DNA of 64,000 nt, from assembly GCA_904420015.1 (NCBI GenBank), contig CAJFTS010000033.1, forward strand, positions 1 to 64,000, written 5' to 3'. Below the pieces are notes generated by a model. That model did not search any database, was not told where the DNA came from, and saw nothing but the letters and a program-made list of their open reading frames with translations. A program made the translations under genes and the position numbers. Below, piece by piece: positions 1 through 64,000 of this stretch. Each line of letters begins with the position of its first letter. Positions within the stretch are counted from its first letter, which is position 1. Origin of the DNA: an uncultured Clostridia bacterium. GTDB taxonomy: Bacteria; Bacillota; Clostridia; Oscillospirales; Acutalibacteraceae.

Positions 1-243
1 CAAAGGGAGACGGGCTGTGCAGGGCCTGAAAAGGTCCGGGGGCAGGACTGCTACGCCAAAGCTGTAATCCCGCTGATATCCTATCCCACAGCCTTTAGAG
101 GGATGGCCAGCCTTCTCAATCAGCCGCCCGAAGAAAGTTTGCGGAAACGTCGAAGTAGCCGCCTTTGGGGTAACGTTACATCGCACCCAAACGGGATGCA
201 CATCGATCAAATCATCAAGGATACAATTTCTGAAGCCCTATAA
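1..243 (+). CDS. C-terminal fragment of an unidentified protein (continues left of window)
   Basis: Frame 1 is open from base 1 to TAA at 241-243 (...MHIDQIIKDTISEAL*), followed by an intrinsic terminator at 314-362. No family recognised. Confidence 0.4.
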   Translation, partial: QRETGCAGPEKVRGQDCYAKAVIPLISYPTAFRGMASLLNQPPEESLRKRRSSRLWGNVTSHPNGMHIDQIIKDTISEAL

Positions 244-313
244 CCGGACTCAAGCAGCCCTTTTTGTCCCGCCCAAAGGCTCTTTGGGCCCTGCCAAAAA
301 GGTCCGAAAATAC

Positions 314-362
314 AAGGAAGGCCCGGGGTACCCATTGGACGTACCTCGGGCCTTCCTTTTAA
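314..362 (+). terminator. Rho-independent terminator
   Basis: AAGGAAGGCCCGGGGTAC...GTACCTCGGGCCTTCCTTTT, long GC-rich inverted repeat with T-tract. Confidence 0.75.
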
Positions 363-413
363 GTAAGGTCTATTTGAGTGGAATTCTTTGCCGATCTCCG
401 GCACTCTGACCGC

Positions 414-869
414 TTATTTTTCCTTTAAGAGCTTTTTGAGCTCCTCCATAAAGGTATTGATGTCCCGAAACTGCCGGTACACCGACGCAAACCGCACATA
501 GGCCACCTCATCGATCCCCTTGAGCTTTTCCATGGCCAGCTCCCCGATCTGCTGGGAGGTGATTTCCCGGTCCAGGGAGTTTTGCAGCCTTGCCTCAATC
601 TCCTCCACGGCGCGCTCCAGCGTTTCCATGGACACCGGCCGCTTTTCGCAGGATTTGAGCAGCCCGCCCAGCAGCTTATCGCGGTTGAAAACCTCCCGCG
701 ATTTGTCCCGCTTGACCACCACGATGGGAAGGCTCTCCACCACCTCGTAGGTGGTAAAGCGGCTCGAGCACTTCAAGCACTCCCTCCGCCGCCGGATCCG
801 CGTCCCCTCGTCGGTAGGTCTGGAATCGACCACCTTGCTTTCTTCGTATCCGCAAAACGGGCATTTCAT
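414..869 (-). CDS. nrdR: Transcriptional repressor NrdR (zinc ribbon + ATP-cone)
   Basis: [42 protein letters not shown]... is the NrdR signature; start reassigned from the track ORF to 869. Confidence 0.95.
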
Positions 870-1014
870 AGCGACATCCTCCCGCATTTTTTCTGATTTT
901 AGCACACCCCCATGCAAGATGCAAGCGGGCGTTTCCAATATTTCAGGGGTTGCACGGGCTCTCCCCTTTCTGCTACACTGGTGGTATCTGATAAAGAAAG
1001 AGGGCATAGACGAG

Positions 1015-1287
1015 ATGGGCGGGCTCCTATCCATGCTGAAGAATATGAACCGGTATGCCGGCCTCCTGATGGCGGCGGGGCTGCTGCTGCCGCTGGTCTT
1101 GGCCCTTGCAGGGCTGATCCTCCGGGATCTGGCTCCCCAGAGCGACTTCATCCGCCTGCAAATTTGGAGCAAGGGCTGCTTCGATACCATTCCGGCTGTC
1201 TGGCTGTCCTGTTTCTTCTCCGCCTTCGCGGTGGACTTGGTGATGAAACAGGAGCTGGGGGTCCACCACGACGATCCGAAACATTAG
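1015..1287 (+). CDS. Small hypothetical membrane protein
   Basis: [36 protein letters not shown]...; two hydrophobic segments; terminator directly downstream. Confidence 0.5.
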
Positions 1288-1318
1288 CCGATGTCCGTAT
1301 ACATAAATAAACAGCAAG

Positions 1319-1353
1319 AAAGCCCGGACGGGAATCCCCGTCCGGGCCTTTTC
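1319..1353 (+). terminator. Rho-independent terminator
   Basis: AGCCCGGACGGGAATCCCCGTCCGGGCCTTTTC. Confidence 0.8.
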
Positions 1354-1383
1354 TCCTTTCACCCGCCCCGCCGAAGGGGACTT

Positions 1384-2862
1384 CTATAAGGCTTTGATAA
1401 ACCGGGCAAAGGCCGCCCGTCCCTTTTCCTCCCGCTTAAAGACGCCGGCGTCCTCGAGCACCCGCTCGAACTTCCGTCCGACCTCCTGCTGCACGATATC
1501 GTGTACATTCGCTTCCGACAAGGCGTTTTCATACCTCGCCTTCATCTCCTGCGCCCAGGGGCGGTGATAATCGGCGACCTGGCCGCTTTTTCCAAGCAGG
1601 AACCGTTCCACCTCATCGAGCTCTCCCACCAGCCGGGCAGGCAGGACCGCCAGGCCCATGACCTCGATTAAGCCGATGTTCTCCTTTTTAATATGCTGTA
1701 CGTCCTCATGGGGATGGAAAATACCCAGCGGATGCTCTTCGCTGGTGCGGTTGTTGCGCAAAACCACGTCCAGCTCGAAATCCTCCCCCTTGCGCCGGGC
1801 GATGGGGGTGACGGTGTTGTGAGGGACGCCGTCCGTCTCGCAGAGGATATCCGCATCCGGATCGCAGTAGCCCTTCCACACCTCGTGAATATGCACCGCC
1901 GCCTCAACAAGGGCATCCTTATCCCGGCCGGACAGGCGAATTACCGACATGGGCCATTTCACCACCGAGCAGCTGAGGCTTTCAAAGCCCGGCAGCTCAA
2001 AATAATAATCGGCGCCCGCTTTGGCCATGGCAAACTCATAATTGCCGCCCTGGTAATGGTCGTGGGTCAGAATGGAGCCGCCGACAATGGGCAGGTCGGC
2101 GTTGGAGCCGAGAAAATAATGGGGCAGCCATTCCACAAAGGAAAGCAGCCGGTCAAAGGTCTGCCGTGTGATCGCCATATCCCGGTGTTGGCGGGAAAGG
2201 ACGATGCAATGCTCATTATAATAAACATAAGGCGAATACTGAAAAAACCACGGCTCCCCGCAGAGGTCCAGCCGGATCATCCGATGGCTGGCGCGGCCGG
2301 GATGGCCCACCTTGCCCGCATACCCTTCGTTTTCCACACACAGCAGGCACTTGGGGTAGTTGGTGCTTTTTTGCTGCTTGGCCGCCGCGATATCCTTGGG
2401 ATTTTTCTCAGGCTTGGACAGGTTGATGGTGATATCCAGGTCGCCGTACTTGGTCGGGGTCTTGTAGCTGATATTCTTCGCAATGCGGCGGGTCTGGATG
2501 TTGTTGCTTACCCGGGAAAAGCGGTAAAACTCCTCGGTGGCCAAAGCGGGCGACTGCCGGTAACGCTCGTAAAACCGGGCGTTTACCTGGGAAGGCTTTG
2601 GAAGGAATACATCCATCAATGCGCTGGCCAGCACTTCCTTCATATCGAACAAATCCTCGATCACACCGGATTTCGCCGCATACTCGGTCAAAACCTCCAG
2701 CAGCTCCGGAATGTCCAAATCCGCCGGTTCCCGCTCCTCGTATTCGGTCAGCCCCAACAGATTTAGCAACCGGTTTCGGCAGTAAACCGCATCCTCCGGG
2801 TCGATCAGCCGCTGTACGACGGCACGGTTTACCAGCGATTCAATGGCCTGAAATACATCCAT
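1384..2862 (-). CDS. galT: UDP-glucose--hexose-1-phosphate uridylyltransferase (Firmicutes class II GalT)
   Basis: 492 aa; YRNRLLNLLG-like N-term, YFLGSNADLPIVGGSILTHDHYQGG and QVADYHRPWAQEMK motifs. Confidence 0.9.
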   Translation of the reverse strand: MDVFQAIESLVNRAVVQRLIDPEDAVYCRNRLLNLLGLTEYEEREPADLDIPELLEVLTEYAAKSGVIEDLFDMKEVLASALMDVFLPKPSQVNARFYERYRQSPALATEEFYRFSRVSNNIQTRRIAKNISYKTPTKYGDLDITINLSKPEKNPKDIAAAKQQKSTNYPKCLLCVENEGYAGKVGHPGRASHRMIRLDLCGEPWFFQYSPYVYYNEHCIVLSRQHRDMAITRQTFDRLLSFVEWLPHYFLGSNADLPIVGGSILTHDHYQGGNYEFAMAKAGADYYFELPGFESLSCSVVKWPMSVIRLSGRDKDALVEAAVHIHEVWKGYCDPDADILCETDGVPHNTVTPIARRKGEDFELDVVLRNNRTSEEHPLGIFHPHEDVQHIKKENIGLIEVMGLAVLPARLVGELDEVERFLLGKSGQVADYHRPWAQEMKARYENALSEANVHDIVQQEVGRKFERVLEDAGVFKREEKGRAAFARFIKAL

Positions 2863-2966
2863 CTGACTTTATCCACCTCACCACGTTTTCAACTGCTCCC
2901 TTGCGCAGCCGCATTATTATAGCACGCATTTCTTTTTCCCTGCTATAGACGTTTGCACCTTTTCCT

Positions 2967-3012
2967 ATTGAAAAAACGTCCACCTTCGGCAAAACCCGGA
3001 GGGGGACGTTTT
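2967..3012 (-). terminator. Putative intrinsic terminator of the ylbJ/small-protein operon
   Basis: Reading minus: AACGTCCCCCT...AGGTGGACGTTTTTTC, inverted repeat with T-tract; separated from the stop codon by the repeat copy. Confidence 0.6.
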
Positions 3013-3270
3013 ATTGTTAACGGAAACCCCGGCTCTGCCGGTGAAGATGTCCCGCAAAAAAGCGTTCGCTTTGAGCATCGAGGAAAGCGAGCTGCTGAAA
3101 GCCAGCCTAACGGTGACGGAAGGCTTTCGGTTAACATGGGGATCCGCCTGTTTTTGGGCCGCGGGGCAGGGGATGCAAGGGAAATAAATGTCCGTGCGTC
3201 TTGAGACGCTTGCTGGGAATAAGCCCTTCTAGGGCTTATTCCAGCCTTCGGCTTTGCCGGTGGTTTTAAC
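3010..3270 (+). repeat. Dispersed ~265-bp multi-hairpin repeat, copy 1
   Basis: Shares near-identical blocks with 39452-39718 and 56069-56334: TGTCCCGCAAAAAAGCGTTCGCTTT, ACGGTGACGGAAGGCTT, GCCGCGGGGCA, AATAAGCCCTTCTAGGGCTTATT, GCCGGTGGTTTT. Confidence 0.9.
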
Positions 3271-3272
3271 TT

Positions 3273-3497
3273 TTACAGATCCTCCAGCGAGAAGTCCTCC
3301 TGCGAATACTGCGGCAGCATCGGCGCCCGGCGGGGAATCCGCTTGAGCGGGTCGTAGGAAAACCTGCGGCATTTTCCCAGCGGCTCCATAATGCCCCGTT
3401 TGTTGCACAGCACCATCTTCCCGTCCGCCGAACGGCTTCCCCAGGCACAGTATTCGCATTTCGGATCAATCCGGCCCCCAAAGGGCTTTTTTCCCAC
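3273..3497 (-). CDS. Small Cys-containing conserved hypothetical protein
   Basis: MGKKPFGGRIDPKCEYCAWGSRSADGKMVLCNKRGIMEPLGKCRRFSYDPLKR...; CxxC pair; downstream of ylbJ. Confidence 0.65.
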   Translation of the reverse strand: MGKKPFGGRIDPKCEYCAWGSRSADGKMVLCNKRGIMEPLGKCRRFSYDPLKRIPRRAPMLPQYSQEDFSLEDL

Positions 3498-3517
3498 GGC
3501 ACGCCGCCTCCTTCCCC

Positions 3518-4684
3518 TTATGGCTTTTTCTTCATTATAGCACGGACATGTTCGAATTCCAACGCGTTTTCCGGCGAAACCAGCACCATGGCGGCGGAAA
3601 AAATTAACAGGCAGACCGAAGCCGGGGCGGAGGAGGAGAGGGCGGCGGGCACGGTGGAGGTTTGGATGGCCAGAGTTTCCAGTTCAACGGGGAACACCTG
3701 AAGCAGCAGGGCGGTGGCCACCGCCGCCAAGGCGGCCGCAACCGCCCTTCCCAGCCAGAAAGCGGATTTGGAGATATGGTGCCGCAGTCCCAGGGAGAGC
3801 ACCTGAAAATGGACCGAAAGCCCGCTCCAGCCGGCGGCGGCGCTGACAAACACGATGGCCGCCCCGCTGGCCGAGGCCGCCGCCGCGCAGCCGCTGGTCA
3901 CCTCCAGAATGGAAGGGAGGACGGCGCGGGCCAATTCCGGGGGCAGATGCAGCCCGTCAAACAGTCCGCTGAGAAAGAGGCCCGCCTGCCCGGTAATCCC
4001 CATGCGGGACAGCCCGCCCAGCAGCGCGGCAAACAGCGCCACAAAGGCGCAGACGGTCAGCATGGATTTGGCGGTGTCGGCTACCGCATTCACAAAGGCG
4101 TCGACGGCGCTGCGCCTGCGGGGAGCCGGCGGGCGGCAGGCCGGCGCCTCTCTTTTTTCCTTGAAGAAAAAGCGCGAACCGATCCCAATGAGCAGCGAGG
4201 CCGCAAGCTGGGAAGCATACAAAATGACCCCCACCTTCACGCTCCCCAGCATATTGGCCCCCACGGCAAAAATCAAAAAAGCAGGGCCTGCATTGACGCA
4301 GAAGCAGAACATCCGGCTGCACTGGCCCTCGGTCAGCTCGCCGCTTTCTCTGAGCTCGCTGACCGCCTTCGCCCCTACCGGGTAGCCGCCGATCATACTC
4401 ATGAGGATGGCGGTGGCGGCGCACCCGGGCAGGCCGAAAAGCAGGCGGGTAGGCTTCTCAAGCACCCGGCCGATCCGCAAAGCCAGCCCTGACTTGACGA
4501 GGAAGGCCGACAGCACCATAAACGGAAACATGGACGGGAGGATCACGGTGGCACACAGCGTCAGCCCGTTGTGGATCCCCTCCCCCACCCCGTCCGGGCA
4601 GGCAAACAGCATGGCCGCAAACATTCCCGCCGCCGCAAGCAGCAGCACCCAATAGCTCCATCTTCGCATCTTTGGTTTCAACAC
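3518..4684 (-). CDS. ylbJ: Sporulation integral membrane protein YlbJ-like (nucleoside-recognition/Gate domain)
   Basis: 388 aa; multi-TM; LPSMFPFMVLSAFLVKSG, MSMIGGYPVGAKAVSEL, CFCVNAGPAFLIFAVGA motifs. Confidence 0.85.
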   Translation of the reverse strand: MLKPKMRRWSYWVLLLAAAGMFAAMLFACPDGVGEGIHNGLTLCATVILPSMFPFMVLSAFLVKSGLALRIGRVLEKPTRLLFGLPGCAATAILMSMIGGYPVGAKAVSELRESGELTEGQCSRMFCFCVNAGPAFLIFAVGANMLGSVKVGVILYASQLAASLLIGIGSRFFFKEKREAPACRPPAPRRRSAVDAFVNAVADTAKSMLTVCAFVALFAALLGGLSRMGITGQAGLFLSGLFDGLHLPPELARAVLPSILEVTSGCAAAASASGAAIVFVSAAAGWSGLSVHFQVLSLGLRHHISKSAFWLGRAVAAALAAVATALLLQVFPVELETLAIQTSTVPAALSSSAPASVCLLIFSAAMVLVSPENALEFEHVRAIMKKKP

Positions 4685-4840
4685 GCATCTCCCCTTTGCG
4701 ACATGTATATGTGCAAAGGAACGCCCGTATCCCCGTTAAAGTTTACAGCGAAAGGCGTATACCGCGCCCGGCTCCTACATAGGTTTTAGTGGAGCCATCC
4801 GCAGGGCGGCAGGAGCCTTGCGTCGAAAGGAGTATGCCGG

Positions 4841-5158
4841 ATGAAAACAAAACGCAGGCGCAGGCAGCAGCCCGATCCTCCCCAAGGGCAGAAGCTCTCC
4901 GTCCCCCAGAAGGCGGCTAAGATGCTGGAGGTTCCCTTATCCGCTTTCGGCGGCATCCCCAGCCTGGAATTGACGGGCAACCGGGAAATGACGGTGGAGG
5001 GCTGCAAGGGCGTGCTCGAATACGACGAGGATGTGGTAAAGCTCAATTTGGGGAAAATGATCCTACAGGTGCGGGGACGGGATTTGAACATCAAGGGACT
5101 GACCGACGACTCGGCGGTTTTGGAGGGATATTTCCTGTCCATTGAATTTCTCACCTGA
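4841..5158 (+). CDS. yqfC: Sporulation protein YqfC (YabP/YqfC family)
   Basis: 105 aa; LTGNREMTVEGCKGVLEYDEDVVKLNLGKMILQVRGRDL; adjacent to yqfD. Confidence 0.85.
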   Translation: MKTKRRRRQQPDPPQGQKLSVPQKAAKMLEVPLSAFGGIPSLELTGNREMTVEGCKGVLEYDEDVVKLNLGKMILQVRGRDLNIKGLTDDSAVLEGYFLSIEFLT

Positions 5159-5214
5159 CCGCTTTTACCGGCCCCGCCTGGGCTTTGAAAAAACACGAAA
5201 ATGGGTGTGAGTCT

Positions 5215-6393
5215 ATGTTTTTGATTCGGCTGCTGCGTTTTTTATTCGGTTCGGTCCGCTTCGAATCCCACGGCGGGTTTCCGGAGCGGTTTTTAAACTT
5301 GTGCGCCCAGGGACACTTCCCGCTGTGGGAGGTCAAGTCCCGCGGCGGTACCATGACGGCCTATACGACGGTAAAAAGCTATAAAAAATTCCGCCCCATC
5401 GCCAAAAAGGCGGGGGTGCGGCTGCGGGTAAGGGAACGGCGTGGCCTTCCCTTCCTGGCCCGCCGATACCGCAAGCGCATCGGCATTGCGCTGGGCGTCC
5501 TTGTGTTTTTCGCGATTTTGTGGGTGCTCTCCCTATTCGTCTGGTCGGTGGAGGTGACGGGAAACGCCTCCGTTTCCACCGACTATATTTTGAATAACCT
5601 TTCCGCCATGGGCTTCCACCAGGGCGCCCTGAAAAGCAACTTCGACGTGGCGGAGCTACAGCGCCGGTGCCTGGTGGAGATGCCGGAGCTCAGCTGGATT
5701 GCCATCAACATCCGCGGCTCCAACGCGGTGGTGGAGGTCCGGGAGCGGGATCTGCCGCCGGAGATCATCCCCTCCGACCGGCCCTGCAACATCAAAGCTT
5801 CCACCGCCGGACAGATCCTCGAGCTGGAGGTATACGACGGCAAGGCGATGGTCATGCGGGGCGAAGGGGTGACCGAGGGCCAGCTGCTGGTCAGCGGCGT
5901 CATCGAAAACAAGCAGGGGGAAAACACTTTAAAGCACGCCCGGGCCAAGGTCATCGCCCAGACCGAGCACACCCTCACGGTGGAAATCCCCTTTACCCAA
6001 ACCAGGAAGGCCGCCACCGGCACCGTGATCGACAAAAAAAGCCTGGACTTTTTCGGCCTGAACATCCCCATCTCCTTCGGCGGCGCCCCGCAGGGGAACT
6101 ACCTGCGCTCCTCCATCAAAAAGCCTCTGACCATCGGCAGCTTCTCCCTCCCCATCTCCTGCCAGATCGAGCGGTACGAGGAGTATGAAGAGACTACCGT
6201 CACCCTCTCACCGGAGGAGGCGCTGGCCCAGGCCAAGGAGCAGATCGCCGTCATGGAAAGCGAGCAGCTCGACGGCATCGAGATTGTGGACCGGCAGGAA
6301 TCGACCTCCTCCAGCGACACCTCCTTGACCTATACGATTGTGTATATTTGCCATGAAAATATTGGGTACGAGGAAGAAATTTTGTTAAACTAA
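5215..6393 (+). CDS. yqfD: Sporulation protein YqfD
   Basis: FLIRLLRFLFGSVRFESHGGFPERFLNLC..., single TM then extracytoplasmic region; track ORF starts at 5185, ATG at 5215 is a likely start. Confidence 0.85.
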   Translation: MFLIRLLRFLFGSVRFESHGGFPERFLNLCAQGHFPLWEVKSRGGTMTAYTTVKSYKKFRPIAKKAGVRLRVRERRGLPFLARRYRKRIGIALGVLVFFAILWVLSLFVWSVEVTGNASVSTDYILNNLSAMGFHQGALKSNFDVAELQRRCLVEMPELSWIAINIRGSNAVVEVRERDLPPEIIPSDRPCNIKASTAGQILELEVYDGKAMVMRGEGVTEGQLLVSGVIENKQGENTLKHARAKVIAQTEHTLTVEIPFTQTRKAATGTVIDKKSLDFFGLNIPISFGGAPQGNYLRSSIKKPLTIGSFSLPISCQIERYEEYEETTVTLSPEEALAQAKEQIAVMESEQLDGIEIVDRQESTSSSDTSLTYTIVYICHENIGYEEEILLN

Positions 6394-6426
6394 TTTAGGA
6401 TAGGGGATGACTTTATCCAAAGAATA

Positions 6427-6435
6427 TGGTATAAT
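6427..6435 (+). promoter_or_regulatory. Extended -10 promoter element upstream of phoH
   Basis: TGGTATAAT; followed by hairpin GCGGAT-N10-ATCCGCTTTT at ~6481-6506 before the start codon. Confidence 0.5.
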
Positions 6436-6545
6436 ACTACAAAATACGGAAGTAAATTCTGTCAGGTTCACTCACAAAAGGCGGATTGGATAAAATATCC
6501 GCTTTTCGTTGTGGGTTTTTAACGAAATAAAAGGCAGGGACGTAC

Positions 6546-7532
6546 ATGTTTGAACAGAACATCAACATCGACCGCATGGAGCATGCGGTCGCCCTTTTCG
6601 GCAGCTTTGATGAAAACATCAAGCTGATCGAACAGGAGTACGGCGTAACCATTCTCAGCCGCGGGTCGGACCTAAAGCTGACCGGCGAGCCGGAAAACGT
6701 GGGCCGGGCCGCCCGGGCCATCGGCGCTTTGCTTGCCATGATCAACAAGGGCGAGAATCTGACCGACCAAAGCGTGCGGTATGTGATTTCCCTGGTCAAG
6801 GACGGATGCGAGGACAAAATTACCTCCATCACCAGCGACTGCATCTGCATTACCGCAAAGGGAAAGCCCATTAAACCCAAAACCCTTGGGCAGAAACGAT
6901 ATGTGGAATCCATCGAGCACAACACCATTACCCTGGGCATCGGCCCGGCCGGCACCGGTAAAACCTATCTAGCGGTGGCCATGGCGGTCAACGCCTTTCG
7001 GGCGCGTTCGGTCAACCGCATTATTTTGACCCGCCCGGCGGTGGAGGCGGGGGAAAAGCTGGGCTTTCTGCCGGGGGACCTGCAAAGCAAGGTGGACCCT
7101 TATCTGCGTCCTCTTTACGACGCGCTTTTCGATATGCTGGGGGCGGAGACCTACCAGAAATATCTGGAACGGGGAAACATCGAGGTGGCGCCGCTGGCCT
7201 ACATGCGCGGGCGCACCCTGGACGACAGCTTCATTATCCTGGATGAAGCGCAGAACACCACCCCTGAGCAGATGAAGATGTTTTTGACACGGCTCGGCTT
7301 TAATTCCAAAATCGTCGTCACCGGCGACATCACCCAGGTGGATCTGGGGGACGGAAAACGGTCGGGGCTGGTAGAGGTGATGCGGATTCTCAAGGGGATC
7401 GACGACATCGCGATTTGTCAGTTTAATGAAAAAGACGTGGTGCGTCACAAGCTGGTGCAGGAGATCATCAAGGCTTACGAACGGGCCAACGAACGCCGCG
7501 AGGATGCGAAACGGAGGAACAACCATGGATAA
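6546..7532 (+). CDS. phoH: PhoH family ATPase
   Basis: GIGPAGTGKTYLAVAMA, RPAVEAGEKLGFLPGDLQSKVDPYLRPLYDAL, FIILDEAQNTTPEQMKMFLTRLG. Confidence 0.95.
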   Translation: MFEQNINIDRMEHAVALFGSFDENIKLIEQEYGVTILSRGSDLKLTGEPENVGRAARAIGALLAMINKGENLTDQSVRYVISLVKDGCEDKITSITSDCICITAKGKPIKPKTLGQKRYVESIEHNTITLGIGPAGTGKTYLAVAMAVNAFRARSVNRIILTRPAVEAGEKLGFLPGDLQSKVDPYLRPLYDALFDMLGAETYQKYLERGNIEVAPLAYMRGRTLDDSFIILDEAQNTTPEQMKMFLTRLGFNSKIVVTGDITQVDLGDGKRSGLVEVMRILKGIDDIAICQFNEKDVVRHKLVQEIIKAYERANERREDAKRRNNHG

Positions 7533-8037
7533 GATAAAGGTCATGATTGAAAACCGCCAGAAGGAAATTAAGATCCCCACCGGCCTGCGTCTGCTGGTGC
7601 GCCGTACCTGCAACGCGGTGCTGACGATGGAGAAATTTGAGGGCTCCGCGGAGATCAGCGTCAGCTTTGTCAACGACAAGCAGATCCAGGAGCTCAACGC
7701 CAAATTCCGCGGAAAGGACATTTCCACCGACGTCCTCTCCTTCCCGATGGGGGAAGGGGACGATTATGAAATCAACCCCGCTACCGGCGCGAAAATCCTA
7801 GGGGACATCATCATCTCCATGGAGCATGCGGTGGATCAGGCCAGCCGTTACGGCCATTCGCTGCAGCGGGAGGTGGGCTTCCTGACCGCCCATTCCATGC
7901 TGCACCTTTTGGGCTACGACCATGAGGACGGCGGCCTGGAAGCGGTGAAGATGCGGGAAAAGGAAGAAGCGGTTCTGATTATGCTGGGCCTGCCCCGAAA
8001 CGCCAGCTACGCGTTTCAGGACGAGGACGAAATCTAG
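7525..8037 (+). CDS. ybeY: rRNA maturation RNase YbeY
   Basis: DVLSFPMGEG..., HSMLHLLGYDHE metal-binding motif; start reassigned to 7525. Confidence 0.95.
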   Translation: MDKIKVMIENRQKEIKIPTGLRLLVRRTCNAVLTMEKFEGSAEISVSFVNDKQIQELNAKFRGKDISTDVLSFPMGEGDDYEINPATGAKILGDIIISMEHAVDQASRYGHSLQREVGFLTAHSMLHLLGYDHEDGGLEAVKMREKEEAVLIMLGLPRNASYAFQDEDEI

Positions 8038-8045
8038 GGAGCGCT

Positions 8046-8552
8046 ATGAGAAGTCTGCTGCGAAGTTTCCGTTTTGCCCTGCGGGGCATTCTGTTTTGCA
8101 TCTGCAACGAACGGAACATGAGGATCCATCTGGTGGCCGCCGTCTATGTGTTCACCCTTTCCCACTTTTTTCCGCTTTCCAATGTGGAATACGCGGTGCT
8201 GATTATCAGCATTGCTATGGTCATCGCGGCGGAAATCATCAATACCGCCATTGAAGAGCTGGTGAACATCTCCTCCCCCAGCTTTGATCCGCTGGCCCGC
8301 ATCGCCAAGGATACGGCGGCGGGGGCGGTGTTCGTCACCGCAGTGGGTGCGGTTGGAGTGGCTCTGTGTATCTTCTGGAAGCCCGAGGGCTTTCTCAACA
8401 TCGCGCAGTATTTTACCGACAATCCGGCCATGCTCGGCATTGCCGGCATCTTTACCGTGCTGGCCCTGCTCTTCATCTTTGCCGGGCCCAACCGGATGCG
8501 CACGGTGGTCAAGAGCAACATCAAAAACAGCGAACATAAGAAGGAACGATAA
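8046..8552 (+). CDS. dgkA: Diacylglycerol kinase family protein (undecaprenol kinase-like)
   Basis: IIAAEIINTAIEELVN and KDTAAGAVFVTA motifs; syntenic position before era. Confidence 0.85.
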   Translation: MRSLLRSFRFALRGILFCICNERNMRIHLVAAVYVFTLSHFFPLSNVEYAVLIISIAMVIAAEIINTAIEELVNISSPSFDPLARIAKDTAAGAVFVTAVGAVGVALCIFWKPEGFLNIAQYFTDNPAMLGIAGIFTVLALLFIFAGPNRMRTVVKSNIKNSEHKKER

Positions 8553-8690
8553 TCCCCGGGGTAAAACGGCAGAGAAGGAATATCCTCTGTCGTGGGGCGT
8601 TTGGACATGCCCTTGCGCGGCTTCTTCGAGAATAGGTCGTTATGGTTTTCGAAAGCGGCGCAGTCCTCTTTTGGGAAGGAGGTTTTGAGA

Positions 8691-9086
8691 ATGACCCGAC
8701 CAAAGGCACGCTCGTTTACCCGGCTGCGGATTCCGTGGGTACGCGGCCTGCTGACGGCGTTTATTCTCCTTGTGGGGGCGGTCTGGGGGCTTTTGTCCCC
8801 GTCTGCCGCAGGCATCTTCTCCCAGGAGGTGCAACGGGTGATTTATGCAGCCGGCCTTGCGGTGGGCATGCTGGAGCTTTTCTTCCTGCTGGGGCTCAGG
8901 CGTTTTTCCTTGGCAAAACCGGGGCTGCTGCTTTGCCTGGGGCTGGAAGGGGTTTATTTCCTCGGTATTAGTATCGGACTCTTCTTTCTGCCGCTTCCGT
9001 TGCAGCTCATGCTGCTGTCGCTGGCTGCGGGGGCGGTCATGCTGCTGCTTGTCCTCTCCACGCTGTTTTCCTTGGCAAGACAATAA
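8691..9086 (+). CDS. Hypothetical membrane protein
   Basis: Four hydrophobic segments; AGGAGG-like RBS upstream; lies in the dgkA-era interval. Confidence 0.6.
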   Translation: MTRPKARSFTRLRIPWVRGLLTAFILLVGAVWGLLSPSAAGIFSQEVQRVIYAAGLAVGMLELFFLLGLRRFSLAKPGLLLCLGLEGVYFLGISIGLFFLPLPLQLMLLSLAAGAVMLLLVLSTLFSLARQ

Positions 9087-9189
9087 GCCATAAGCCAATG
9101 TCTCCCCTTGCGGTGCAAGAGGCGGGGCGCTTTTCAAATCCATTATAAAAACAACCGGTCCATACGGGGCCGCAAAACAAAGGAGTTTT

Positions 9190-10110
9190 ATGAAAAACCA
9201 AACCAATTCTCATCCGAAAACCACCTCGGCTTTTCTTTCCATCGTAGGAAAGCCCAATGTGGGCAAGTCCTCCATCATGAACGCCATGCTCGGGCAGAAG
9301 GTGGCCATTGTTTCCCCAAAGCCGCAAACCACCCGCACCCGTATCATGGGGGTACTCACCCAGGGGGAAACCCAGCTGGTGTTTATCGATACGCCCGGCC
9401 TGCATAAACCCCGCACCCGTCTGGGCGATTACATGGTCAAGACGGTGAGCGAATCGGTGTCGGGGGTGGACGCCTGCCTGCTGGTGGTGGAGCCGCAGGG
9501 GGAATTGACCGAGTCGGAGCTGTCCCTGATCCGGGATTTTAAGAAAAACCATATGCCGGCCATATTAGCCATCAATAAGATCGACCTGCTGGACAACAAA
9601 GAAACGCTCTTGTCGCGGATCTTGCAGCTCTCCTCCCTCTACGACTTCGACGCAGTGGTTCCGGTATCGGCGCTGACGGGCGACGGGGTGGACGAGCTGG
9701 CGGAGGAGCTGAAAAAGCACGCTTCCCCCGGTCCCCACTTTTTCGACGACGATGCGCTTACCGATATGCCGGAGAAGGTGCTGGCGGGCGAGATCATCCG
9801 GGAAAAGCTGCTGGAGCTGCTGGACAAAGAGGTTCCCCACGGCATCGCCGTTTCGGTGGAGCGGATGCGGGAACGGGAGGACGGCAGCGGCATTACCGAT
9901 ATCGAAGCGGTCATCTACTGCGAAAAGCAGAGCCATAAGGGGATCGTCATCGGAAAGCAGGGCGCCATGCTCAAGGCGGTGGGCTCCAGGGCCCGGGCGG
10001 ACATGGAGCGCTTTTTCGGCTGCAAGATCAACCTGCAGTGCTGGGTCAAGGTCAAGGAGGACTGGCGCAACCGGCAGGGCCTTCTGCGCAGTTTCGGGTA
10101 TAACGAATAA
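9190..10110 (+). CDS. era: GTPase Era
   Basis: GKPNVGKSSIMNAMLGQKVAIVSPKPQTTR, DTPG, NKID; C-terminal KH domain (VIGKQGAMLK). Confidence 0.97.
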   Translation: MKNQTNSHPKTTSAFLSIVGKPNVGKSSIMNAMLGQKVAIVSPKPQTTRTRIMGVLTQGETQLVFIDTPGLHKPRTRLGDYMVKTVSESVSGVDACLLVVEPQGELTESELSLIRDFKKNHMPAILAINKIDLLDNKETLLSRILQLSSLYDFDAVVPVSALTGDGVDELAEELKKHASPGPHFFDDDALTDMPEKVLAGEIIREKLLELLDKEVPHGIAVSVERMREREDGSGITDIEAVIYCEKQSHKGIVIGKQGAMLKAVGSRARADMERFFGCKINLQCWVKVKEDWRNRQGLLRSFGYNE

Positions 10111-10243
10111 ATTAGAAAGCCGGAACCCGATTTTTTTAAAAACGTTTCACATATTCCCCACCATTTCCCTATAATATCCTAGTAGAGAGCGGTTACAATG
10201 AGAATAGAAACCAAAGACGATACGGCAGGGAGGCAATGGGAAG

Positions 10244-10402
10244 ATGGAACGAAACGATTTATGGTTTGCGTTTGAAAAAACCGGCAGCGTACGGGACTAT
10301 CTCAATTACCGCGGCATTCCGGCGGCGAATTCGGCACAGGGGGATTTTCGCCATGCTTCTGAGCACCAACGGCCTGATTCTCAGGGAACAAAATACCGGT
10401 GA
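10244..10402 (+). CDS. yqzL: YqzL-like small protein
   Basis: MERNDLWFAFEKTGSVRDYLNYRGIPAANSAQGDFRHASEHQRPDSQGTKYR*, 52 aa, not in the ORF track; era-yqzL-recO synteny as in Bacillus; overlaps recO start by ~50 nt. Confidence 0.65.
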   Translation: MERNDLWFAFEKTGSVRDYLNYRGIPAANSAQGDFRHASEHQRPDSQGTKYR

Positions 10403-11120
10403 GGACGACCGTATTGTCACCATCCTGACCAAAGAACGCGGCGTAATCCGGGCCTTTGCCAACAAAGCCCGGCGCATCAAAAGCAAAAACACCTCGGCGA
10501 CCTCTTTGCTTTCGTATTCCCGGCTGACCCTTTATTACGGCCGGGACAAATATACGATCAACGAAGCGGAGCCCATCGAGGTGTTTTTTCATTTAAGGGA
10601 GGACATCCTCCTGCTTTCGCTGGCGCAATATTTTTGTGAGCTGTGTCTGACCCTGGCGCCCAAGGAAGAGGAGGCGGAGGAGGTTTTGCGTCTGACCCTC
10701 AACACCCTGTCCATGCTGGCGGGGGAAAAACGTACGCCCGCTTTCCTAAAGGCGGTATACGAGCTGCGGCTGCTGTCCATGGCCGGGTATATGCCGGATT
10801 TGACCATGTGCGAATCCTGCGGCTGCTATGAGGCGCAGGAGATGCAGCTGCTCCTTCGCAGCGGGCGGCTGCGGTGTACCGGCTGCGGCCCGGCGGCGGA
10901 GCCGGCTGCAACGCTTCCCAAGGGTGTGCTGTTTGCCATGCGGCACATCGTCTATGCAGACTGTCATAAGCTTTTCTCCTTCTCGCTGCCTGAGAAAAGC
11001 CTTTTGACCCTGTCGGACGCCTGCGAGCGGTATCTGCTCGCCCAGCTCGACCGTGGGTTCGGCACCCTGCAGTTTTACCACGGCCTGATCGATTTTGCGG
11101 GGCAGTTTCCCGCACCTTAA
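10353..11120 (+). CDS. recO: DNA repair protein RecO
   Basis: LLSTNGLILREQNTGEDDRIVTILTKERGVIRAFANKARR; CESCG...CTGC zinc site; start reassigned. Confidence 0.92.
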   Translation: MLLSTNGLILREQNTGEDDRIVTILTKERGVIRAFANKARRIKSKNTSATSLLSYSRLTLYYGRDKYTINEAEPIEVFFHLREDILLLSLAQYFCELCLTLAPKEEEAEEVLRLTLNTLSMLAGEKRTPAFLKAVYELRLLSMAGYMPDLTMCESCGCYEAQEMQLLLRSGRLRCTGCGPAAEPAATLPKGVLFAMRHIVYADCHKLFSFSLPEKSLLTLSDACERYLLAQLDRGFGTLQFYHGLIDFAGQFPAP

Positions 11121-11152
11121 CGGATTTTGTCATAGAAACGGAGATTACATAT

Positions 11153-13537
11153 ATGAAGGAAACGAAATTTACCCATCATCAGCGGGCGCTGGAGCTTCCA
11201 AAGATTCTCGACATGCTGGCGCGGGAAGCCCCTTGTGAGGACTGCGCCGAGCTCGCCCGGGCGCTGACCCCTTCATGTTCGCTTGCACAGGTGGAGCATC
11301 TGCTCCATCAGACCCAGGACGCTCACATGCTCATCGGCCGGTTCGGCAGCCCCTCCTTCGGCGGGCTCAAAAACCTGGCGAACGCCATGGCCCGGGCCAA
11401 TGCGGGCGGCGCTTTAAGCATGCGGGAGCTTTTGGACGTGTCGGAAAACTTGCGGGTCATGCGCTCCCTGACCGAATGGAAGGCCCATTGCGAAGGGGTA
11501 ACGACCTGCTTGGACGATCTCTTCGGCGCGATTTTTCCCAACAAATATTTAGAAACCCGCATCAACTCCTGCATCCTGTCGGAGGAGGAGATGGCGGATG
11601 CCGCTTCCCCGGCGCTGCACGATATCCGGCGCAAAATGCGGGCGGCCTCTTCCAAGGTGCGCGAGCAGCTCGACAAGCTGGTGCGCTCCCCGGCCTACCA
11701 GCGGTATTTGCAGGACCCCATCGTGACCATCCGTTCCGACCGGTTTGTGGTGCCGGTCAAGGCGGAGCATCGGGCGGACGTACCGGGGCTGGTACACGAT
11801 ACCTCTTCGAGCGGGGCGACCGTCTTTATCGAGCCCATCGGCGCGGTGCAGGCCAACAACGAGCTGAAGGTGCTCAAGGCCAAGGAAGCGGCGGAAATCG
11901 AGCGGATCCTCTTTGAGCTTTCCGCTGAGGTCGGATCCTTCTCAGAAAGCCTCAGCCGCAGCTACGCGCTGGCGGTGGAGCTGGGCCTCATCTTCAGCAA
12001 GGCGCGCCTTGCCTACAGCATGAGGGCCTCTGTCCCGGCGGTCAATGAGGCAGGCAAGATCAACCTGAAAAAAGCCCGCCATCCCCTTATCGATCCCAAA
12101 CAGGTGGTGGCTACCGACATTCAGCTGGGCTACCAGTTCGATACGCTGGTCATCACCGGGCCCAACACGGGCGGCAAGACGGTGGCGCTGAAAACGGTGG
12201 GCCTTCTGACCCTGATGACCATGTGCGGGCTGATGATCCCGGTGTCGGACGGGAGCACGATTTCCTTATTCGACCACGTTTTGGCGGACATCGGCGATGA
12301 GCAGAGCATTGAACAGTCCCTCTCCACCTTTTCGGCCCACATGACCAACATCATCGCCATCCTTGACGAAGCGGACGACCGATCCCTTGTCCTGCTCGAC
12401 GAGCTGGGCGCCGGCACCGACCCCATCGAGGGCGCCGCCCTGGCTATGGCGATTTTGGAAAACCTGCGGGCTATGGGGGCGAAGCTCTGCGCCACCACCC
12501 ATTATGCGGAGCTCAAGGCCTATGCGCTTCAGACGCCGGGGGTGGAAAACGGCTGCTGCGAGTTCGACGTCAAAACCCTGCGTCCCACCTATCGGCTGCT
12601 CATCGGGATCCCAGGGCGCTCCAACGCCTTCGCCATCAGCGAACGGCTGGGAATGCCGGACCAGGTGGTGAGCCGGGCGCGGCAATTGGTCAGCGCGGAA
12701 AGTACGAAATTTGAGGACGTGGTGGACCGCCTTGAGCAGAGCCGCCAGTCGATGGAGGAACGCCGGCAGGAGGCGGAGGCTATGCGCCTGGCCGCCGAGC
12801 GGGCGGCTAAGGAAGCGAACGAGCGTCTGGCCAGAATGGAGCGGGACCGGGACCGGGAGCTGGAAGCGGCACGGGTGCGGGCGCGGGACATTGTCGAGCA
12901 GGCAAAACGCCAGGCGCATCAGCTGATGGACGAGCTCGATGCCCTGCGCAAGCAAAAGGACGCGGCCGAATTCAGCATCCGGGCGGCACAGGCAAAGTCG
13001 GAGCTGAAATCGAAGCTGCGGCGGCTGGACGATCTGGCCGACCCGGTCAAGGAGCAGTCGGATGAGGACTATGTCCTTCCCCGTCCTTTGAAGGTGGGCG
13101 ATACGGTCCTGATCCCTTCCTTGGGGGCAACCGGTACCGTCATCTCCCTTCCCGACGGCAAGGGGAACGTTGAGGTTCAGGCCGGCATCATCAAAACGAG
13201 GGTGCCGGTCTCCTCCGTGCGGCTGACGGCGGCAAAAAAGGCAAAGCCCGTCCGGGCGGCCACCCGCCACGTAACCAGCCGCGCCACCGCCAAGGCGGAG
13301 ACCTCCCTCGATCTGCGGGGGATGGCTGCGGATGAGGCGCTGATGGATTTGGACCGGTTTATTGATCAATGCCTGTTGACCGGCATCGAGGAAATCACCA
13401 TCATCCACGGAAAGGGGACCGGCGTGCTGCGCACGGCGGTGCAGAAGCATCTGCGCTCCCATCCAAGCGTCCTCACCTTCCGCTCCGGCGTCTACGGCGA
13501 AGGGGAGCAGGGGGTCACCATCGCACAGCTGAAATAA
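11153..13537 (+). CDS. mutS2: Endonuclease MutS2 (MutS ATPase + Smr domain)
   Basis: ITGPNTGGKTVALKTVGLL, DELGAGTDPIEGAALA; C-terminal Smr LDLRGM...IIHGKGTGVLR. Confidence 0.96.
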   Translation: MKETKFTHHQRALELPKILDMLAREAPCEDCAELARALTPSCSLAQVEHLLHQTQDAHMLIGRFGSPSFGGLKNLANAMARANAGGALSMRELLDVSENLRVMRSLTEWKAHCEGVTTCLDDLFGAIFPNKYLETRINSCILSEEEMADAASPALHDIRRKMRAASSKVREQLDKLVRSPAYQRYLQDPIVTIRSDRFVVPVKAEHRADVPGLVHDTSSSGATVFIEPIGAVQANNELKVLKAKEAAEIERILFELSAEVGSFSESLSRSYALAVELGLIFSKARLAYSMRASVPAVNEAGKINLKKARHPLIDPKQVVATDIQLGYQFDTLVITGPNTGGKTVALKTVGLLTLMTMCGLMIPVSDGSTISLFDHVLADIGDEQSIEQSLSTFSAHMTNIIAILDEADDRSLVLLDELGAGTDPIEGAALAMAILENLRAMGAKLCATTHYAELKAYALQTPGVENGCCEFDVKTLRPTYRLLIGIPGRSNAFAISERLGMPDQVVSRARQLVSAESTKFEDVVDRLEQSRQSMEERRQEAEAMRLAAERAAKEANERLARMERDRDRELEAARVRARDIVEQAKRQAHQLMDELDALRKQKDAAEFSIRAAQAKSELKSKLRRLDDLADPVKEQSDEDYVLPRPLKVGDTVLIPSLGATGTVISLPDGKGNVEVQAGIIKTRVPVSSVRLTAAKKAKPVRAATRHVTSRATAKAETSLDLRGMAADEALMDLDRFIDQCLLTGIEEITIIHGKGTGVLRTAVQKHLRSHPSVLTFRSGVYGEGEQGVTIAQLK

Positions 13538-13560
13538 CGAAAGTAAGCCGCATAACGTCA

Positions 13561-13608
13561 AAAAGGCCGTCCCTAGAAGCAGAATGCTTTTAGGGACGGC
13601 TTTTTTTC
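13561..13608 (+). terminator. Rho-independent terminator
   Basis: AAAAGGCCGTCCCTA...TAGGGACGGCTTTTTTT. Confidence 0.85.
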
Positions 13609-13672
13609 CTCTGCGTGGCAGCGTATCTCTGCCGGCCATGCCGCTCCCGGCTCAAACCCGGCAACTGCAAGC

Positions 13673-14464
13673 TTAGGCGCGTTTTGTTACGATCATGCGG
13701 CGCAGCAGCAGGAAGCTGATTATGGCGGCTACCAAAAAAAGCATCAAGCAAAGCAATACCGCTCTGTACATTTCTCCTCCGTCCGGATATCCCCAAAGCG
13801 CCGCTACCGTATTCATGAATGCCGCACGCGCCCTCTGTTCCTTTTCGTAGTCAAGCTCATGCAGGATCAGCTGCCAAGAAACCGGAACCAATGCTATCGC
13901 TGCGAGAGCGATGAGCTTTCCCCTCGTACCCAGCCGATAGGCGAGCAGGCCTGCCAAAAAGCCCAGCATTAGCAAGGCCGCAAAGGCGCTGAAGTTCCAC
14001 AAGACGCTTTCAAAAAAGTAGACGGCTCCTCCCAGCTGCGGCCCCTGCATGAAGTGAGAAATGCCGTCTCCTGCCGTATCGTATCGCATCCAAAAGAAGG
14101 TGTTGAAGGCAGACTGGCATGAGGTCCAGGGGCTGAGCAGATAATCCGACGCCGTTGCAAGCAGCCCCATCGCCGCAGCCATTAAAAGGGTAATCCATGC
14201 ATAGCTGCAAAACTGGGTTTTGCGGGAAATGCCGTTTGCCTGAAAAAGCTCAAACGGGCTTCTAACCGCATGAAACCCGAAAAGAAAGGCAAAAAGGAGC
14301 GGGATATAGAACCCACCGCCGATTGCAAAATTGCCGCCGAATTGCTTCACAATGAGACCGATAATTCCAAAAACCAGACCGATCAGGTAGTAAGCGCTAT
14401 AAAAAAGCAAAAACGCTTTGAAACATCGACGTATATAATACCGATTCGCCAAAGTAAAATTCAT
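13673..14464 (-). CDS. ABC transporter permease-like membrane protein
   Basis: 263 aa, ~6 TM segments, directly downstream of and overlapping an ABC ATPase gene. Confidence 0.65.
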   Translation of the reverse strand: MNFTLANRYYIRRCFKAFLLFYSAYYLIGLVFGIIGLIVKQFGGNFAIGGGFYIPLLFAFLFGFHAVRSPFELFQANGISRKTQFCSYAWITLLMAAAMGLLATASDYLLSPWTSCQSAFNTFFWMRYDTAGDGISHFMQGPQLGGAVYFFESVLWNFSAFAALLMLGFLAGLLAYRLGTRGKLIALAAIALVPVSWQLILHELDYEKEQRARAAFMNTVAALWGYPDGGEMYRAVLLCLMLFLVAAIISFLLLRRMIVTKRA

Positions 14465-15330
14465 TCTTTTTCTCCCCTTTCCTCCTTAGTCAGATAAAGG
14501 CAGATGCTCTGCAAAGTAAGCCGAGATCGTTCCAAGCCGGGCGGCAGCTGAGACTCGGGGCTTTCCTCGAGGAAATGCACCGCTTTCATACCGCCCAGCT
14601 GTTCACTGCCGATAATCTGTTTTCCCTGTGCATACCGGCTGACCAGGCCTTGCGGCCCGGTTACCGTATAACCGCGCTCCATCAGATCCTGCGCCTTTTT
14701 ACAAAGCACAAGCTTTCCTTTGCAAAGCAGTATCACATTCTCCAACAGGCCCGCCGCTTCCTCAATCAAATGGGTGGACAGAAGGATGGTCTGGGGTCTT
14801 TTGACATAATGAGCGAGGAGCTCCCCATAAAACCGTTCCCGATGATTGACGTCCAAACCCAAAACCGGCTCGTCATACAATACAACCGGTGTGTTGCTGC
14901 AAAGAGCTGCAACGATGCGAAAAATACTTTGATAGCCGGTGGACAAGGAACCAAGCCTCGCCTTTGTGTCCAAGCCAAATGCATCGGACAGCCGGCCCGC
15001 CTCCTCAAGGTCGAAGGTGGGATAGAACATTTTGATTTGGGCAAATTGTTTGCCAACCGACCGGCCGTCGGGATAGAGGTTACGCGCACCCACGAAAAAA
15101 ATACGGCGCAGCGCCCGGTCGTTTTCCACGACTGACTCCCCATCCAAAAGCACCTGCCCGGTTTCGGGAAAAAGCTGATTGGACATGATTCGCAGAAGGG
15201 TGGTTTTCCCCGCTCCATTTGGACCGAATAGCCCGTAAATCTGATTCCCCTCCAGGGAAAAGGTCACGTCCTGCAAGGCATTGTTTTTTCCATACCTCAT
15301 GGATACTCCCCGAATATCCATCCGACTCAT
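14461..15330 (-). CDS. ABC transporter ATP-binding protein
   Basis: GLFGPNGAGKTTLLRIMSNQ (Walker A), LSTGYQ signature, VVLYDEPVLGLDV (Walker B). Confidence 0.93.
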   Translation of the reverse strand: MSRMDIRGVSMRYGKNNALQDVTFSLEGNQIYGLFGPNGAGKTTLLRIMSNQLFPETGQVLLDGESVVENDRALRRIFFVGARNLYPDGRSVGKQFAQIKMFYPTFDLEEAGRLSDAFGLDTKARLGSLSTGYQSIFRIVAALCSNTPVVLYDEPVLGLDVNHRERFYGELLAHYVKRPQTILLSTHLIEEAAGLLENVILLCKGKLVLCKKAQDLMERGYTVTGPQGLVSRYAQGKQIIGSEQLGGMKAVHFLEESPESQLPPGLERSRLTLQSICLYLTKEERGEKE

Positions 15331-15695
15331 TCGTTAAGCCCCCTTTCCAATAGTGCGACGATTTCCTCTCTACTTAGCTGCAATTGCTTTGCTTCCTGAA
15401 TCAACGTTTTGACATAGGACTGATAAAACGATTCCCTGCGTTTTTGTAATAATGTCTGTCTGGCGCCCTTGGCTACAAACATGCCCAGCCCCCGCTTTTT
15501 GTACAACACTCCTTGTGATACCAGCAGATTAATTCCCTTGAGCGCCGTTGCAGGATTAATCCGATAGGTAACAGAGATCTCAGTGGTGGAGGGAATCTGC
15601 GTCTCTTCTGAAAATGCGCCGGAGACGATTCCATCTTCCAGCCCTTGGGCAATTTGCAAATAAAGCGGTTTCTCCTCCTGAAACGAAAGCTGCAT
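15327..15695 (-). CDS. GntR family (YtrA-type) transcriptional regulator
   Basis: PLYLQIAQGLEDGIVSGAFSEETQIPSTTEISVTYRINPATALKGINLLVSQGVLYKKRGLGMFV. Confidence 0.92.
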   Translation of the reverse strand: MQLSFQEEKPLYLQIAQGLEDGIVSGAFSEETQIPSTTEISVTYRINPATALKGINLLVSQGVLYKKRGLGMFVAKGARQTLLQKRRESFYQSYVKTLIQEAKQLQLSREEIVALLERGLNE

Positions 15696-15875
15696 ACACC
15701 AACCTCCCCGCGTCAAGTTATATGGTTATCTACTCATGTAATTAACTATATAACAATCTCTTTGCATTGTCAAGGTAATTTCTGGATTCCTTTAACCTTT
15801 TTCAATCCGGTTGCATGTTTACGGATTCCCGCCTATACTAACCGTATGGGAATACCTATGGAAAGGAGCGGTCCT

Positions 15876-17471
15876 ATGAAACAGACCATCTATTACGGCG
15901 GCGACATTCTGACGATGGAAGAACCGATCACGGTGGAAGCCGTTTTGGTTCGTGACGGCATCATCGTTCAGGCGGGCAGCCTGCGGGATATTCTGGCCCA
16001 TAAAGACGATCAAACCGAGCTGCGGCATCTGCATGGGAAAACCCTGCTGCCCGCCTTTCTTGACCCCCACAGCCACATTACCGGCCTCGCCAGTACCATG
16101 GGCCTGGCCTCCTTGGAGGGGGCGGACAGCTTTGCAGATCTTGTCTCGCGGCTGAAAGCCTTTGCAGCCAAGAGCGGCCGGCCGGAGGGGAGCTGGATTA
16201 CCGGCTTTGGATACGATCACAATTTTCTCAAGGAGAAGGCGCATCCCACCAAAGAGGTGCTGGATGCGGCCTTTGCGCATACGCCGGTGCTGATTACCCA
16301 TGCCTCCGGGCACATGGGGGTGGCAAACAGCGCAGCCTTGGCGGAGCTGGGCATTACGGCGGACACCCGCGACCCGCAGGGGGGAAACATCGGCCGTGTT
16401 CCCGGCACACAGGAACCGAACGGCTATTTGGAAGAGACCGCTTTTACCGGACTAACCTCCCAGCTTTCCCAGCCTACCCTGCAGCAGCGGCTCGAGCAGC
16501 TGGACGCGGCGCAGCACATCTATCTGCAAAACGGCATCACCACCGTTCAGGACGGAAGGGTGCGGCCGGACGAATGGGCGATACTCAAGGCTATGGCAGA
16601 AGCGGGCCGGTTTTTGGTGGATGTAGTGGGATATGTGACGCTGGCCGATCATCGGGCCATTGCCCTGGAAAACCCCGCCTACCGAAAAAAATACCGCAAT
16701 CGTTTGAAGATCGGCGGCTACAAAATGTTTCTCGACGGTTCCCCCCAGGGAAAAACGGCATGGCTTTCCGAACCCTATGCCAACTCCCCGGACGGATACA
16801 GCGGCTATCCGATCTACTCGGATAAGCAGGTGCAGAGCCTGATTACCCAGGCCCTTTACGACAACATGCAGCTGCTCACCCACTGCAATGGAGACGCAGC
16901 GGCCGAGCAGCTGATCGCCGGGTTTGAGAAGGCGGCCGCCTCCCATGAAAACGCGGCGGCGACCCGCCCGGTGATGATCCACGCCCAAACGGTACGCTAC
17001 GACCAGCTGGAACGGATGCACGATCTATCCATGATCGCCTCCTTTTTTGTGGCCCATACCCATTATTGGGGCGACGTGCATCTGCAAAATCTGGGCCGAA
17101 GCCGGGCCAGCCGCATCAGCCCGGCCCGTACCGCCGGGAAGCTGGGGGTGGTCTATACCTTCCACCAGGATTCGCCGGTGCTGCCGCCCAACATGCTCGA
17201 CACCGTCTGGTGCGCCGTCAACCGGATGACGAAAAACGGGGTGGTTCTAGGGGATTGCGAGCGGGTCACGCCGCTCAATGCCCTAAAGGCCGTTACCATC
17301 CATGCCGCCTACCAGTATTTTGAGGAAAACCGCAAGGGCTCCATCCGGCCTGGCAAGCTGGCGGATCTGGTGATCTTAGACCAAAACCCGCTGACGGTCG
17401 ATCCCATGTCCATCCGGGACATCCGGGTGATGGAAACCATCAAGGAGGGAGTCTCGGTCTACACCGCATAA
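15876..17471 (+). CDS. Amidohydrolase family protein (YtcJ-like)
   Basis: LLPAFLDPHSHITG, GITTVQDG, GKLADLVILDQNPL; start reassigned to 15876. Confidence 0.88.
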   Translation: MKQTIYYGGDILTMEEPITVEAVLVRDGIIVQAGSLRDILAHKDDQTELRHLHGKTLLPAFLDPHSHITGLASTMGLASLEGADSFADLVSRLKAFAAKSGRPEGSWITGFGYDHNFLKEKAHPTKEVLDAAFAHTPVLITHASGHMGVANSAALAELGITADTRDPQGGNIGRVPGTQEPNGYLEETAFTGLTSQLSQPTLQQRLEQLDAAQHIYLQNGITTVQDGRVRPDEWAILKAMAEAGRFLVDVVGYVTLADHRAIALENPAYRKKYRNRLKIGGYKMFLDGSPQGKTAWLSEPYANSPDGYSGYPIYSDKQVQSLITQALYDNMQLLTHCNGDAAAEQLIAGFEKAAASHENAAATRPVMIHAQTVRYDQLERMHDLSMIASFFVAHTHYWGDVHLQNLGRSRASRISPARTAGKLGVVYTFHQDSPVLPPNMLDTVWCAVNRMTKNGVVLGDCERVTPLNALKAVTIHAAYQYFEENRKGSIRPGKLADLVILDQNPLTVDPMSIRDIRVMETIKEGVSVYTA

Positions 17472-17716
17472 ATAAGGCGGGCAAAACCAGGCGTGAACCA
17501 AACGGCTTGTACAAACCCCAAAAAGGCATGCGACCGGCTCGCCTCCCAAGAGGCATGGAAAAACCGGCCGGTTTCGTCACCCCTACTGCAACGGCGAAGG
17601 CAATTCCATCCTCATCGCTTTATGCTTTGAGCGAAACGGTCGGTTTGATTCGTTTCCCTCTATTGTTTTCTTCTCTCCGGCATAGCGGGGGTTCTTTTCT
17701 CTTAACCTACCATACC

Positions 17717-17758
17717 AAAACACCGCGTTCCCTCCGGACAGGGAACGCGGTGTTTTTT
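17717..17758 (+). terminator. Rho-independent terminator (probably bidirectional)
   Basis: AAAACACCGCGTTCCCTCCGGACAGGGAACGCGGTGTTTTTT. Confidence 0.85.
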
Positions 17759-17805
17759 AAGGCTGTAACCGCTTTCTTGCGGAAAGGCGGAAGGCTTGTC
17801 GGACC

Positions 17806-19059
17806 TTAAAAGGAAATGCATTTCATCAGCCGCAGAAAGGTCAGGCGGCAGCGGACATAGGGAGACAATGCCACCGTATCCCCAAGCACTTCCTCGCAAA
17901 GGCCGATATCGGACAGGGTGCGGGCGGAGCCGGCCTGTAAAAGCAGGCAGTCAAGCTCCTCATAAGGCGGAATCCCCTCCAGAGCCTCAACAATGTCTCC
18001 TATCCTTTCCTGCAGCGCCTCCCGCGAGACGGCGGCGAGAGGATTGGGCGTGTTTTCCTCCAGGATCTGGCGAAGGCGGGCTTCGTTTGCGATTCGGCGG
18101 CGCAGCAGGCCGGTCTCAATCCCCTTTGGGACGGACAGGGTAAAGCGCCCCTTCTTGAGAGCCTGCTTTCCCCTCTCATATTCCCGCGCGCACAACAGCA
18201 GCCCAACCGACACCTTCTCCCCGTGATAGGCGGACAGGGGACCGTTGACCAGCTCCATCTCCCAAAAGTGGGACATGTGGTGCTCCGCACCGGAAGCCGG
18301 TCTCGAATTCCCCACCATCTGCATGGCGAGGCCGGACAGCAGCAGACCGGACAGCAGCGCCTCATATCCGTCCTGCTCCCCGGCGCGCAGCCGATCCAGA
18401 GAACCGGTCACCTGCCGCAGCGCATCCTCCTCCATCCGGCATACCCTGGGGCAGAAGGCCTCCCCCGTTACCAAATGGGAAATTTTCCAGTCGGCTAGGG
18501 CAATGTATTTTCCCAGCAGGTCGGATACGCCGGAGGCGGTCAACCGATTGGGCGCCTTGGCGATAACCGCTGTATCGGCAACCACGTATAACGGCGCGGC
18601 GGCGGGAAAGGTCTTTTTGTATCCCTCCCAGGTCATAGCGGCCACGGTGGAAACAAATCCGTCCACGCTGGCCGCCGTGGGAACGGAGAGAAAGGGAATC
18701 CCCTTTTGATGGCCGGCAAAGCGGGTAATGTCATGGATGGTACCGGCCCCTACCGCCAGCAGCACGTCCGTCTCCCCCATCGCGTCGAAAAGGGCGCTCA
18801 CCGCCTTTTCGTCGGCATGCAGCCCGTCTGCCTGGAGCACAACGGTCGAAATATGAGGCACCAGCGCCTGAACCGCCCGGCCGGCGGCGGAAAGGGTGTT
18901 GGTGTCGCACACCAGGGTGGGCTTTTGAAAGCCTTCCCGTCCGAGGACGGCGGGAAGGGCGGAAAGCGCATCCGGCCCGAGAAGGATGTCTTTGGTGGCA
19001 AGGGTGTGTTCCCGCCCGCAGACACAGGGGCCGGAAAGCTCCTTGGGTGAAAGGCGCAT
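17806..19059 (-). CDS. sn-glycerol-1-phosphate dehydrogenase (EgsA/AraM family)
   Basis: LLAVGAGTIHDITRFAGHQKGIPFLSVPTAASVDGFVS, SGAEHHMSHFWEM; start reassigned. Confidence 0.88.
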   Translation of the reverse strand: MRLSPKELSGPCVCGREHTLATKDILLGPDALSALPAVLGREGFQKPTLVCDTNTLSAAGRAVQALVPHISTVVLQADGLHADEKAVSALFDAMGETDVLLAVGAGTIHDITRFAGHQKGIPFLSVPTAASVDGFVSTVAAMTWEGYKKTFPAAAPLYVVADTAVIAKAPNRLTASGVSDLLGKYIALADWKISHLVTGEAFCPRVCRMEEDALRQVTGSLDRLRAGEQDGYEALLSGLLLSGLAMQMVGNSRPASGAEHHMSHFWEMELVNGPLSAYHGEKVSVGLLLCAREYERGKQALKKGRFTLSVPKGIETGLLRRRIANEARLRQILEENTPNPLAAVSREALQERIGDIVEALEGIPPYEELDCLLLQAGSARTLSDIGLCEEVLGDTVALSPYVRCRLTFLRLMKCISF

Positions 19060-19291
19060 AACAAAGCCTCCTTGCAAGATATAACAGAATGAAGAGGACG
19101 ATCGCTTTGGAATATGTCCTTTCCCGGTTTCCAAACGGCGGGAAGGCCGTTCCCTCTCTCTTTTCCCTTTGCCAACGGGAAAAGAGACTATAAAAGAAAC
19201 CCTTATCCTTTCCAAAAGCGCCCGCTCCCGGCCCGTACCCTACGGACGGCGGCGCCTGGAGCACGGCCGGGCCGTATGCCCATCGATAAGC

Positions 19292-20116
19292 TTAGAATTT
19301 CACCGGTTCCTGATAAATCCGCTCCCCTTCGGCTTGGAATTCTCCCGGCGTCAACCCGGTTAATGCCCGAAGCTCCCGAACCAAATGAGACGAATCGAAA
19401 AGGCCCGCTTCCTGGGCGAGAGCCGCCGTGCACAGCGTCCCCTCCTTCATCTGCCGCAGCAGAGCGTTGAGCCGTACCACCCTGGAAAAGGTCTTGATTC
19501 CCAGCCCCATTTGCTCATAAAAGACGCGGCTTAAATGCCGCTCGCTGTAGCAAAAATGCCGGGAGAGCTCCTGTACCCGCGTAGTCCCTCCCGTCTGCCG
19601 GATGAACCCAACCATCCGACCAAACAAAGCCGACGCGGGAACCGTCTGCACTTTGCGCACAAGCAGGGCGTCCACCTTCTGCACAAAACCGTCGTAGTCC
19701 TCCGTCTCCTCGAAGGCTGCGCACAATTCGAAAAACAGGGACGGACAAACCTCTCTGAAATCCAGCCGCCGGTCGGCTAAATCAGCCTGTCCGGAAAGGA
19801 AATGGGCCAAGCCTCCCGGCCAGAACTCCACAAAAAAGCGGGCACGGCCGGCGCTTTCGTTTTGCACCGTGACCGCCCTGCTTGCGGCGCCGTAGACCCT
19901 TCCGAAAAACCGATTTTCCCCCTCCATCAGGACAAAGCAGCCGCTGGCATCGGGAACCAGCGTCAGAACAGGAGGCGGATTTTGCGGATGCTCCGCCATA
20001 AAGGTGTAATGCGCCACATAGGGACGCAGGGCCGGGTGAGGTAAAATATAGGTATGGGTGGCGGTCTGTAACAGTCTGTTGTTAAAGCGATTGTAAAAGC
20101 GTCGTTCTTTCAGCAT
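19292..20116 (-). CDS. AraC family transcriptional regulator
   Basis: C-terminal tandem HTH: RVQELSRHFCYSERHLSRVFYEQMGLGIKTFSRVVRLNALL...AAQEAGLFDSSHLVRELRALTGLTPGEF. Confidence 0.88.
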   Translation of the reverse strand: MLKERRFYNRFNNRLLQTATHTYILPHPALRPYVAHYTFMAEHPQNPPPVLTLVPDASGCFVLMEGENRFFGRVYGAASRAVTVQNESAGRARFFVEFWPGGLAHFLSGQADLADRRLDFREVCPSLFFELCAAFEETEDYDGFVQKVDALLVRKVQTVPASALFGRMVGFIRQTGGTTRVQELSRHFCYSERHLSRVFYEQMGLGIKTFSRVVRLNALLRQMKEGTLCTAALAQEAGLFDSSHLVRELRALTGLTPGEFQAEGERIYQEPVKF

Positions 20117-20168
20117 TCTCCCTCCTTTCCCGTCCCGCCGGCCGCACTCCGGCTAATTCCGGTTCTCC

Positions 20169-20182
20169 CGCTATGCATAGCG
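20169..20182. promoter_or_regulatory. Perfect 14-nt palindrome upstream of araC-type gene
   Basis: CGCTATGCATAGCG, flanked by CCCG..CGGG. Confidence 0.35.
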
Positions 20183-20554
20183 CGGGCCAAACTCCTGCCG
20201 TGCCGAGCCGGAGCGCTTTACGAAGGCTGGATGGGAATGAGGACGTCCGGCTCCTGTGGACTCATTACCTCAATATTTTTTGCATCCGGCAGCTTCCCCT
20301 TGTCTTTTCTTGCTTTCATGGTAGCAAGCTCCGGTTCCTTTGTCAACGGCATTTTCCGCCGGACGGGCGGCACGCGGCCGCCGGCGGAAGAGAGGCGATG
20401 AGAAGGGAATGCCCCGCTTTTTTTGGGGAATTCTGAAAAAGGCGTAGCAAAGAAGGGGGCGCTTTCCCGACGGCGGCGGAGCCGGGCGGCAGAAGCGTTT
20501 CTCCCGCCTGACGGGAAAAACCGGCACAAAGCCCTGTACACCGGGAAAAAGGTG

Positions 20555-20563
20555 TGGTATAAT
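20555..20563 (+). promoter_or_regulatory. Extended -10 promoter of aspS-gatCAB
   Basis: TGGTATAAT ~95 nt upstream of aspS start. Confidence 0.5.
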
Positions 20564-20656
20564 TTTTGGGATATTTTAAGGTAGGTCGGCCTTGCTGTGC
20601 CGATGGAATAAACCCGCTTTGGATGAAAACGGGACGAGGAAGGGAATGTCTGATTG

Positions 20657-22400
20657 TATGGCAGTAAACCAGTATAAGACCCATCACTGCGCCGAATTGA
20701 CGGAGCAGAACCTAAACGAAGAGGTGCGTCTGGCCGGCTGGGTGGACACCATCCGCGACCACGGCGGCGTGGCCTTTGTAGACCTGCGCGACCAGCATGG
20801 TGTGACCCAGGTGGTCATCCACGACGACAGCCTTTTGCAAAACGTGCACCGGGAGACGGTGGTCAGCGTTCACGGCAAGGTGGTCAAGCGGGACGAGGAA
20901 ACCGTCAATCCGAAAATCCCCACCGGTACCTTGGAGGTCATGGTGGATTCCCTGGAGGTTTTAGGAGAATCCAATCCCAACCTTCCCTTTGACATTGAGA
21001 ATTCCACTGAGACCCGGGAGGACGTCCGGCTCAAGTACCGCTTTTTGGACCTGCGCAACCCGAAGGTGCACGGGAATATTCTGCTGCGCTCCAAGATCGT
21101 CAGCTTCCTGCGCAGAAAAATGGAGAGCCTGGGCTTCGACGAGATCAATACCCCCATCCTCACCTGCTCATCGCCGGAGGGGGCCAGGGACTATATCATT
21201 CCTTCCCGTAAATACGAGGGCAAGTTCTATGCCCTGCCCCAGGCGCCGCAGCAGTTTAAGCAGCTGTTGATGGTGGCGGGCTTCGATAAGTATTTCCAGA
21301 TCGCCCCCTGCTTCCGGGACGAGGACGCGAGAGCCGACCGGTCTCCGGGCGAATTTTATCAGCTGGACTTCGAGATGGCTTTCGCCACCCAGGAGGATGT
21401 GTTCGAGGTGGCCGAGGAGGTCCTCTACGACACCTTTACCGCCTTCAGTGACAAAAAGGTTTCCCCGAAGCCTTTCCGCCGCATCCCGTTTGAAGAGGCT
21501 ATGCTCAAATACGGCACCGATAAGCCGGATCTGCGCAATCCCTTGGTAATCACCGACCTGTCCGACTTCTTTATGGATGTGGACTTCATGCCCTTTAAGA
21601 ATAAGCCTGTGCGGGGCATCGTGGTGGAGGACTGCGCGAAGATGCCCAAATCCTTCTTTGAAAACATGCTCAAATACGCCACCTCCATCGGCATGAAGGG
21701 GCTGGGCTACCTGACCATGCTGGAGGGGATGCAGTTTAAGGGCCCCATCGCCAAGTTCCTGAGCGAGGAAAAGCAGAAGGAGCTGGTAGACCGCCTGTCC
21801 CTGAAGAAGGACGACACCCTCTTCTTCATCAGCGACGCGAAAACGGTGGTTGACAAGCTGGCGGGCCTCATCCGCACCGAGCTTGCCGAGCGCAAGGGCA
21901 TCATCGAGAAGGACCGGTTCGAGTTCTGCTACATCACCGACTTCCCCATGTATGAGAAAAACGAAGAAGGGCATCTGGATTTTACCCACAATCCCTTCTC
22001 CATGCCCCAAGGCGGGATGGATGCGCTTGCCAACCAAGACCCGCTTACCATCAAGGCCTATCAGTACGATATCGTCTGCAACGGCGTGGAGCTTTCTTCG
22101 GGCGCGGTGCGCAACCACCGGCCGGACATCATGGTGAAGGCCTTTGAGCTGGCCGGATACTCCAAGGATGAGGTGGAGAAGCGTTTCGGCGCCCTCTACA
22201 ACGCCTTCCAGTACGGCGCGCCGCCTCATGCGGGTATGGCGCCGGGCATCGACCGGATGATTATGCTGCTCACCGAGGAGGAGAGCATCCGCGAGGTCAT
22301 CGCTTTCCCGATGAACGCCTCCGCGCAGGACCTGCTTCTGGGCGCGCCCGGCACGGTAACCGAGCAGCAGCTTCGGGAAGTACACATCAAAATCCGCTGA
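20657..22400 (+). CDS. aspS: Aspartate--tRNA ligase, bacterial type (RDHGG motif suggests non-discriminating)
   Basis: GWVDTIRDHGGVAFVDLRDQHGVTQVV, FRDEDARADRSPGEFYQLDFEM, GAPPHAGMAPGIDRMIMLL. Track ORF starts at 20592; ATG at 20657 (MAVNQYKTHHC) is the likely start. Confidence 0.95.
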
Positions 22401-22421
22401 GGGTAGATGGGAGAAAGGGAC

Positions 22422-22703
22422 ATGAATAACGAAGTGCTCGTGAAAATGGAGGAGCTGGCGCTGGTGCGGTTCGGCGAAGGGGAACGGGAATCGGTTCTCG
22501 CCGAACTGTCCGACGTGATGGACTGTCTCGACTGCGTCAGGCAAGCCGATGTGTCCGGCGCCGAACCGATGATCTACGTGCAGACGAAAGAGAATGTGTT
22601 TCGGGAGGACGAGGTGCACGAATTCCCGAAAATCGATGACATTCTTACGAACGCGCCCGATGAATTGGAGCATCAATTCGTCGCGCCTCCCACCTTCGAC
22701 TAA
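22422..22703 (+). CDS. gatC: Aspartyl/glutamyl-tRNA amidotransferase subunit C
   Basis: GatC-like size and pattern (MEELALVRF...LSDVMDCLDCVRQADVSGAEP...NAPDELEHQFVAPPTFD); between aspS and gatA. Confidence 0.85.
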   Translation: MNNEVLVKMEELALVRFGEGERESVLAELSDVMDCLDCVRQADVSGAEPMIYVQTKENVFREDEVHEFPKIDDILTNAPDELEHQFVAPPTFD

Positions 22704-22725
22704 ACGGCCATAGGAGAGAAAGAAG

Positions 22726-24048
22726 ATGACAAAGCAAAACGCATTGGCGCTGTCTGCGGCCATCCGGGCGGGAGAGATCTCGGTGGCGGACGCAGCCGCG
22801 CCTTACATAGATAGCATTCAAGCGGACCAAAGCCTCTTTGCGTCCTTTGACCGGGAAGCGGTTGCCGCACAGATTGCAAACGTACAAAAGCGGCTGGATG
22901 GAGGGGAATCCCTCTCCCCGCTGGCCGGCGTGCCGGTGGCGGTTACCGAAACCATCTGCACCCTCGGGGAAGAAACCGCCGCTGGTTCCAAGATGCTCGG
23001 CGGGTTTTGCCCGCCGTTTGAGGCCACGGCGGCAGCAAAGCTCAGGGAAGCGGGCGCGATTGTCTTAGGGAAGCTGAAAACCGATGAGTTCGGCTGCGAC
23101 GGCCTCGGCTGTACGGCTCCTCTCGCGGTGCAAAAGGGACAGGTACTCGTGGGCTTCGGCTGCGATACGGGCGGTTCTCTGCGGGCCCCGGCGGTTCAAA
23201 GCGGGGTCTGCTGCCTAAAGCCGACCTATGGTGCGGTGTCCCGGGCGGGGTTGATTGCCTATGCCTCTTCCATGGATCAGCTTTCCGTCTTTTCCGGCGA
23301 CCTTGCCGCCTGTGAGGCGGGCCTTACGGCGGTAGCCGGGTACGATCCGGCGGACAGCACCTCTTTGGAAGCAGCCCTCTCCCCCAGTGATGATTTCTCC
23401 ATCCAAGGCAAACGGGTGGGAATCCTGAAGGAGGCTCTGGAGGAAACGGACGAGAGGGGAAAAGCCGCGGTAGAAGCGGCGGCGGATGCCTTGACTGCGG
23501 CCGGCGCCACGGTGGTGGAGCAATCGATTCCGCAGGTTAAAAAGGCCCTGGCCGTCTATCTGATCCTCGCTACGGCGGAGGCCAGCGGCAACATGGCCCG
23601 GTTCGACGGCATCAAATACGGCTACCAGACGCCGCATTACGAGAACCTGTTTGATCTGTACATCAAATCCAGAAGCGAGGGCTTCGGCCGGAAAATGAAG
23701 GAGCGGCTTGGCCTGGGGTCCCTGATGCTCTCGGAGGGGTATTACGAGCCCTATTACGACAAGGCCCTGCGTCTGCGGGGTCAGATCACCGAAGCAATAA
23801 GAAAAGCCTTTGAGGAAATGGATTGCCTGCTGACGCCGGTTTTTCCGGCGGATGTGGATTTTGCCGCGGCCACCCTGCTGGGCGGGGAACGGAACAACCG
23901 CCTTTTGACCATCGCCAGCCTGACCGGCCGCCCCAGCTTGGTTATCCCGTGTGAGGACGGCGGTATCCAGCTTGTGGGCAAATATTTGCAGGATCTCTCT
24001 CTGCCGGCCTTCGGGCGGGCAGCGGTTTCGGAAAGGAGTGGAGCATAA
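22726..24048 (+). CDS. gatA: GatA-like amidase-fold subunit with degenerate active site
   Basis: PPFEATAAAKLREAGAIVLGKLKTDEFG, CDTGGSLRAPAVQSGVCCLKPTYGAVSRAGLIAYASSMDQ are GatA motifs; canonical VAIKD is VAVTE and the GGSSGGSA segment is absent. Confidence 0.88.
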   Translation: MTKQNALALSAAIRAGEISVADAAAPYIDSIQADQSLFASFDREAVAAQIANVQKRLDGGESLSPLAGVPVAVTETICTLGEETAAGSKMLGGFCPPFEATAAAKLREAGAIVLGKLKTDEFGCDGLGCTAPLAVQKGQVLVGFGCDTGGSLRAPAVQSGVCCLKPTYGAVSRAGLIAYASSMDQLSVFSGDLAACEAGLTAVAGYDPADSTSLEAALSPSDDFSIQGKRVGILKEALEETDERGKAAVEAAADALTAAGATVVEQSIPQVKKALAVYLILATAEASGNMARFDGIKYGYQTPHYENLFDLYIKSRSEGFGRKMKERLGLGSLMLSEGYYEPYYDKALRLRGQITEAIRKAFEEMDCLLTPVFPADVDFAAATLLGGERNNRLLTIASLTGRPSLVIPCEDGGIQLVGKYLQDLSLPAFGRAAVSERSGA

Positions 24049-25482
24049 ATGGAATACGAGGTTGTTATGGGCTTGGAAGTGCATACCGAGCTTGCGACCA
24101 AAACGAAAATTTTCTGTTCCTGCTCTACCGAATTCGGAGGGGGGCCCAATACCCATATCTGCCCCGGCTGCGCGGGGATGCCGGGTACGCTGCCGGTCAT
24201 GAATAAGAAGGTGGTGGAATTCGGCATTGCGGCGGCCTTGGTCACCAACAGCAAAATCAACCAGTATACCACCTTTGATAAAAAGAACTATTTCTATCCG
24301 GATCTGGCCTGCTCTTATCAGATTACCCAGCTGTTCCATCCCATCTGCGTGGACGGCAGTGTGGAAATTGAAACCTCCCAGGGTAAGAAAACCATTGGGT
24401 TAAAGCAAATCCATATGGAGGAGGACGCGGGCAAGCTCAAGCATGACCCGTTTACCGACAGCTCTCTGGTGGACTATAACCGTTCCAGCATGCCGCTTCT
24501 GGAAATTGTCAGCAAGCCGGATTTCCGCTCGGCGGAAGAGGTGGTGGCGTATTTGGAAAAGCTGCGCTCCATGCTCAAAGCCATCGGGGTATCCGACTGC
24601 AAGATGCAGGAGGGCTCCATGCGGGCGGACATCAACCTGTCGGTACGGCCAATGGGGAGCACCGAGCTGGGGGTTCGGGCGGAAATGAAGAATATGAACT
24701 CCTTAAAATCCATCACCCGCGCCATTGAATATGAGACTGCCCGGCATATCGACCTGATCGAATCGGGCAACGCCCATAAGCTCAAGCAGGAGACCCGCCG
24801 GTGGGACGACGAAAAGGGCAAAACCTACGCCATGCGCTCCAAGGAAAACGCCCAGGATTACCGGTATTTCCCCAATCCCGATTTGCCTCCCATCGTCATC
24901 AGCGACGAATGGATTGAACGGGTCCGCCAAAGCTTGCCGGAACTGCCGGAGGCGAAGTTTGCCAGGTATACCCAAACGCTGGGGTTCAGCGAGGCGGACA
25001 GCCGCCTGCTTACCGGCATCAAGGTACTCTCCGACCTGTGCGACTACTGCATCGAAGCAGGGATTGCCCCGCAGACGGCAGCCAACTGGATTACCGGCGA
25101 GGTAATGAATTTAGCAAGGAACGCCGGTAAGCAGGCCGACGATCTGATTTTGCGTAAGGAAAGCCTGGCAAAGCTCATCGGGCTGGTGGAGAAAAACGTC
25201 ATCAACCGCAACACCGCCAAGAAGGTGTTGGCGGAGGTATACCAAAAGGATGTAGACCCGGAGGAATACGTCAAGCAAAACGGTTTGGCAATGGTGTCCG
25301 ACAAGGGGGCCATTGAACAGATGGTCAAAGACGTACTGGCGGCCAATGAAAAGGTCGTGGAGGATTACCGGGGCGGCAAGACCCAGGCCAGAGGCTTCCT
25401 CTTCGGCCAGATCATGAAGCAAGCCAAGGGCAAGGCCGACACCAAGCTCATCAACGAAATTTTAAACGAACAGCTCGGCTGA
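24049..25482 (+). CDS. gatB: Aspartyl/glutamyl-tRNA amidotransferase subunit B
   Basis: GLEVHTELATKTKIFCSCSTEFGGGPNTHICPGCAGMPGTLPVMN; KKNYFYPDL; C-terminal YqeY-type domain. Confidence 0.97.
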   Translation: MEYEVVMGLEVHTELATKTKIFCSCSTEFGGGPNTHICPGCAGMPGTLPVMNKKVVEFGIAAALVTNSKINQYTTFDKKNYFYPDLACSYQITQLFHPICVDGSVEIETSQGKKTIGLKQIHMEEDAGKLKHDPFTDSSLVDYNRSSMPLLEIVSKPDFRSAEEVVAYLEKLRSMLKAIGVSDCKMQEGSMRADINLSVRPMGSTELGVRAEMKNMNSLKSITRAIEYETARHIDLIESGNAHKLKQETRRWDDEKGKTYAMRSKENAQDYRYFPNPDLPPIVISDEWIERVRQSLPELPEAKFARYTQTLGFSEADSRLLTGIKVLSDLCDYCIEAGIAPQTAANWITGEVMNLARNAGKQADDLILRKESLAKLIGLVEKNVINRNTAKKVLAEVYQKDVDPEEYVKQNGLAMVSDKGAIEQMVKDVLAANEKVVEDYRGGKTQARGFLFGQIMKQAKGKADTKLINEILNEQLG

Positions 25483-25496
25483 CGAGTAAAAAAATC

Positions 25497-25524
25497 GCCT
25501 GGAGGTCTCCAGGCGGTTTTTTTC
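25497..25524 (+). terminator. Rho-independent terminator of gatB
   Basis: CGCCTGGAGGTCTCCAGGCGGTTTTTTT. Confidence 0.85.
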
Positions 25525-25801
25525 AGCAGCCAAGCGATCAGGTTACCGAAGAATTCTATAAAACAAACGGGAGCATTGCAATGCAGGGATAATTTCACCT
25601 GTTTCGACGCTCGAATACCGAATTTGTGGAGGAAAGGGCTTTCCCTGCCGATGCCGGACGGCGGCTCCTTTTTCACCCCGGTCAAGCGTCGCCGCATAGC
25701 TTAGAGGATGGAAGGATAAAATGGCGGGCATCCATTTCCTGCATTTTCCCTTCCGGCCGCCCCGTTCTTTTCCTTCAAGCCTCCTAGGAGAACAAGGCGG
25801 C

Positions 25802-25841
25802 AAAAAAGGCCGGTGAATCCATTGATTCCCGGCCTTTTTCC
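25802..25841 (-). terminator. Rho-independent terminator downstream of telA
   Basis: AAAAAAGGCCGGTGAATCCATTGATTCCCGGCCTTTTTC. Confidence 0.75.
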
Positions 25842-25845
25842 TTTT

Positions 25846-26982
25846 TTAAGAACGGATTTCCAACAACTTTTGCTTAAGCTCCCCTTCAATGCGGCCAAGC
25901 TCTGCTTCCGCCTCCCGGCGCTTCTGCCGTCCTTCTTCCTGGATACGGAGGACTTCGTCCAGGGTAGAAATCAAGCTTTCGTTGGTGTTGCGCAGCGTCT
26001 CGATATCCACGATCCCCCGTTCAGACTCCTTTGCCGTCTCAATGGTAGCCATCTTCAGGGTCTCGGCATTCTTACGCAGCAGCTCATTGGTCATATTGGA
26101 CACGTCATGCTGGGCCTGGGCGGCCTGCTGGGAATGGACCACTCCCAACGCAAGGACCATCTGGCTTTTCCACAGCGGGATGGTGTTGACCAGGGTGGAT
26201 TGGATCTTATCGGTCATCAGGGTATCGTTGCCCTGCACCAAACGGATCTGGGGCGCCATCTGGATGGAGATCATCCGCGTCAGCTCCAGATCGTGCAGCT
26301 TTTTTTCAAACCGGTTGCACAGCCCCGACAGGTCGTTGACCGCCTGGGCATCCTCCGGCAGGCCGGACTGCCTCGCCTTCTCCTGAAGGGCCGGCAGCTG
26401 TGTCTGCTGTACCTCGGAAAGCTTCTTTTTGCCCGCCATGATGTACATGGACAGCTCCTTAAAATAAACCCTGTTGAGCTCGTACATCTTGTCAAGCATG
26501 GCGATATCCTTTAACAGCTGAATCTGATGATTCTCCAGGGCCGTGCAGATCTTGTCAATGTTGGCCTCCGCCTTGTCGTACTTGGCTTTCATGGCGGTGA
26601 GCTTATTGGAGCTGCGCTTAAAAAAGCCGAAAATACCCTTGTCGTTTTCATCCACATCAAAGCTCTTGAGTTCGGTGACCACGCTGGAGAGCATCTCGCC
26701 CACCTCGCCCAAATCCTTGGTGCGCACGTTGCTCAAAGCCGTCTCCGAAAAGTCTGCGATCTTCTTCTGCGCACCGGAACCATACTGGAGAATCATGGCG
26801 GAATTGTCCAGCTCAATCTTGGAAGCAAAATCATCCACCATCTTTTTCTCCTCCGCCGTCAACGCCTCCTCCTCGAACACCGGGGCCGGCGGCTGGCTTG
26901 GCGCAGTCTGCATCGGGGCGGGCGCTTCCCCTCCAAAGGGTTCAAAGGTCAAAGTCGGGACTTCCATCTTCTCTTCGTTCAT
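25846..26982 (-). CDS. telA: Toxic anion resistance protein TelA family
   Basis: NELNRVYFKELSMYIMAGKKKL, MTNELLRKNAETLKMATIETAKESERGIVDIETLRNTNESLISTLDEVLRIQEEGRQKRREAE. Confidence 0.92.
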   Translation of the reverse strand: MNEEKMEVPTLTFEPFGGEAPAPMQTAPSQPPAPVFEEEALTAEEKKMVDDFASKIELDNSAMILQYGSGAQKKIADFSETALSNVRTKDLGEVGEMLSSVVTELKSFDVDENDKGIFGFFKRSSNKLTAMKAKYDKAEANIDKICTALENHQIQLLKDIAMLDKMYELNRVYFKELSMYIMAGKKKLSEVQQTQLPALQEKARQSGLPEDAQAVNDLSGLCNRFEKKLHDLELTRMISIQMAPQIRLVQGNDTLMTDKIQSTLVNTIPLWKSQMVLALGVVHSQQAAQAQHDVSNMTNELLRKNAETLKMATIETAKESERGIVDIETLRNTNESLISTLDEVLRIQEEGRQKRREAEAELGRIEGELKQKLLEIRS

Positions 26983-27050
26983 TTCGAGTCGTACCTCCTA
27001 CATTCAGGTCGCAGGCCGTCCTACCGGCGGCCATGGACGGCAGCATTCGA

Positions 27051-28268
27051 TCAGGATACCGGGCCCTTGTCCTGGGATTCTTCAAACGAGTGTCCGGTCA
27101 GCCCCTCCTGGGCCAGCATAGTCTGAAGCACCGAAATGTCGGTGGAAATATCCAGCGCATCATCCTCAAACAACCGGTCGAGCAGCTTCTCAAATGCGGC
27201 GCTGATGGTATCGAGGGTATCGCGGATCTCCCGCTTGGCGGCAGTGATATTCTCCCCCTGCACCGGCTGCTCCTCAAACTCCCGGTAGGTGTTGACCAGC
27301 TTTAAGGTGGTGGGCAGATAATAGCTCATAAACTTGCGGATTTCCGGCAGCTTTTGGGGATGCTGCTGGACATGAGAAAAAATCTTCGCCGTCACATCCT
27401 CCAGCCGGAACAGCTTGTTGGAAATATCCTCCCCCGGCATGGCGTCGTTGGCCTCCCGGATCTGCCGCAGGTATTCCCTTCCTTCGTCGATGGTCTTATG
27501 CAGCAAGGCGGCATTGGGGTCTTTTTCCTCCATTTCCCGCCGCCGCTGCTCCTCGAGCTGACGCTGCCGGACGCTTTCCTGCAGCTCCAGGTATTGCTCA
27601 TAGGTGTCCTGATCGGTCATCAGGCAGGTTTCCTGCTCGTCGATATGCCCATCCGGAAACATCCGAAGCCGGATCATCCTGTGCAAATCCTTCGCTACAA
27701 AGGCGTGATCCTTTCGTACCGCCGCCGCAAGCTCCCGAATTTCACAAAACGTCCGCCCGTCGAGCACCTTGCAGTAGCATCGATACCGTTTTACCCGGCC
27801 CCGCTGCCGCGCCCCTACGGCAACCATAGCGGCGCATCCCGCCGCAATCGGAGCAAAGCAGGCGGTCAGGATCGGGAACACCACGACGCCGGAAAACACG
27901 GCGGTCAGGATGGCAAACACCAGCGCCGCAATGGCAAACGGAATTCCAAACACCAGGCCAAAGACCAAAAACAGCACGCCGGAGACCGAACCTGCCGGCA
28001 TTTTGTTTTTTCGCACCGCCGGCGCCGAATAGGAATAGGCCGGCTGTGTGGATTTCTCCCGGGGCGGCTGGTAAGCGTCCTTGCGATACCCGGGCGGGGT
28101 CGTATATCCTTTGTTGGCGGAATCGGCCGCATGCTTCACGTTTTGTGCGGCGGATTTCACCGCGTCCTTTACGGTATGCTTTAATTCGGAAAATTCATTG
28201 GAATGCAGCGCGTTTTTTACCGCCCTTCCCACATCGCGTCCGATGTCTGAAAAATTCCGGTTTTCCAT
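27051..28268 (-). CDS. xpaC: XpaC-like protein (5-bromo-4-chloroindolyl phosphate hydrolysis family)
   Basis: Paired with telA; C-terminal LPEIRKFMSYYLPTTLKLVNTYREFEEQPVQGENITAAKREI is XpaC-like; N-terminal TM pair. Confidence 0.85.
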   Translation of the reverse strand: MENRNFSDIGRDVGRAVKNALHSNEFSELKHTVKDAVKSAAQNVKHAADSANKGYTTPPGYRKDAYQPPREKSTQPAYSYSAPAVRKNKMPAGSVSGVLFLVFGLVFGIPFAIAALVFAILTAVFSGVVVFPILTACFAPIAAGCAAMVAVGARQRGRVKRYRCYCKVLDGRTFCEIRELAAAVRKDHAFVAKDLHRMIRLRMFPDGHIDEQETCLMTDQDTYEQYLELQESVRQRQLEEQRRREMEEKDPNAALLHKTIDEGREYLRQIREANDAMPGEDISNKLFRLEDVTAKIFSHVQQHPQKLPEIRKFMSYYLPTTLKLVNTYREFEEQPVQGENITAAKREIRDTLDTISAAFEKLLDRLFEDDALDISTDISVLQTMLAQEGLTGHSFEESQDKGPVS

Positions 28269-28460
28269 CCGCATACCTCCTTGCTGTTTTGTTTCATTAT
28301 ATCGCATTCGCTGGGAAAGTACAACCTTAAAATCTTCCCGGACTTGCCGCTCTCCACCCGGGATTGCACGGTTTTCCCCAATTCTTTGGGATATTCCGCA
28401 TTCCTTCTGCGCACACTTTTCTTATACCCATCCGTTCGCATCCTATTAGGAGGTTTTATT

Positions 28461-29456
28461 ATGAATATAAGAAAATGCGCCGTCATCGGCTGCGGCTATG
28501 TGGGGGCGACCACCGCCTTCGCCCTGCTGCAAAGCGGGCTGTTCTCCGAGATGGTCCTCATCGACCAAAACCGCAAAAAGGCGTTGGGCGAGGCGATGGA
28601 CCTGAGCCACTCCGTCCCCTTTGTCAAGCCGGTGGAGGTGGTCGCGGGCGACTACCCCGACCTTGCCGACTGCGCCCTGGTTATCATTACCGCCGGAGCC
28701 GGGCAGGCCCCCGGAGAAACGCGCCTGGATCTGGTACACAAGAATGTCGCAATCTTTCATTCCATTATTCCCCAGATCATCCGATATAATCGGGATTGTA
28801 TCCTGCTGGTGGTCTCCAATCCGGTGGATATTCTCACCTATGTGACCCTCCGGCTGTCCGGGTTCCCCCCTCAGCGGGTAATCGGCTCGGGCACGGTGCT
28901 GGATACGTCGCGGCTGAAATTCCTGCTGGGCGCCCATTTTGAGGTGGACCCCCGCAACGTCCACGCCTTTATGATCGGGGAACACGGAGACACCGAGCTG
29001 CCCGTCTACAGCTCCGCCAACGTATCCGGCATCGACTTCGACCATTTCTGCCAAAGCTGTGACCGCAGCTGCGACCAAGAAACCCTCCGCCGCATTTACG
29101 AGGAGGTCAAGAACAGCGCCTACCGGGTAATTGAGAACAAGGGCGCCACCTATTATGCCATCGCTCTGGCGGTTTTGCGGATTGTGGAGGCCCTAATGCG
29201 GGACGAGCACTCGGTGCTGACGGTCTCGGTTTTGCCGGAGGGGCACTATGACTTAAACGACCTGTGCATCGGCTTGCCGGCAATCGTCGGGCGCCGCGGC
29301 ATTGAACGGGTACTGGACGTGCCGCTGGACGAGGGGGAATTCGGCCTGCTGCAAAAAAGCGCCGCCCAGATGAAAAAGGTCATTGGGGAAATCCACTGGG
29401 AATCAGACGGCTTTCTCTATCCAAACAGTATAAAACCAAAACAATTTATATTATAG
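28461..29456 (+). CDS. ldh: L-lactate dehydrogenase
   Basis: CAVIGCGYVGATTAFALLQSGL, VVSNPVDILTY, GSGTVLDTSRLKF, FMIGEHGDTELPVYS. Confidence 0.92.
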   Translation: MNIRKCAVIGCGYVGATTAFALLQSGLFSEMVLIDQNRKKALGEAMDLSHSVPFVKPVEVVAGDYPDLADCALVIITAGAGQAPGETRLDLVHKNVAIFHSIIPQIIRYNRDCILLVVSNPVDILTYVTLRLSGFPPQRVIGSGTVLDTSRLKFLLGAHFEVDPRNVHAFMIGEHGDTELPVYSSANVSGIDFDHFCQSCDRSCDQETLRRIYEEVKNSAYRVIENKGATYYAIALAVLRIVEALMRDEHSVLTVSVLPEGHYDLNDLCIGLPAIVGRRGIERVLDVPLDEGEFGLLQKSAAQMKKVIGEIHWESDGFLYPNSIKPKQFIL

Positions 29457-29471
29457 TATATCACGTAATCC

Positions 29472-29512
29472 AAAAGCGCCTGGGAACCCACTTCTTTCCC
29501 AGGCGCTTTTTC
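29472..29512 (+). terminator. Rho-independent terminator of ldh
   Basis: AAAAGCGCCTGGGAACCCACTTCTTTCCCAGGCGCTTTTT. Confidence 0.85.
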
Positions 29513-29829
29513 GCATATTCGGTTCCTCGGATGCCGTTTTATGGACAAACCCGTTAGTCGAAATGGTATTCTCCAACCACATTGGGGCGGTATTGGCCGG
29601 TCCCTAGAAGGGGGCTAAAAAATAGCTTTGCCCGCCTTTGCATCTGGGATGCCGGTTGCAGCCGTCTGTTTCGAGCTTAATTCGATTTAGGAAAATAACC
29701 CGATTCCTTTTGTCTTACTGCCTGCTTCCACCCTCCTCTTTGCCAAGGCTTTTTTCCTGCCCCTGGTTCTGCCGGGGCTATGCATAATAAAATTTTGTAG
29801 TTGATACGAATTATTGTCTCCTTTTTCTG

Positions 29830-32268
29830 TTACAGGCAGCGACCATACTGCATCCACAGCCGTTTCAGCCAGTTTTTCTCCTGATACAGCTGCTTGCGGA
29901 CAGTAAACACCAGATGGGACACCTCCTGTACCTCTTCCCGCTTTACCTGCTGTCCGCTGAAGCAGGCTTTGAGCACCAGCTCCATGCAGCGTGTGCTCTC
30001 CTGCAAGGTCAGGGAAGCAAACCGGCTGCTGAGCAGCTCCGGCTCATAGCAGATCCGCTGCGCATCCGGACAGCCTGCGAAGGAAAGCAGCTTGCAAAGA
30101 TATCCGTAAAGCTTTCGCATATTCCGGTTTTCATCGGTGGTATGGAAGGACCTTCTCCGGCGCTGTCCCACAATGGCCTGCCGGGCGATCACCGCCAGCA
30201 AAAGAGCCATAAGGCCCAGCACCCCAAAGAAAATGGTGAGCATCACCGCAGCGGGGCCTCCTCTGCCCGACGCGCCGTTTTGCTGGGGCGCACGGGAGGA
30301 GGACGCGGCGGACGCCGCCGTGCTGCTCATAGACGGCTCGGAGGGCGTTTGCGAAGAGGAGGATTCCGGCTGGCTTGTGGAAACCGCACCGCCGAACCCC
30401 GGGGTAAACTCATAGGGCACCCAGCCCGCCCCCCAATCATAGACCTCCACCCAAGCATGGCGCTTGGAATCGTCAATGTTCAGGGTATAGTAGGACTCGG
30501 TAGACTCTTCCGTTACCCAGCTTCCGTCATCCAAAAACCGCTGGGCGGAGATCGCCGTTTCGGACACCTCGGCATGGTCGAATTCATCCGGGCCAACCAG
30601 ATAACCCTCGGCATAGCGGGCAGGTAGACCTGCCGCCCGCAGAAGCAGCGTTGCCGCCGTAGCATAATGGGTGCAGTATCCCCGCTTGTTTTCCAAAAGG
30701 AAGTATTCGGTGAAATCCTTGCCGCTGGGGGTGGATCCCGGCGTGGTGGTATAGGTGGTATTCTGTGCAAGATACTCCCGTATATTCCCTGCGGCCTCTT
30801 CTATGCTGGTGTTTCCACCACAGATGTCGCCCGCCAGCTCCCGCAGCCAGCCCATGCCGTCGGGAAGCTGGGTATAATGCTCCTCTACAAATTCTGCATA
30901 ATCCAAACTATACGAATGACTGTCCCAGATGGAGGGGCGGGATGCTCTTGCTAACTCGGCGCTGGCCGCGTCCGGATTATGCCCATAAAAGACCTGGTAG
31001 GTATTGCCTTCCCCTGTATACAGGGAATACCGGTCGTATTCCAAAAGCGTCTGCCGGCTTTCCAAGGAAAAGTAAGGGAGAAATGCATATTTGGTTCCGG
31101 CCCGCACCGATGTAACCTGGATGGGGGTAATCTCCCCTCCATACTGGCCGTGGTAAGCATGGAGCAGACGGTATTGGCTGACCCCTGAGGTTCCATGCTC
31201 CTGGAAAACCGGCTCTTCCTCATAAACGGAATCCGGCAGCTGGTCCCAGCTCGTCCCGGTATACACGCTTGCGGTATAGCCTTTAAAATAGAGGGTGGAT
31301 TCGGTATAGGGCATCTTAATCTGCAGGTCGGTCTTATAATCGTACCGCAAATCACCCGCCGCCCAAAGGTTCCCTTCCCCGAGCTTGGTTTTGGGCAGAT
31401 TGAGAAAGCCCAGCCAGTCAAAATCCTTGTAATTGAGCCGCAGCGTCTCAAAAGCCTCCGGCCGCTGGTAGTTGGAAGCCGCCAGGATCGCCTGTCCCCC
31501 TACCAGGCAGACCGTCATCACCAAACAGAGGATTAGGCTGACCGGCGCGGCAAGCTGCCGGCTGTACGGGGCAGAGATCCGCTTTGCCCGCTTCTTCGCC
31601 TTTTTCCCAAACCGGCCTGCCGCCAATACCGCCGCCAACTGGGACAGCAGGCAGGAAAACAGAAGCGCCGCCGCCCACAAGGCGGGTGCTCGGGTAAAAT
31701 AAAGCCCGATTTCCAGGAAAGGAACCGTCACCAAGACCACCGGCAGGAACATCGGCCTTCGTACGATACAGTAGCCCAGGGCAATGCACAGAAAGAGCAC
31801 CACAACGACCCACAGAAAGGTCAATGAAGGATAATACTCCACTAGGCGCAGCGTCTGCGGCAGGTTGGGGATGTTGTCCTGCTTTAACACCAGCAGCCCT
31901 TCGTTCCACACAGTGGCGCCCATCCCCACCAGGGTGTCCTTACCGACCGCCAGCAGCCCCAAAAGCAGCCCAAAGGAGACGGGAAAGGTCCACGCACCTA
32001 CACGCTTGGATCGGTAAAGCAACGTGAATCCTACCGAACCGATGGCGATGCTCAAAAAAATCGCCGTGTAATCGCATTCCAAATCATATGCGGTAATAAA
32101 GCTAAACAGCGCGCCGGCCACGCCGGCAAACAGAAGCAGAGCCGGCATTACCACCGTCATCCAGGCGGTCGGCTGCTTGGTAAACGCCTTGGCCGCCACG
32201 GAACTGGAGAAGGTGATGCCGGACGCCATTCTTTTTTCGCTCGCTTTCTTTTTCTTCATCACGGTCAC
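29830..32268 (-). CDS. Transglutaminase-like domain membrane protein (TgpA-like)
   Basis: Multi-TM N-term; KRGYCTHYATAATLLLRAAGLPARYAEGYLV...KRHAWVEVYDWGAGWVPYEFTPG (Cys-His-Asp). Confidence 0.9.
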   Translation of the reverse strand: MTVMKKKKASEKRMASGITFSSSVAAKAFTKQPTAWMTVVMPALLLFAGVAGALFSFITAYDLECDYTAIFLSIAIGSVGFTLLYRSKRVGAWTFPVSFGLLLGLLAVGKDTLVGMGATVWNEGLLVLKQDNIPNLPQTLRLVEYYPSLTFLWVVVVLFLCIALGYCIVRRPMFLPVVLVTVPFLEIGLYFTRAPALWAAALLFSCLLSQLAAVLAAGRFGKKAKKRAKRISAPYSRQLAAPVSLILCLVMTVCLVGGQAILAASNYQRPEAFETLRLNYKDFDWLGFLNLPKTKLGEGNLWAAGDLRYDYKTDLQIKMPYTESTLYFKGYTASVYTGTSWDQLPDSVYEEEPVFQEHGTSGVSQYRLLHAYHGQYGGEITPIQVTSVRAGTKYAFLPYFSLESRQTLLEYDRYSLYTGEGNTYQVFYGHNPDAASAELARASRPSIWDSHSYSLDYAEFVEEHYTQLPDGMGWLRELAGDICGGNTSIEEAAGNIREYLAQNTTYTTTPGSTPSGKDFTEYFLLENKRGYCTHYATAATLLLRAAGLPARYAEGYLVGPDEFDHAEVSETAISAQRFLDDGSWVTEESTESYYTLNIDDSKRHAWVEVYDWGAGWVPYEFTPGFGGAVSTSQPESSSSQTPSEPSMSSTAASAASSSRAPQQNGASGRGGPAAVMLTIFFGVLGLMALLLAVIARQAIVGQRRRRSFHTTDENRNMRKLYGYLCKLLSFAGCPDAQRICYEPELLSSRFASLTLQESTRCMELVLKACFSGQQVKREEVQEVSHLVFTVRKQLYQEKNWLKRLWMQYGRCL

Positions 32269-33435
32269 CTACCATTCCACACCGGCGAGGCTTTCGGGCA
32301 CGTGTTTCGCCGCCACAGGGATCCGTCTCAAATCCGGCTCCAAAAGGGCCGCACTCCCCTCCTGATCGGTCACCTCAAATATGGTAACCGGATCGGGCCG
32401 CCGGTGCAGAGCCGGATGCTGGCAGGCGTCCGGCCGGGTAGTCAGATAGACAAGCCTGCCCTGCAAAATCTCCTCGCAATGCAGCAGGGATAAACATGTC
32501 CTTTCCTTCCCTTCTTCGGGAATCTCACTTTGCAGCAGCTCGCTCATCATAAAAGATTGTTCTTCTGCATTGGAAACATCGAAGAACACATCCTGCCCCT
32601 CCTTCTGCCGGTACCAGCAGACCCGGTGGGCAATCTGTTGATCGAGCAGCTGCATCGAAAGGGTATTGACCAGCTCCAAAAGCCCGTCCAAAAGGGCGGC
32701 ATTCCCGTCCCAGGTCAGCTCCACCACCAGGGTGACGGAATTGGCAATGGGAAGGCTGAATTCCTTGACCACCAAGTCCTCCGCCTTGCTGCTGAGCTTC
32801 CAATGAATCCATTGGGGCCGGTCCCCGTCCTGATAGCCGCGCACGCCGAACAGCTCGGAAGGATCGTCCCCCTTGCGTTCGGTGGAATACCGTTGAACGT
32901 CGCCGGAGGAAACCGAATGGATCACAGGCTGGGCGCTGATCTCCTGTGCCGGAGGCCAGAGGAGAAAGGAAACCGGCTCAGGCTCCTTCCCCTTGCTTTG
33001 AAAGAGCCAAAGCCAATCGTAAACACGAATGCGGGAGGCGGACAGCAGAAAGCTGCCGTAATGCTCGGAGGAAATGGTCCCCCTCACCAGCCTGCGTCCC
33101 CGGGCCGGTACGGAGAAGCACACAATCTGGCTTTCTTTTGCACCATAAATCCGGTTTTTGCATCCCAGCGTCACCCGGCAGGCTGTAATAGGCAGATGGG
33201 AACGGTTCTTCGCCGTGATTTGGTAGCGTACCTCCCGCTTGGCAGCCTCGTCGGTAAATTCCGTAGACAATGTGACCGACAGGCCCCGGCGCATTAAGAG
33301 TACCGCCGCCTTGAGAAAAAGGGGCAGAACCAGAAACGCCAAAAACAGCAGCACCGCAAAGGGCCCACGGAAGGCGATGACAAAGACGCCCAGCCCGATC
33401 AGCGCCGCCAGATAGATCAGCTTAACGCGCAGCAT
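32269..33435 (-). CDS. DUF58 domain-containing protein
   Basis: GDDPSELFGVRGYQDGDRPQWIHWKLSSKAEDLVVKEF is the DUF58 motif. Confidence 0.9.
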   Translation of the reverse strand: MLRVKLIYLAALIGLGVFVIAFRGPFAVLLFLAFLVLPLFLKAAVLLMRRGLSVTLSTEFTDEAAKREVRYQITAKNRSHLPITACRVTLGCKNRIYGAKESQIVCFSVPARGRRLVRGTISSEHYGSFLLSASRIRVYDWLWLFQSKGKEPEPVSFLLWPPAQEISAQPVIHSVSSGDVQRYSTERKGDDPSELFGVRGYQDGDRPQWIHWKLSSKAEDLVVKEFSLPIANSVTLVVELTWDGNAALLDGLLELVNTLSMQLLDQQIAHRVCWYRQKEGQDVFFDVSNAEEQSFMMSELLQSEIPEEGKERTCLSLLHCEEILQGRLVYLTTRPDACQHPALHRRPDPVTIFEVTDQEGSAALLEPDLRRIPVAAKHVPESLAGVEW

Positions 33436-34426
33436 GGGGGCGGTTCCTTCCTTCCAGCACAAGTGGCATGGGCGTTTCATTCAAAACGGCCTCCAGCAAG
33501 GAGGCGGCCGTATGGGTGGCCTTCGCCTTGGCGCTGAGGACCAGGCGGTGGGCGCAGGTATTCAAAAAGACATATTTGACGTCGTTGGGCGTCACATAAA
33601 GCCGATCCTGCAGGAATGCGCAGGCTTTGGCCATACGCATCATGGCCAGAGAGCCCCGGGGGCTGATCCCCAGCTTGATGAGCGGATGATGCCGGGTGAC
33701 GTCCACCAGATGGACGATATACTCATAAACGGAATGCTCCATATGGACCTGTTCGATGGCCCTTTGCATCTGCAAAATCACATTCGCCTGCACGATCTGC
33801 GCCACCGACGACAGCGGATTTCCGGTCTGCCGCCCCTTCAGGATGTCGATCTCGCTGCGGGGCGCCGGATAGCCCATACTCAGGCAGACCATAAACCGGT
33901 CGAGCTGAGAATCGGGCAGGGGCTGGGTTCCGACTGAGCCGATGGGATTCTGGGTGGCAATGACGATATAAGGCTGGGGCAGCTCATGCGCGACGCCGTC
34001 CACCGTCACCCGCCGTTCCTCCATCAGCTCCAACAAAGCCGACTGCGTCTTTGTGGAGGTACGGTTGATTTCATCGGCCAAAAACAGGTTGCAGAACGCG
34101 GCTCCCTGTTTAAATTCAAACGTCTGGGTTTGTTTATTGAACATGGTAAAGCCCACCACGTCGCTGGGCATCACGTCCGGCGTAAACTGCAGACGCTTGC
34201 ACGCAAGATCCATGGCCCTGGAAAAAGCCAGCGCCAAGGTCGTCTTTCCCACGCCGGGTACGTCCTCAATCAAAATATGGCCGCCCGCCAGAATTGCCAT
34301 GAGCATTTTGACAATGACCTCATCCTTGTCGATGATGACCTTGCGCACCTCGTCGATGATCTGCCTCGCATACCCATAGGATTCCTTGAAGGCCGTTGCG
34401 GTGACCTGTGTTTCCATTAGCATCAC
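33422..34426 (-). CDS. MoxR family AAA ATPase
   Basis: GGHILIEDVPGVGKTTLALAFSRAMDL, DEINRTSTKTQSALLELMEE, ATQNPIGSVGTQPLPDSQLDRFM. Confidence 0.95.
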   Translation of the reverse strand: MMLMETQVTATAFKESYGYARQIIDEVRKVIIDKDEVIVKMLMAILAGGHILIEDVPGVGKTTLALAFSRAMDLACKRLQFTPDVMPSDVVGFTMFNKQTQTFEFKQGAAFCNLFLADEINRTSTKTQSALLELMEERRVTVDGVAHELPQPYIVIATQNPIGSVGTQPLPDSQLDRFMVCLSMGYPAPRSEIDILKGRQTGNPLSSVAQIVQANVILQMQRAIEQVHMEHSVYEYIVHLVDVTRHHPLIKLGISPRGSLAMMRMAKACAFLQDRLYVTPNDVKYVFLNTCAHRLVLSAKAKATHTAASLLEAVLNETPMPLVLEGRNRPHAAR

Positions 34427-34658
34427 TTCCCATTTCTAGTGAATTCTAGTGTTTTCGACCGCATTTATCATAACACGGCAATCTTGTATTTTCAATCAAA
34501 AAAACCGATCATTTCTGACTGGAAATGATGGAAAAGCTCCAATGCTTTCCCCTTTTTTTCAAAGAAACCTGTTTCTCGCTTTCCTTTCCCTGGTAAGGAT
34601 ACACAAAAGAATCCCATTTCGTCAAGAAGCATTCTGTGAACTTTTTATCCGAACAAAC

Positions 34659-34695
34659 AAAGGAAGGGGGAAGCACCCGCTTCCCCCTTCCTTTG
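34659..34695 (-). terminator. Rho-independent terminator
   Basis: AAAGGAAGGGGGAAGCACCCGCTTCCCCCTTCCTTTG. Confidence 0.75.
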
Positions 34696-35829
34696 TTATC
34701 CGCCGTAGTAGGCGTCCTTGAGAAGGCTTCCCATCTCTTCCTTTGTTACCGCTATGGGGTTGACTCGGGTGGAGCCGCCCAGAGAATGCTCCGAAAGCCA
34801 GTCGAAATCCCGCTCAAAGGCCTCCCGCGCAAGGCCGGCCTGCGCCAGGGTCTGCGGGATGCCGATGCGCTCGCGAAGCTCCAGGACCTGATCGATGACG
34901 TTTCCTTTCCCCGTCCGGTCCGCCAAAGCCTCCAGCCGTCTTTTCACCCGTTCGTCCTTGCTGTTGAAGGCGAGGACATAGGGAAGCAGGACGGCGTTGA
35001 GCAGGCCGTGGCCCAGGTTATACCGCCCTCCGAAGGCATGGGCGATGCCGTGAACCATGCCGAGCCCCGCGTTGGAAAAGGCCATTCCCGCCATGCACTG
35101 ATAGATATGTACCTTCTGCCGGCTTTCCAGGTCGCCCTGTTCGCAGGAACGGGGGAGATACCGCAGGAGGCCTTCCGCCGCCGACAGACTCAGCGTATCG
35201 GTAAATTCGTCACCCAATGGGCTGACGGCGCATTCGAGGGCATGGGTCAGGGCGTCCATCCCCGTTTCGGCAGCCACGTCGGCGGGCATGGTCATGGGAA
35301 GCTTGCCGTCGAGTATGGCCAGGTCCGGACGCAGGCTTTCCGCTTTTACCCCCCGCTTGATCCCTTGCTTTAAAAAGGTGAGCACCGAGATATGGGTCAC
35401 CTCCGTCGCCGTGCCGGAGGTGGAGGGCACCGCCACAAAGGTCGTCTTTCGCCGGCGGGACGGCAGCGGGGTATCCGCCAGCTCCTCCGCCTTCAGGGAG
35501 GGAAACTCATACAGAAGGGTCATGGCCTTAGCCGCGTCGATGGGGGAGCCGCCGCCCACCGCTACCACAAGATCGGGCCTCCATTCCCGAAACCGGGCGG
35601 TTCCTTTCTCTACATCCTCGGTGGTGGGGTTCTTGCCGATCCCGCTGTATACCTCCGCCTGCCCGCCTCCATGGGCGAGCAGCTTGAGCACCTGGTCGAT
35701 CACCCCGGTATCGAACATACTAAGCCCGCCGGTGACCACCATCGCCCGCTCATAGGAAAGCGTCTGTAAATGGGACAAGGAACCGGGGCCCGTCACCACC
35801 GTGTCTCCATGGAACCGAATCGCTTTCAT
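34696..35829 (-). CDS. Iron-containing (type III) alcohol dehydrogenase
   Basis: GGGSPIDAAKAM, VPSTSGTATEVT, GMVHGIAHAFGGRYNLGHGLLNAVLLPYV. Confidence 0.92.
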   Translation of the reverse strand: MKAIRFHGDTVVTGPGSLSHLQTLSYERAMVVTGGLSMFDTGVIDQVLKLLAHGGGQAEVYSGIGKNPTTEDVEKGTARFREWRPDLVVAVGGGSPIDAAKAMTLLYEFPSLKAEELADTPLPSRRRKTTFVAVPSTSGTATEVTHISVLTFLKQGIKRGVKAESLRPDLAILDGKLPMTMPADVAAETGMDALTHALECAVSPLGDEFTDTLSLSAAEGLLRYLPRSCEQGDLESRQKVHIYQCMAGMAFSNAGLGMVHGIAHAFGGRYNLGHGLLNAVLLPYVLAFNSKDERVKRRLEALADRTGKGNVIDQVLELRERIGIPQTLAQAGLAREAFERDFDWLSEHSLGGSTRVNPIAVTKEEMGSLLKDAYYGG

Positions 35830-35845
35830 TTTGTTTTCTCCTTTC

Positions 35846-37231
35846 TTATGCGATAAGCCCCAGCTGCATTTTCCAGTACAGCACCCGGCGTACCGCCTGT
35901 TCCACCTGCCCAAGGGATATCCGCCCCTCCTGCACCGCCTGCAGCACGGCCGGAATCTGCACGTCGAAATCGGTGGCTAGAAGCAGGTCGTTGCCCGCCT
36001 CTACCGCCAGTACCGCGGCCTGCTCATTGCCGGTATAATCCCGGATGGCGTCCATCATCAAATCGTCGGTCATCACCACTCCGGTAAATCCCAGCTGACG
36101 GCGGAGGACGTCATGCACCTTTGGGGACAGGGATGCGGGAAGGCTCGGATCCATACACGTTACCATGTTGTGGGATACCAACACGCTGTCAGCGCCCGCC
36201 GCAATCCCCGCCTCAAAGGGAAGAAAATCCTCCGCCGCAAATTGCTCGTAGCTGCGGGAGTCCACGGCGATGCCGGTATGGGTGTCTTGATTGTTGCCGT
36301 AGCCGGGAAAATGCTTGAGGGTGCAGCCCATCTGGTTCTCCCGCATCGCCGTTACCACCGTCCTTACATATTCCGACGTGGCCGCCGCATCCCCTCCAAA
36401 GGCGCGGGGATAGATGAAATCCCCCGGGTCGGTGGACAGGTCGCAGACGGGAGCCAAATTTACTTGAATGCCCAGGCTTTTAAGAAAGCGGCATTTTTCC
36501 GCCGTATCCTCCGCCACCCGGTCAAAGCCGCCCTGGGCGTAGAGCTCCTGCGGGGAAAGGAACTTCTCGCTGCGAAAGGCTGGAAAACGGCTGACCCGGT
36601 TGACCGTCCCGCCCTCCTCATCCACCCCGATGAGAAGGGGGACGGCCGACGCCGCCTGGTAGCCTTCGATCTTCGCTTTCAAGGATTCCGGCGTCTCTCC
36701 TTCCACGTCGTTGGCAAAGAGGATATAGCCGGCCGGATGGTACTGCTTAAGATCCGCAAGGGCCGTGTCCTCCCGGCAGCGGACAAAAAACATTTGCCCC
36801 ACCTTTTCCTCAAGCGTCATCTGCGCCAGGATTTCCTCGATCCGGTCCATCTGTCCGGCAGGAGGCTGCGCGTCCAGGTAAGCGGCGCTGATATACCCTT
36901 CGATCCCCTTGCTGCGTACCCGCGTCCATCCCTGGCGGGTCTCATACGCTTCCACCCGCTCCCCTTTTTTCACAACCCTGCGGATGGTGTACGCCGTGCC
37001 CGGGCCTTCCCGCAGGTTGACGTCAGCGGCGGCATACCGCTCAAGCGCTTCCTTCCTTTGGGAGGATACGGAGGCGGGCACTGTAGAAGAGGAGGGTTCC
37101 TGTATTGGCAAAGATGCAGACGAAGAGAGGGTGGAAGAATCCGAAACGGCGTCCTCCCACGAGGAACAGGAGGTCAATACCAAAACCAGAGCAAGCAGAA
37201 ACGCCAGCGCGCATGTTTTTTTCATTTTCAT
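35846..37231 (-). CDS. SH3b + glycoside hydrolase family 3 lipoprotein (NagZ-like)
   Basis: Lipobox LTSCSS; NLREGPGTAYTIRRVVKKGE SH3; KHFPGYGNNQDTHTG and GVVMTDDLMMDAI GH3 motifs. Confidence 0.9.
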   Translation of the reverse strand: MKMKKTCALAFLLALVLVLTSCSSWEDAVSDSSTLSSSASLPIQEPSSSTVPASVSSQRKEALERYAAADVNLREGPGTAYTIRRVVKKGERVEAYETRQGWTRVRSKGIEGYISAAYLDAQPPAGQMDRIEEILAQMTLEEKVGQMFFVRCREDTALADLKQYHPAGYILFANDVEGETPESLKAKIEGYQAASAVPLLIGVDEEGGTVNRVSRFPAFRSEKFLSPQELYAQGGFDRVAEDTAEKCRFLKSLGIQVNLAPVCDLSTDPGDFIYPRAFGGDAAATSEYVRTVVTAMRENQMGCTLKHFPGYGNNQDTHTGIAVDSRSYEQFAAEDFLPFEAGIAAGADSVLVSHNMVTCMDPSLPASLSPKVHDVLRRQLGFTGVVMTDDLMMDAIRDYTGNEQAAVLAVEAGNDLLLATDFDVQIPAVLQAVQEGRISLGQVEQAVRRVLYWKMQLGLIA

Positions 37232-37564
37232 CCCTCTCCTAACTCACCTTCGTCTTTCCGACGAACCGTTTGTCCGGCAGACGACGGCCTTTCCCCGCTT
37301 TGCAGCAGCCGGGGCGAAATGCCCCCGGGGGATAAGCCAGCCGTTTTTCTTAGTGTATGCCGCTATAACGCCCTCATACCCGGCCGTTACAAGGCTAGTG
37401 TACCGTTCCCTTTTTGCCCTGTCAATCGTGTCCGCAGGAATATTCCCGCCTATCCGCGCTTTTTCCCCTCTTTTGAGCGTAATCGGGGCACATTTTCCTG
37501 ATTTTTCGCATAGAATGAAGAACGAACACCAAAGCATATCGATAGGCTGAGAGGAGATAGACCG

Positions 37565-39073
37565 ATGCGAGAGGAACGATCCTTTCACGAAATGATGCAG
37601 CGCTATAACCAGGAGCTGCTGCAAATGCGCCAGCGCTCCCAATCCCGTCCGGAGTCCGCAGCCAAGCGGGAAAGTTCTGCCGCGAAGCCGCAAACGCCTC
37701 CCGCCGCCCAGATTGCCTTTCCCGGAAGGGTGGAGCCGCCCGCTCCCCGTCCCTGCCGGCAGGACCGGCCCCAGGACCACTCCCTTACGGTGGGGCCGAA
37801 CGGACCGGTGCTTGTGGAGGACACCCTGCTGCATGAGACATTGGAAACCTTCGTCCATACTAAGATCATCGAACGGGCGGTTCACACCAAGGGCTACGGA
37901 GCCTTCGGCCATTTCCAGCCCTACCGCTGTATGGCCGAGTATACCACCGCCTGCTTTTTGCAGGACCCGTCCCGGCGCATCCCTACCGTCACCCGTTTTT
38001 CCTTCGCCGTAAGCAACAAGGGGACGCCGGACACCTCCCGCAATGTACGGGGTTTTTCCACCAAGTTTTACCTGGAGCATGGGGTATTCGACCTGCTTTG
38101 CAACCACATTCCGGTCTTTCTGATCCGCGATGGAATGCGCTTTCCCGAGGCCATTGCCTCCCTCTCCCCATCCCCTGTCAACAACCTGCCCGACGGCAGG
38201 CTGTTCTGGAGCTTCCTGGCCCGTGCCCCGGAGGCCACCCATTTTCTCACCTGGCTGTATTCCGACGCAGGGACGGTGGCCAGCTTCCGAACCATGCGCG
38301 GCTACGGGGTAAACACCTACGTCTGGAAAAATGCGGCGGGAAGGCGCCGGTACGTCAAATACCATTGGATTCCGGCAGCCGGGGAACGGTGTATCGACGC
38401 CGCCACCGCCGAACGTCTGGCCTGTGAAAATCCCAATGCGGCGGGGCAGGACCTATGGGACACCCTGGCAGGAGGCGCAACGGTGGAATACGAGCTCAAC
38501 GTACAGCTGATGGACCCGGAGCGGGAGAAAGCCCTTCCCTACGATCCGCTGGACGATACCAAGGTTTGGGATGAGGAAGCATTTCCGCTGATGCCGGTGG
38601 GAAAGCTGACGCTGGAACGGAACCCGGAGGATTACGCTTCCCAAGTGGAGAAGCTGGCCTTTTCTCCAGCGAATCTGGTGGACGGCATCGAGCTATCCAA
38701 CGACAAGATGCTCCAAGGGCGCTCCTTTATCTATTGGGACGCCCAGCGCAGGCGGCTGGGTCCGGATTTCCGCAGCATCCCGGTCAACCATATGGAAAAC
38801 TGGAAGCCTGCCGACGCCTTCAGCCCCACCGGGCTGGGACGCTCCGCCTGCGGCGAGCAGGTACGCAGGGACATCGAAAGGGCGGACGATTTCACGCAGG
38901 CGGGCGAACGCTACCGCCGTCTGCCGGGTGAGCAGCGTGCCCATTTGGTGGAAAACATCGCCGCCGACCTTTCTCACGCGGCACAAAAGGATCAAGCCTG
39001 CGTACTCGGATACCTGCGCCAGGCGGACGAAGCCTTTGCCCAGCAGGTTCGCGCCGCTATGCCGAGAGGTTAG
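37565..39073 (+). CDS. Catalase (heme, monofunctional-type; divergent)
   Basis: ERAVHTKGYGAFG (distal His), TRFSFAVSNKGTPDTSRNVRGFSTKFY, CNHIPVF (distal Asn), RSFIYWDAQRRRLG (proximal Tyr). Confidence 0.9.
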   Translation: MREERSFHEMMQRYNQELLQMRQRSQSRPESAAKRESSAAKPQTPPAAQIAFPGRVEPPAPRPCRQDRPQDHSLTVGPNGPVLVEDTLLHETLETFVHTKIIERAVHTKGYGAFGHFQPYRCMAEYTTACFLQDPSRRIPTVTRFSFAVSNKGTPDTSRNVRGFSTKFYLEHGVFDLLCNHIPVFLIRDGMRFPEAIASLSPSPVNNLPDGRLFWSFLARAPEATHFLTWLYSDAGTVASFRTMRGYGVNTYVWKNAAGRRRYVKYHWIPAAGERCIDAATAERLACENPNAAGQDLWDTLAGGATVEYELNVQLMDPEREKALPYDPLDDTKVWDEEAFPLMPVGKLTLERNPEDYASQVEKLAFSPANLVDGIELSNDKMLQGRSFIYWDAQRRRLGPDFRSIPVNHMENWKPADAFSPTGLGRSACGEQVRRDIERADDFTQAGERYRRLPGEQRAHLVENIAADLSHAAQKDQACVLGYLRQADEAFAQQVRAAMPRG

Positions 39074-39090
39074 GATAAGGAGGAATCTTT

Positions 39091-39411
39091 TTGCAGTGGA
39101 TCGGCCTTCTCATCGGGTTATTTAGCTTTGTAATCATCGGAATATTTCATCCCATTGTCATCCAATGTGAGTACCATTTTACTTGGAAAATTTGGCCTGC
39201 TTTTCTGGCGGCGGGATTGATCTGCCTGATGCTGTCGCTCTTTTTGGAGGATGTGTTGTTCTCCTCCCTGCTCAGCGTCCTGGGCTTTGCCTGCCTGTGG
39301 AGCATTGGAGAACTTAAAGAGCAAAGGAAGCGGGTGGAAAAGGGATGGTTTCCGGCAAATCCCAAGCGGGCGGCCGAGAAAAGATCCGAAGGGGACAAAC
39401 GCGAAGGATAA
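39091..39411 (+). CDS. Hypothetical membrane protein (DUF4491-like size and topology)
   Basis: 106 aa, TTG start in track, 3 TM helices. Confidence 0.55.
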   Translation: MQWIGLLIGLFSFVIIGIFHPIVIQCEYHFTWKIWPAFLAAGLICLMLSLFLEDVLFSSLLSVLGFACLWSIGELKEQRKRVEKGWFPANPKRAAEKRSEGDKREG

Positions 39412-39451
39412 GAACCGAAACGGCGGATCCTTTTTTGAGTCCGTCCCTTTG

Positions 39452-39718
39452 TTTTATTGTGAACGGATACCACCGGCTCTGCCGGTGGAGATGTCCCGCA
39501 AAAAAAGCGTTCGCTTTCAGCATCGAGCCAAGCGAGCTGCGAACAGCCAGCCTGACGGTGACGGAAGGCTTCCGGTTAAAATGAGGATCCGCCTGTTTAC
39601 AGGCCGCGGGGCAAGTGATGCCAAGTGAAATAAATTTCCGTGCGTCTTTAAGACGTTTGCTGGCAATAAGCCCTTCTAGGGCTTATTCATACCTCCGGCT
39701 TCGCCGGTGGTTTTGACT
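39452..39718 (+). repeat. Dispersed ~265-bp multi-hairpin repeat, copy 2
   Basis: CCACCGGCTCTGCCGGTGG left hairpin, CCTGTTTACAGG, CGTCTTTAAGACG, AATAAGCCCTTCTAGGGCTTATT, CCGGCTTCGCCGG right hairpin. Confidence 0.9.
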
Positions 39719-39818
39719 CGGCAGAGAGGGAAAGCCGCCAGGCAAAAGGAAGCTTCCTCCTCTCTCGAAAGCGGCTGCAAATGGAAGGGGGCCTGTCTCG
39801 CCAGCCTCAAAGCCATGC

Positions 39819-39853
39819 AAAAAGGGCGGCAGCTAATTAGCTGCCGCCCTCGT
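39819..39853 (-). terminator. Rho-independent terminator of zinc-ribbon gene
   Basis: GGGCGGCAGCTAATTAGCTGCCGCCC perfect 26-nt palindrome, T-tract on minus strand. Confidence 0.85.
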
Positions 39854-39868
39854 CTGCAAAGGGGATTA

Positions 39869-40144
39869 TTATTCTTCTCTCATGCGTGCAAAGCACTCGC
39901 TGCAGTAAACCGGACGATCTTCACGGGGCTTAAAGGGAACCTTGGCTTCCTTGCCGCAGGACGCGCAAACGGCCGTGAACATCTCGCGCTCCGGCTTGTT
40001 GGCGTTCTTGCGCGCATCGCGGCAGGCCTTGCATCTCTGGGGCTCGTTCACGAAGCCCTTGGAGGCGTAGAACTCCTGCTCGCCGGCAGTGAAAACGAAT
40101 TCAGCGCCGCAGTCTTTGCAGATGAGAGTCTTGTCTTCGTACAT
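39869..40144 (-). CDS. Zinc-ribbon domain protein (four CxxC knuckles)
   Basis: CKDCGAEFVFTAGEQEFYASKGFVNEPQRCKACR...CASCGKEAKVPFKPREDRPVYCSECF. Confidence 0.88.
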   Translation of the reverse strand: MYEDKTLICKDCGAEFVFTAGEQEFYASKGFVNEPQRCKACRDARKNANKPEREMFTAVCASCGKEAKVPFKPREDRPVYCSECFARMREE

Positions 40145-40174
40145 AATTGTTACCTCGCTTTGGATAATAGTATT

Positions 40175-40239
40175 TGCCCGCGGACGGATTCAAACCGACA
40201 CCTTTGTTAACCAACGCTCTTTCTTGAGCTACTAGGGCA
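40175..40239 (-). pseudogene. Degenerate tRNA-like sequence
   Basis: Minus: TGCCCTAGTAGCTCAAGAAAGAGCGTTGGTTAACAAAGGTGTCGGTTTGAATCCGTCCGCGGGCA; tRNA-like D- and T-arm words but only ~65 nt with broken stems. Confidence 0.45.
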
Positions 40240-40262
40240 TATGAAACGGAATTCCTTCCGTT

Positions 40263-40862
40263 TTAGGAAAAATGAAATGTCTGCAGCTTGCGCCGGATAC
40301 GTTGCAACGCGTTGTCGACCGTCTTAGAGGTAATACCGAGCTTCCAAGCGATGGCTTCGTATGTTTCGCCGTTGAGATATCTCTCTAGAACCCTGCGTTC
40401 CAAATCCGACAGCTTTTCTTCCATCATCCTTCGGATCTGGGAAATATCTTCGCTGCTGATGGTCTGCTCTTCGGGATTATCCTGGTCGTTGACCAGGGTG
40501 CAGGCGGGAGAATCCCCGCTTAAAGAGAGATACCCGCTCAGCGGCAGATGCTTTTTTCCGGAAGCAACCCGCCTGGCTGAAGATATCCGCCGCCGGATGC
40601 ACACATCGGCATAGGTGGCGAACGAGGCGCCCTGCTTTGGATCAAAGGTCAGCACGGCGGAAAACAAACCGAGCATCCCTTCCTGCATCAAGTCCTCCGG
40701 TTCGATCCCTGCCACTCCATTGGTTCTCGAATGCCTGCGGACTGCGGGGGTATACCGTTCAAACAGAACGGACAGGGCGGTTTCGTCTCCAGCCCGAACC
40801 AATTCGACCAGCCTCGCGTCATCCAACGCATTTTCCGCCTCAAACCGGGGTTTTTCTGTCAT
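40263..40862 (-). CDS. Sigma-70 family RNA polymerase sigma factor (SigH-like)
   Basis: LVELVRAGDETALSVLFERYTPAV, EPEDLMQEGMLGLFSAVLTFDPKQGASFATYADVCIRRRI, YLNGETYEAIAWKLGITSKTVDNALQRIRRKL. Confidence 0.88.
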   Translation of the reverse strand: MTEKPRFEAENALDDARLVELVRAGDETALSVLFERYTPAVRRHSRTNGVAGIEPEDLMQEGMLGLFSAVLTFDPKQGASFATYADVCIRRRISSARRVASGKKHLPLSGYLSLSGDSPACTLVNDQDNPEEQTISSEDISQIRRMMEEKLSDLERRVLERYLNGETYEAIAWKLGITSKTVDNALQRIRRKLQTFHFS

Positions 40863-40887
40863 AATGCCGCTCCCAAAGAGCCAGATT

Positions 40888-40910
40888 CAAAATACAGAAT
40901 CTGTATTTTG
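40888..40910. promoter_or_regulatory. Perfect 10-bp inverted repeat upstream of sigma gene
   Basis: CAAAATACAG-AAT-CTGTATTTTG, ~26 bp upstream of the sigma start. Confidence 0.5.
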
Positions 40911-40995
40911 TCTTAGTATATCCTACACGCTTCGGAAAGTCAAGCAGAATCCGGGCAATTGAAAATTAAACATTATGTTAACAGCCTGCTCTCCG

Positions 40996-42357
40996 CTACT
41001 CCAAAGCGGCATGTTCCCGAGTGACGTTGGTCAGCCACTTTCCGCTGTGAACCCGCCGTACGCCGAAGAAAACCTTTACAAGTTCATCGCAAATCAGCAG
41101 CAGATAAACCACCGGCACGCTTAGGTGAAAGAAAAACGCGCCCAAGGACCCCAGCACCAGCGCCACACACCAAAGGGAGATGCCGTCGAGGTACATGCCG
41201 AACTTCGAATCGCCCCCGCCCCGCATGACGCCGATGATGGCGGTGGTATTAAACGACTGCAGTGGGGTATAAAAGGCGAGGATAAGCATCATAGCCATGG
41301 TATAGGACATAGCCGTGTCGGACAGGTCGTACATGCTGGCGATGAGAGGGCGGCAGAGCAGGATGATCCCCATGGCGGCGACGCCTGCAATGATTCCCAG
41401 CCGCATGAGGGATTTTGCCGCTCGTTTCGCATAATCCTGGTTACCAGCGCCGATGGCCTTGCCTACGATAACCGCGGTGGAATTGGCGATGCCGAACATG
41501 ACCACCGTCGCCAGCTGCTGTGCCACCTTGGCAATGGAGCTTGCCGCCACCGCCTCGCTGCCCATGTGACCGAGGATAACCGACTGCATGGATACCCCCA
41601 CCCCCCAGAACAGCTCATTGAGCAGAACCGGCGCCGCATACCGGCGGAAATCCCGCATCAGCACCCCGGCCCTTGCAAACAGGTAGGAGAATTTCAGCCG
41701 CACCGCCTTGTTGACAAAGACCGCATACAGCAAGGTCAGCACCGCTTCGAGCATCTTAACCGTCAGGGTGGCCGCAGCGGCGCCCGCGATGCCCATGCGG
41801 GGCGCGCCTAGGTTGCCGAAAACCAGCATCCAGTTTAAAAAGATATTGAGCACAAAGGATATGGAGTAAATCACCAGCGATACCGCAACCTTTTCCACAC
41901 TGCGGATGACGTTGAGATAAAGTATGGAAAACCCGGCAAACAGATAGGATATCCCCACAATGCGCAGGTACCGGACCCCTTCTGCGATAACCGCTTCATC
42001 GGGGGTAAAGATACGGAGCACGAATTCCGGGAAGCCCACCGCCGCCACGGTAAAGAGAGCGGATACCAACAGGGAAAACCGCAGCGCGATGCCGATAACC
42101 CGGCTGATGGCGTCCTTGTCCCCCTTTCCCCAATACTGTGCGGTCAGCACCGACGCCCCCGACGCCAAGCCGAACACGATAATGGTCAGGATAAACATCA
42201 GCTGATTGGCCAGCGACGCGCCCGATAAAGAGGTTTCCCCCAGCCAGCCGGTCATCATGGTGTCCGTCATGCCGACCCCTACATTCACCAGATTTTGTAA
42301 CGCCATCGGGATCACCAGGGAGAATACCATCCGATAAAAACCTTTTTCCTGCGCCAA
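40996..42357 (-). CDS. MATE family efflux transporter
   Basis: 453 aa, 12 TM; MALQNLVNVGVGMTDTMMTGWLGETSLSGASLANQL. Confidence 0.93.
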   Translation of the reverse strand: MAQEKGFYRMVFSLVIPMALQNLVNVGVGMTDTMMTGWLGETSLSGASLANQLMFILTIIVFGLASGASVLTAQYWGKGDKDAISRVIGIALRFSLLVSALFTVAAVGFPEFVLRIFTPDEAVIAEGVRYLRIVGISYLFAGFSILYLNVIRSVEKVAVSLVIYSISFVLNIFLNWMLVFGNLGAPRMGIAGAAAATLTVKMLEAVLTLLYAVFVNKAVRLKFSYLFARAGVLMRDFRRYAAPVLLNELFWGVGVSMQSVILGHMGSEAVAASSIAKVAQQLATVVMFGIANSTAVIVGKAIGAGNQDYAKRAAKSLMRLGIIAGVAAMGIILLCRPLIASMYDLSDTAMSYTMAMMLILAFYTPLQSFNTTAIIGVMRGGGDSKFGMYLDGISLWCVALVLGSLGAFFFHLSVPVVYLLLICDELVKVFFGVRRVHSGKWLTNVTREHAALE

Positions 42358-42378
42358 TTCCTTTCTTCTTCCTTTCCT

Positions 42379-43410
42379 TTATGGCTGCGTTTGCGGCGGG
42401 ATCCACAGCGTAGTCCCAACGTAAACCCGGTTGGGATCCTCAATGCCGTTAACCCTGGCCAGCAGGTCCGCCCGGTCGGGCGAGCCGTAATACAATATAG
42501 AAATATCACCCAGCGTTTCGCCGGGCGCTACCTGGTGAAACACGCCGCAGTTCCCTTGCCCCGATTCCTCAAGCGCCTTTTCCAAAGCGGCGATGGCTTC
42601 GTCCTGCCGTTCTTTTTCCTCCCGCAGGGCGCTGTTTTCCTCTTGCAGCCCCTTCATCTCCTGCTCGAGCGCAGAAAGCCGCTCCTCTAGGGAACTGCGC
42701 TGCACCTGCCAGTCGTCCAACGCGGCCGGCTGGACGGGCGGGGCCATCCAATCGGCCGTATTCCACGCGGCCAGCCCCACCGCCGTCGCACACAGTATCA
42801 AGCTAAGGACACGCAGATGCTTGACCTGCCTTCGGTTCTTCTCAAGCTGTTCCACCAGCTGGGGCGGGATCGGCTGCTCCTGGGGCTCCTCCTTTTTAAC
42901 CGGCACCGCCAGCTGCACCTTATTGGACAGCAATACAAAGCCGGGCAGTGCAGTCAGCCCCTCTCTGCCGCACGAGTAGACCCGGCAGCGCCAGAGGTTC
43001 GGGTCCATCGCCAGCAAAACCTGTCCCCCTTCGCAAAAGCGGGTGGCGGCAATCTCCGCCGCACCGGCCGGCAGGCTGGCGCAGCCGTCGGGACAGGCAC
43101 AGCAAAAGCCCACCCGTACCAGGGGCCGGGAAAAGGATTGCTCCTCTTGGAGCATCGCCCGCCAGGCTTTTGCCGAGAGGGTCAACGTTGCAAAGTGCCA
43201 CTTGGCCTTTTTCGCCCGTTTGGCCTCGCTGATCACCACCCGGCTCTCCTGCCGGCTGCCGTAGAGAATCATCGGGAGCGCGGACTTGGAAAAGGCCTTC
43301 ATCAGCTTCTTGAGTACCTGTTTTTGAATATATACCTGCCACTCCCCATCGCTGAAGTTCCCCACTGCAGTTTCCTCGACCATGGGGTACCCCCCGGTTT
43401 CCTCTAGCAT
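42379..43410 (-). CDS. LysM-domain membrane protein with N-terminal JAB/MPN-like domain
   Basis: C-terminal FHQVAPGETLGDISILYYGSPDRADLLARVNGIEDPNRVYVGTTLWIP (LysM); one TM; coiled coil; see findings for N-term. Confidence 0.8.
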   Translation of the reverse strand: MLEETGGYPMVEETAVGNFSDGEWQVYIQKQVLKKLMKAFSKSALPMILYGSRQESRVVISEAKRAKKAKWHFATLTLSAKAWRAMLQEEQSFSRPLVRVGFCCACPDGCASLPAGAAEIAATRFCEGGQVLLAMDPNLWRCRVYSCGREGLTALPGFVLLSNKVQLAVPVKKEEPQEQPIPPQLVEQLEKNRRQVKHLRVLSLILCATAVGLAAWNTADWMAPPVQPAALDDWQVQRSSLEERLSALEQEMKGLQEENSALREEKERQDEAIAALEKALEESGQGNCGVFHQVAPGETLGDISILYYGSPDRADLLARVNGIEDPNRVYVGTTLWIPPQTQP

Positions 43411-43544
43411 GCCGTTTCCCTCCTTCCGGCCGTATCCCTTTGCACTACGCCGCCTATTTTACACGATTTTAATATAGTACCATAAAATCCGGCTATTTCG
43501 CAACCATCCCGCCAGTCATTTCCCTTTCGATTGCCTTCCATTTA

Positions 43545-43553
43545 TGGTATAAT
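43545..43553 (+). promoter_or_regulatory. Extended -10 promoter upstream of Gfo/Idh gene
   Basis: TGGTATAAT. Confidence 0.5.
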
Positions 43554-43584
43554 AAACAAAAGCAGCCGCTGCTTCTATTGACGA

Positions 43585-43615
43585 AGGACGCCGTTCTTTT
43601 TTCGGCGTCCTTTTT
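43585..43615 (+). terminator. Intrinsic-terminator hairpin inside the 5' leader
   Basis: GGACGCCG-TTCTTTTTT-CGGCGTCC-TTTTT, ~19 nt before the ATG. Confidence 0.65.
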
Positions 43616-43633
43616 GGAAAGAAGGGATTTGTG

Positions 43634-44683
43634 ATGAAACCGATTCGTTGGGGCATTCTGGGCTGCGGCGCCATTGCCCACGCCTTTGCCGAGGCGGTCT
43701 TTCTGGTTCCTCATTGCCAGGTCTTGGCGGCGGGGTCACGCACCCTTGCCAAAGCCCGGTCCTTTGCCGCTTCCTACGGCATTGAGCGGGCCTACGGCAG
43801 CTACGAAGAGCTGGTAAACGACCCGCAGCTCGATGCCGTCTACATTGCCACCCCCCATTCCGAGCACGAGAAGCACACCTTACTGGCCCTGGCGGCGGGC
43901 AAGCATGTCCTTTGCGAGAAGGCCTTTGCCGCAAATGCCCAGCAGGGGAAACGAATGGTCGAGGAAGCCGAACGGCGGGGCCGGTTCTTGATGGAGGCCA
44001 TGTGGACCCGGTTCCTGCCGGTCTATGAGGAGATCCGAAAACAGGTAAAAGCAGGCGCCATCGGTGAAGTGACCATGGTAAAGGCGAACTTCTCCATCCG
44101 ATGTCCCGCCGATCCCGCCTCACGTCTGTACAACCCGCATCTGGCAGGCGGGGCGCTGCTGGATGTGGGAATTTATCCGCTCACCTTAGCGGCAATGGTA
44201 TTCGGCAGCCGGCCTTCAGCCATACAGACGGCCGCCTGCATGACCCCGCAAGGGGTGGACGGACAGAGTGTTGTCACGCTCGAATACGAACAGGGCCGCT
44301 TTGCCGTGCTGACAAGCGGGCTCAACCTTTCCAGCCCCAACGACGGCTTTTTGCTTGGGACCGACGGATACATTCAGATTCCCCGGTTTTGGGCGGCGGA
44401 TTCCTATTCCCTTTGCCGGGCGGATTCCAATACAGCCATAACCCACACCTGCGCCGTTTCCTCCTTCGACGACTACGGGGACAGGAAGGACAATCCGCAG
44501 TGTCAGTTGGTTGAGCGGTATCGGCATCGCTACGGCTATACCTATGAAATCCAGGAAGCCAACCGCTGTATCCGGCAAGGATTGCTCGCGTCCCCTCGGA
44601 TGCCGTGGAACGAATCCATCGCTATGCTTTCGCTGATGGATGCCATCCGGGCAAGGTGGGGCTTACGTTATCCGTTCGAATAA
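43634..44683 (+). CDS. Gfo/Idh/MocA family oxidoreductase
   Basis: WGILGCGAIAHAFAEAV, VYIATPHSEHEKHTLLALAAGKHVLCEKAF. Confidence 0.94.
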   Translation: MKPIRWGILGCGAIAHAFAEAVFLVPHCQVLAAGSRTLAKARSFAASYGIERAYGSYEELVNDPQLDAVYIATPHSEHEKHTLLALAAGKHVLCEKAFAANAQQGKRMVEEAERRGRFLMEAMWTRFLPVYEEIRKQVKAGAIGEVTMVKANFSIRCPADPASRLYNPHLAGGALLDVGIYPLTLAAMVFGSRPSAIQTAACMTPQGVDGQSVVTLEYEQGRFAVLTSGLNLSSPNDGFLLGTDGYIQIPRFWAADSYSLCRADSNTAITHTCAVSSFDDYGDRKDNPQCQLVERYRHRYGYTYEIQEANRCIRQGLLASPRMPWNESIAMLSLMDAIRARWGLRYPFE

Positions 44684-44689
44684 AACAAA

Positions 44690-44727
44690 AAGCCGGGTAA
44701 ACGGTTCTCCGTTTGTCCGGCTTCTTT
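44690..44727. terminator. Bidirectional intrinsic terminator
   Basis: AAGCCGGGTAAACGGTTCTCCGTTTGTCCGGCTTCTTTT. Confidence 0.75.
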
Positions 44728-45191
44728 TATCCGATACAAATGACGTTGACTTCCTTGTTCATAGACCTGGCCATCTCAATTGCAATCGGTAATTCTCCTT
44801 TTTCGGTTGGGCTGATTACCACAATCAGCCGATTTGCTTTTTTTATGCAAGCTTCGTTTCGCTTCCGATAGCATCCGGTATAATAACGATCCTTTAAAAT
44901 GTGTACCTGATCGCACTGACTCAATAGCTCCTGCAAATACTTGTCTTTTTCCATGCTGCGGTTGGCAAAGGCCAGAACCGCTTCCAAAGTTATATTTTCT
45001 TGCTGTAATTTTTGTTCAATCACAATCTCTGCCGCCATCATGCCGATTTCAAAGTCAAACCCAATTAAAAAACGGCGATATCCCATTTGGACCGCATCGG
45101 TAATCTCTTCTCTTAATCGACCCTCGATATAACCTATATTTTCCCGTTTAAATTCTCGTTTTCCCAGAATAAAGGCGGTTTTTTCCGTCAT
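44727..45191 (-). CDS. SLOG/DUF1273 (YpsA-like) family protein
   Basis: GYRRFLIGFDFEIGMMAAEIVIEQKLQQENITLEAVLAFANRSMEKDKYLQELLSQCDQVHIL...NRLIVVI. Confidence 0.75.
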   Translation of the reverse strand: MTEKTAFILGKREFKRENIGYIEGRLREEITDAVQMGYRRFLIGFDFEIGMMAAEIVIEQKLQQENITLEAVLAFANRSMEKDKYLQELLSQCDQVHILKDRYYTGCYRKRNEACIKKANRLIVVISPTEKGELPIAIEMARSMNKEVNVICIG

Positions 45192-45218
45192 TTTCTCACC
45201 CCCTTGAACACAAAATAT

Positions 45219-45253
45219 AACATAAATCATAATATATCAACATGTTTTATGTT
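45219..45253. promoter_or_regulatory. Inverted repeat in divergent intergenic region
   Basis: AACATAAA-N19-TTTATGTT between SLOG and RHH gene starts. Confidence 0.5.
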
Positions 45254-45288
45254 AAGGTAAAATGCAATTAGGAAAGCGGGTGGGTGTT

Positions 45289-45492
45289 ATGAATAATAAT
45301 AAAAAGTTAAAGATCACCTCCAAGCCGCCGAAGGGCGACGACGGACATCGAGTTTTCTCCATCCGAATCAAGGATGAGCTTTATGGAAAATTGGAAATGC
45401 TTGCGGCGAATTCAAATCGATCGAGAAATGAAATCATCGGCATCCTTCTGGACTATGCGGTGAACAACTGTGAAATCGAATCAAAGGGATAA
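45289..45492 (+). CDS. Ribbon-helix-helix (CopG/Arc-like) DNA-binding protein
   Basis: RVFSIRIKDELYGKLEMLAANSNRSRNEIIGILLDYAVNN. Confidence 0.78.
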   Translation: MNNNKKLKITSKPPKGDDGHRVFSIRIKDELYGKLEMLAANSNRSRNEIIGILLDYAVNNCEIESKG

Positions 45493-45542
45493 GCTCTGTT
45501 TTGCCATAGTTCGCAAAAAATTTCTTATTTCATAAAATTAAC

Positions 45543-45584
45543 GAGCTTTTGTTCGATAAAAACTCGAACAAAGGCTCCTTTTTA
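45543..45584 (+). terminator. Rho-independent terminator
   Basis: GAGCTTTTGTTCGATAAAAACTCGAACAAAGGCTCCTTTTTA. Confidence 0.75.
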
Positions 45585-45750
45585 TTCGATACCATCACAT
45601 TTTAATTCCATTTTTTATTACTAGTGGAATTATATCACACGGATTACTCCTATGCAACATTAAATTACCCCTACCGTAATATTGCCCTAAATAAGTATAT
45701 TTTCATCTCCTAAGCCGCTACAATGCGATAAGAAAAGGAGGTGAAAGGAA

Positions 45751-45963
45751 ATGATTCGTATCAAAATTGCTGAATTACTGGCGAAAAATAAGCTGACCCA
45801 AAAACAGCTTTCCGCGTTGACTGGTATTCGTGCGGCCACAATCTCCAAAATGCGCTACGAGGAAAACAAACGTATAAGTATTCAGCAAATTAATAATTTA
45901 TGCAAAGTTCTCCAGTGTCAAGTCGGCGATATCTTGGAGTATGTGGAAGACGAGGAAGCGTAA
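45751..45963 (+). CDS. XRE/Cro-type helix-turn-helix regulator
   Basis: MIRIKIAELLAKNKLTQKQLSALTGIRAATISKMRYEENKRISIQQINNLCKVLQCQVGDILEYVED. Confidence 0.92.
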   Translation: MIRIKIAELLAKNKLTQKQLSALTGIRAATISKMRYEENKRISIQQINNLCKVLQCQVGDILEYVEDEEA

Positions 45964-45982
45964 CCCAAAATCTGCCCTTTGC

Positions 45983-46026
45983 AAAAACCGCTCTGCCTGG
46001 AATCAATGCCGGGCAGAGCGGTTTTT
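45983..46026 (+). terminator. Rho-independent terminator
   Basis: AAAACCGCTCTGCCTGG...CCGGGCAGAGCGGTTTTT. Confidence 0.85.
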
Positions 46027-46033
46027 CACTATT

Positions 46034-46447
46034 TTATTTCTGTTTTTTGCTATTGTTTATGTCGAAAAAGGTAACGGAATTCAATTTGTCTTGCACCATC
46101 AGGGAAATATCCCCGAACACGCCCCGGTAGGGACATTCCCCCTCCGGCACCCGGCTGCACGGATACCCTTCGCTTAAGCAGCGGCTGAATTGATAGGGCC
46201 CTTCCACCGTCTCGATCACATCCTTGAGGGTGATCTCAGAAGGGTCCTTCGCCAGCACATAGCCGCCCTTGGCTCCTTTAAAGGATTGGACAATCCCGCT
46301 GGACACCAGCTTGCGCAAAATCTTCAGAGAAAACCGCAGCGACACGCAGGTGCAATCCGCTATCTTTTGCGCGTCCATGCGCTGGGAAGCATTTACCAGG
46401 CAATTCACAATCCGAATCGCATAGTCGGCCTCCAATGTAATATGCAT
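46034..46447 (-). CDS. Rrf2 family transcriptional regulator, probable Fe-S type
   Basis: MHITLEADYAIRIVNCLVNASQRMDAQKIADCTCVSLRFSLKILRKL...GAKGGYVLAKDPSEITLKDVIETVEGP; three clustered Cys (CLSEGYPCSRVPEGEC). Confidence 0.9.
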   Translation of the reverse strand: MHITLEADYAIRIVNCLVNASQRMDAQKIADCTCVSLRFSLKILRKLVSSGIVQSFKGAKGGYVLAKDPSEITLKDVIETVEGPYQFSRCLSEGYPCSRVPEGECPYRGVFGDISLMVQDKLNSVTFFDINNSKKQK

Positions 46448-46470
46448 AATGCGGCACCTCACAGCAAATA

Positions 46471-46497
46471 TATACTAAAATAATATACTTTAGTGTA
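46471..46497. promoter_or_regulatory. Inverted repeat upstream of rrf2-type gene
   Basis: ATACTAAA-ATAATATAC-TTTAGTGTAT. Confidence 0.4.
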
Positions 46498-46542
46498 TCC
46501 TATTCCCATATCGCTGTCAAGTGGAAATGAAAGCAAACCGCC

Positions 46543-47631
46543 TTAATCCAGGAAATCCTTGAGCTTTTTGCTACGGCTGGGATGACGGAGCTTACGCAGG
46601 GCCTTGGCCTCGATTTGACGGATACGTTCACGGGTAACGTTAAATTCTTTGCCTACCTCCTCAAGGGTACGGGAACGCCCGTCCTCCAGGCCGAAGCGCA
46701 AACGAAGCACTTTTTCCTCCCGGGTCGTCAGCGTCCCCAGCACATCGGCCAGCTGCTCGCGCAGAAGGGTATGGGACGCAGCCTCCGCCGGAGCGGGCGC
46801 ATCGTCATCGGGGATGAAATCCCCCAAATGACTGTCCTCCTCCTCGCCGATGGGCGTTTCCAGCGATACCGGCTCCTGCGCCACCCGCATAATCTCGCGG
46901 ACCTTGGCCACCGGCATGTCCAGCTCGAAGGCGATCTCGTCGGCGGTGGGCTCGTGGCCGTTTTTGTGCAGCAGCTGGCTGCTGACCTTTTTGACCTTAT
47001 TGATGGTTTCCACCATGTGCACCGGGATGCGGATGGTTCTGGCCTGGTCGGCAATGGCACGGGTGATGGCCTGACGGATCCACCAGGTGGCATAGGTGGA
47101 GAATTTAAAGCCCTTGGTATAGTCAAACTTTTCCACCGCCTTAATCAGGCCCAGGTTCCCCTCCTGAATGAGGTCCAAAAACTGCATCCCCCGGCCCACA
47201 TAACGCTTGGCGATGCTGACCACCAGCCGCAGGTTCGCCTCCGACAGCCGCTTACGGGCGCTCACATCTCCCAGGGCGATGCGTTTGGCGAGCTCCACCT
47301 CTTCCTCAGAGGTGAGGAGAGGCACGCGGCCGATCTCTTTGAGATAGACCTTGACCGGGTCGTCAATGGCGATGCCCTCGGTGGAAAGGGCCTGCTCCAA
47401 GTCCTCCTGGACCGGCTCGGGGTTTGTCAGATCCAGGTCCACCATGGCCGGATCGTCCTCGATGACCTCAATGTTCTGGCTTTCAAACATCTCGTACATT
47501 TTTTCGAGCTGCTCGGTATCAAAATCCAGATCGTCAATGACGTCGAGAATTTCCTGCATGGTGAGCTTTCCCTTGCTCTTGCCCATGTCAATGAGTTCCC
47601 GGAACGCAGATTTCTTGTCAACGGCTCCCAT
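46543..47631 (-). CDS. rpoD: RNA polymerase primary sigma factor RpoD/SigA
   Basis: RFIGRGM-like [66 protein letters not shown]; start reassigned. Confidence 0.97.
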
Positions 47632-47633
47632 AG

Positions 47634-49436
47634 TTATGTGATACTCCCTTTCTTTTTTTGCTCCGCTAGCTTCGCGCCAAAGGCCGCGAATTCCTCTTTC
47701 GTCATGGACGCAACGTCCTTTGCCCTCGCCTTCTCCCCTTCGATGAGAAGGGTCTCTATATCTTCTTCCAGCTCCTGGGCGGAATAGAGCGCCCCGGTAT
47801 TGGGCAAAAGGGCCTGGCGTTTGACCGCCGCAGCGGTTACCGCCCCGATCTCTTCCGCCGTAAACGCGGCCCCCATGTCCGCCAGGATCACCGACAAATC
47901 GGACATGCCTGCACAAATCCGGGCCGCCACCGCCTCATAAACCCGGCGGTTGAATTCCGTCAGGAAGGAGCTGGGCGTCAGCCTTTCCTGCACCCGAGGC
48001 AAATAATCCGGATTGGCCAGCAGGATGGCAATGATGCCTTCTTCCGCTTTTGCGGCCCTTGGGAACTTCGCCCGCTCGGGGTTGACCCGGTCGGTAAAGC
48101 CCGCGGCCTCCTTCTGGATCTCCCGGAACTGGGCCCGCGACTGTGCCGCGGCCTTTTTCCGGGCCAGCTGCTTCATCTGCTCGAGGATGCTGTCCTTGGA
48201 GATGGACAGCTCGTTTGCCAGCTTGGTAACGTACAAATCCCGTTCGATGACGTCGTGCAGGTCCAAAAGCACCCGCACCGCCCGCTTGGCATATTCGTAC
48301 TTGCCTTCCGGCGTCTCCAGATTCAGCCCTTCCCGGCAGCCGGCCAGCCGGTACTCCATGTCGTTGCCCGACTGGGCAAGCAGGAGGGAAAACCGTTCCG
48401 GCCCGAACCGGCGCAGAAATTCGTCCGGGTCCTTGCCCTGGGGCAAGGTAAGCATCCGCACCTTCAGCCCCGCCGCGCGCAGGATGTCGATATCCCGGTT
48501 CGCCGCTTTGCGACCTGCTTCATCCGCGTCCCCTGCTACAATAACCTCACCTGCATACCGCGCCATCAGACGGGCTTGGTCGGGGGTCAAGGCGGTGCCC
48601 AAGGCAGCCACGGCATTTTTAAACCCCGCCTGGTGCATGGCGATGACATCCATATACCCTTCGGCGAGAATCAGCGTCCCGTCGGCCTCATTCTTGGCTA
48701 GGTTCATAGCGTAGAGATGGCGTGTCTTTTTATAGACCAGCGTATCGGCGGTGTTGAGGTATTTGGGCTTGCTGTCGTCGAGGACACGGCCGCCGAAGCC
48801 GATGACCCCGCCGCGCAGGTCGATAATCGGATAGATCACCCGGTTGCGAAACTTGTCATAATAGCCGCCCCGCCGCCCGGCGATCGCCACATCGGCCAAC
48901 TGCAGCTCTTCCGGGCGAAAGCCCTTTCCCCGCAGATGCTTGAGAAGGGCGTCCCAAGAATCGGGCGCATATCCGAGGCCGAACCGGCGGATAATTCCAT
49001 CGGATAGCCCCCGGCTGCGAAAGTATTGAAGGCCTGCCTGCCCGGCGGGAGAAATCAGGGTGGCGTAAAAAAAGCGTGCCGCCTCCCGATTGATCTCCAG
49101 GATACGCGCGCGCATCTTGGCCTGGCCGTCGTCCTGGGTATCCTCCGGCATATGCATTCCCGCCCGGTCGGCTAAAAAACGGACGGCCTCTATATAGTCC
49201 AAATTCTCGATGCGGCGGATAAAGTTGACCACATCCCCCGCTGCGCCGCAGCCGAAGCAGAAGAAGGAATTGGTTTCCGGATAGAGGGTAAAGGAGGGCG
49301 TCTTTTCCCCATGAAAGGGGCATAGCCCCACCAGGTTGCGGCCCCTCCGCCGCAGGTTGACATAGCTGGCAACCACGCTTTCAATGTCGTTTCTTGCCTT
49401 GAGCTCCGTCAGGAAGCTTTCCGGCAGCCGCGCCAT
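47634..49436 (-). CDS. dnaG: DNA primase
   Basis: [38 protein letters not shown] zinc finger; [21 protein letters not shown]; start reassigned. Confidence 0.97.
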
Positions 49437-49500
49437 AAGCCGCACCTCCTCCTTTATTTCATGCGATCGTTTTATTTTTCCGAATTCGTCCCCATCTATA

Positions 49501-50499
49501 CTATCTTCCCCATCCGCGCGGTACAAACAGGCGCTGGAAGGTTTCAATGGCATAGTAGTCGGACATGCCCGCGATATAGTCGAGGGTCGCCCGCTCCTTT
49601 CCCTCCTCTTCGCGGATGGCGGCAAACTCTCCGGGAAGCTTTTCCGGCCGGGCGGTAAAAAACTCATAAAGGCGCTTAATCAGGTCCTCCGCCTTTCCTT
49701 CCTCCGCCTTCGCGCGGGAATTGAAATACACCCGGTCGTACATAAAGGCGTGCAGCTTGGAAAACGCCTCGGCCACCTGAGGCTGCATCTTCAGCGTCCC
49801 TTCGTTACTGTTCTCCACCACCGACTGGGTCAGCGTCCCGATGCGGGCCGAATGCCGCGCGCCCAATACCGCGCGCACCTCGGCAGGAATCTCCTCTTCG
49901 GTCAGTACGCCGCCGCGGATCGCATCGTCAATATCGTGGTTGATGTACGCGATCCGGTCGGCCAGCCGCACAATCCGGCCTTCCACGGTCGCAGCCTCTT
50001 CCCCGCAGGTATGACAAAGGATCCCGTTTCGCACTTCCCAGGTAAGATTGAGTCCTTCCCCGTCCTTTTCCAGCCGTTCCACCACCCGCACCGATTGCTC
50101 ATAGTGCCGGAAGCCCAAAGGGCTTACCTGATTGAGGGCCCGCTCTCCCGCATGGCCGAACGGGGTGTGTCCCAAGTCGTGGCCCAGGGAGACGGCCTCG
50201 GTCAAGTCCTCATTCAAACGAAGGGCACGGGCGATGGTGCGGGCAATCTGCGCCACCTCCAGGGTATGGGTCAGGCGGGTGCGGTAATGGTCCCCCTCCG
50301 GGGCGAGAAAAACCTGGGTCTTATGCTTGAGCCGCCGAAAGGACTTGCAGTGCAAAATCCGGTCCCGGTCCCGCTGATAGGGGGTGCGCAGCGGGCACTC
50401 CTCCTCCGGCTGCCGCCGGCCCTTGGTTTTTGCCGACAAAGAAGCATAAGGGCTGAGCTGTTGAAGCTCAAATGCCTGTGTCACCTCTCTTGGCGTCAT
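49501..50499 (-). CDS. dgt: Deoxyguanosinetriphosphate triphosphohydrolase-like (HD domain)
   Basis: HKTQVF...DHYRTRLTHTLEVAQIARTIARAL...GHDLGHTPFGHAGE. Confidence 0.93.
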   Translation of the reverse strand: MTPREVTQAFELQQLSPYASLSAKTKGRRQPEEECPLRTPYQRDRDRILHCKSFRRLKHKTQVFLAPEGDHYRTRLTHTLEVAQIARTIARALRLNEDLTEAVSLGHDLGHTPFGHAGERALNQVSPLGFRHYEQSVRVVERLEKDGEGLNLTWEVRNGILCHTCGEEAATVEGRIVRLADRIAYINHDIDDAIRGGVLTEEEIPAEVRAVLGARHSARIGTLTQSVVENSNEGTLKMQPQVAEAFSKLHAFMYDRVYFNSRAKAEEGKAEDLIKRLYEFFTARPEKLPGEFAAIREEEGKERATLDYIAGMSDYYAIETFQRLFVPRGWGR

Positions 50500-50643
50500 G
50501 AGCGGTCCCTCCTTCCAAAAGGAAAACAACCCGTACACCTAATATATACGACAAAACCATCCTTTTCCCTGCTTTTCTTTTTCAAAACAAGCAAAAACAA
50601 TTTCTTTTTGGCGTTTTGTAGAAAAAGCTACGGCAAAGGCCGC

Positions 50644-51318
50644 TTATCCTCTCTTTTTTACCGAAGCCTCCTCCAATTCGCCCGCTCCCTCTTTCCCCGG
50701 GTCCGGCAGGAAGCATTCTCCCGAAAAGGCGGGCGTCACGCTGCCGCAGGTGAGATCGGCCAGCTGCTTTTGCAGGCGTTCGGCCGCACCCTTGGGCAGG
50801 GAAAAGGTGAGCACCACCACCATGCCGAACTGGGTGTCCTCCACCCGGCCCCCCAGCTGGGGAACCAAGGCGGCAACCCGGCCATACTGGTTGTAATCGC
50901 AGGTGATGGTCCCGGTTACGCAAAGGCGCATCACCTGAATCCCTCCTGCCAGCACCCCCAGCTTTGCCCCGTGGGAATAAGCCCGCACAAGCCCCCCGGC
51001 CCCCAGCAGCACCCCGCCGAAATACCGGGTGACCACCACCGCAAGATCGGTCAGGTTCTCCTTTTGCAGCACGTCGAGCACCGGCACCCCTGCCGTTCCT
51101 TGTGGCTCCCCGTCGTCCGAATACCGCTTCATCTGTCCATCCCGCAGGATGTAGGCGTAGACGTTGTGGGTCGCATCCCAGTACTTGGCGCGCATTTCAT
51201 CGAGAAAGGCCGTCGCCTCCTCGACGGTGGTTACCGGACGGACCGTTCCGATAAACCGGGACCGCCGTTCGATAAATTCGTCCTGTCCTTCACTCTTGAC
51301 GGTGCGGTAGGATTCCAT
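50644..51318 (-). CDS. YigZ/IMPACT family protein
   Basis: KSRFIG-like ERRSRFIGTVRPV, YSDDGEPQGTAGVPVLDVL, VVVTRYFGGVLLGAGGLVRAY. Confidence 0.93.
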   Translation of the reverse strand: MESYRTVKSEGQDEFIERRSRFIGTVRPVTTVEEATAFLDEMRAKYWDATHNVYAYILRDGQMKRYSDDGEPQGTAGVPVLDVLQKENLTDLAVVVTRYFGGVLLGAGGLVRAYSHGAKLGVLAGGIQVMRLCVTGTITCDYNQYGRVAALVPQLGGRVEDTQFGMVVVLTFSLPKGAAERLQKQLADLTCGSVTPAFSGECFLPDPGKEGAGELEEASVKKRG

Positions 51319-51405
51319 ACAGACCTCCTCCTTTTTCCAGGCGTCCGGGCAAAAGTATAGGCGGCGCAATCGCTACGCCGCCTTGCTTTCCTATAAAACC
51401 AGAGC

Positions 51406-51612
51406 TTACTGGCCAGCCTTACTGAAACGCTTCTTAAAGCGATCCACACGTCCGCCGGTGTCAACCAGCTTCTGCTTGCCCGTGAAGAAAGGATGGCATT
51501 TCGAGCAGATATCAACGCGAATGTCCTTACGGGTAGAACGGGTTACGAATTCCTCGCCGCAAGCGCAGCGGATGGTCGTTTCCTCATACTTGGGATGGAT
51601 GTTCTCTTTCAC
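51406..51612 (-). CDS. rpmE: 50S ribosomal protein L31 (zinc-binding type)
   Basis: [63 protein letters not shown]. Confidence 0.97.
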
Positions 51613-51766
51613 TTTATCTTCACCTCTTTCACGAGCGGTATCATTAGTGAATCGATTTTACCACACATTCCATGCAATTACAAGGCCTTTTTTTGAAATT
51701 ATTTTTCTCTCTTTCCGCCTTTCTGGTATATTTTCATGAATTTTTAATGCTTTTCTTACGGTGATG

Positions 51767-51775
51767 TGCTATAAT
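51767..51775 (+). promoter_or_regulatory. Extended -10 promoter of secA
   Basis: TGCTATAAT. Confidence 0.5.
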
Positions 51776-51918
51776 AGCACGAGTGTCCTGATATCCTTAT
51801 TTGGATTCTTTACTTTTGTTACCGTTGCCGGCGGCACATGTAAAGCAGGTCCCGGTTGGAGCCGGGAAAGGAAAACGTTGCATGGGGTTTTGTGCCGGAC
51901 GGTGAAATGGAGGCCAAC

Positions 51919-54648
51919 ATGAATTTACTCAAATCCCTTTTCGGGTCGTACAGCAAGCGGGAGCTCAAGCGGATCGACCCCATCGTCAAGCAGGTCTTAG
52001 CCTTGGAGGACAAGTACAAGGCCATGAGCGACGAAGAGCTCAAGGCGGTTACCCCCGCTTTGAAGGCGCGTCTTGCGGCGGGTGAAACCACCGACGACAT
52101 TCTGCCGGACGCCTTTGCCGCCTGCCGGGAAGCGTCCGACCGGGTGCTGGGCATGCGTCACTTTGAGGTGCAGATCATCGGCGGCATCATTCTTCATCAG
52201 GGCCGTATTGCGGAGATGAAAACCGGCGAAGGCAAAACCCTGGTGGCGACGCTGCCCGCCTACTTAAACGGCCTGACTGGCAAGGGTGTGCATATTGTTA
52301 CGGTCAACGAATACCTGGCCCGCCGCGACTCGGAGTGGATGGGCAAGCTGTATCGGTATATGGGGCTGACGGTGGGCTTAATCCGCCACGAGCAGGACAA
52401 CAACGAGCGCCGGGAGGCATACGGCGCGGACATCACCTACGGCACCAACAACGAGCTGGGCTTTGATTACCTGCGCGACAACATGGTGATCTACAAGGAG
52501 AACAAGGTCCAGCAGCGAGGGCATCATTTCGCCATCGTCGACGAAGTGGACTCGATCTTGATCGACGAAGCGCGCACCCCGTTGATTATCTCCGGCCAGG
52601 GGGACAAATCCACCGACCTGTACACCAAGGCGGACAAGTTTGCCAGGACCCTGGCGATGTATAAGGTCAAGGAGCTCAACGACAAAGAGAGCCAGGACGA
52701 CATTGAGGGCGACTACGTGGTGGACGAAAAGGCAAAAACCGCCACCCTTACCCCGGAAGGGGTGCGCAAGGCGGAGGAGTATTTCGGCGTGGAAAATCTT
52801 ATGGACGCCGAAAACATGACCCTGCTGCACCACATCAAACAGGCCATCCGCGCCCACGGGATCATGAAGCTGGATGTGGATTATGTCGTCAAGGACGGCG
52901 AGGTCATCATCGTCGATGAATTTACCGGGCGCCTTATGTTCGGCCGCCGCTACAACGAAGGCCTGCACCAGGCCATCGAGGCCAAGGAAGGGGTCAAGGT
53001 GGAGCGGGAATCGAAAACCCTGGCCACCATCACCTTCCAGAATTACTTCCGTATGTACGACAAGCTCTCCGGTATGACCGGTACCGCTATGACCGAGGAA
53101 ACCGAATTCCAGGAGATTTACAAGCTCGACGTGGTGGAGATCCCCACCAACCGGCCGGTTATCCGTGTCGACAACCCCGACTCGGTCTACAAGACCGAAA
53201 AGGCGAAGTTCAACGCCGTCATCGAGCAGATTATCCAGTGCCATGAAAAGGGGCAGCCGGTTCTGGTGGGCACGGTCTCCATCGAAAAGTCGGAGCTGCT
53301 TTCCAATATGCTCAAGCGCCGGGGCGTCAAGCATGAGGTGCTCAACGCCAAGTTCCATGAGAAGGAAGCGGAGATCGTCGCCCAGGCGGGCAAGAAGGGC
53401 GCGGTCACCATCGCCACCAACATGGCCGGCCGCGGCACCGACATTATGCTCGGGGGCAATCCGGAATACCTGGCCAAGCACGAGATGCGCCGGATGGAAA
53501 TCCCGGAGGAGCTGATTTCGGAAGCCACCGGCTTTGGGGATACCGACGACGAGGAGCTGCTCAGCGCCCGCAAGACCTTCCAGGAGCTCGAACAGAAATT
53601 CAAAGCGCAGATCAAGCCGGAGGCGGAGGAAGTCCGCGAGGCGGGGGGCCTGTTCATCATCGGCACCGAGCGGCATGAGTCCCGCCGTATTGACAACCAG
53701 CTGCGCGGCCGTTCCGGCCGTCAGGGCGATCCCGGCGAGACCCGCTTCTACCTCTCCATGGAGGACGACCTGATGCGCCTCTTTGCCGGGGACCGGATCT
53801 ACAACATCATGGACAGCCTGGGCATCGACGAAAATACGCCCATCGAGCACAACATGCTCACCAACACCATTGAAAATGCGCAGAAGAAGCTGGAAAGCCG
53901 CAACTTCGCCATCCGTAAAAACGTGCTTCAGTACGACGACGTCATGAACCGTCAGCGCGAGATTATTTACAGCCAGCGCGACAAGGTGCTCAACGGCGAC
54001 GACATGAAGGAATACATCCAAAAGATGCTGGAAGAAACCATCGAAGCCAACGTCAACGCCTATATCACCGGCGACGATAAGGATTCCTGGAACTTCGAAG
54101 GGCTGCGGGACCATTATATGGGCTGGCTGACCACGGCCGACGACTTCCGGTTCGACCGGGTGGAGCTAGAAAATACCGAGCGGGAATACATCGTCAAGAT
54201 GCTTACCGAGCGGGCCAAGGAGCTTTACGCCGCGCGGGAAGCGGACTTCGGCAGCAAGCTGATGCGGGAGATCGAGCGGGTGATGCTGCTGCGGATGGTG
54301 GACACCAAGTGGATGGATCACATCGACGCGATGGAGGAGCTCAAGAAGGGGATTTCCCTGCGTGCCTATGCGCAAAAGGACCCGGTGGTGGAATACCGCA
54401 TCGAGGGCTTCGACATGTTCGACGAGATGATTGCCTCCATCCAGGAGGATACCGTTCGCCTCTGCCTGACGGTGCAGATCCGCAGGGAGGAAGAGCCCAA
54501 GCGCGAGCAGGTGGCAAAGCCCATCGAGCCGGCTTCGGACAAGACGGACACCACCTCCCGTACCGTCAAGAAAAAGCCCGGCCGCAACGACCCGTGCCCC
54601 TGCGGCAGCGGGAAAAAGTACAAAAAGTGCTGCGGCAAGGACGCATAA
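51919..54648 (+). CDS. secA: Preprotein translocase ATPase SecA
   Basis: [39 protein letters not shown]-terminal [18 protein letters not shown]; start reassigned. Confidence 0.98.
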
Positions 54649-54667
54649 CCAAATGATTCCGCTATGA

Positions 54668-54707
54668 AATACGCCTGCCGGTTTGAAACCGGCAGGCGTA
54701 TTTTTTC
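54668..54707 (+). terminator. Rho-independent terminator of secA
   Basis: ATACGCCTGCCGGTTTGAAACCGGCAGGCGTATTTTTT. Confidence 0.9.
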
Positions 54708-54857
54708 GTTCGCGGGGAAGGCTAAATACAAAGACCTTCTTCAAAGAAAATGGAAGCTTAAAAACGACGATTGAAGCAGCTAACAGGCGATTTATCCCCG
54801 TTGCGGCCGATTGCCCGGGTATATGTTCCGTTTTTGCGCCTTTTGATGCTTTTTCGC

Positions 54858-54885
54858 TTGCAATCGCAGGTTTTTATGCTATAAT
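54858..54885 (+). promoter_or_regulatory. Promoter of corA (TTGCAA-16-TATAAT, extended -10)
   Basis: TTGCAA at 54858 and TGCTATAAT ending 54885. Confidence 0.6.
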
Positions 54886-54891
54886 GAGAAA

Positions 54892-55139
54892 GGTTATGGA
54901 GCCCATTTGGATTTCAAGGCCGCCGCCCAAGGATAACAGCCGGATTCGTCCGGCGACGGCCGGGCGGCTTGTGTGTGTTTGGAGCAATCCGGACAGCAAT
55001 GGATACTTCCCCGACAAAGAAGGAGGTGGGTGTGGTGAGTCCCGACCCTGGCAGTCACCGATGTGACCGATACAATTTCATATCCGGGGCACGCCGCATC
55101 CTATCTGTTTTGGCGCGCCCCTAAAGGGGGAACTGCGCT
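54892..55139 (+). promoter_or_regulatory. Long GC-rich structured leader of corA
   Basis: ~250 nt between promoter and ATG; UUCG-capped hairpin GCCGGA-TTCG-TCCGGC nested in AAG(G)CCGCC/GGCGGCTT; second stem GGTGA...TCACC. Confidence 0.45.
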
Positions 55140-56066
55140 ATGATAAGCTATCTCAAGAGCACCAACGGCCGCATTCACGCGGTCAATGAGCGCGAGGAGG
55201 GCTGTTGGGTCAACGTCGTCAACCCGACCGAGGACGAGGTAGACCTGCTGGTGAGCGAATTTGAGGTGGAGCCGGAGTTCATCCGGGCCGCCTTGGACGA
55301 GGAGGAATCCTCCCGTATTGAGACCGAGGACGGCGTAACGCTCATCATTCTCGACGTACCGATTTCCGAAAAACATGACGAGGCGGTGGTTTACACCACC
55401 GTCCCGATCGGCATTATCATCACGCCCCGGCATGTGATTACCGTTTCGCTCAATGAAAATCCCATCCTCAGCGAGCTGGCCAACGGGGTGGTCAAAAACA
55501 CCCATACGGCCTTAAAAACCCAGTTTGTGCTGCACATCATGCTGCGGATGGCACTGCGGTATCTGCAATACCTCAAGCAGATCGACAAGCTCAGCTCGTC
55601 GGTGGAAACCAATCTGCGCAAATCCATGCGGAACAAGGAGCTCATCCAGCTGCTGGATTTGGAAAAGTCGCTGGTATACTTCTCCACCTCGCTGAAGGCG
55701 GACGAAATCACCATGGAAAAGCTGATGCGCGGACGGTATCTCAAGCTGTATGAAGAGGATCAGGACCTGCTTGAGGACTGTCTGATTGAAATTAAGCAGG
55801 CCATTGAGATGTCCAGCATCTACCTGAACATTCTGTCGGGCACGATGGACGCTTTTGCGTCGGTCATTTCCAACAATCTGAACATCGTGATGAAGGTGCT
55901 GACTTCCATCACCATTTTGATGGCCATTCCAACCATCATTTTCAGCTTCTACGGTATGAATGTGGAAGGTCTGCCCTTCGATATGTCCATCTGGTTCCCG
56001 ACCGGCATTGCGCTGGCCGCGACCCTGATTACCGGCTTTGTGCTGTATAAAAAAGATATGCTGTAA
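55140..56066 (+). CDS. corA: CorA family magnesium transporter
   Basis: TIIFSFYGMNVEGLPF (GMN motif), two C-terminal TM helices. Confidence 0.93.
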   Translation: MISYLKSTNGRIHAVNEREEGCWVNVVNPTEDEVDLLVSEFEVEPEFIRAALDEEESSRIETEDGVTLIILDVPISEKHDEAVVYTTVPIGIIITPRHVITVSLNENPILSELANGVVKNTHTALKTQFVLHIMLRMALRYLQYLKQIDKLSSSVETNLRKSMRNKELIQLLDLEKSLVYFSTSLKADEITMEKLMRGRYLKLYEEDQDLLEDCLIEIKQAIEMSSIYLNILSGTMDAFASVISNNLNIVMKVLTSITILMAIPTIIFSFYGMNVEGLPFDMSIWFPTGIALAATLITGFVLYKKDML

Positions 56067-56068
56067 GC

Positions 56069-56334
56069 AAGTCAAAACCACCGGCAAAGCCGGCGGCTTG
56101 AGTAAGCCCTAGAAGGGCTTATTCCCAGCAAGCGTCTCAAGATGCACAAAAATTTATTTCACTGGCATCACTTGCCCCGCGGCCTGTAAACAGGCGAATA
56201 CACATGTTAACCGAAAGCCTTCCGTCACCGTTAGGCTGGCGGTTTGCAGCGCGCTTCGCTGGATGCTGAAAGCGAACGCTTTTTTGCGGGACATCTCCAC
56301 CGGCAGAGCCGGTGGTTTCCGTTCACAATGAAAC
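56069..56334 (-). repeat. Dispersed ~265-bp multi-hairpin repeat, copy 3
   Basis: Reverse complement aligns to copies 1 and 2 end to end. Confidence 0.9.
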
Positions 56335-56337
56335 AAT

Positions 56338-56378
56338 GAAAACCGGACAAGGAGAGGTTCTCCTTGCCCGGTTTTTGC
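56338..56378 (+). terminator. Rho-independent terminator of corA
   Basis: AAAACCGGACAAGGAGAGGTTCTCCTTGCCCGGTTTTT. Confidence 0.85.
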
Positions 56379-56587
56379 ATGTATGGACTCGACTCAAACC
56401 GCACGGCAGGCGGGCAGCATACCCGCTGGGCCCAGCGTCCGGACGGCCAGCGCCGGGATGCGTAATAGGGGCCGCCGATGGGCGCTCCCTTCCTCTATGG
56501 GGCCGTCAAGGGCAAAAGCCGTCTTTGCGGACTGCGTTCCTCCCCCGGCAGAGCACAGCCTGCAACGCCCGAGCGCCCGAGCAAAGC

Positions 56588-57376
56588 TTAGATCCCATAC
56601 GCATGGAAAAGGGGGCCGCTTCCCTTACCCAGATCCAGCCCCGCCTTGAGCGCGCCGGTCAGATAGCCCTTTGCCCGGCGGATAGCGTCCTCCATAGAGA
56701 ACCCGGCCGCCAGGCCGCACGCAATGGCTGAGGACAGGGTACAGCCGGTGCCATGGGTATTGGGATTGTCCACTCGACTGCTGCGAAACCAGGTATACTT
56801 CCCGTCGGCATACAAAAGATCGTCCGCCGTGTCGCTTTGATGGCCGCCCTTAATGAGCACACCGCCAGAAAGGCCGCCGGCAATCTCCCTTGCCGCCTGC
56901 TCCATCTCCGCCGCGGCCTGGATTTCCCTCCCCCACAGGCACTGGGCCTCCGGAAGATTGGGCGTGAGCAGGTTCGCCAAGGGAAACAGCTCTTCCTTTA
57001 AGGCGTCTACCGCATCCTGCGCCAACAACCGGCTTCCGCTGGTGGAAACCATCACCGGGTCGAGCACCACATTCTTCAGGGAATACTCCCGTAGCTTTGC
57101 GGCAATCACCCGGATGATGGCCGCCGAGGACACCATCCCGATTTTGACCGCATCCGGCCGGATATCGGACAGCACGCAGTCGAGCTGCTGCCCCACAAAG
57201 GCCGGCGGCGTGTCCGCCACGCCGAAAACGCCGGTGGTGTTCTGGGCGGTCAGGGACGTAACCACGCTCATGGCGAACATTTTGTGGACGGTAATGGTTT
57301 TGATATCCGCCTGAATCCCCGCGCCGCCGCTGCAATCGGACCCGGCAATGGTCAGTACCTTTTTTACATCGGTCAT
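56588..57376 (-). CDS. thiD: Hydroxymethylpyrimidine/phosphomethylpyrimidine kinase
   Basis: IAGSDCSGGAGIQADIKTITVHKMFAMSVVTSLTAQNTTGV; DPVMVSTSGSRLL; NTHGTGCTLSSAIA. Confidence 0.95.
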   Translation of the reverse strand: MTDVKKVLTIAGSDCSGGAGIQADIKTITVHKMFAMSVVTSLTAQNTTGVFGVADTPPAFVGQQLDCVLSDIRPDAVKIGMVSSAAIIRVIAAKLREYSLKNVVLDPVMVSTSGSRLLAQDAVDALKEELFPLANLLTPNLPEAQCLWGREIQAAAEMEQAAREIAGGLSGGVLIKGGHQSDTADDLLYADGKYTWFRSSRVDNPNTHGTGCTLSSAIACGLAAGFSMEDAIRRAKGYLTGALKAGLDLGKGSGPLFHAYGI

Positions 57377-58041
57377 CTTCGTTCCTCCCACCATGCGCCG
57401 ATGGCCTGCGGCGCGTCCTGCAGGGAGGGCAGATACAAATCCGCCCTTTCCCTTACTTCATTTTGCTTCTCCTCCGACCCATCGAATACCCCCGCCACCA
57501 AAAATCCCGCCGCTTTGGCGGAGCAGATGCAGTAGAGCGCGTCCTCAAACACCAGGGTGGCTTCCTTCGGCGTGCGCAGGCGACGGGCCACCTCTTCATA
57601 GAAGGAGGGCTGATCCTTCCCGCACCCGACCTGGGAACAGGAGCAGACAAAGGAGAAGAAAGGGAGAAGCCCGGTACGGGACAACGCCGCCTTCGCCAGC
57701 TCCGGATGGGTGGCGGTGGCCACACAAAGGCGGACGCCCCGGCCGGAGAACCACTCCACCAGCCGTTTTGCGCCCGGCTTTAGCGGCAGGCTTTCCCGGT
57801 ATCGCTTCTCCACATAGCCGTTGAGCCGGGCGATAATCGCCTCCTCCCCCAGCCCGACGCCCAGGCTTTGAAAATACCGGGCGGTCTGGGAGAAGCTCAG
57901 AGGGGCGAGAACCTGCCGCAGGTCCGGGGGCGGTTTTATCCCCTGGCTTTCCAAAAAGGATTCCCCCACCCCATCCCAGGCGTTCATGGAGTCGAGAAGG
58001 GTGCCGTCCAAATCAAAGACGGCTCCCTCGATGGGCGTCAT
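57373..58041 (-). CDS. HAD family hydrolase (phosphatase)
   Basis: GAVFDLDGTLLDSMNAWDGVGESFL; CVATATHPE; GKDQPSFYEEVARRL; VFEDA. Confidence 0.9.
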   Translation of the reverse strand: MTPIEGAVFDLDGTLLDSMNAWDGVGESFLESQGIKPPPDLRQVLAPLSFSQTARYFQSLGVGLGEEAIIARLNGYVEKRYRESLPLKPGAKRLVEWFSGRGVRLCVATATHPELAKAALSRTGLLPFFSFVCSCSQVGCGKDQPSFYEEVARRLRTPKEATLVFEDALYCICSAKAAGFLVAGVFDGSEEKQNEVRERADLYLPSLQDAPQAIGAWWEERR

Positions 58042-58676
58042 CGGGTCATCTCCTCCGACAACGCCCGCAGGCGCCGGGTTGCGGCGGCCGCATCGGGGCT
58101 TGCGAAGATGGCGGAGATCACCGCAATGCCGTCTACGCCGCTGCCCTTGAGCTTTTGCACGTTCGCTTCGCTGATCCCGCCGATGGCCACCACCGGGATG
58201 GTGACCGTGTTGCAGATTTCCCGAAGGGTCTCAAGGGAAACGTCGTTGGCGTCGCGCTTGGTGGTGGTGGAAAACACCGCCCCCACCCCTAAGTAGTCGG
58301 CGCCGTTTTCCTGGGCCTTCACCGCCTGCTCGACGGTGTTGGCGGACACGCCGAGGATTTTCTCTTCCCCGATCAGCCGGCGCACGTCCCTTGCCTGCAT
58401 GTCCGACTGGCCCACATGCACCCCGTCGGCATCCGCCCGCAGCGCGATCTCCAGGCTGTCGTTGACGACAAAGGGGATGTGATGGCGGCGGGCGATTTCC
58501 TTGACGGCAAGCGCCTCCTGCAAAAATTCGCCCTCATCCATATGCTTTTCCCGCAGCTGTAAAAAGGTGGCGCCGGACCGGGCGATTTCCTCCACCTGGG
58601 ATTCCAAAGTCCGCCCGTTGAGCCAAGACCGGTCGGTTACCACATAAAGCTGCATCGTCCTTCTATCGAGTTTCAA
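58038..58676 (-). CDS. thiE: Thiamine phosphate synthase
   Basis: LQLREKHMDEGEFLQEALAVKEIARRHHIPFVVNDSLEIALRADADGVHVGQSDM; YLGVGAVFSTTTK. Confidence 0.96.
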   Translation of the reverse strand: MKLDRRTMQLYVVTDRSWLNGRTLESQVEEIARSGATFLQLREKHMDEGEFLQEALAVKEIARRHHIPFVVNDSLEIALRADADGVHVGQSDMQARDVRRLIGEEKILGVSANTVEQAVKAQENGADYLGVGAVFSTTTKRDANDVSLETLREICNTVTIPVVAIGGISEANVQKLKGSGVDGIAVISAIFASPDAAAATRRLRALSEEMTR

Positions 58677-59487
58677 TGCGCATCCCTCCGTTGAGCAGCG
58701 ACGGACTCATGCTGCTCATGGCATCCATCAGATAGGTGCGCAGGGAGCCCGTCCCGCCCTCGGTTTTGCGCATCCTTTCAAAGGCCAGCTCTCCGCAAAG
58801 GCCCATGGCGCAGACGGCGGCAGCCGTAGCCTCGAGAATCTTGTCGGGGTTTGCGCCGCAGTAGCAGCCCACCACCTCGCTGAGCATACAGCCGGTGCCG
58901 GTGATCTTCGACATGAGGGGATGCCCGTTTCGCACCAGATAGACCTTCTTCTCGTCGGCAACCAGATCGATGGCGCCGGTGATGGCGATGACCGCCTGGG
59001 TTGCACGGCTCAGTTCCTTGGCAAACCGGATGGCCTCGTGAAGGTTTTCATCCGTCACCGCGTCCTTGAGATCCGCGTCCACCCCTTTGGTGGCCGCCCC
59101 GCTTCCTGCCACTGCCTTCATTTCCGACATATTGCCCCGGATCACGGAAAACCGCACCTCCTTCAAAAGCCTGTGTACCGTATCGGTGCGCAGCGCGGAG
59201 GCCCCGGCTCCCACCGGGTCCAGAACCACCGGATGGTTCAGGGCATTGGCCTTTTTCCCCGCCAGGATCATAGATTCCACCGTCCTGGCGTTTAAAGTGC
59301 CGATGTTGACGACGAGCGCCTGGCAGATGGAGGTAATCTCCTCCACCTCGCCCCCGTCGTCCGCCATGATGGGGGAACCGCCGCAGGCCAAGGCGATGTT
59401 GGCGCAGTCGTTGACGGTGACGTAGTTGGTAATGGCATGGACCAGCGGCGTCTTTTTACGAACGTTTTCCAGGATTGCTTCAAACAT
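58663..59487 (-). CDS. thiM: Hydroxyethylthiazole kinase
   Basis: PLVHAITNYVTVNDCANIALACGGSPIMADD; VVLDPVGAGAS; SKITGTGCMLSEVVGCY. Confidence 0.96.
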   Translation of the reverse strand: MFEAILENVRKKTPLVHAITNYVTVNDCANIALACGGSPIMADDGGEVEEITSICQALVVNIGTLNARTVESMILAGKKANALNHPVVLDPVGAGASALRTDTVHRLLKEVRFSVIRGNMSEMKAVAGSGAATKGVDADLKDAVTDENLHEAIRFAKELSRATQAVIAITGAIDLVADEKKVYLVRNGHPLMSKITGTGCMLSEVVGCYCGANPDKILEATAAAVCAMGLCGELAFERMRKTEGGTGSLRTYLMDAMSSMSPSLLNGGMRIETR

Positions 59488-59552
59488 GGGCGTCTCTCCT
59501 CTCATCAAAACACCGGCGGGATTGCTCCGGGCCGGTTGTCATCCTGCATCGG

Positions 59553-61274
59553 TTAGGCGCGGCCTGCCCCCTTTTTGCGGTCGGCGGGCTTGCGGCGGCC
59601 GCCTCGGAAATCCCGGGGCTTCTTTCCCGGATAAGGGCGGCCTTCCCCGCGGGAGCGATAGGAGCGGGGCTTCGTCCCGTCTACCGGGGTAAAGGTCACC
59701 GGATGGCTGCGGATTTTACTGTTTTGCATGGTATCCATTACCCGTTTTGCGTCGTCCCGGTTGAGCTCCACCTGCGTATGGTCGTTATATATGCTGATTT
59801 TCCCGATGGACTTGGCGGGGATGCCGGTGGCGTCCACAATCGCGCCGACAATAAAATTGGGGGCGATCTTCTGGTTGCGGCCCACATTGACCCGCAGATA
59901 GGTTTTCTTGCTGTCGAAAGACCCTTCCTCCCGCCTTAATGCAGGGATTAAAGCCGCCTGTACCGCCGGGATGGCCCTGCCGTCCCTTCCCGCCGCCCGG
60001 GCGAGCAGCGCCAGCGCCACCTGCCGGTCGGAATAGCCCTGGGCATTGAGCCGCTCGAGCGTATCTGCAAAAGCTTTTTCTCCCCCCTCCTCCAGGATTC
60101 GGGCGAGCTTGGCCGTAAAGGCCTCCCGCCGCTTTTGAAGGATTTCCTCCCTAGTTGGGAGGGGCTTTTCCAAAATGGGGGCTTTGACAAACTGCTCGAT
60201 TTCCTTCACCCTTCTCACCTGGGCCCGGTTGCAGGCCAGGGTATAGGAGGCGCCGGTCTTTCCGGCCCGTCCGGTCCGGCCGATGCGGTGGATATAATAC
60301 GCAAATTCCTGGGGGATGTCGAAGTTAAAGACCGCGTCCACATCCTCCACGTCGATGCCTCTGGCCGCCACGTCGGTGGCCACCAGGATGCGCACCCGTC
60401 CCGTCTTGAAATCCTGCATCACCTTGCTGCGCGCCGCCTGCTTCATGTCCCCATGCAGGCCGACGGCGGCGAAGCCATGCCGGTCGAGGTAATCCACCAG
60501 CTCGTCCACCATCTTTTTGGTGTTGCAAAAGACCACCGAACGGTTGGGCTCCTTGTGCTGCAAAAGGAGATTGAGGGCGTCCATCTTCTGGGAAAGGGGG
60601 GCCGGGTAAAAGGACTGCTCAATGGTATCCAGGGTGCGCTGCCCCTTATCCACGGCCACGAGGACCGGTTCCTTCTGGAATTCCTTTGTAATCTTCATAA
60701 TAGCCGGCGGCATGGTGGCGGAGAACAGAACCGTCTGCCGTTCCTGGGGGGCCTCGCTCAGAATGGTCTGTATATCCTCATAAAAGCCCATATTGAGCAT
60801 TTCATCCGCTTCGTCGAGCACCACCATGCTCAAATCCCCCAGCTTTAGGGTCCCCCGGCGCATATGGTCCATCACCCGGCCCGGCGTACCGATGACCAGA
60901 TTGGCGGTTTTGAGCTGGCGAAACTGGATGGGCATGGGCTGTCCGCCGTAAACGGTGGCGATGCGCACCCCCGGCTTATACTTGGCGTACTTGCGCATTT
61001 CGTCGCTGATCTGCATGGCAAGCTCCCGGGTGGGGCTTAACACCAGCACCTTGGGCGTTACGTCCGCATCCCCGCGGATACGCTCCACCGCCGGGATACC
61101 GAAGGCGGCGGTTTTTCCAGTTCCGGTGCTGGACCGGCCGATGACATCCCTGCCTTCCAAAAGGAGGGGGATGGTTCTGGCTTGAATCTCGGTGGTTTGG
61201 TCGTACTGCATATCCGCTACGGCGCGAAGGACCGCTTCGGACAGAGGCAAGGTTTGAAATAGAGTAGGCTGCAT
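59553..61274 (-). CDS. DEAD-box RNA helicase with DbpA-type RNA-binding domain
   Basis: GRSSTGTGKTAAFGIP, LDEADEMLNMGF, SAT, HRIGRTGRAGKTG; C-terminal VNVGRNQKIAPNFIVGAIVDATGIPAKSIGKISIYNDHTQVEL. Confidence 0.95.
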   Translation of the reverse strand: MQPTLFQTLPLSEAVLRAVADMQYDQTTEIQARTIPLLLEGRDVIGRSSTGTGKTAAFGIPAVERIRGDADVTPKVLVLSPTRELAMQISDEMRKYAKYKPGVRIATVYGGQPMPIQFRQLKTANLVIGTPGRVMDHMRRGTLKLGDLSMVVLDEADEMLNMGFYEDIQTILSEAPQERQTVLFSATMPPAIMKITKEFQKEPVLVAVDKGQRTLDTIEQSFYPAPLSQKMDALNLLLQHKEPNRSVVFCNTKKMVDELVDYLDRHGFAAVGLHGDMKQAARSKVMQDFKTGRVRILVATDVAARGIDVEDVDAVFNFDIPQEFAYYIHRIGRTGRAGKTGASYTLACNRAQVRRVKEIEQFVKAPILEKPLPTREEILQKRREAFTAKLARILEEGGEKAFADTLERLNAQGYSDRQVALALLARAAGRDGRAIPAVQAALIPALRREEGSFDSKKTYLRVNVGRNQKIAPNFIVGAIVDATGIPAKSIGKISIYNDHTQVELNRDDAKRVMDTMQNSKIRSHPVTFTPVDGTKPRSYRSRGEGRPYPGKKPRDFRGGRRKPADRKKGAGRA

Positions 61275-61462
61275 AATACCTGCTTTCTTTTGTTTGGGGC
61301 GGCTTGGCCGCCAAAATGTGTGTGGTTGTATTCGTCCATTTTACCACATTCCCAGCCGTTTGCGGCAAAATCCGATCCATCTTTTCACTTCTTGTGGTAT
61401 GTCCCTTGTTTTCCCTCTGTTTGCGATCTCCTTTTTGGCAAGATAAACGGAAAAGCGCCGCA

Positions 61463-61500
61463 AAAGAAAGCACCGGACAGACCGGCCCGGTGCCTTCTTT
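61463..61500 (-). terminator. Intrinsic terminator
   Basis: AAAGAAAGCACCGGACAGACCGGCCCGGTGCCTTCTTT; inverted repeat. Confidence 0.55.
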
Positions 61501-61524
61501 CCCCCGGCCGGTATCCGGCCGTTT

Positions 61525-62721
61525 TTAAGCGCGCAGCGTAAGTTTATCCAGGATGCCGGTGAGCTTGGCCAGCGCCACCCCGTAGTTGGTGATGGGAACC
61601 CCCTGCTCCTGCGCCCGGCGGATGCGGGAAAGGACGTACTTGCGGTTGAACATACAGGCCCCGCAGTGGATAATAAGGGAATACGGCGTCAGGTCGTCGG
61701 GAAAATCGGTGCCGCTGACTAGATCGATGGAGAGGCCCGGTCCCACCCGCTTTTGAAGCAGCCGCGGGATTTTCACCCGGCCGATGTCCTCGGTTAAGGG
61801 CGCGTGGGTGCACGCCTCCGCGATGAGCACCCGCGAGCGCTCAGTCAGGCCGTCGATGGCGGCGGCCCCCTCTTTGAAGGCCCCGATGTCCCCTTTATAC
61901 TGGGCAAAGAGCACCGAGAAGGAAGTCAGCCAGGTGCCCTCCGGCTTGAGCGGGTAAACGTCGGCAAAGGCCTGGGAATCGGTAATGATGAGCTTAGGCG
62001 GCTTTGCCAGGGACTTGAGCGCCAGCGCCAGCTTATCGGTGGTGACGCTCATCACGATGCATTTGCGGTCGAGAAGATCCCGGATGGTCTGCACCTGGGG
62101 CAGGATCAGCCGGCCTTTGGGCGCCTGGATATCCTGGGGCATAACCAGGAGGACCACGTCGTCCTCCTTGACCAGATGGCCGGTGATGCTTTCGGCCTCA
62201 AAGTCCTCTGGGATCACCCGCACCAGGGCGGCGAGCAGCTCCTTGACCCCGGTTTTCTCCTTGGCGCTGAAGAGGATGGGGGTAAGCCCCCATTCCTCTT
62301 TCACCTTTGCGGCCAGCTCCTCGGCGTCTTTGCGCACGTCCGCCTTGCTGACCACCGGGATGACCGGGATCCTGCGTTTTTTCAGCTCCTCAAGCCATTG
62401 GGCTTCCTTGGAGAAATCCCCCGTGGAAAAGAGGAGTAGGGCCACGTCGGTTTTCTCCATGGCCTTACGGGTCTTTTCCACCCGCATCGCCCCGAGCTTC
62501 CCTTCGTCGTCAAAACCGGCGGTATCGATGAGCATGCACGGACCGATGGGATGAATCTCCATAGCCTTGTACACCGGGTCGGTGGTGGTGCCCGCCACCT
62601 CGGACACCAATGCGATGTCATGGCCGGTGACGGCGTTGATGAGGGAGGATTTGCCGCTGTTGCGCCGGCCGTAGATGCCGATATGCAGCCGGTTGGCGGC
62701 CGGTGTATTGGAAAGCTCCAT
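61525..62721 (-). CDS. hydF: [FeFe] hydrogenase H-cluster maturation GTPase HydF
   Basis: GIYGRRNSGKSSLINAVTGHDIALVSEVAGTTTDPVYKAMEIHPIGPCMLIDTAGFDD; HCGACMFNRKYVL cysteine motif. Confidence 0.95.
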   Translation of the reverse strand: MELSNTPAANRLHIGIYGRRNSGKSSLINAVTGHDIALVSEVAGTTTDPVYKAMEIHPIGPCMLIDTAGFDDEGKLGAMRVEKTRKAMEKTDVALLLFSTGDFSKEAQWLEELKKRRIPVIPVVSKADVRKDAEELAAKVKEEWGLTPILFSAKEKTGVKELLAALVRVIPEDFEAESITGHLVKEDDVVLLVMPQDIQAPKGRLILPQVQTIRDLLDRKCIVMSVTTDKLALALKSLAKPPKLIITDSQAFADVYPLKPEGTWLTSFSVLFAQYKGDIGAFKEGAAAIDGLTERSRVLIAEACTHAPLTEDIGRVKIPRLLQKRVGPGLSIDLVSGTDFPDDLTPYSLIIHCGACMFNRKYVLSRIRRAQEQGVPITNYGVALAKLTGILDKLTLRA

Positions 62722-62740
62722 ATTCGTTTCCCCCTTCCCG

Positions 62741-63991
62741 TCAGAAGCGGAAGTCCCGCTTGCCCTCGTGCAGCTCGCTCATATGCTCGATGACGAGAGC
62801 CTTGACCTTCTCGTTGGGGATGGTGGGGATCTGCCGGGCAATCATCGCTTCCCCCTTGGCCCGTGTTTCGGGGGAAGCATAGTCCTCCAAATATTCCTTG
62901 AGGGTCATCAGAGCGTTGGGATGGCAGACGTTGGCGATCTGCCCCGATTTCACCAGCTGCATGAAGCGGTCACCGGTGCGCCCCTCCCGGTAGCAGGCGG
63001 TACAAAAGCTGGGAATATGGCCCAAATCCAACAGCCAGCCGACCACCTCGTCCAAGGTACGGGTATCGTTGACCTCAAACTGGGCGGAGTTTTCCTCCTC
63101 CCGCTCGGCATAGCCGCCCACGCTGGTGGAAGAGGCGCCGGAAATCTGGGACACGCCCAGCTCAAGCACCTTCGCACGGGTTTCCTCCGACTCTCTGGTG
63201 GAGATGATGATGCCGGTATAGGGGACGGCGATACGCAGGATGGCCACGATCTTCTGGAAAATGTCGTCGGGGATGGCGTTGGAGTATTCGTCCAGATCCA
63301 CGTCGTCCGCCGGGCGGATACGGGGCACGCTGATGGTATGGGGGCCCACCCCCTGAGCCGCCTCCAGATGCTCCGCGTGCATCAAAAGGCCCACAAAGTC
63401 GTATTTATACATGTTCAAGCCGAAGAGGACCCCCACGCCCACATCGTCGATGCCGCCTTCCATGGCCCGGTCCATAGCCTCGGTATGGTAGGCGTAATTG
63501 CTCTTAGGCCCCTTGGGATGAAGATATTCGTAGCTCTTCTTATTATAGGTCTCCTGGAAAAGGATATAGGTGCCGATGCCCGCCTCCTTGAGTTTGCGGT
63601 AATTCTCCACCGTGGTGGCCGCGATGTTCACATTCACCCGGCGGATGGCGCCGTTTTTGTGCTTGATGCTGTAGATGGTCTTAATGCTTTCCAGCACATA
63701 GTCGATGGGACAGTTGACCGGGTCCTCCCCGGTTTCCAGGGCCAGGCGCTTATGGCCCATATCCTGAAGGGCAGTGACCTCCTTGACGATTTCCTCCTGG
63801 GTCAGCTGCTTGCGGGCAATGTGACAGTTGGAATGGTGGTAGGGACAGTACCGACATTCATTGACGCAGTAATTGGAGAGGTAAAGCGGCGCAAACATGA
63901 CGATGCGGTTGCCGTAAAAGCGCTGCTTGATCTCCTTGGCCAGGGAATACATCCGGTCAATCAAGTCGGGAATCTCACATTCCAGCAGCAC
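62741..63991 (-). CDS. hydG: [FeFe] hydrogenase H-cluster radical SAM maturase HydG (5' part likely beyond window)
   Basis: FAPLYLSNYCVNECRYCPYHHSN (CX3CX2C), LALETGEDPVNCPIDYVLESIKTIYSIK, FCTACYREGRTGDRFM; stop at 62741, ORF reaches the right edge. Confidence 0.95.
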   Translation of the reverse strand: MLLECEIPDLIDRMYSLAKEIKQRFYGNRIVMFAPLYLSNYCVNECRYCPYHHSNCHIARKQLTQEEIVKEVTALQDMGHKRLALETGEDPVNCPIDYVLESIKTIYSIKHKNGAIRRVNVNIAATTVENYRKLKEAGIGTYILFQETYNKKSYEYLHPKGPKSNYAYHTEAMDRAMEGGIDDVGVGVLFGLNMYKYDFVGLLMHAEHLEAAQGVGPHTISVPRIRPADDVDLDEYSNAIPDDIFQKIVAILRIAVPYTGIIISTRESEETRAKVLELGVSQISGASSTSVGGYAEREEENSAQFEVNDTRTLDEVVGWLLDLGHIPSFCTACYREGRTGDRFMQLVKSGQIANVCHPNALMTLKEYLEDYASPETRAKGEAMIARQIPTIPNEKVKALVIEHMSELHEGKRDFRF

Positions 63992-64000
63992 CGCCGCTTC

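Follow-up and report, generated by a model that had tools for sequence, protein, structure and literature searches.

An intergenic repeat found beside terminators in a Clostridia genome is probably a non-autonomous derivative of IS200-type elements

A repeat of ~257 nt, scattered over the genome of an uncultured Clostridia bacterium, is very likely (a probability of roughly 85%) a non-autonomous element that derives from IS200-type (TnpA-only) members of the IS200/IS605 family, lies next to terminators and has been moved in trans. Non-autonomous derivatives of IS200 are a known kind of element; what sets this repeat apart is its target, the terminator hairpin. Insertion beside terminators was missed by an earlier note on this DNA, and is the more interesting feature.

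The repeat had been described as a three-copy unit. Three copies were indeed present in the window (the whole 64,000-nt stretch analysed), 87–97% alike in pieces, but a whole-genome search returned 36 matches overall, far above chance, the 2.27 Mb genome containing ~27 near-full copies as well as fragments. The near-full copies were 82–92% identical to copy 1 (8–18% diverged from it). The alignment of 25 copies gave an element length of ~257 nt, the consensus starting near GTKMACGGAAACCACCGGC-nnn-GCCGGTGG and ending in CCTCCGGC-TTT-GCCGGTGGTTTTGACT. The span previously given for copy 1 (3010–3270) was a few bases off and has been corrected in Table 1, while the order of the modules was as claimed. 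Subterminal hairpins were present at the left and right ends, and the two resemble each other. The left hairpin reported earlier, CCACCGGC-TCT-GCCGGTGG, is perfect in copies 2 and 3; copy 1, however, has a shorter variant. A possible 46-codon ORF (MSRKKAFALSIE..) was evaluated as a small coding gene and rejected, since about half of the copies carry a frameshift or a truncation in it; the unit is not coding.

One copy (G000:C42:16434-16753; L029) contains a mid-element insert of ~55 nt (TGACGGCTTGACCGTCCGATGCG...). Diverged relatives at five other places in G000 (C36:14021, C53:825, C20:68308, C50:6377 and C33:120055), which show 66–78% identity or have one end only in common, might represent further subfamilies. 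To the left of copy 1 lies a candidate galactose-1-phosphate uridylyltransferase gene (window positions 1384–2862, minus strand).

Table 1. Positions in the window of the three copies, of the hairpins within copy 1 and of the adjacent target sites
Feature	Position	Strand	Basis
Host hairpin with its T-tract (TTTTATT), adjoining copy 1 on the 5' side	2973..3015	+	DNA fold -15.3 kcal/mol, z -5.0
Copy 1 of the probable non-autonomous IS200-derived element	3016..3271	+	Genome and window matches, copy alignment
Left-end subterminal hairpin of copy 1, CCGGC-TCT-GCCGG	3029..3041	+	Alignment, fold
Right-end inner hairpin GCGTC..GACGC, also found in the G301 and G368 IS200 right ends	3196..3209	+	Right-end alignment
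Right-end inner hairpin GCCC-TTCTA-GGGC, whose stem covaries across IS200 right ends	3223..3235	+	Right-end alignment
Subterminal hairpin of the right end, with the 8-nt tip TTTTAACT after it	3245..3271	+	Alignment, covariation
Imperfect terminator-like region GGGGAC..GTCCC and TTTGTTTTATT 5' of copy 2	39390..39458	+	Weak, fold z -0.1
Copy 2	39459..39718	+	Window matches, copy alignment
Copy 3	56070..56326	-	Window matches, copy alignment
Host hairpin AAAACCGG..CCGGTTTT (terminator) with a T-rich spacer, 5' of copy 3	56327..56376	-	Sister-species comparison

The right end of the repeat, alone, was present in 56 of 398 genomes of the host family and, in several of these, it was found directly after an IS200-type tnpA. 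The TnpA of these autonomous relatives matched the Y1_Tnp domain (PF01797, 1.1e-38) as well as solved TnpA structures including that of ISHp608 (2a6m/2vhg), and was ~60% identical to that of IS200F and IS200C. Six copies of the repeat could be aligned across 85 nt with 36 right ends of IS200. Two right-end stems covary strongly, with 93 two-sided changes (22 in shuffles), 98% of cells paired, and a covariation score of 0.474 (0.143 in shuffles). The search for full-length relatives with a transposase turned up IS200 tnpA genes joined to the same ~85-nt right end. This supports the earlier proposal that the repeat derives from the IS200/IS605 family, as do the hairpins located subterminally at either end and the existence of an empty orthologous site (see below). 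Rfam STnc490, an ‘Hfq-binding RNA’, corresponds to the 5' end of IS200 itself (L262:556-679, L278:397-520). A left-end match was seen in a Paludibacteraceae MAG labelled Bacteroidota (L144, JAFSMP010000006.1), suggesting either transfer or mis-binning.

The other proposal of the earlier note, a structured RNA, fared poorly. A regulatory RNA family that follows terminators might well take the form of a conserved intergenic unit with several hairpins, as is the case here. The repeat, however, had no match in Rfam (at a relaxed E-value, chance hits only), and across the 25 aligned copies two-sided changes affected just 2 of the 59 predicted pairs (covariation term, -0.21 kcal/mol). Its ends, further, are common to a transposon, and covariation is strong only in those right-end hairpins that IS200 also has. 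An RNA family is thus very improbable.

As previously reported, no transposase gene lies near the copies; the whole assembly contains a single, decayed Y1 tnpA and no intact one, which weakens the case for present mobility. The assembly is incomplete (58 contigs, 95.7%), so that an intact parent element may be missing from it. An IS200 TnpA, now decayed in or missing from the assembly, would have moved the repeat in trans, presumably by the single-strand ‘peel and paste’ route of the IS200/IS605 family. An ORF for a DDE transposase at the end of one contig (G054) was considered as a parent and discarded as a chance neighbour, since it was not found in the other genomes containing the right end. 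A MITE of a DDE transposon was also rejected: the ends match IS200, and the flanks show no visible target duplication. By the published definition of palindrome-associated transposable elements (PATEs; PMC3119063), the repeat counts as an IS200-derived PATE; it has palindromes near both ends, is too short for a transposase, and has IS200/IS605-like ends.

A hairpin resembling an intrinsic terminator and followed by a T-tract was detected directly 5' of the left end in 22 of the 27 copies, a figure that rises to 26 on inspection by eye. The same terminator test was positive for only 1 of the 27 downstream regions and for 26 of 1000 random windows (2.6%). No terminator was found beside the copy at L025. 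The 40 nt upstream of the copies showed 30% identity to one another, compared with 86% inside the elements; the upstream regions are therefore unrelated and the hairpins are host sequence, which rules out the terminator being part of the element. In most copies xATT/TT precedes the left end, and insertion occurs 3' of a short T-rich target, a trait of IS200/IS605 elements. The hairpin beside copy 1 is bidirectional and is likely to be the terminator of an ORF on the minus strand (3273–3497), that is, a target and not a part of the element; copy 1 is placed on its antisense side. In tandem arrays (L006, L013, L024 (G000) and L111 (G002:C19)), the right end is followed, within ~5–15 nt, by the start of a further left end or of a second copy that has diverged, as if the right end had become a new target. 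Since class C introns likewise insert downstream of Rho-independent terminators (PMC3522654), the repeat might be read as a group IIC intron remnant. This is scarcely credible for a unit of just ~257 nt with no group II intron match in Rfam and with the right end of IS200.

Sister species were found to contain the terminators without the element. Two of them have the homologous terminator, and no element, at the site of G000 C20:49241, while at that of C16:43321 the terminator of sister species G001 passes straight to the flank. At the site orthologous to copy 3, two sister species (L150/L151; G002:C7, G001:C68) have kept the terminator and lack the element; only a lone GC hairpin follows (CCCCCGGCTGCACCGGGG or ACCACCGGCTGCGCCGG), which may be a REP-like relic or a solo end of the IS200 kind. 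These empty sites show that the terminators preceded the insertions. The species that provide them differ too much in sequence for the last bases at the junctions of this element to be fixed, and divergence of the region orthologous to copy 2 precludes an exact empty site there. For the E. coli IS200C copy at tkt, comparison with the empty site placed the insertion exactly 3' of TTTTTTATT, without duplication; in E. coli, too, the terminator is already there at the empty sites.

The autonomous relatives showed the same arrangement, again almost always in the one orientation. Among the tnpA loci of the host family, the detector found a terminator upstream of 49 out of 70, compared with 2 out of 64 downstream controls. 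By eye, the same layout was recognised in most loci from the breadth of Bacillota and in those of Staphylococcus, Salmonella IS200F and E. coli IS200C (the E. coli and autonomous sites were judged partly in this way). Fifteen IS200C copies in E. coli and one Salmonella IS200F were terminator-adjacent. The E. coli copies located after rplS, tkt, icd, yfeX, plaP, pqqU, htpX, xylA, ccmH, potE, gndA and other genes all follow hairpins and T-rich tracts; yfeX and plaP are repeated by two of the loci, and L283, with an unrecognised left end, was left out. One IS200C copy lies within tssG, after GGGGAG..CTCCCC-GGTTATT, a hairpin that is not the terminator at the end of a gene. The pattern was absent from the wider relatives L264 (32% identical, IS605-like), L245 and L254; L234 was truncated.

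Short T-rich targets are common to all IS200/IS605 elements (PMC4227781), and T-tracts supply them. IS200 and its derivatives might therefore insert at T-rich sites anywhere, selection then purging the genic copies, and most copies are indeed intergenic. This explanation is unlikely, given features that selection does not predict: a single orientation, in which it is always the left end that faces the hairpin; the spacing of ~5–11 nt; the tssG copy that follows a hairpin in a coding region; and the antisense placement of copy 1. Selection against other sites could nevertheless make an added contribution to the terminator pattern. We give about even credence to the idea that IS200-type TnpA picks its targets by DNA structure. 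The choice of a hairpin plus a T-rich spacer of ~5–11 nt ending in ATT would make intrinsic terminators, in Bacillota and Enterobacteria alike, the natural landing sites for IS200 and for its non-autonomous derivatives.

The distance between hairpin and cut was 5–9 nt at most IS200C sites and mostly 7–11 nt for the repeat. The median spacing at the targets (~7–9 nt) matches the 8–9 nt that separate the right-end hairpin from the tip (9 nt, ATATTTATT; 8 nt, TTTTGACT). Upstream hairpin scores of at least 18 were obtained for 81% of the real sequences versus 0.4% of the shuffled ones, and in G002 an IS200 right end runs from its GATT tip straight into a second left end. These observations, together with the position of copy 1 relative to its terminator, suggest mimicry of the right end. 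The hairpin, T-tract and ATT would reproduce the geometry found at the right end of the element itself, and TnpA, reading the terminator as a mimic, would attach the left end 3' to an xATT-like target ~5–11 nt past the hairpin; we infer this mechanism from the geometry of the sites.

IS200 is known as widespread, yet rarely mutagenic. If it has an intrinsic preference for inserting 3' of terminator hairpins, this would help explain why it seldom disrupts genes; insertion after terminators spares genes and keeps the element out of transcripts. Such a preference would provide a simple and testable model, that of a single-strand transposase with structure-guided target choice, and an annotation rule for the numerous hairpin-rich intergenic repeats of Clostridia. 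A search of the open literature found no earlier report of terminator-hairpin targeting by IS200, only terminators internal to ISs and, as the nearest precedent there, class C group II introns; earlier reports may exist elsewhere.

The repeat has a right-end layout homologous to that of the IS200 group (IS200C of E. coli, IS200F of Salmonella), with which it shares the subterminal hairpins and the terminator-adjacent position; IS200, however, is ~710 bp long and encodes TnpA, while the repeat lacks tnpA. The PATEs of Haloquadratum, with palindromes near both ends and too short for a transposase, are similar in having IS200/IS605-like ends, no MITE-type terminal inverted repeats and, presumably, mobilisation in trans (PMC3119063, in the passages describing them). 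They differ in being haloarchaeal and of the IS605 type, and those same passages do not mention hairpin-adjacent targeting. REP/BIME sequences are intergenic hairpins linked to an IS200-like TnpA-REP (RAYT) that acts on folded ssDNA (PMC8266576); REPs are single palindromes of 20–40 bp, whereas the repeat is a far longer element with the right end of a mobile IS200. Terminators inside ISs are known as ‘mobile attenuators’ (PMC2965389). Class C (IIC) introns insert in one orientation just after attC stem-loops or Rho-independent terminators (PMC3522654, PMC7923331). They differ from the repeat in using RNA-based retrohoming with a reverse transcriptase and in their unrelated sequence, so that only the target is convergent; if the preference of IS200 for terminators is true, the two would be a case of convergent targeting.
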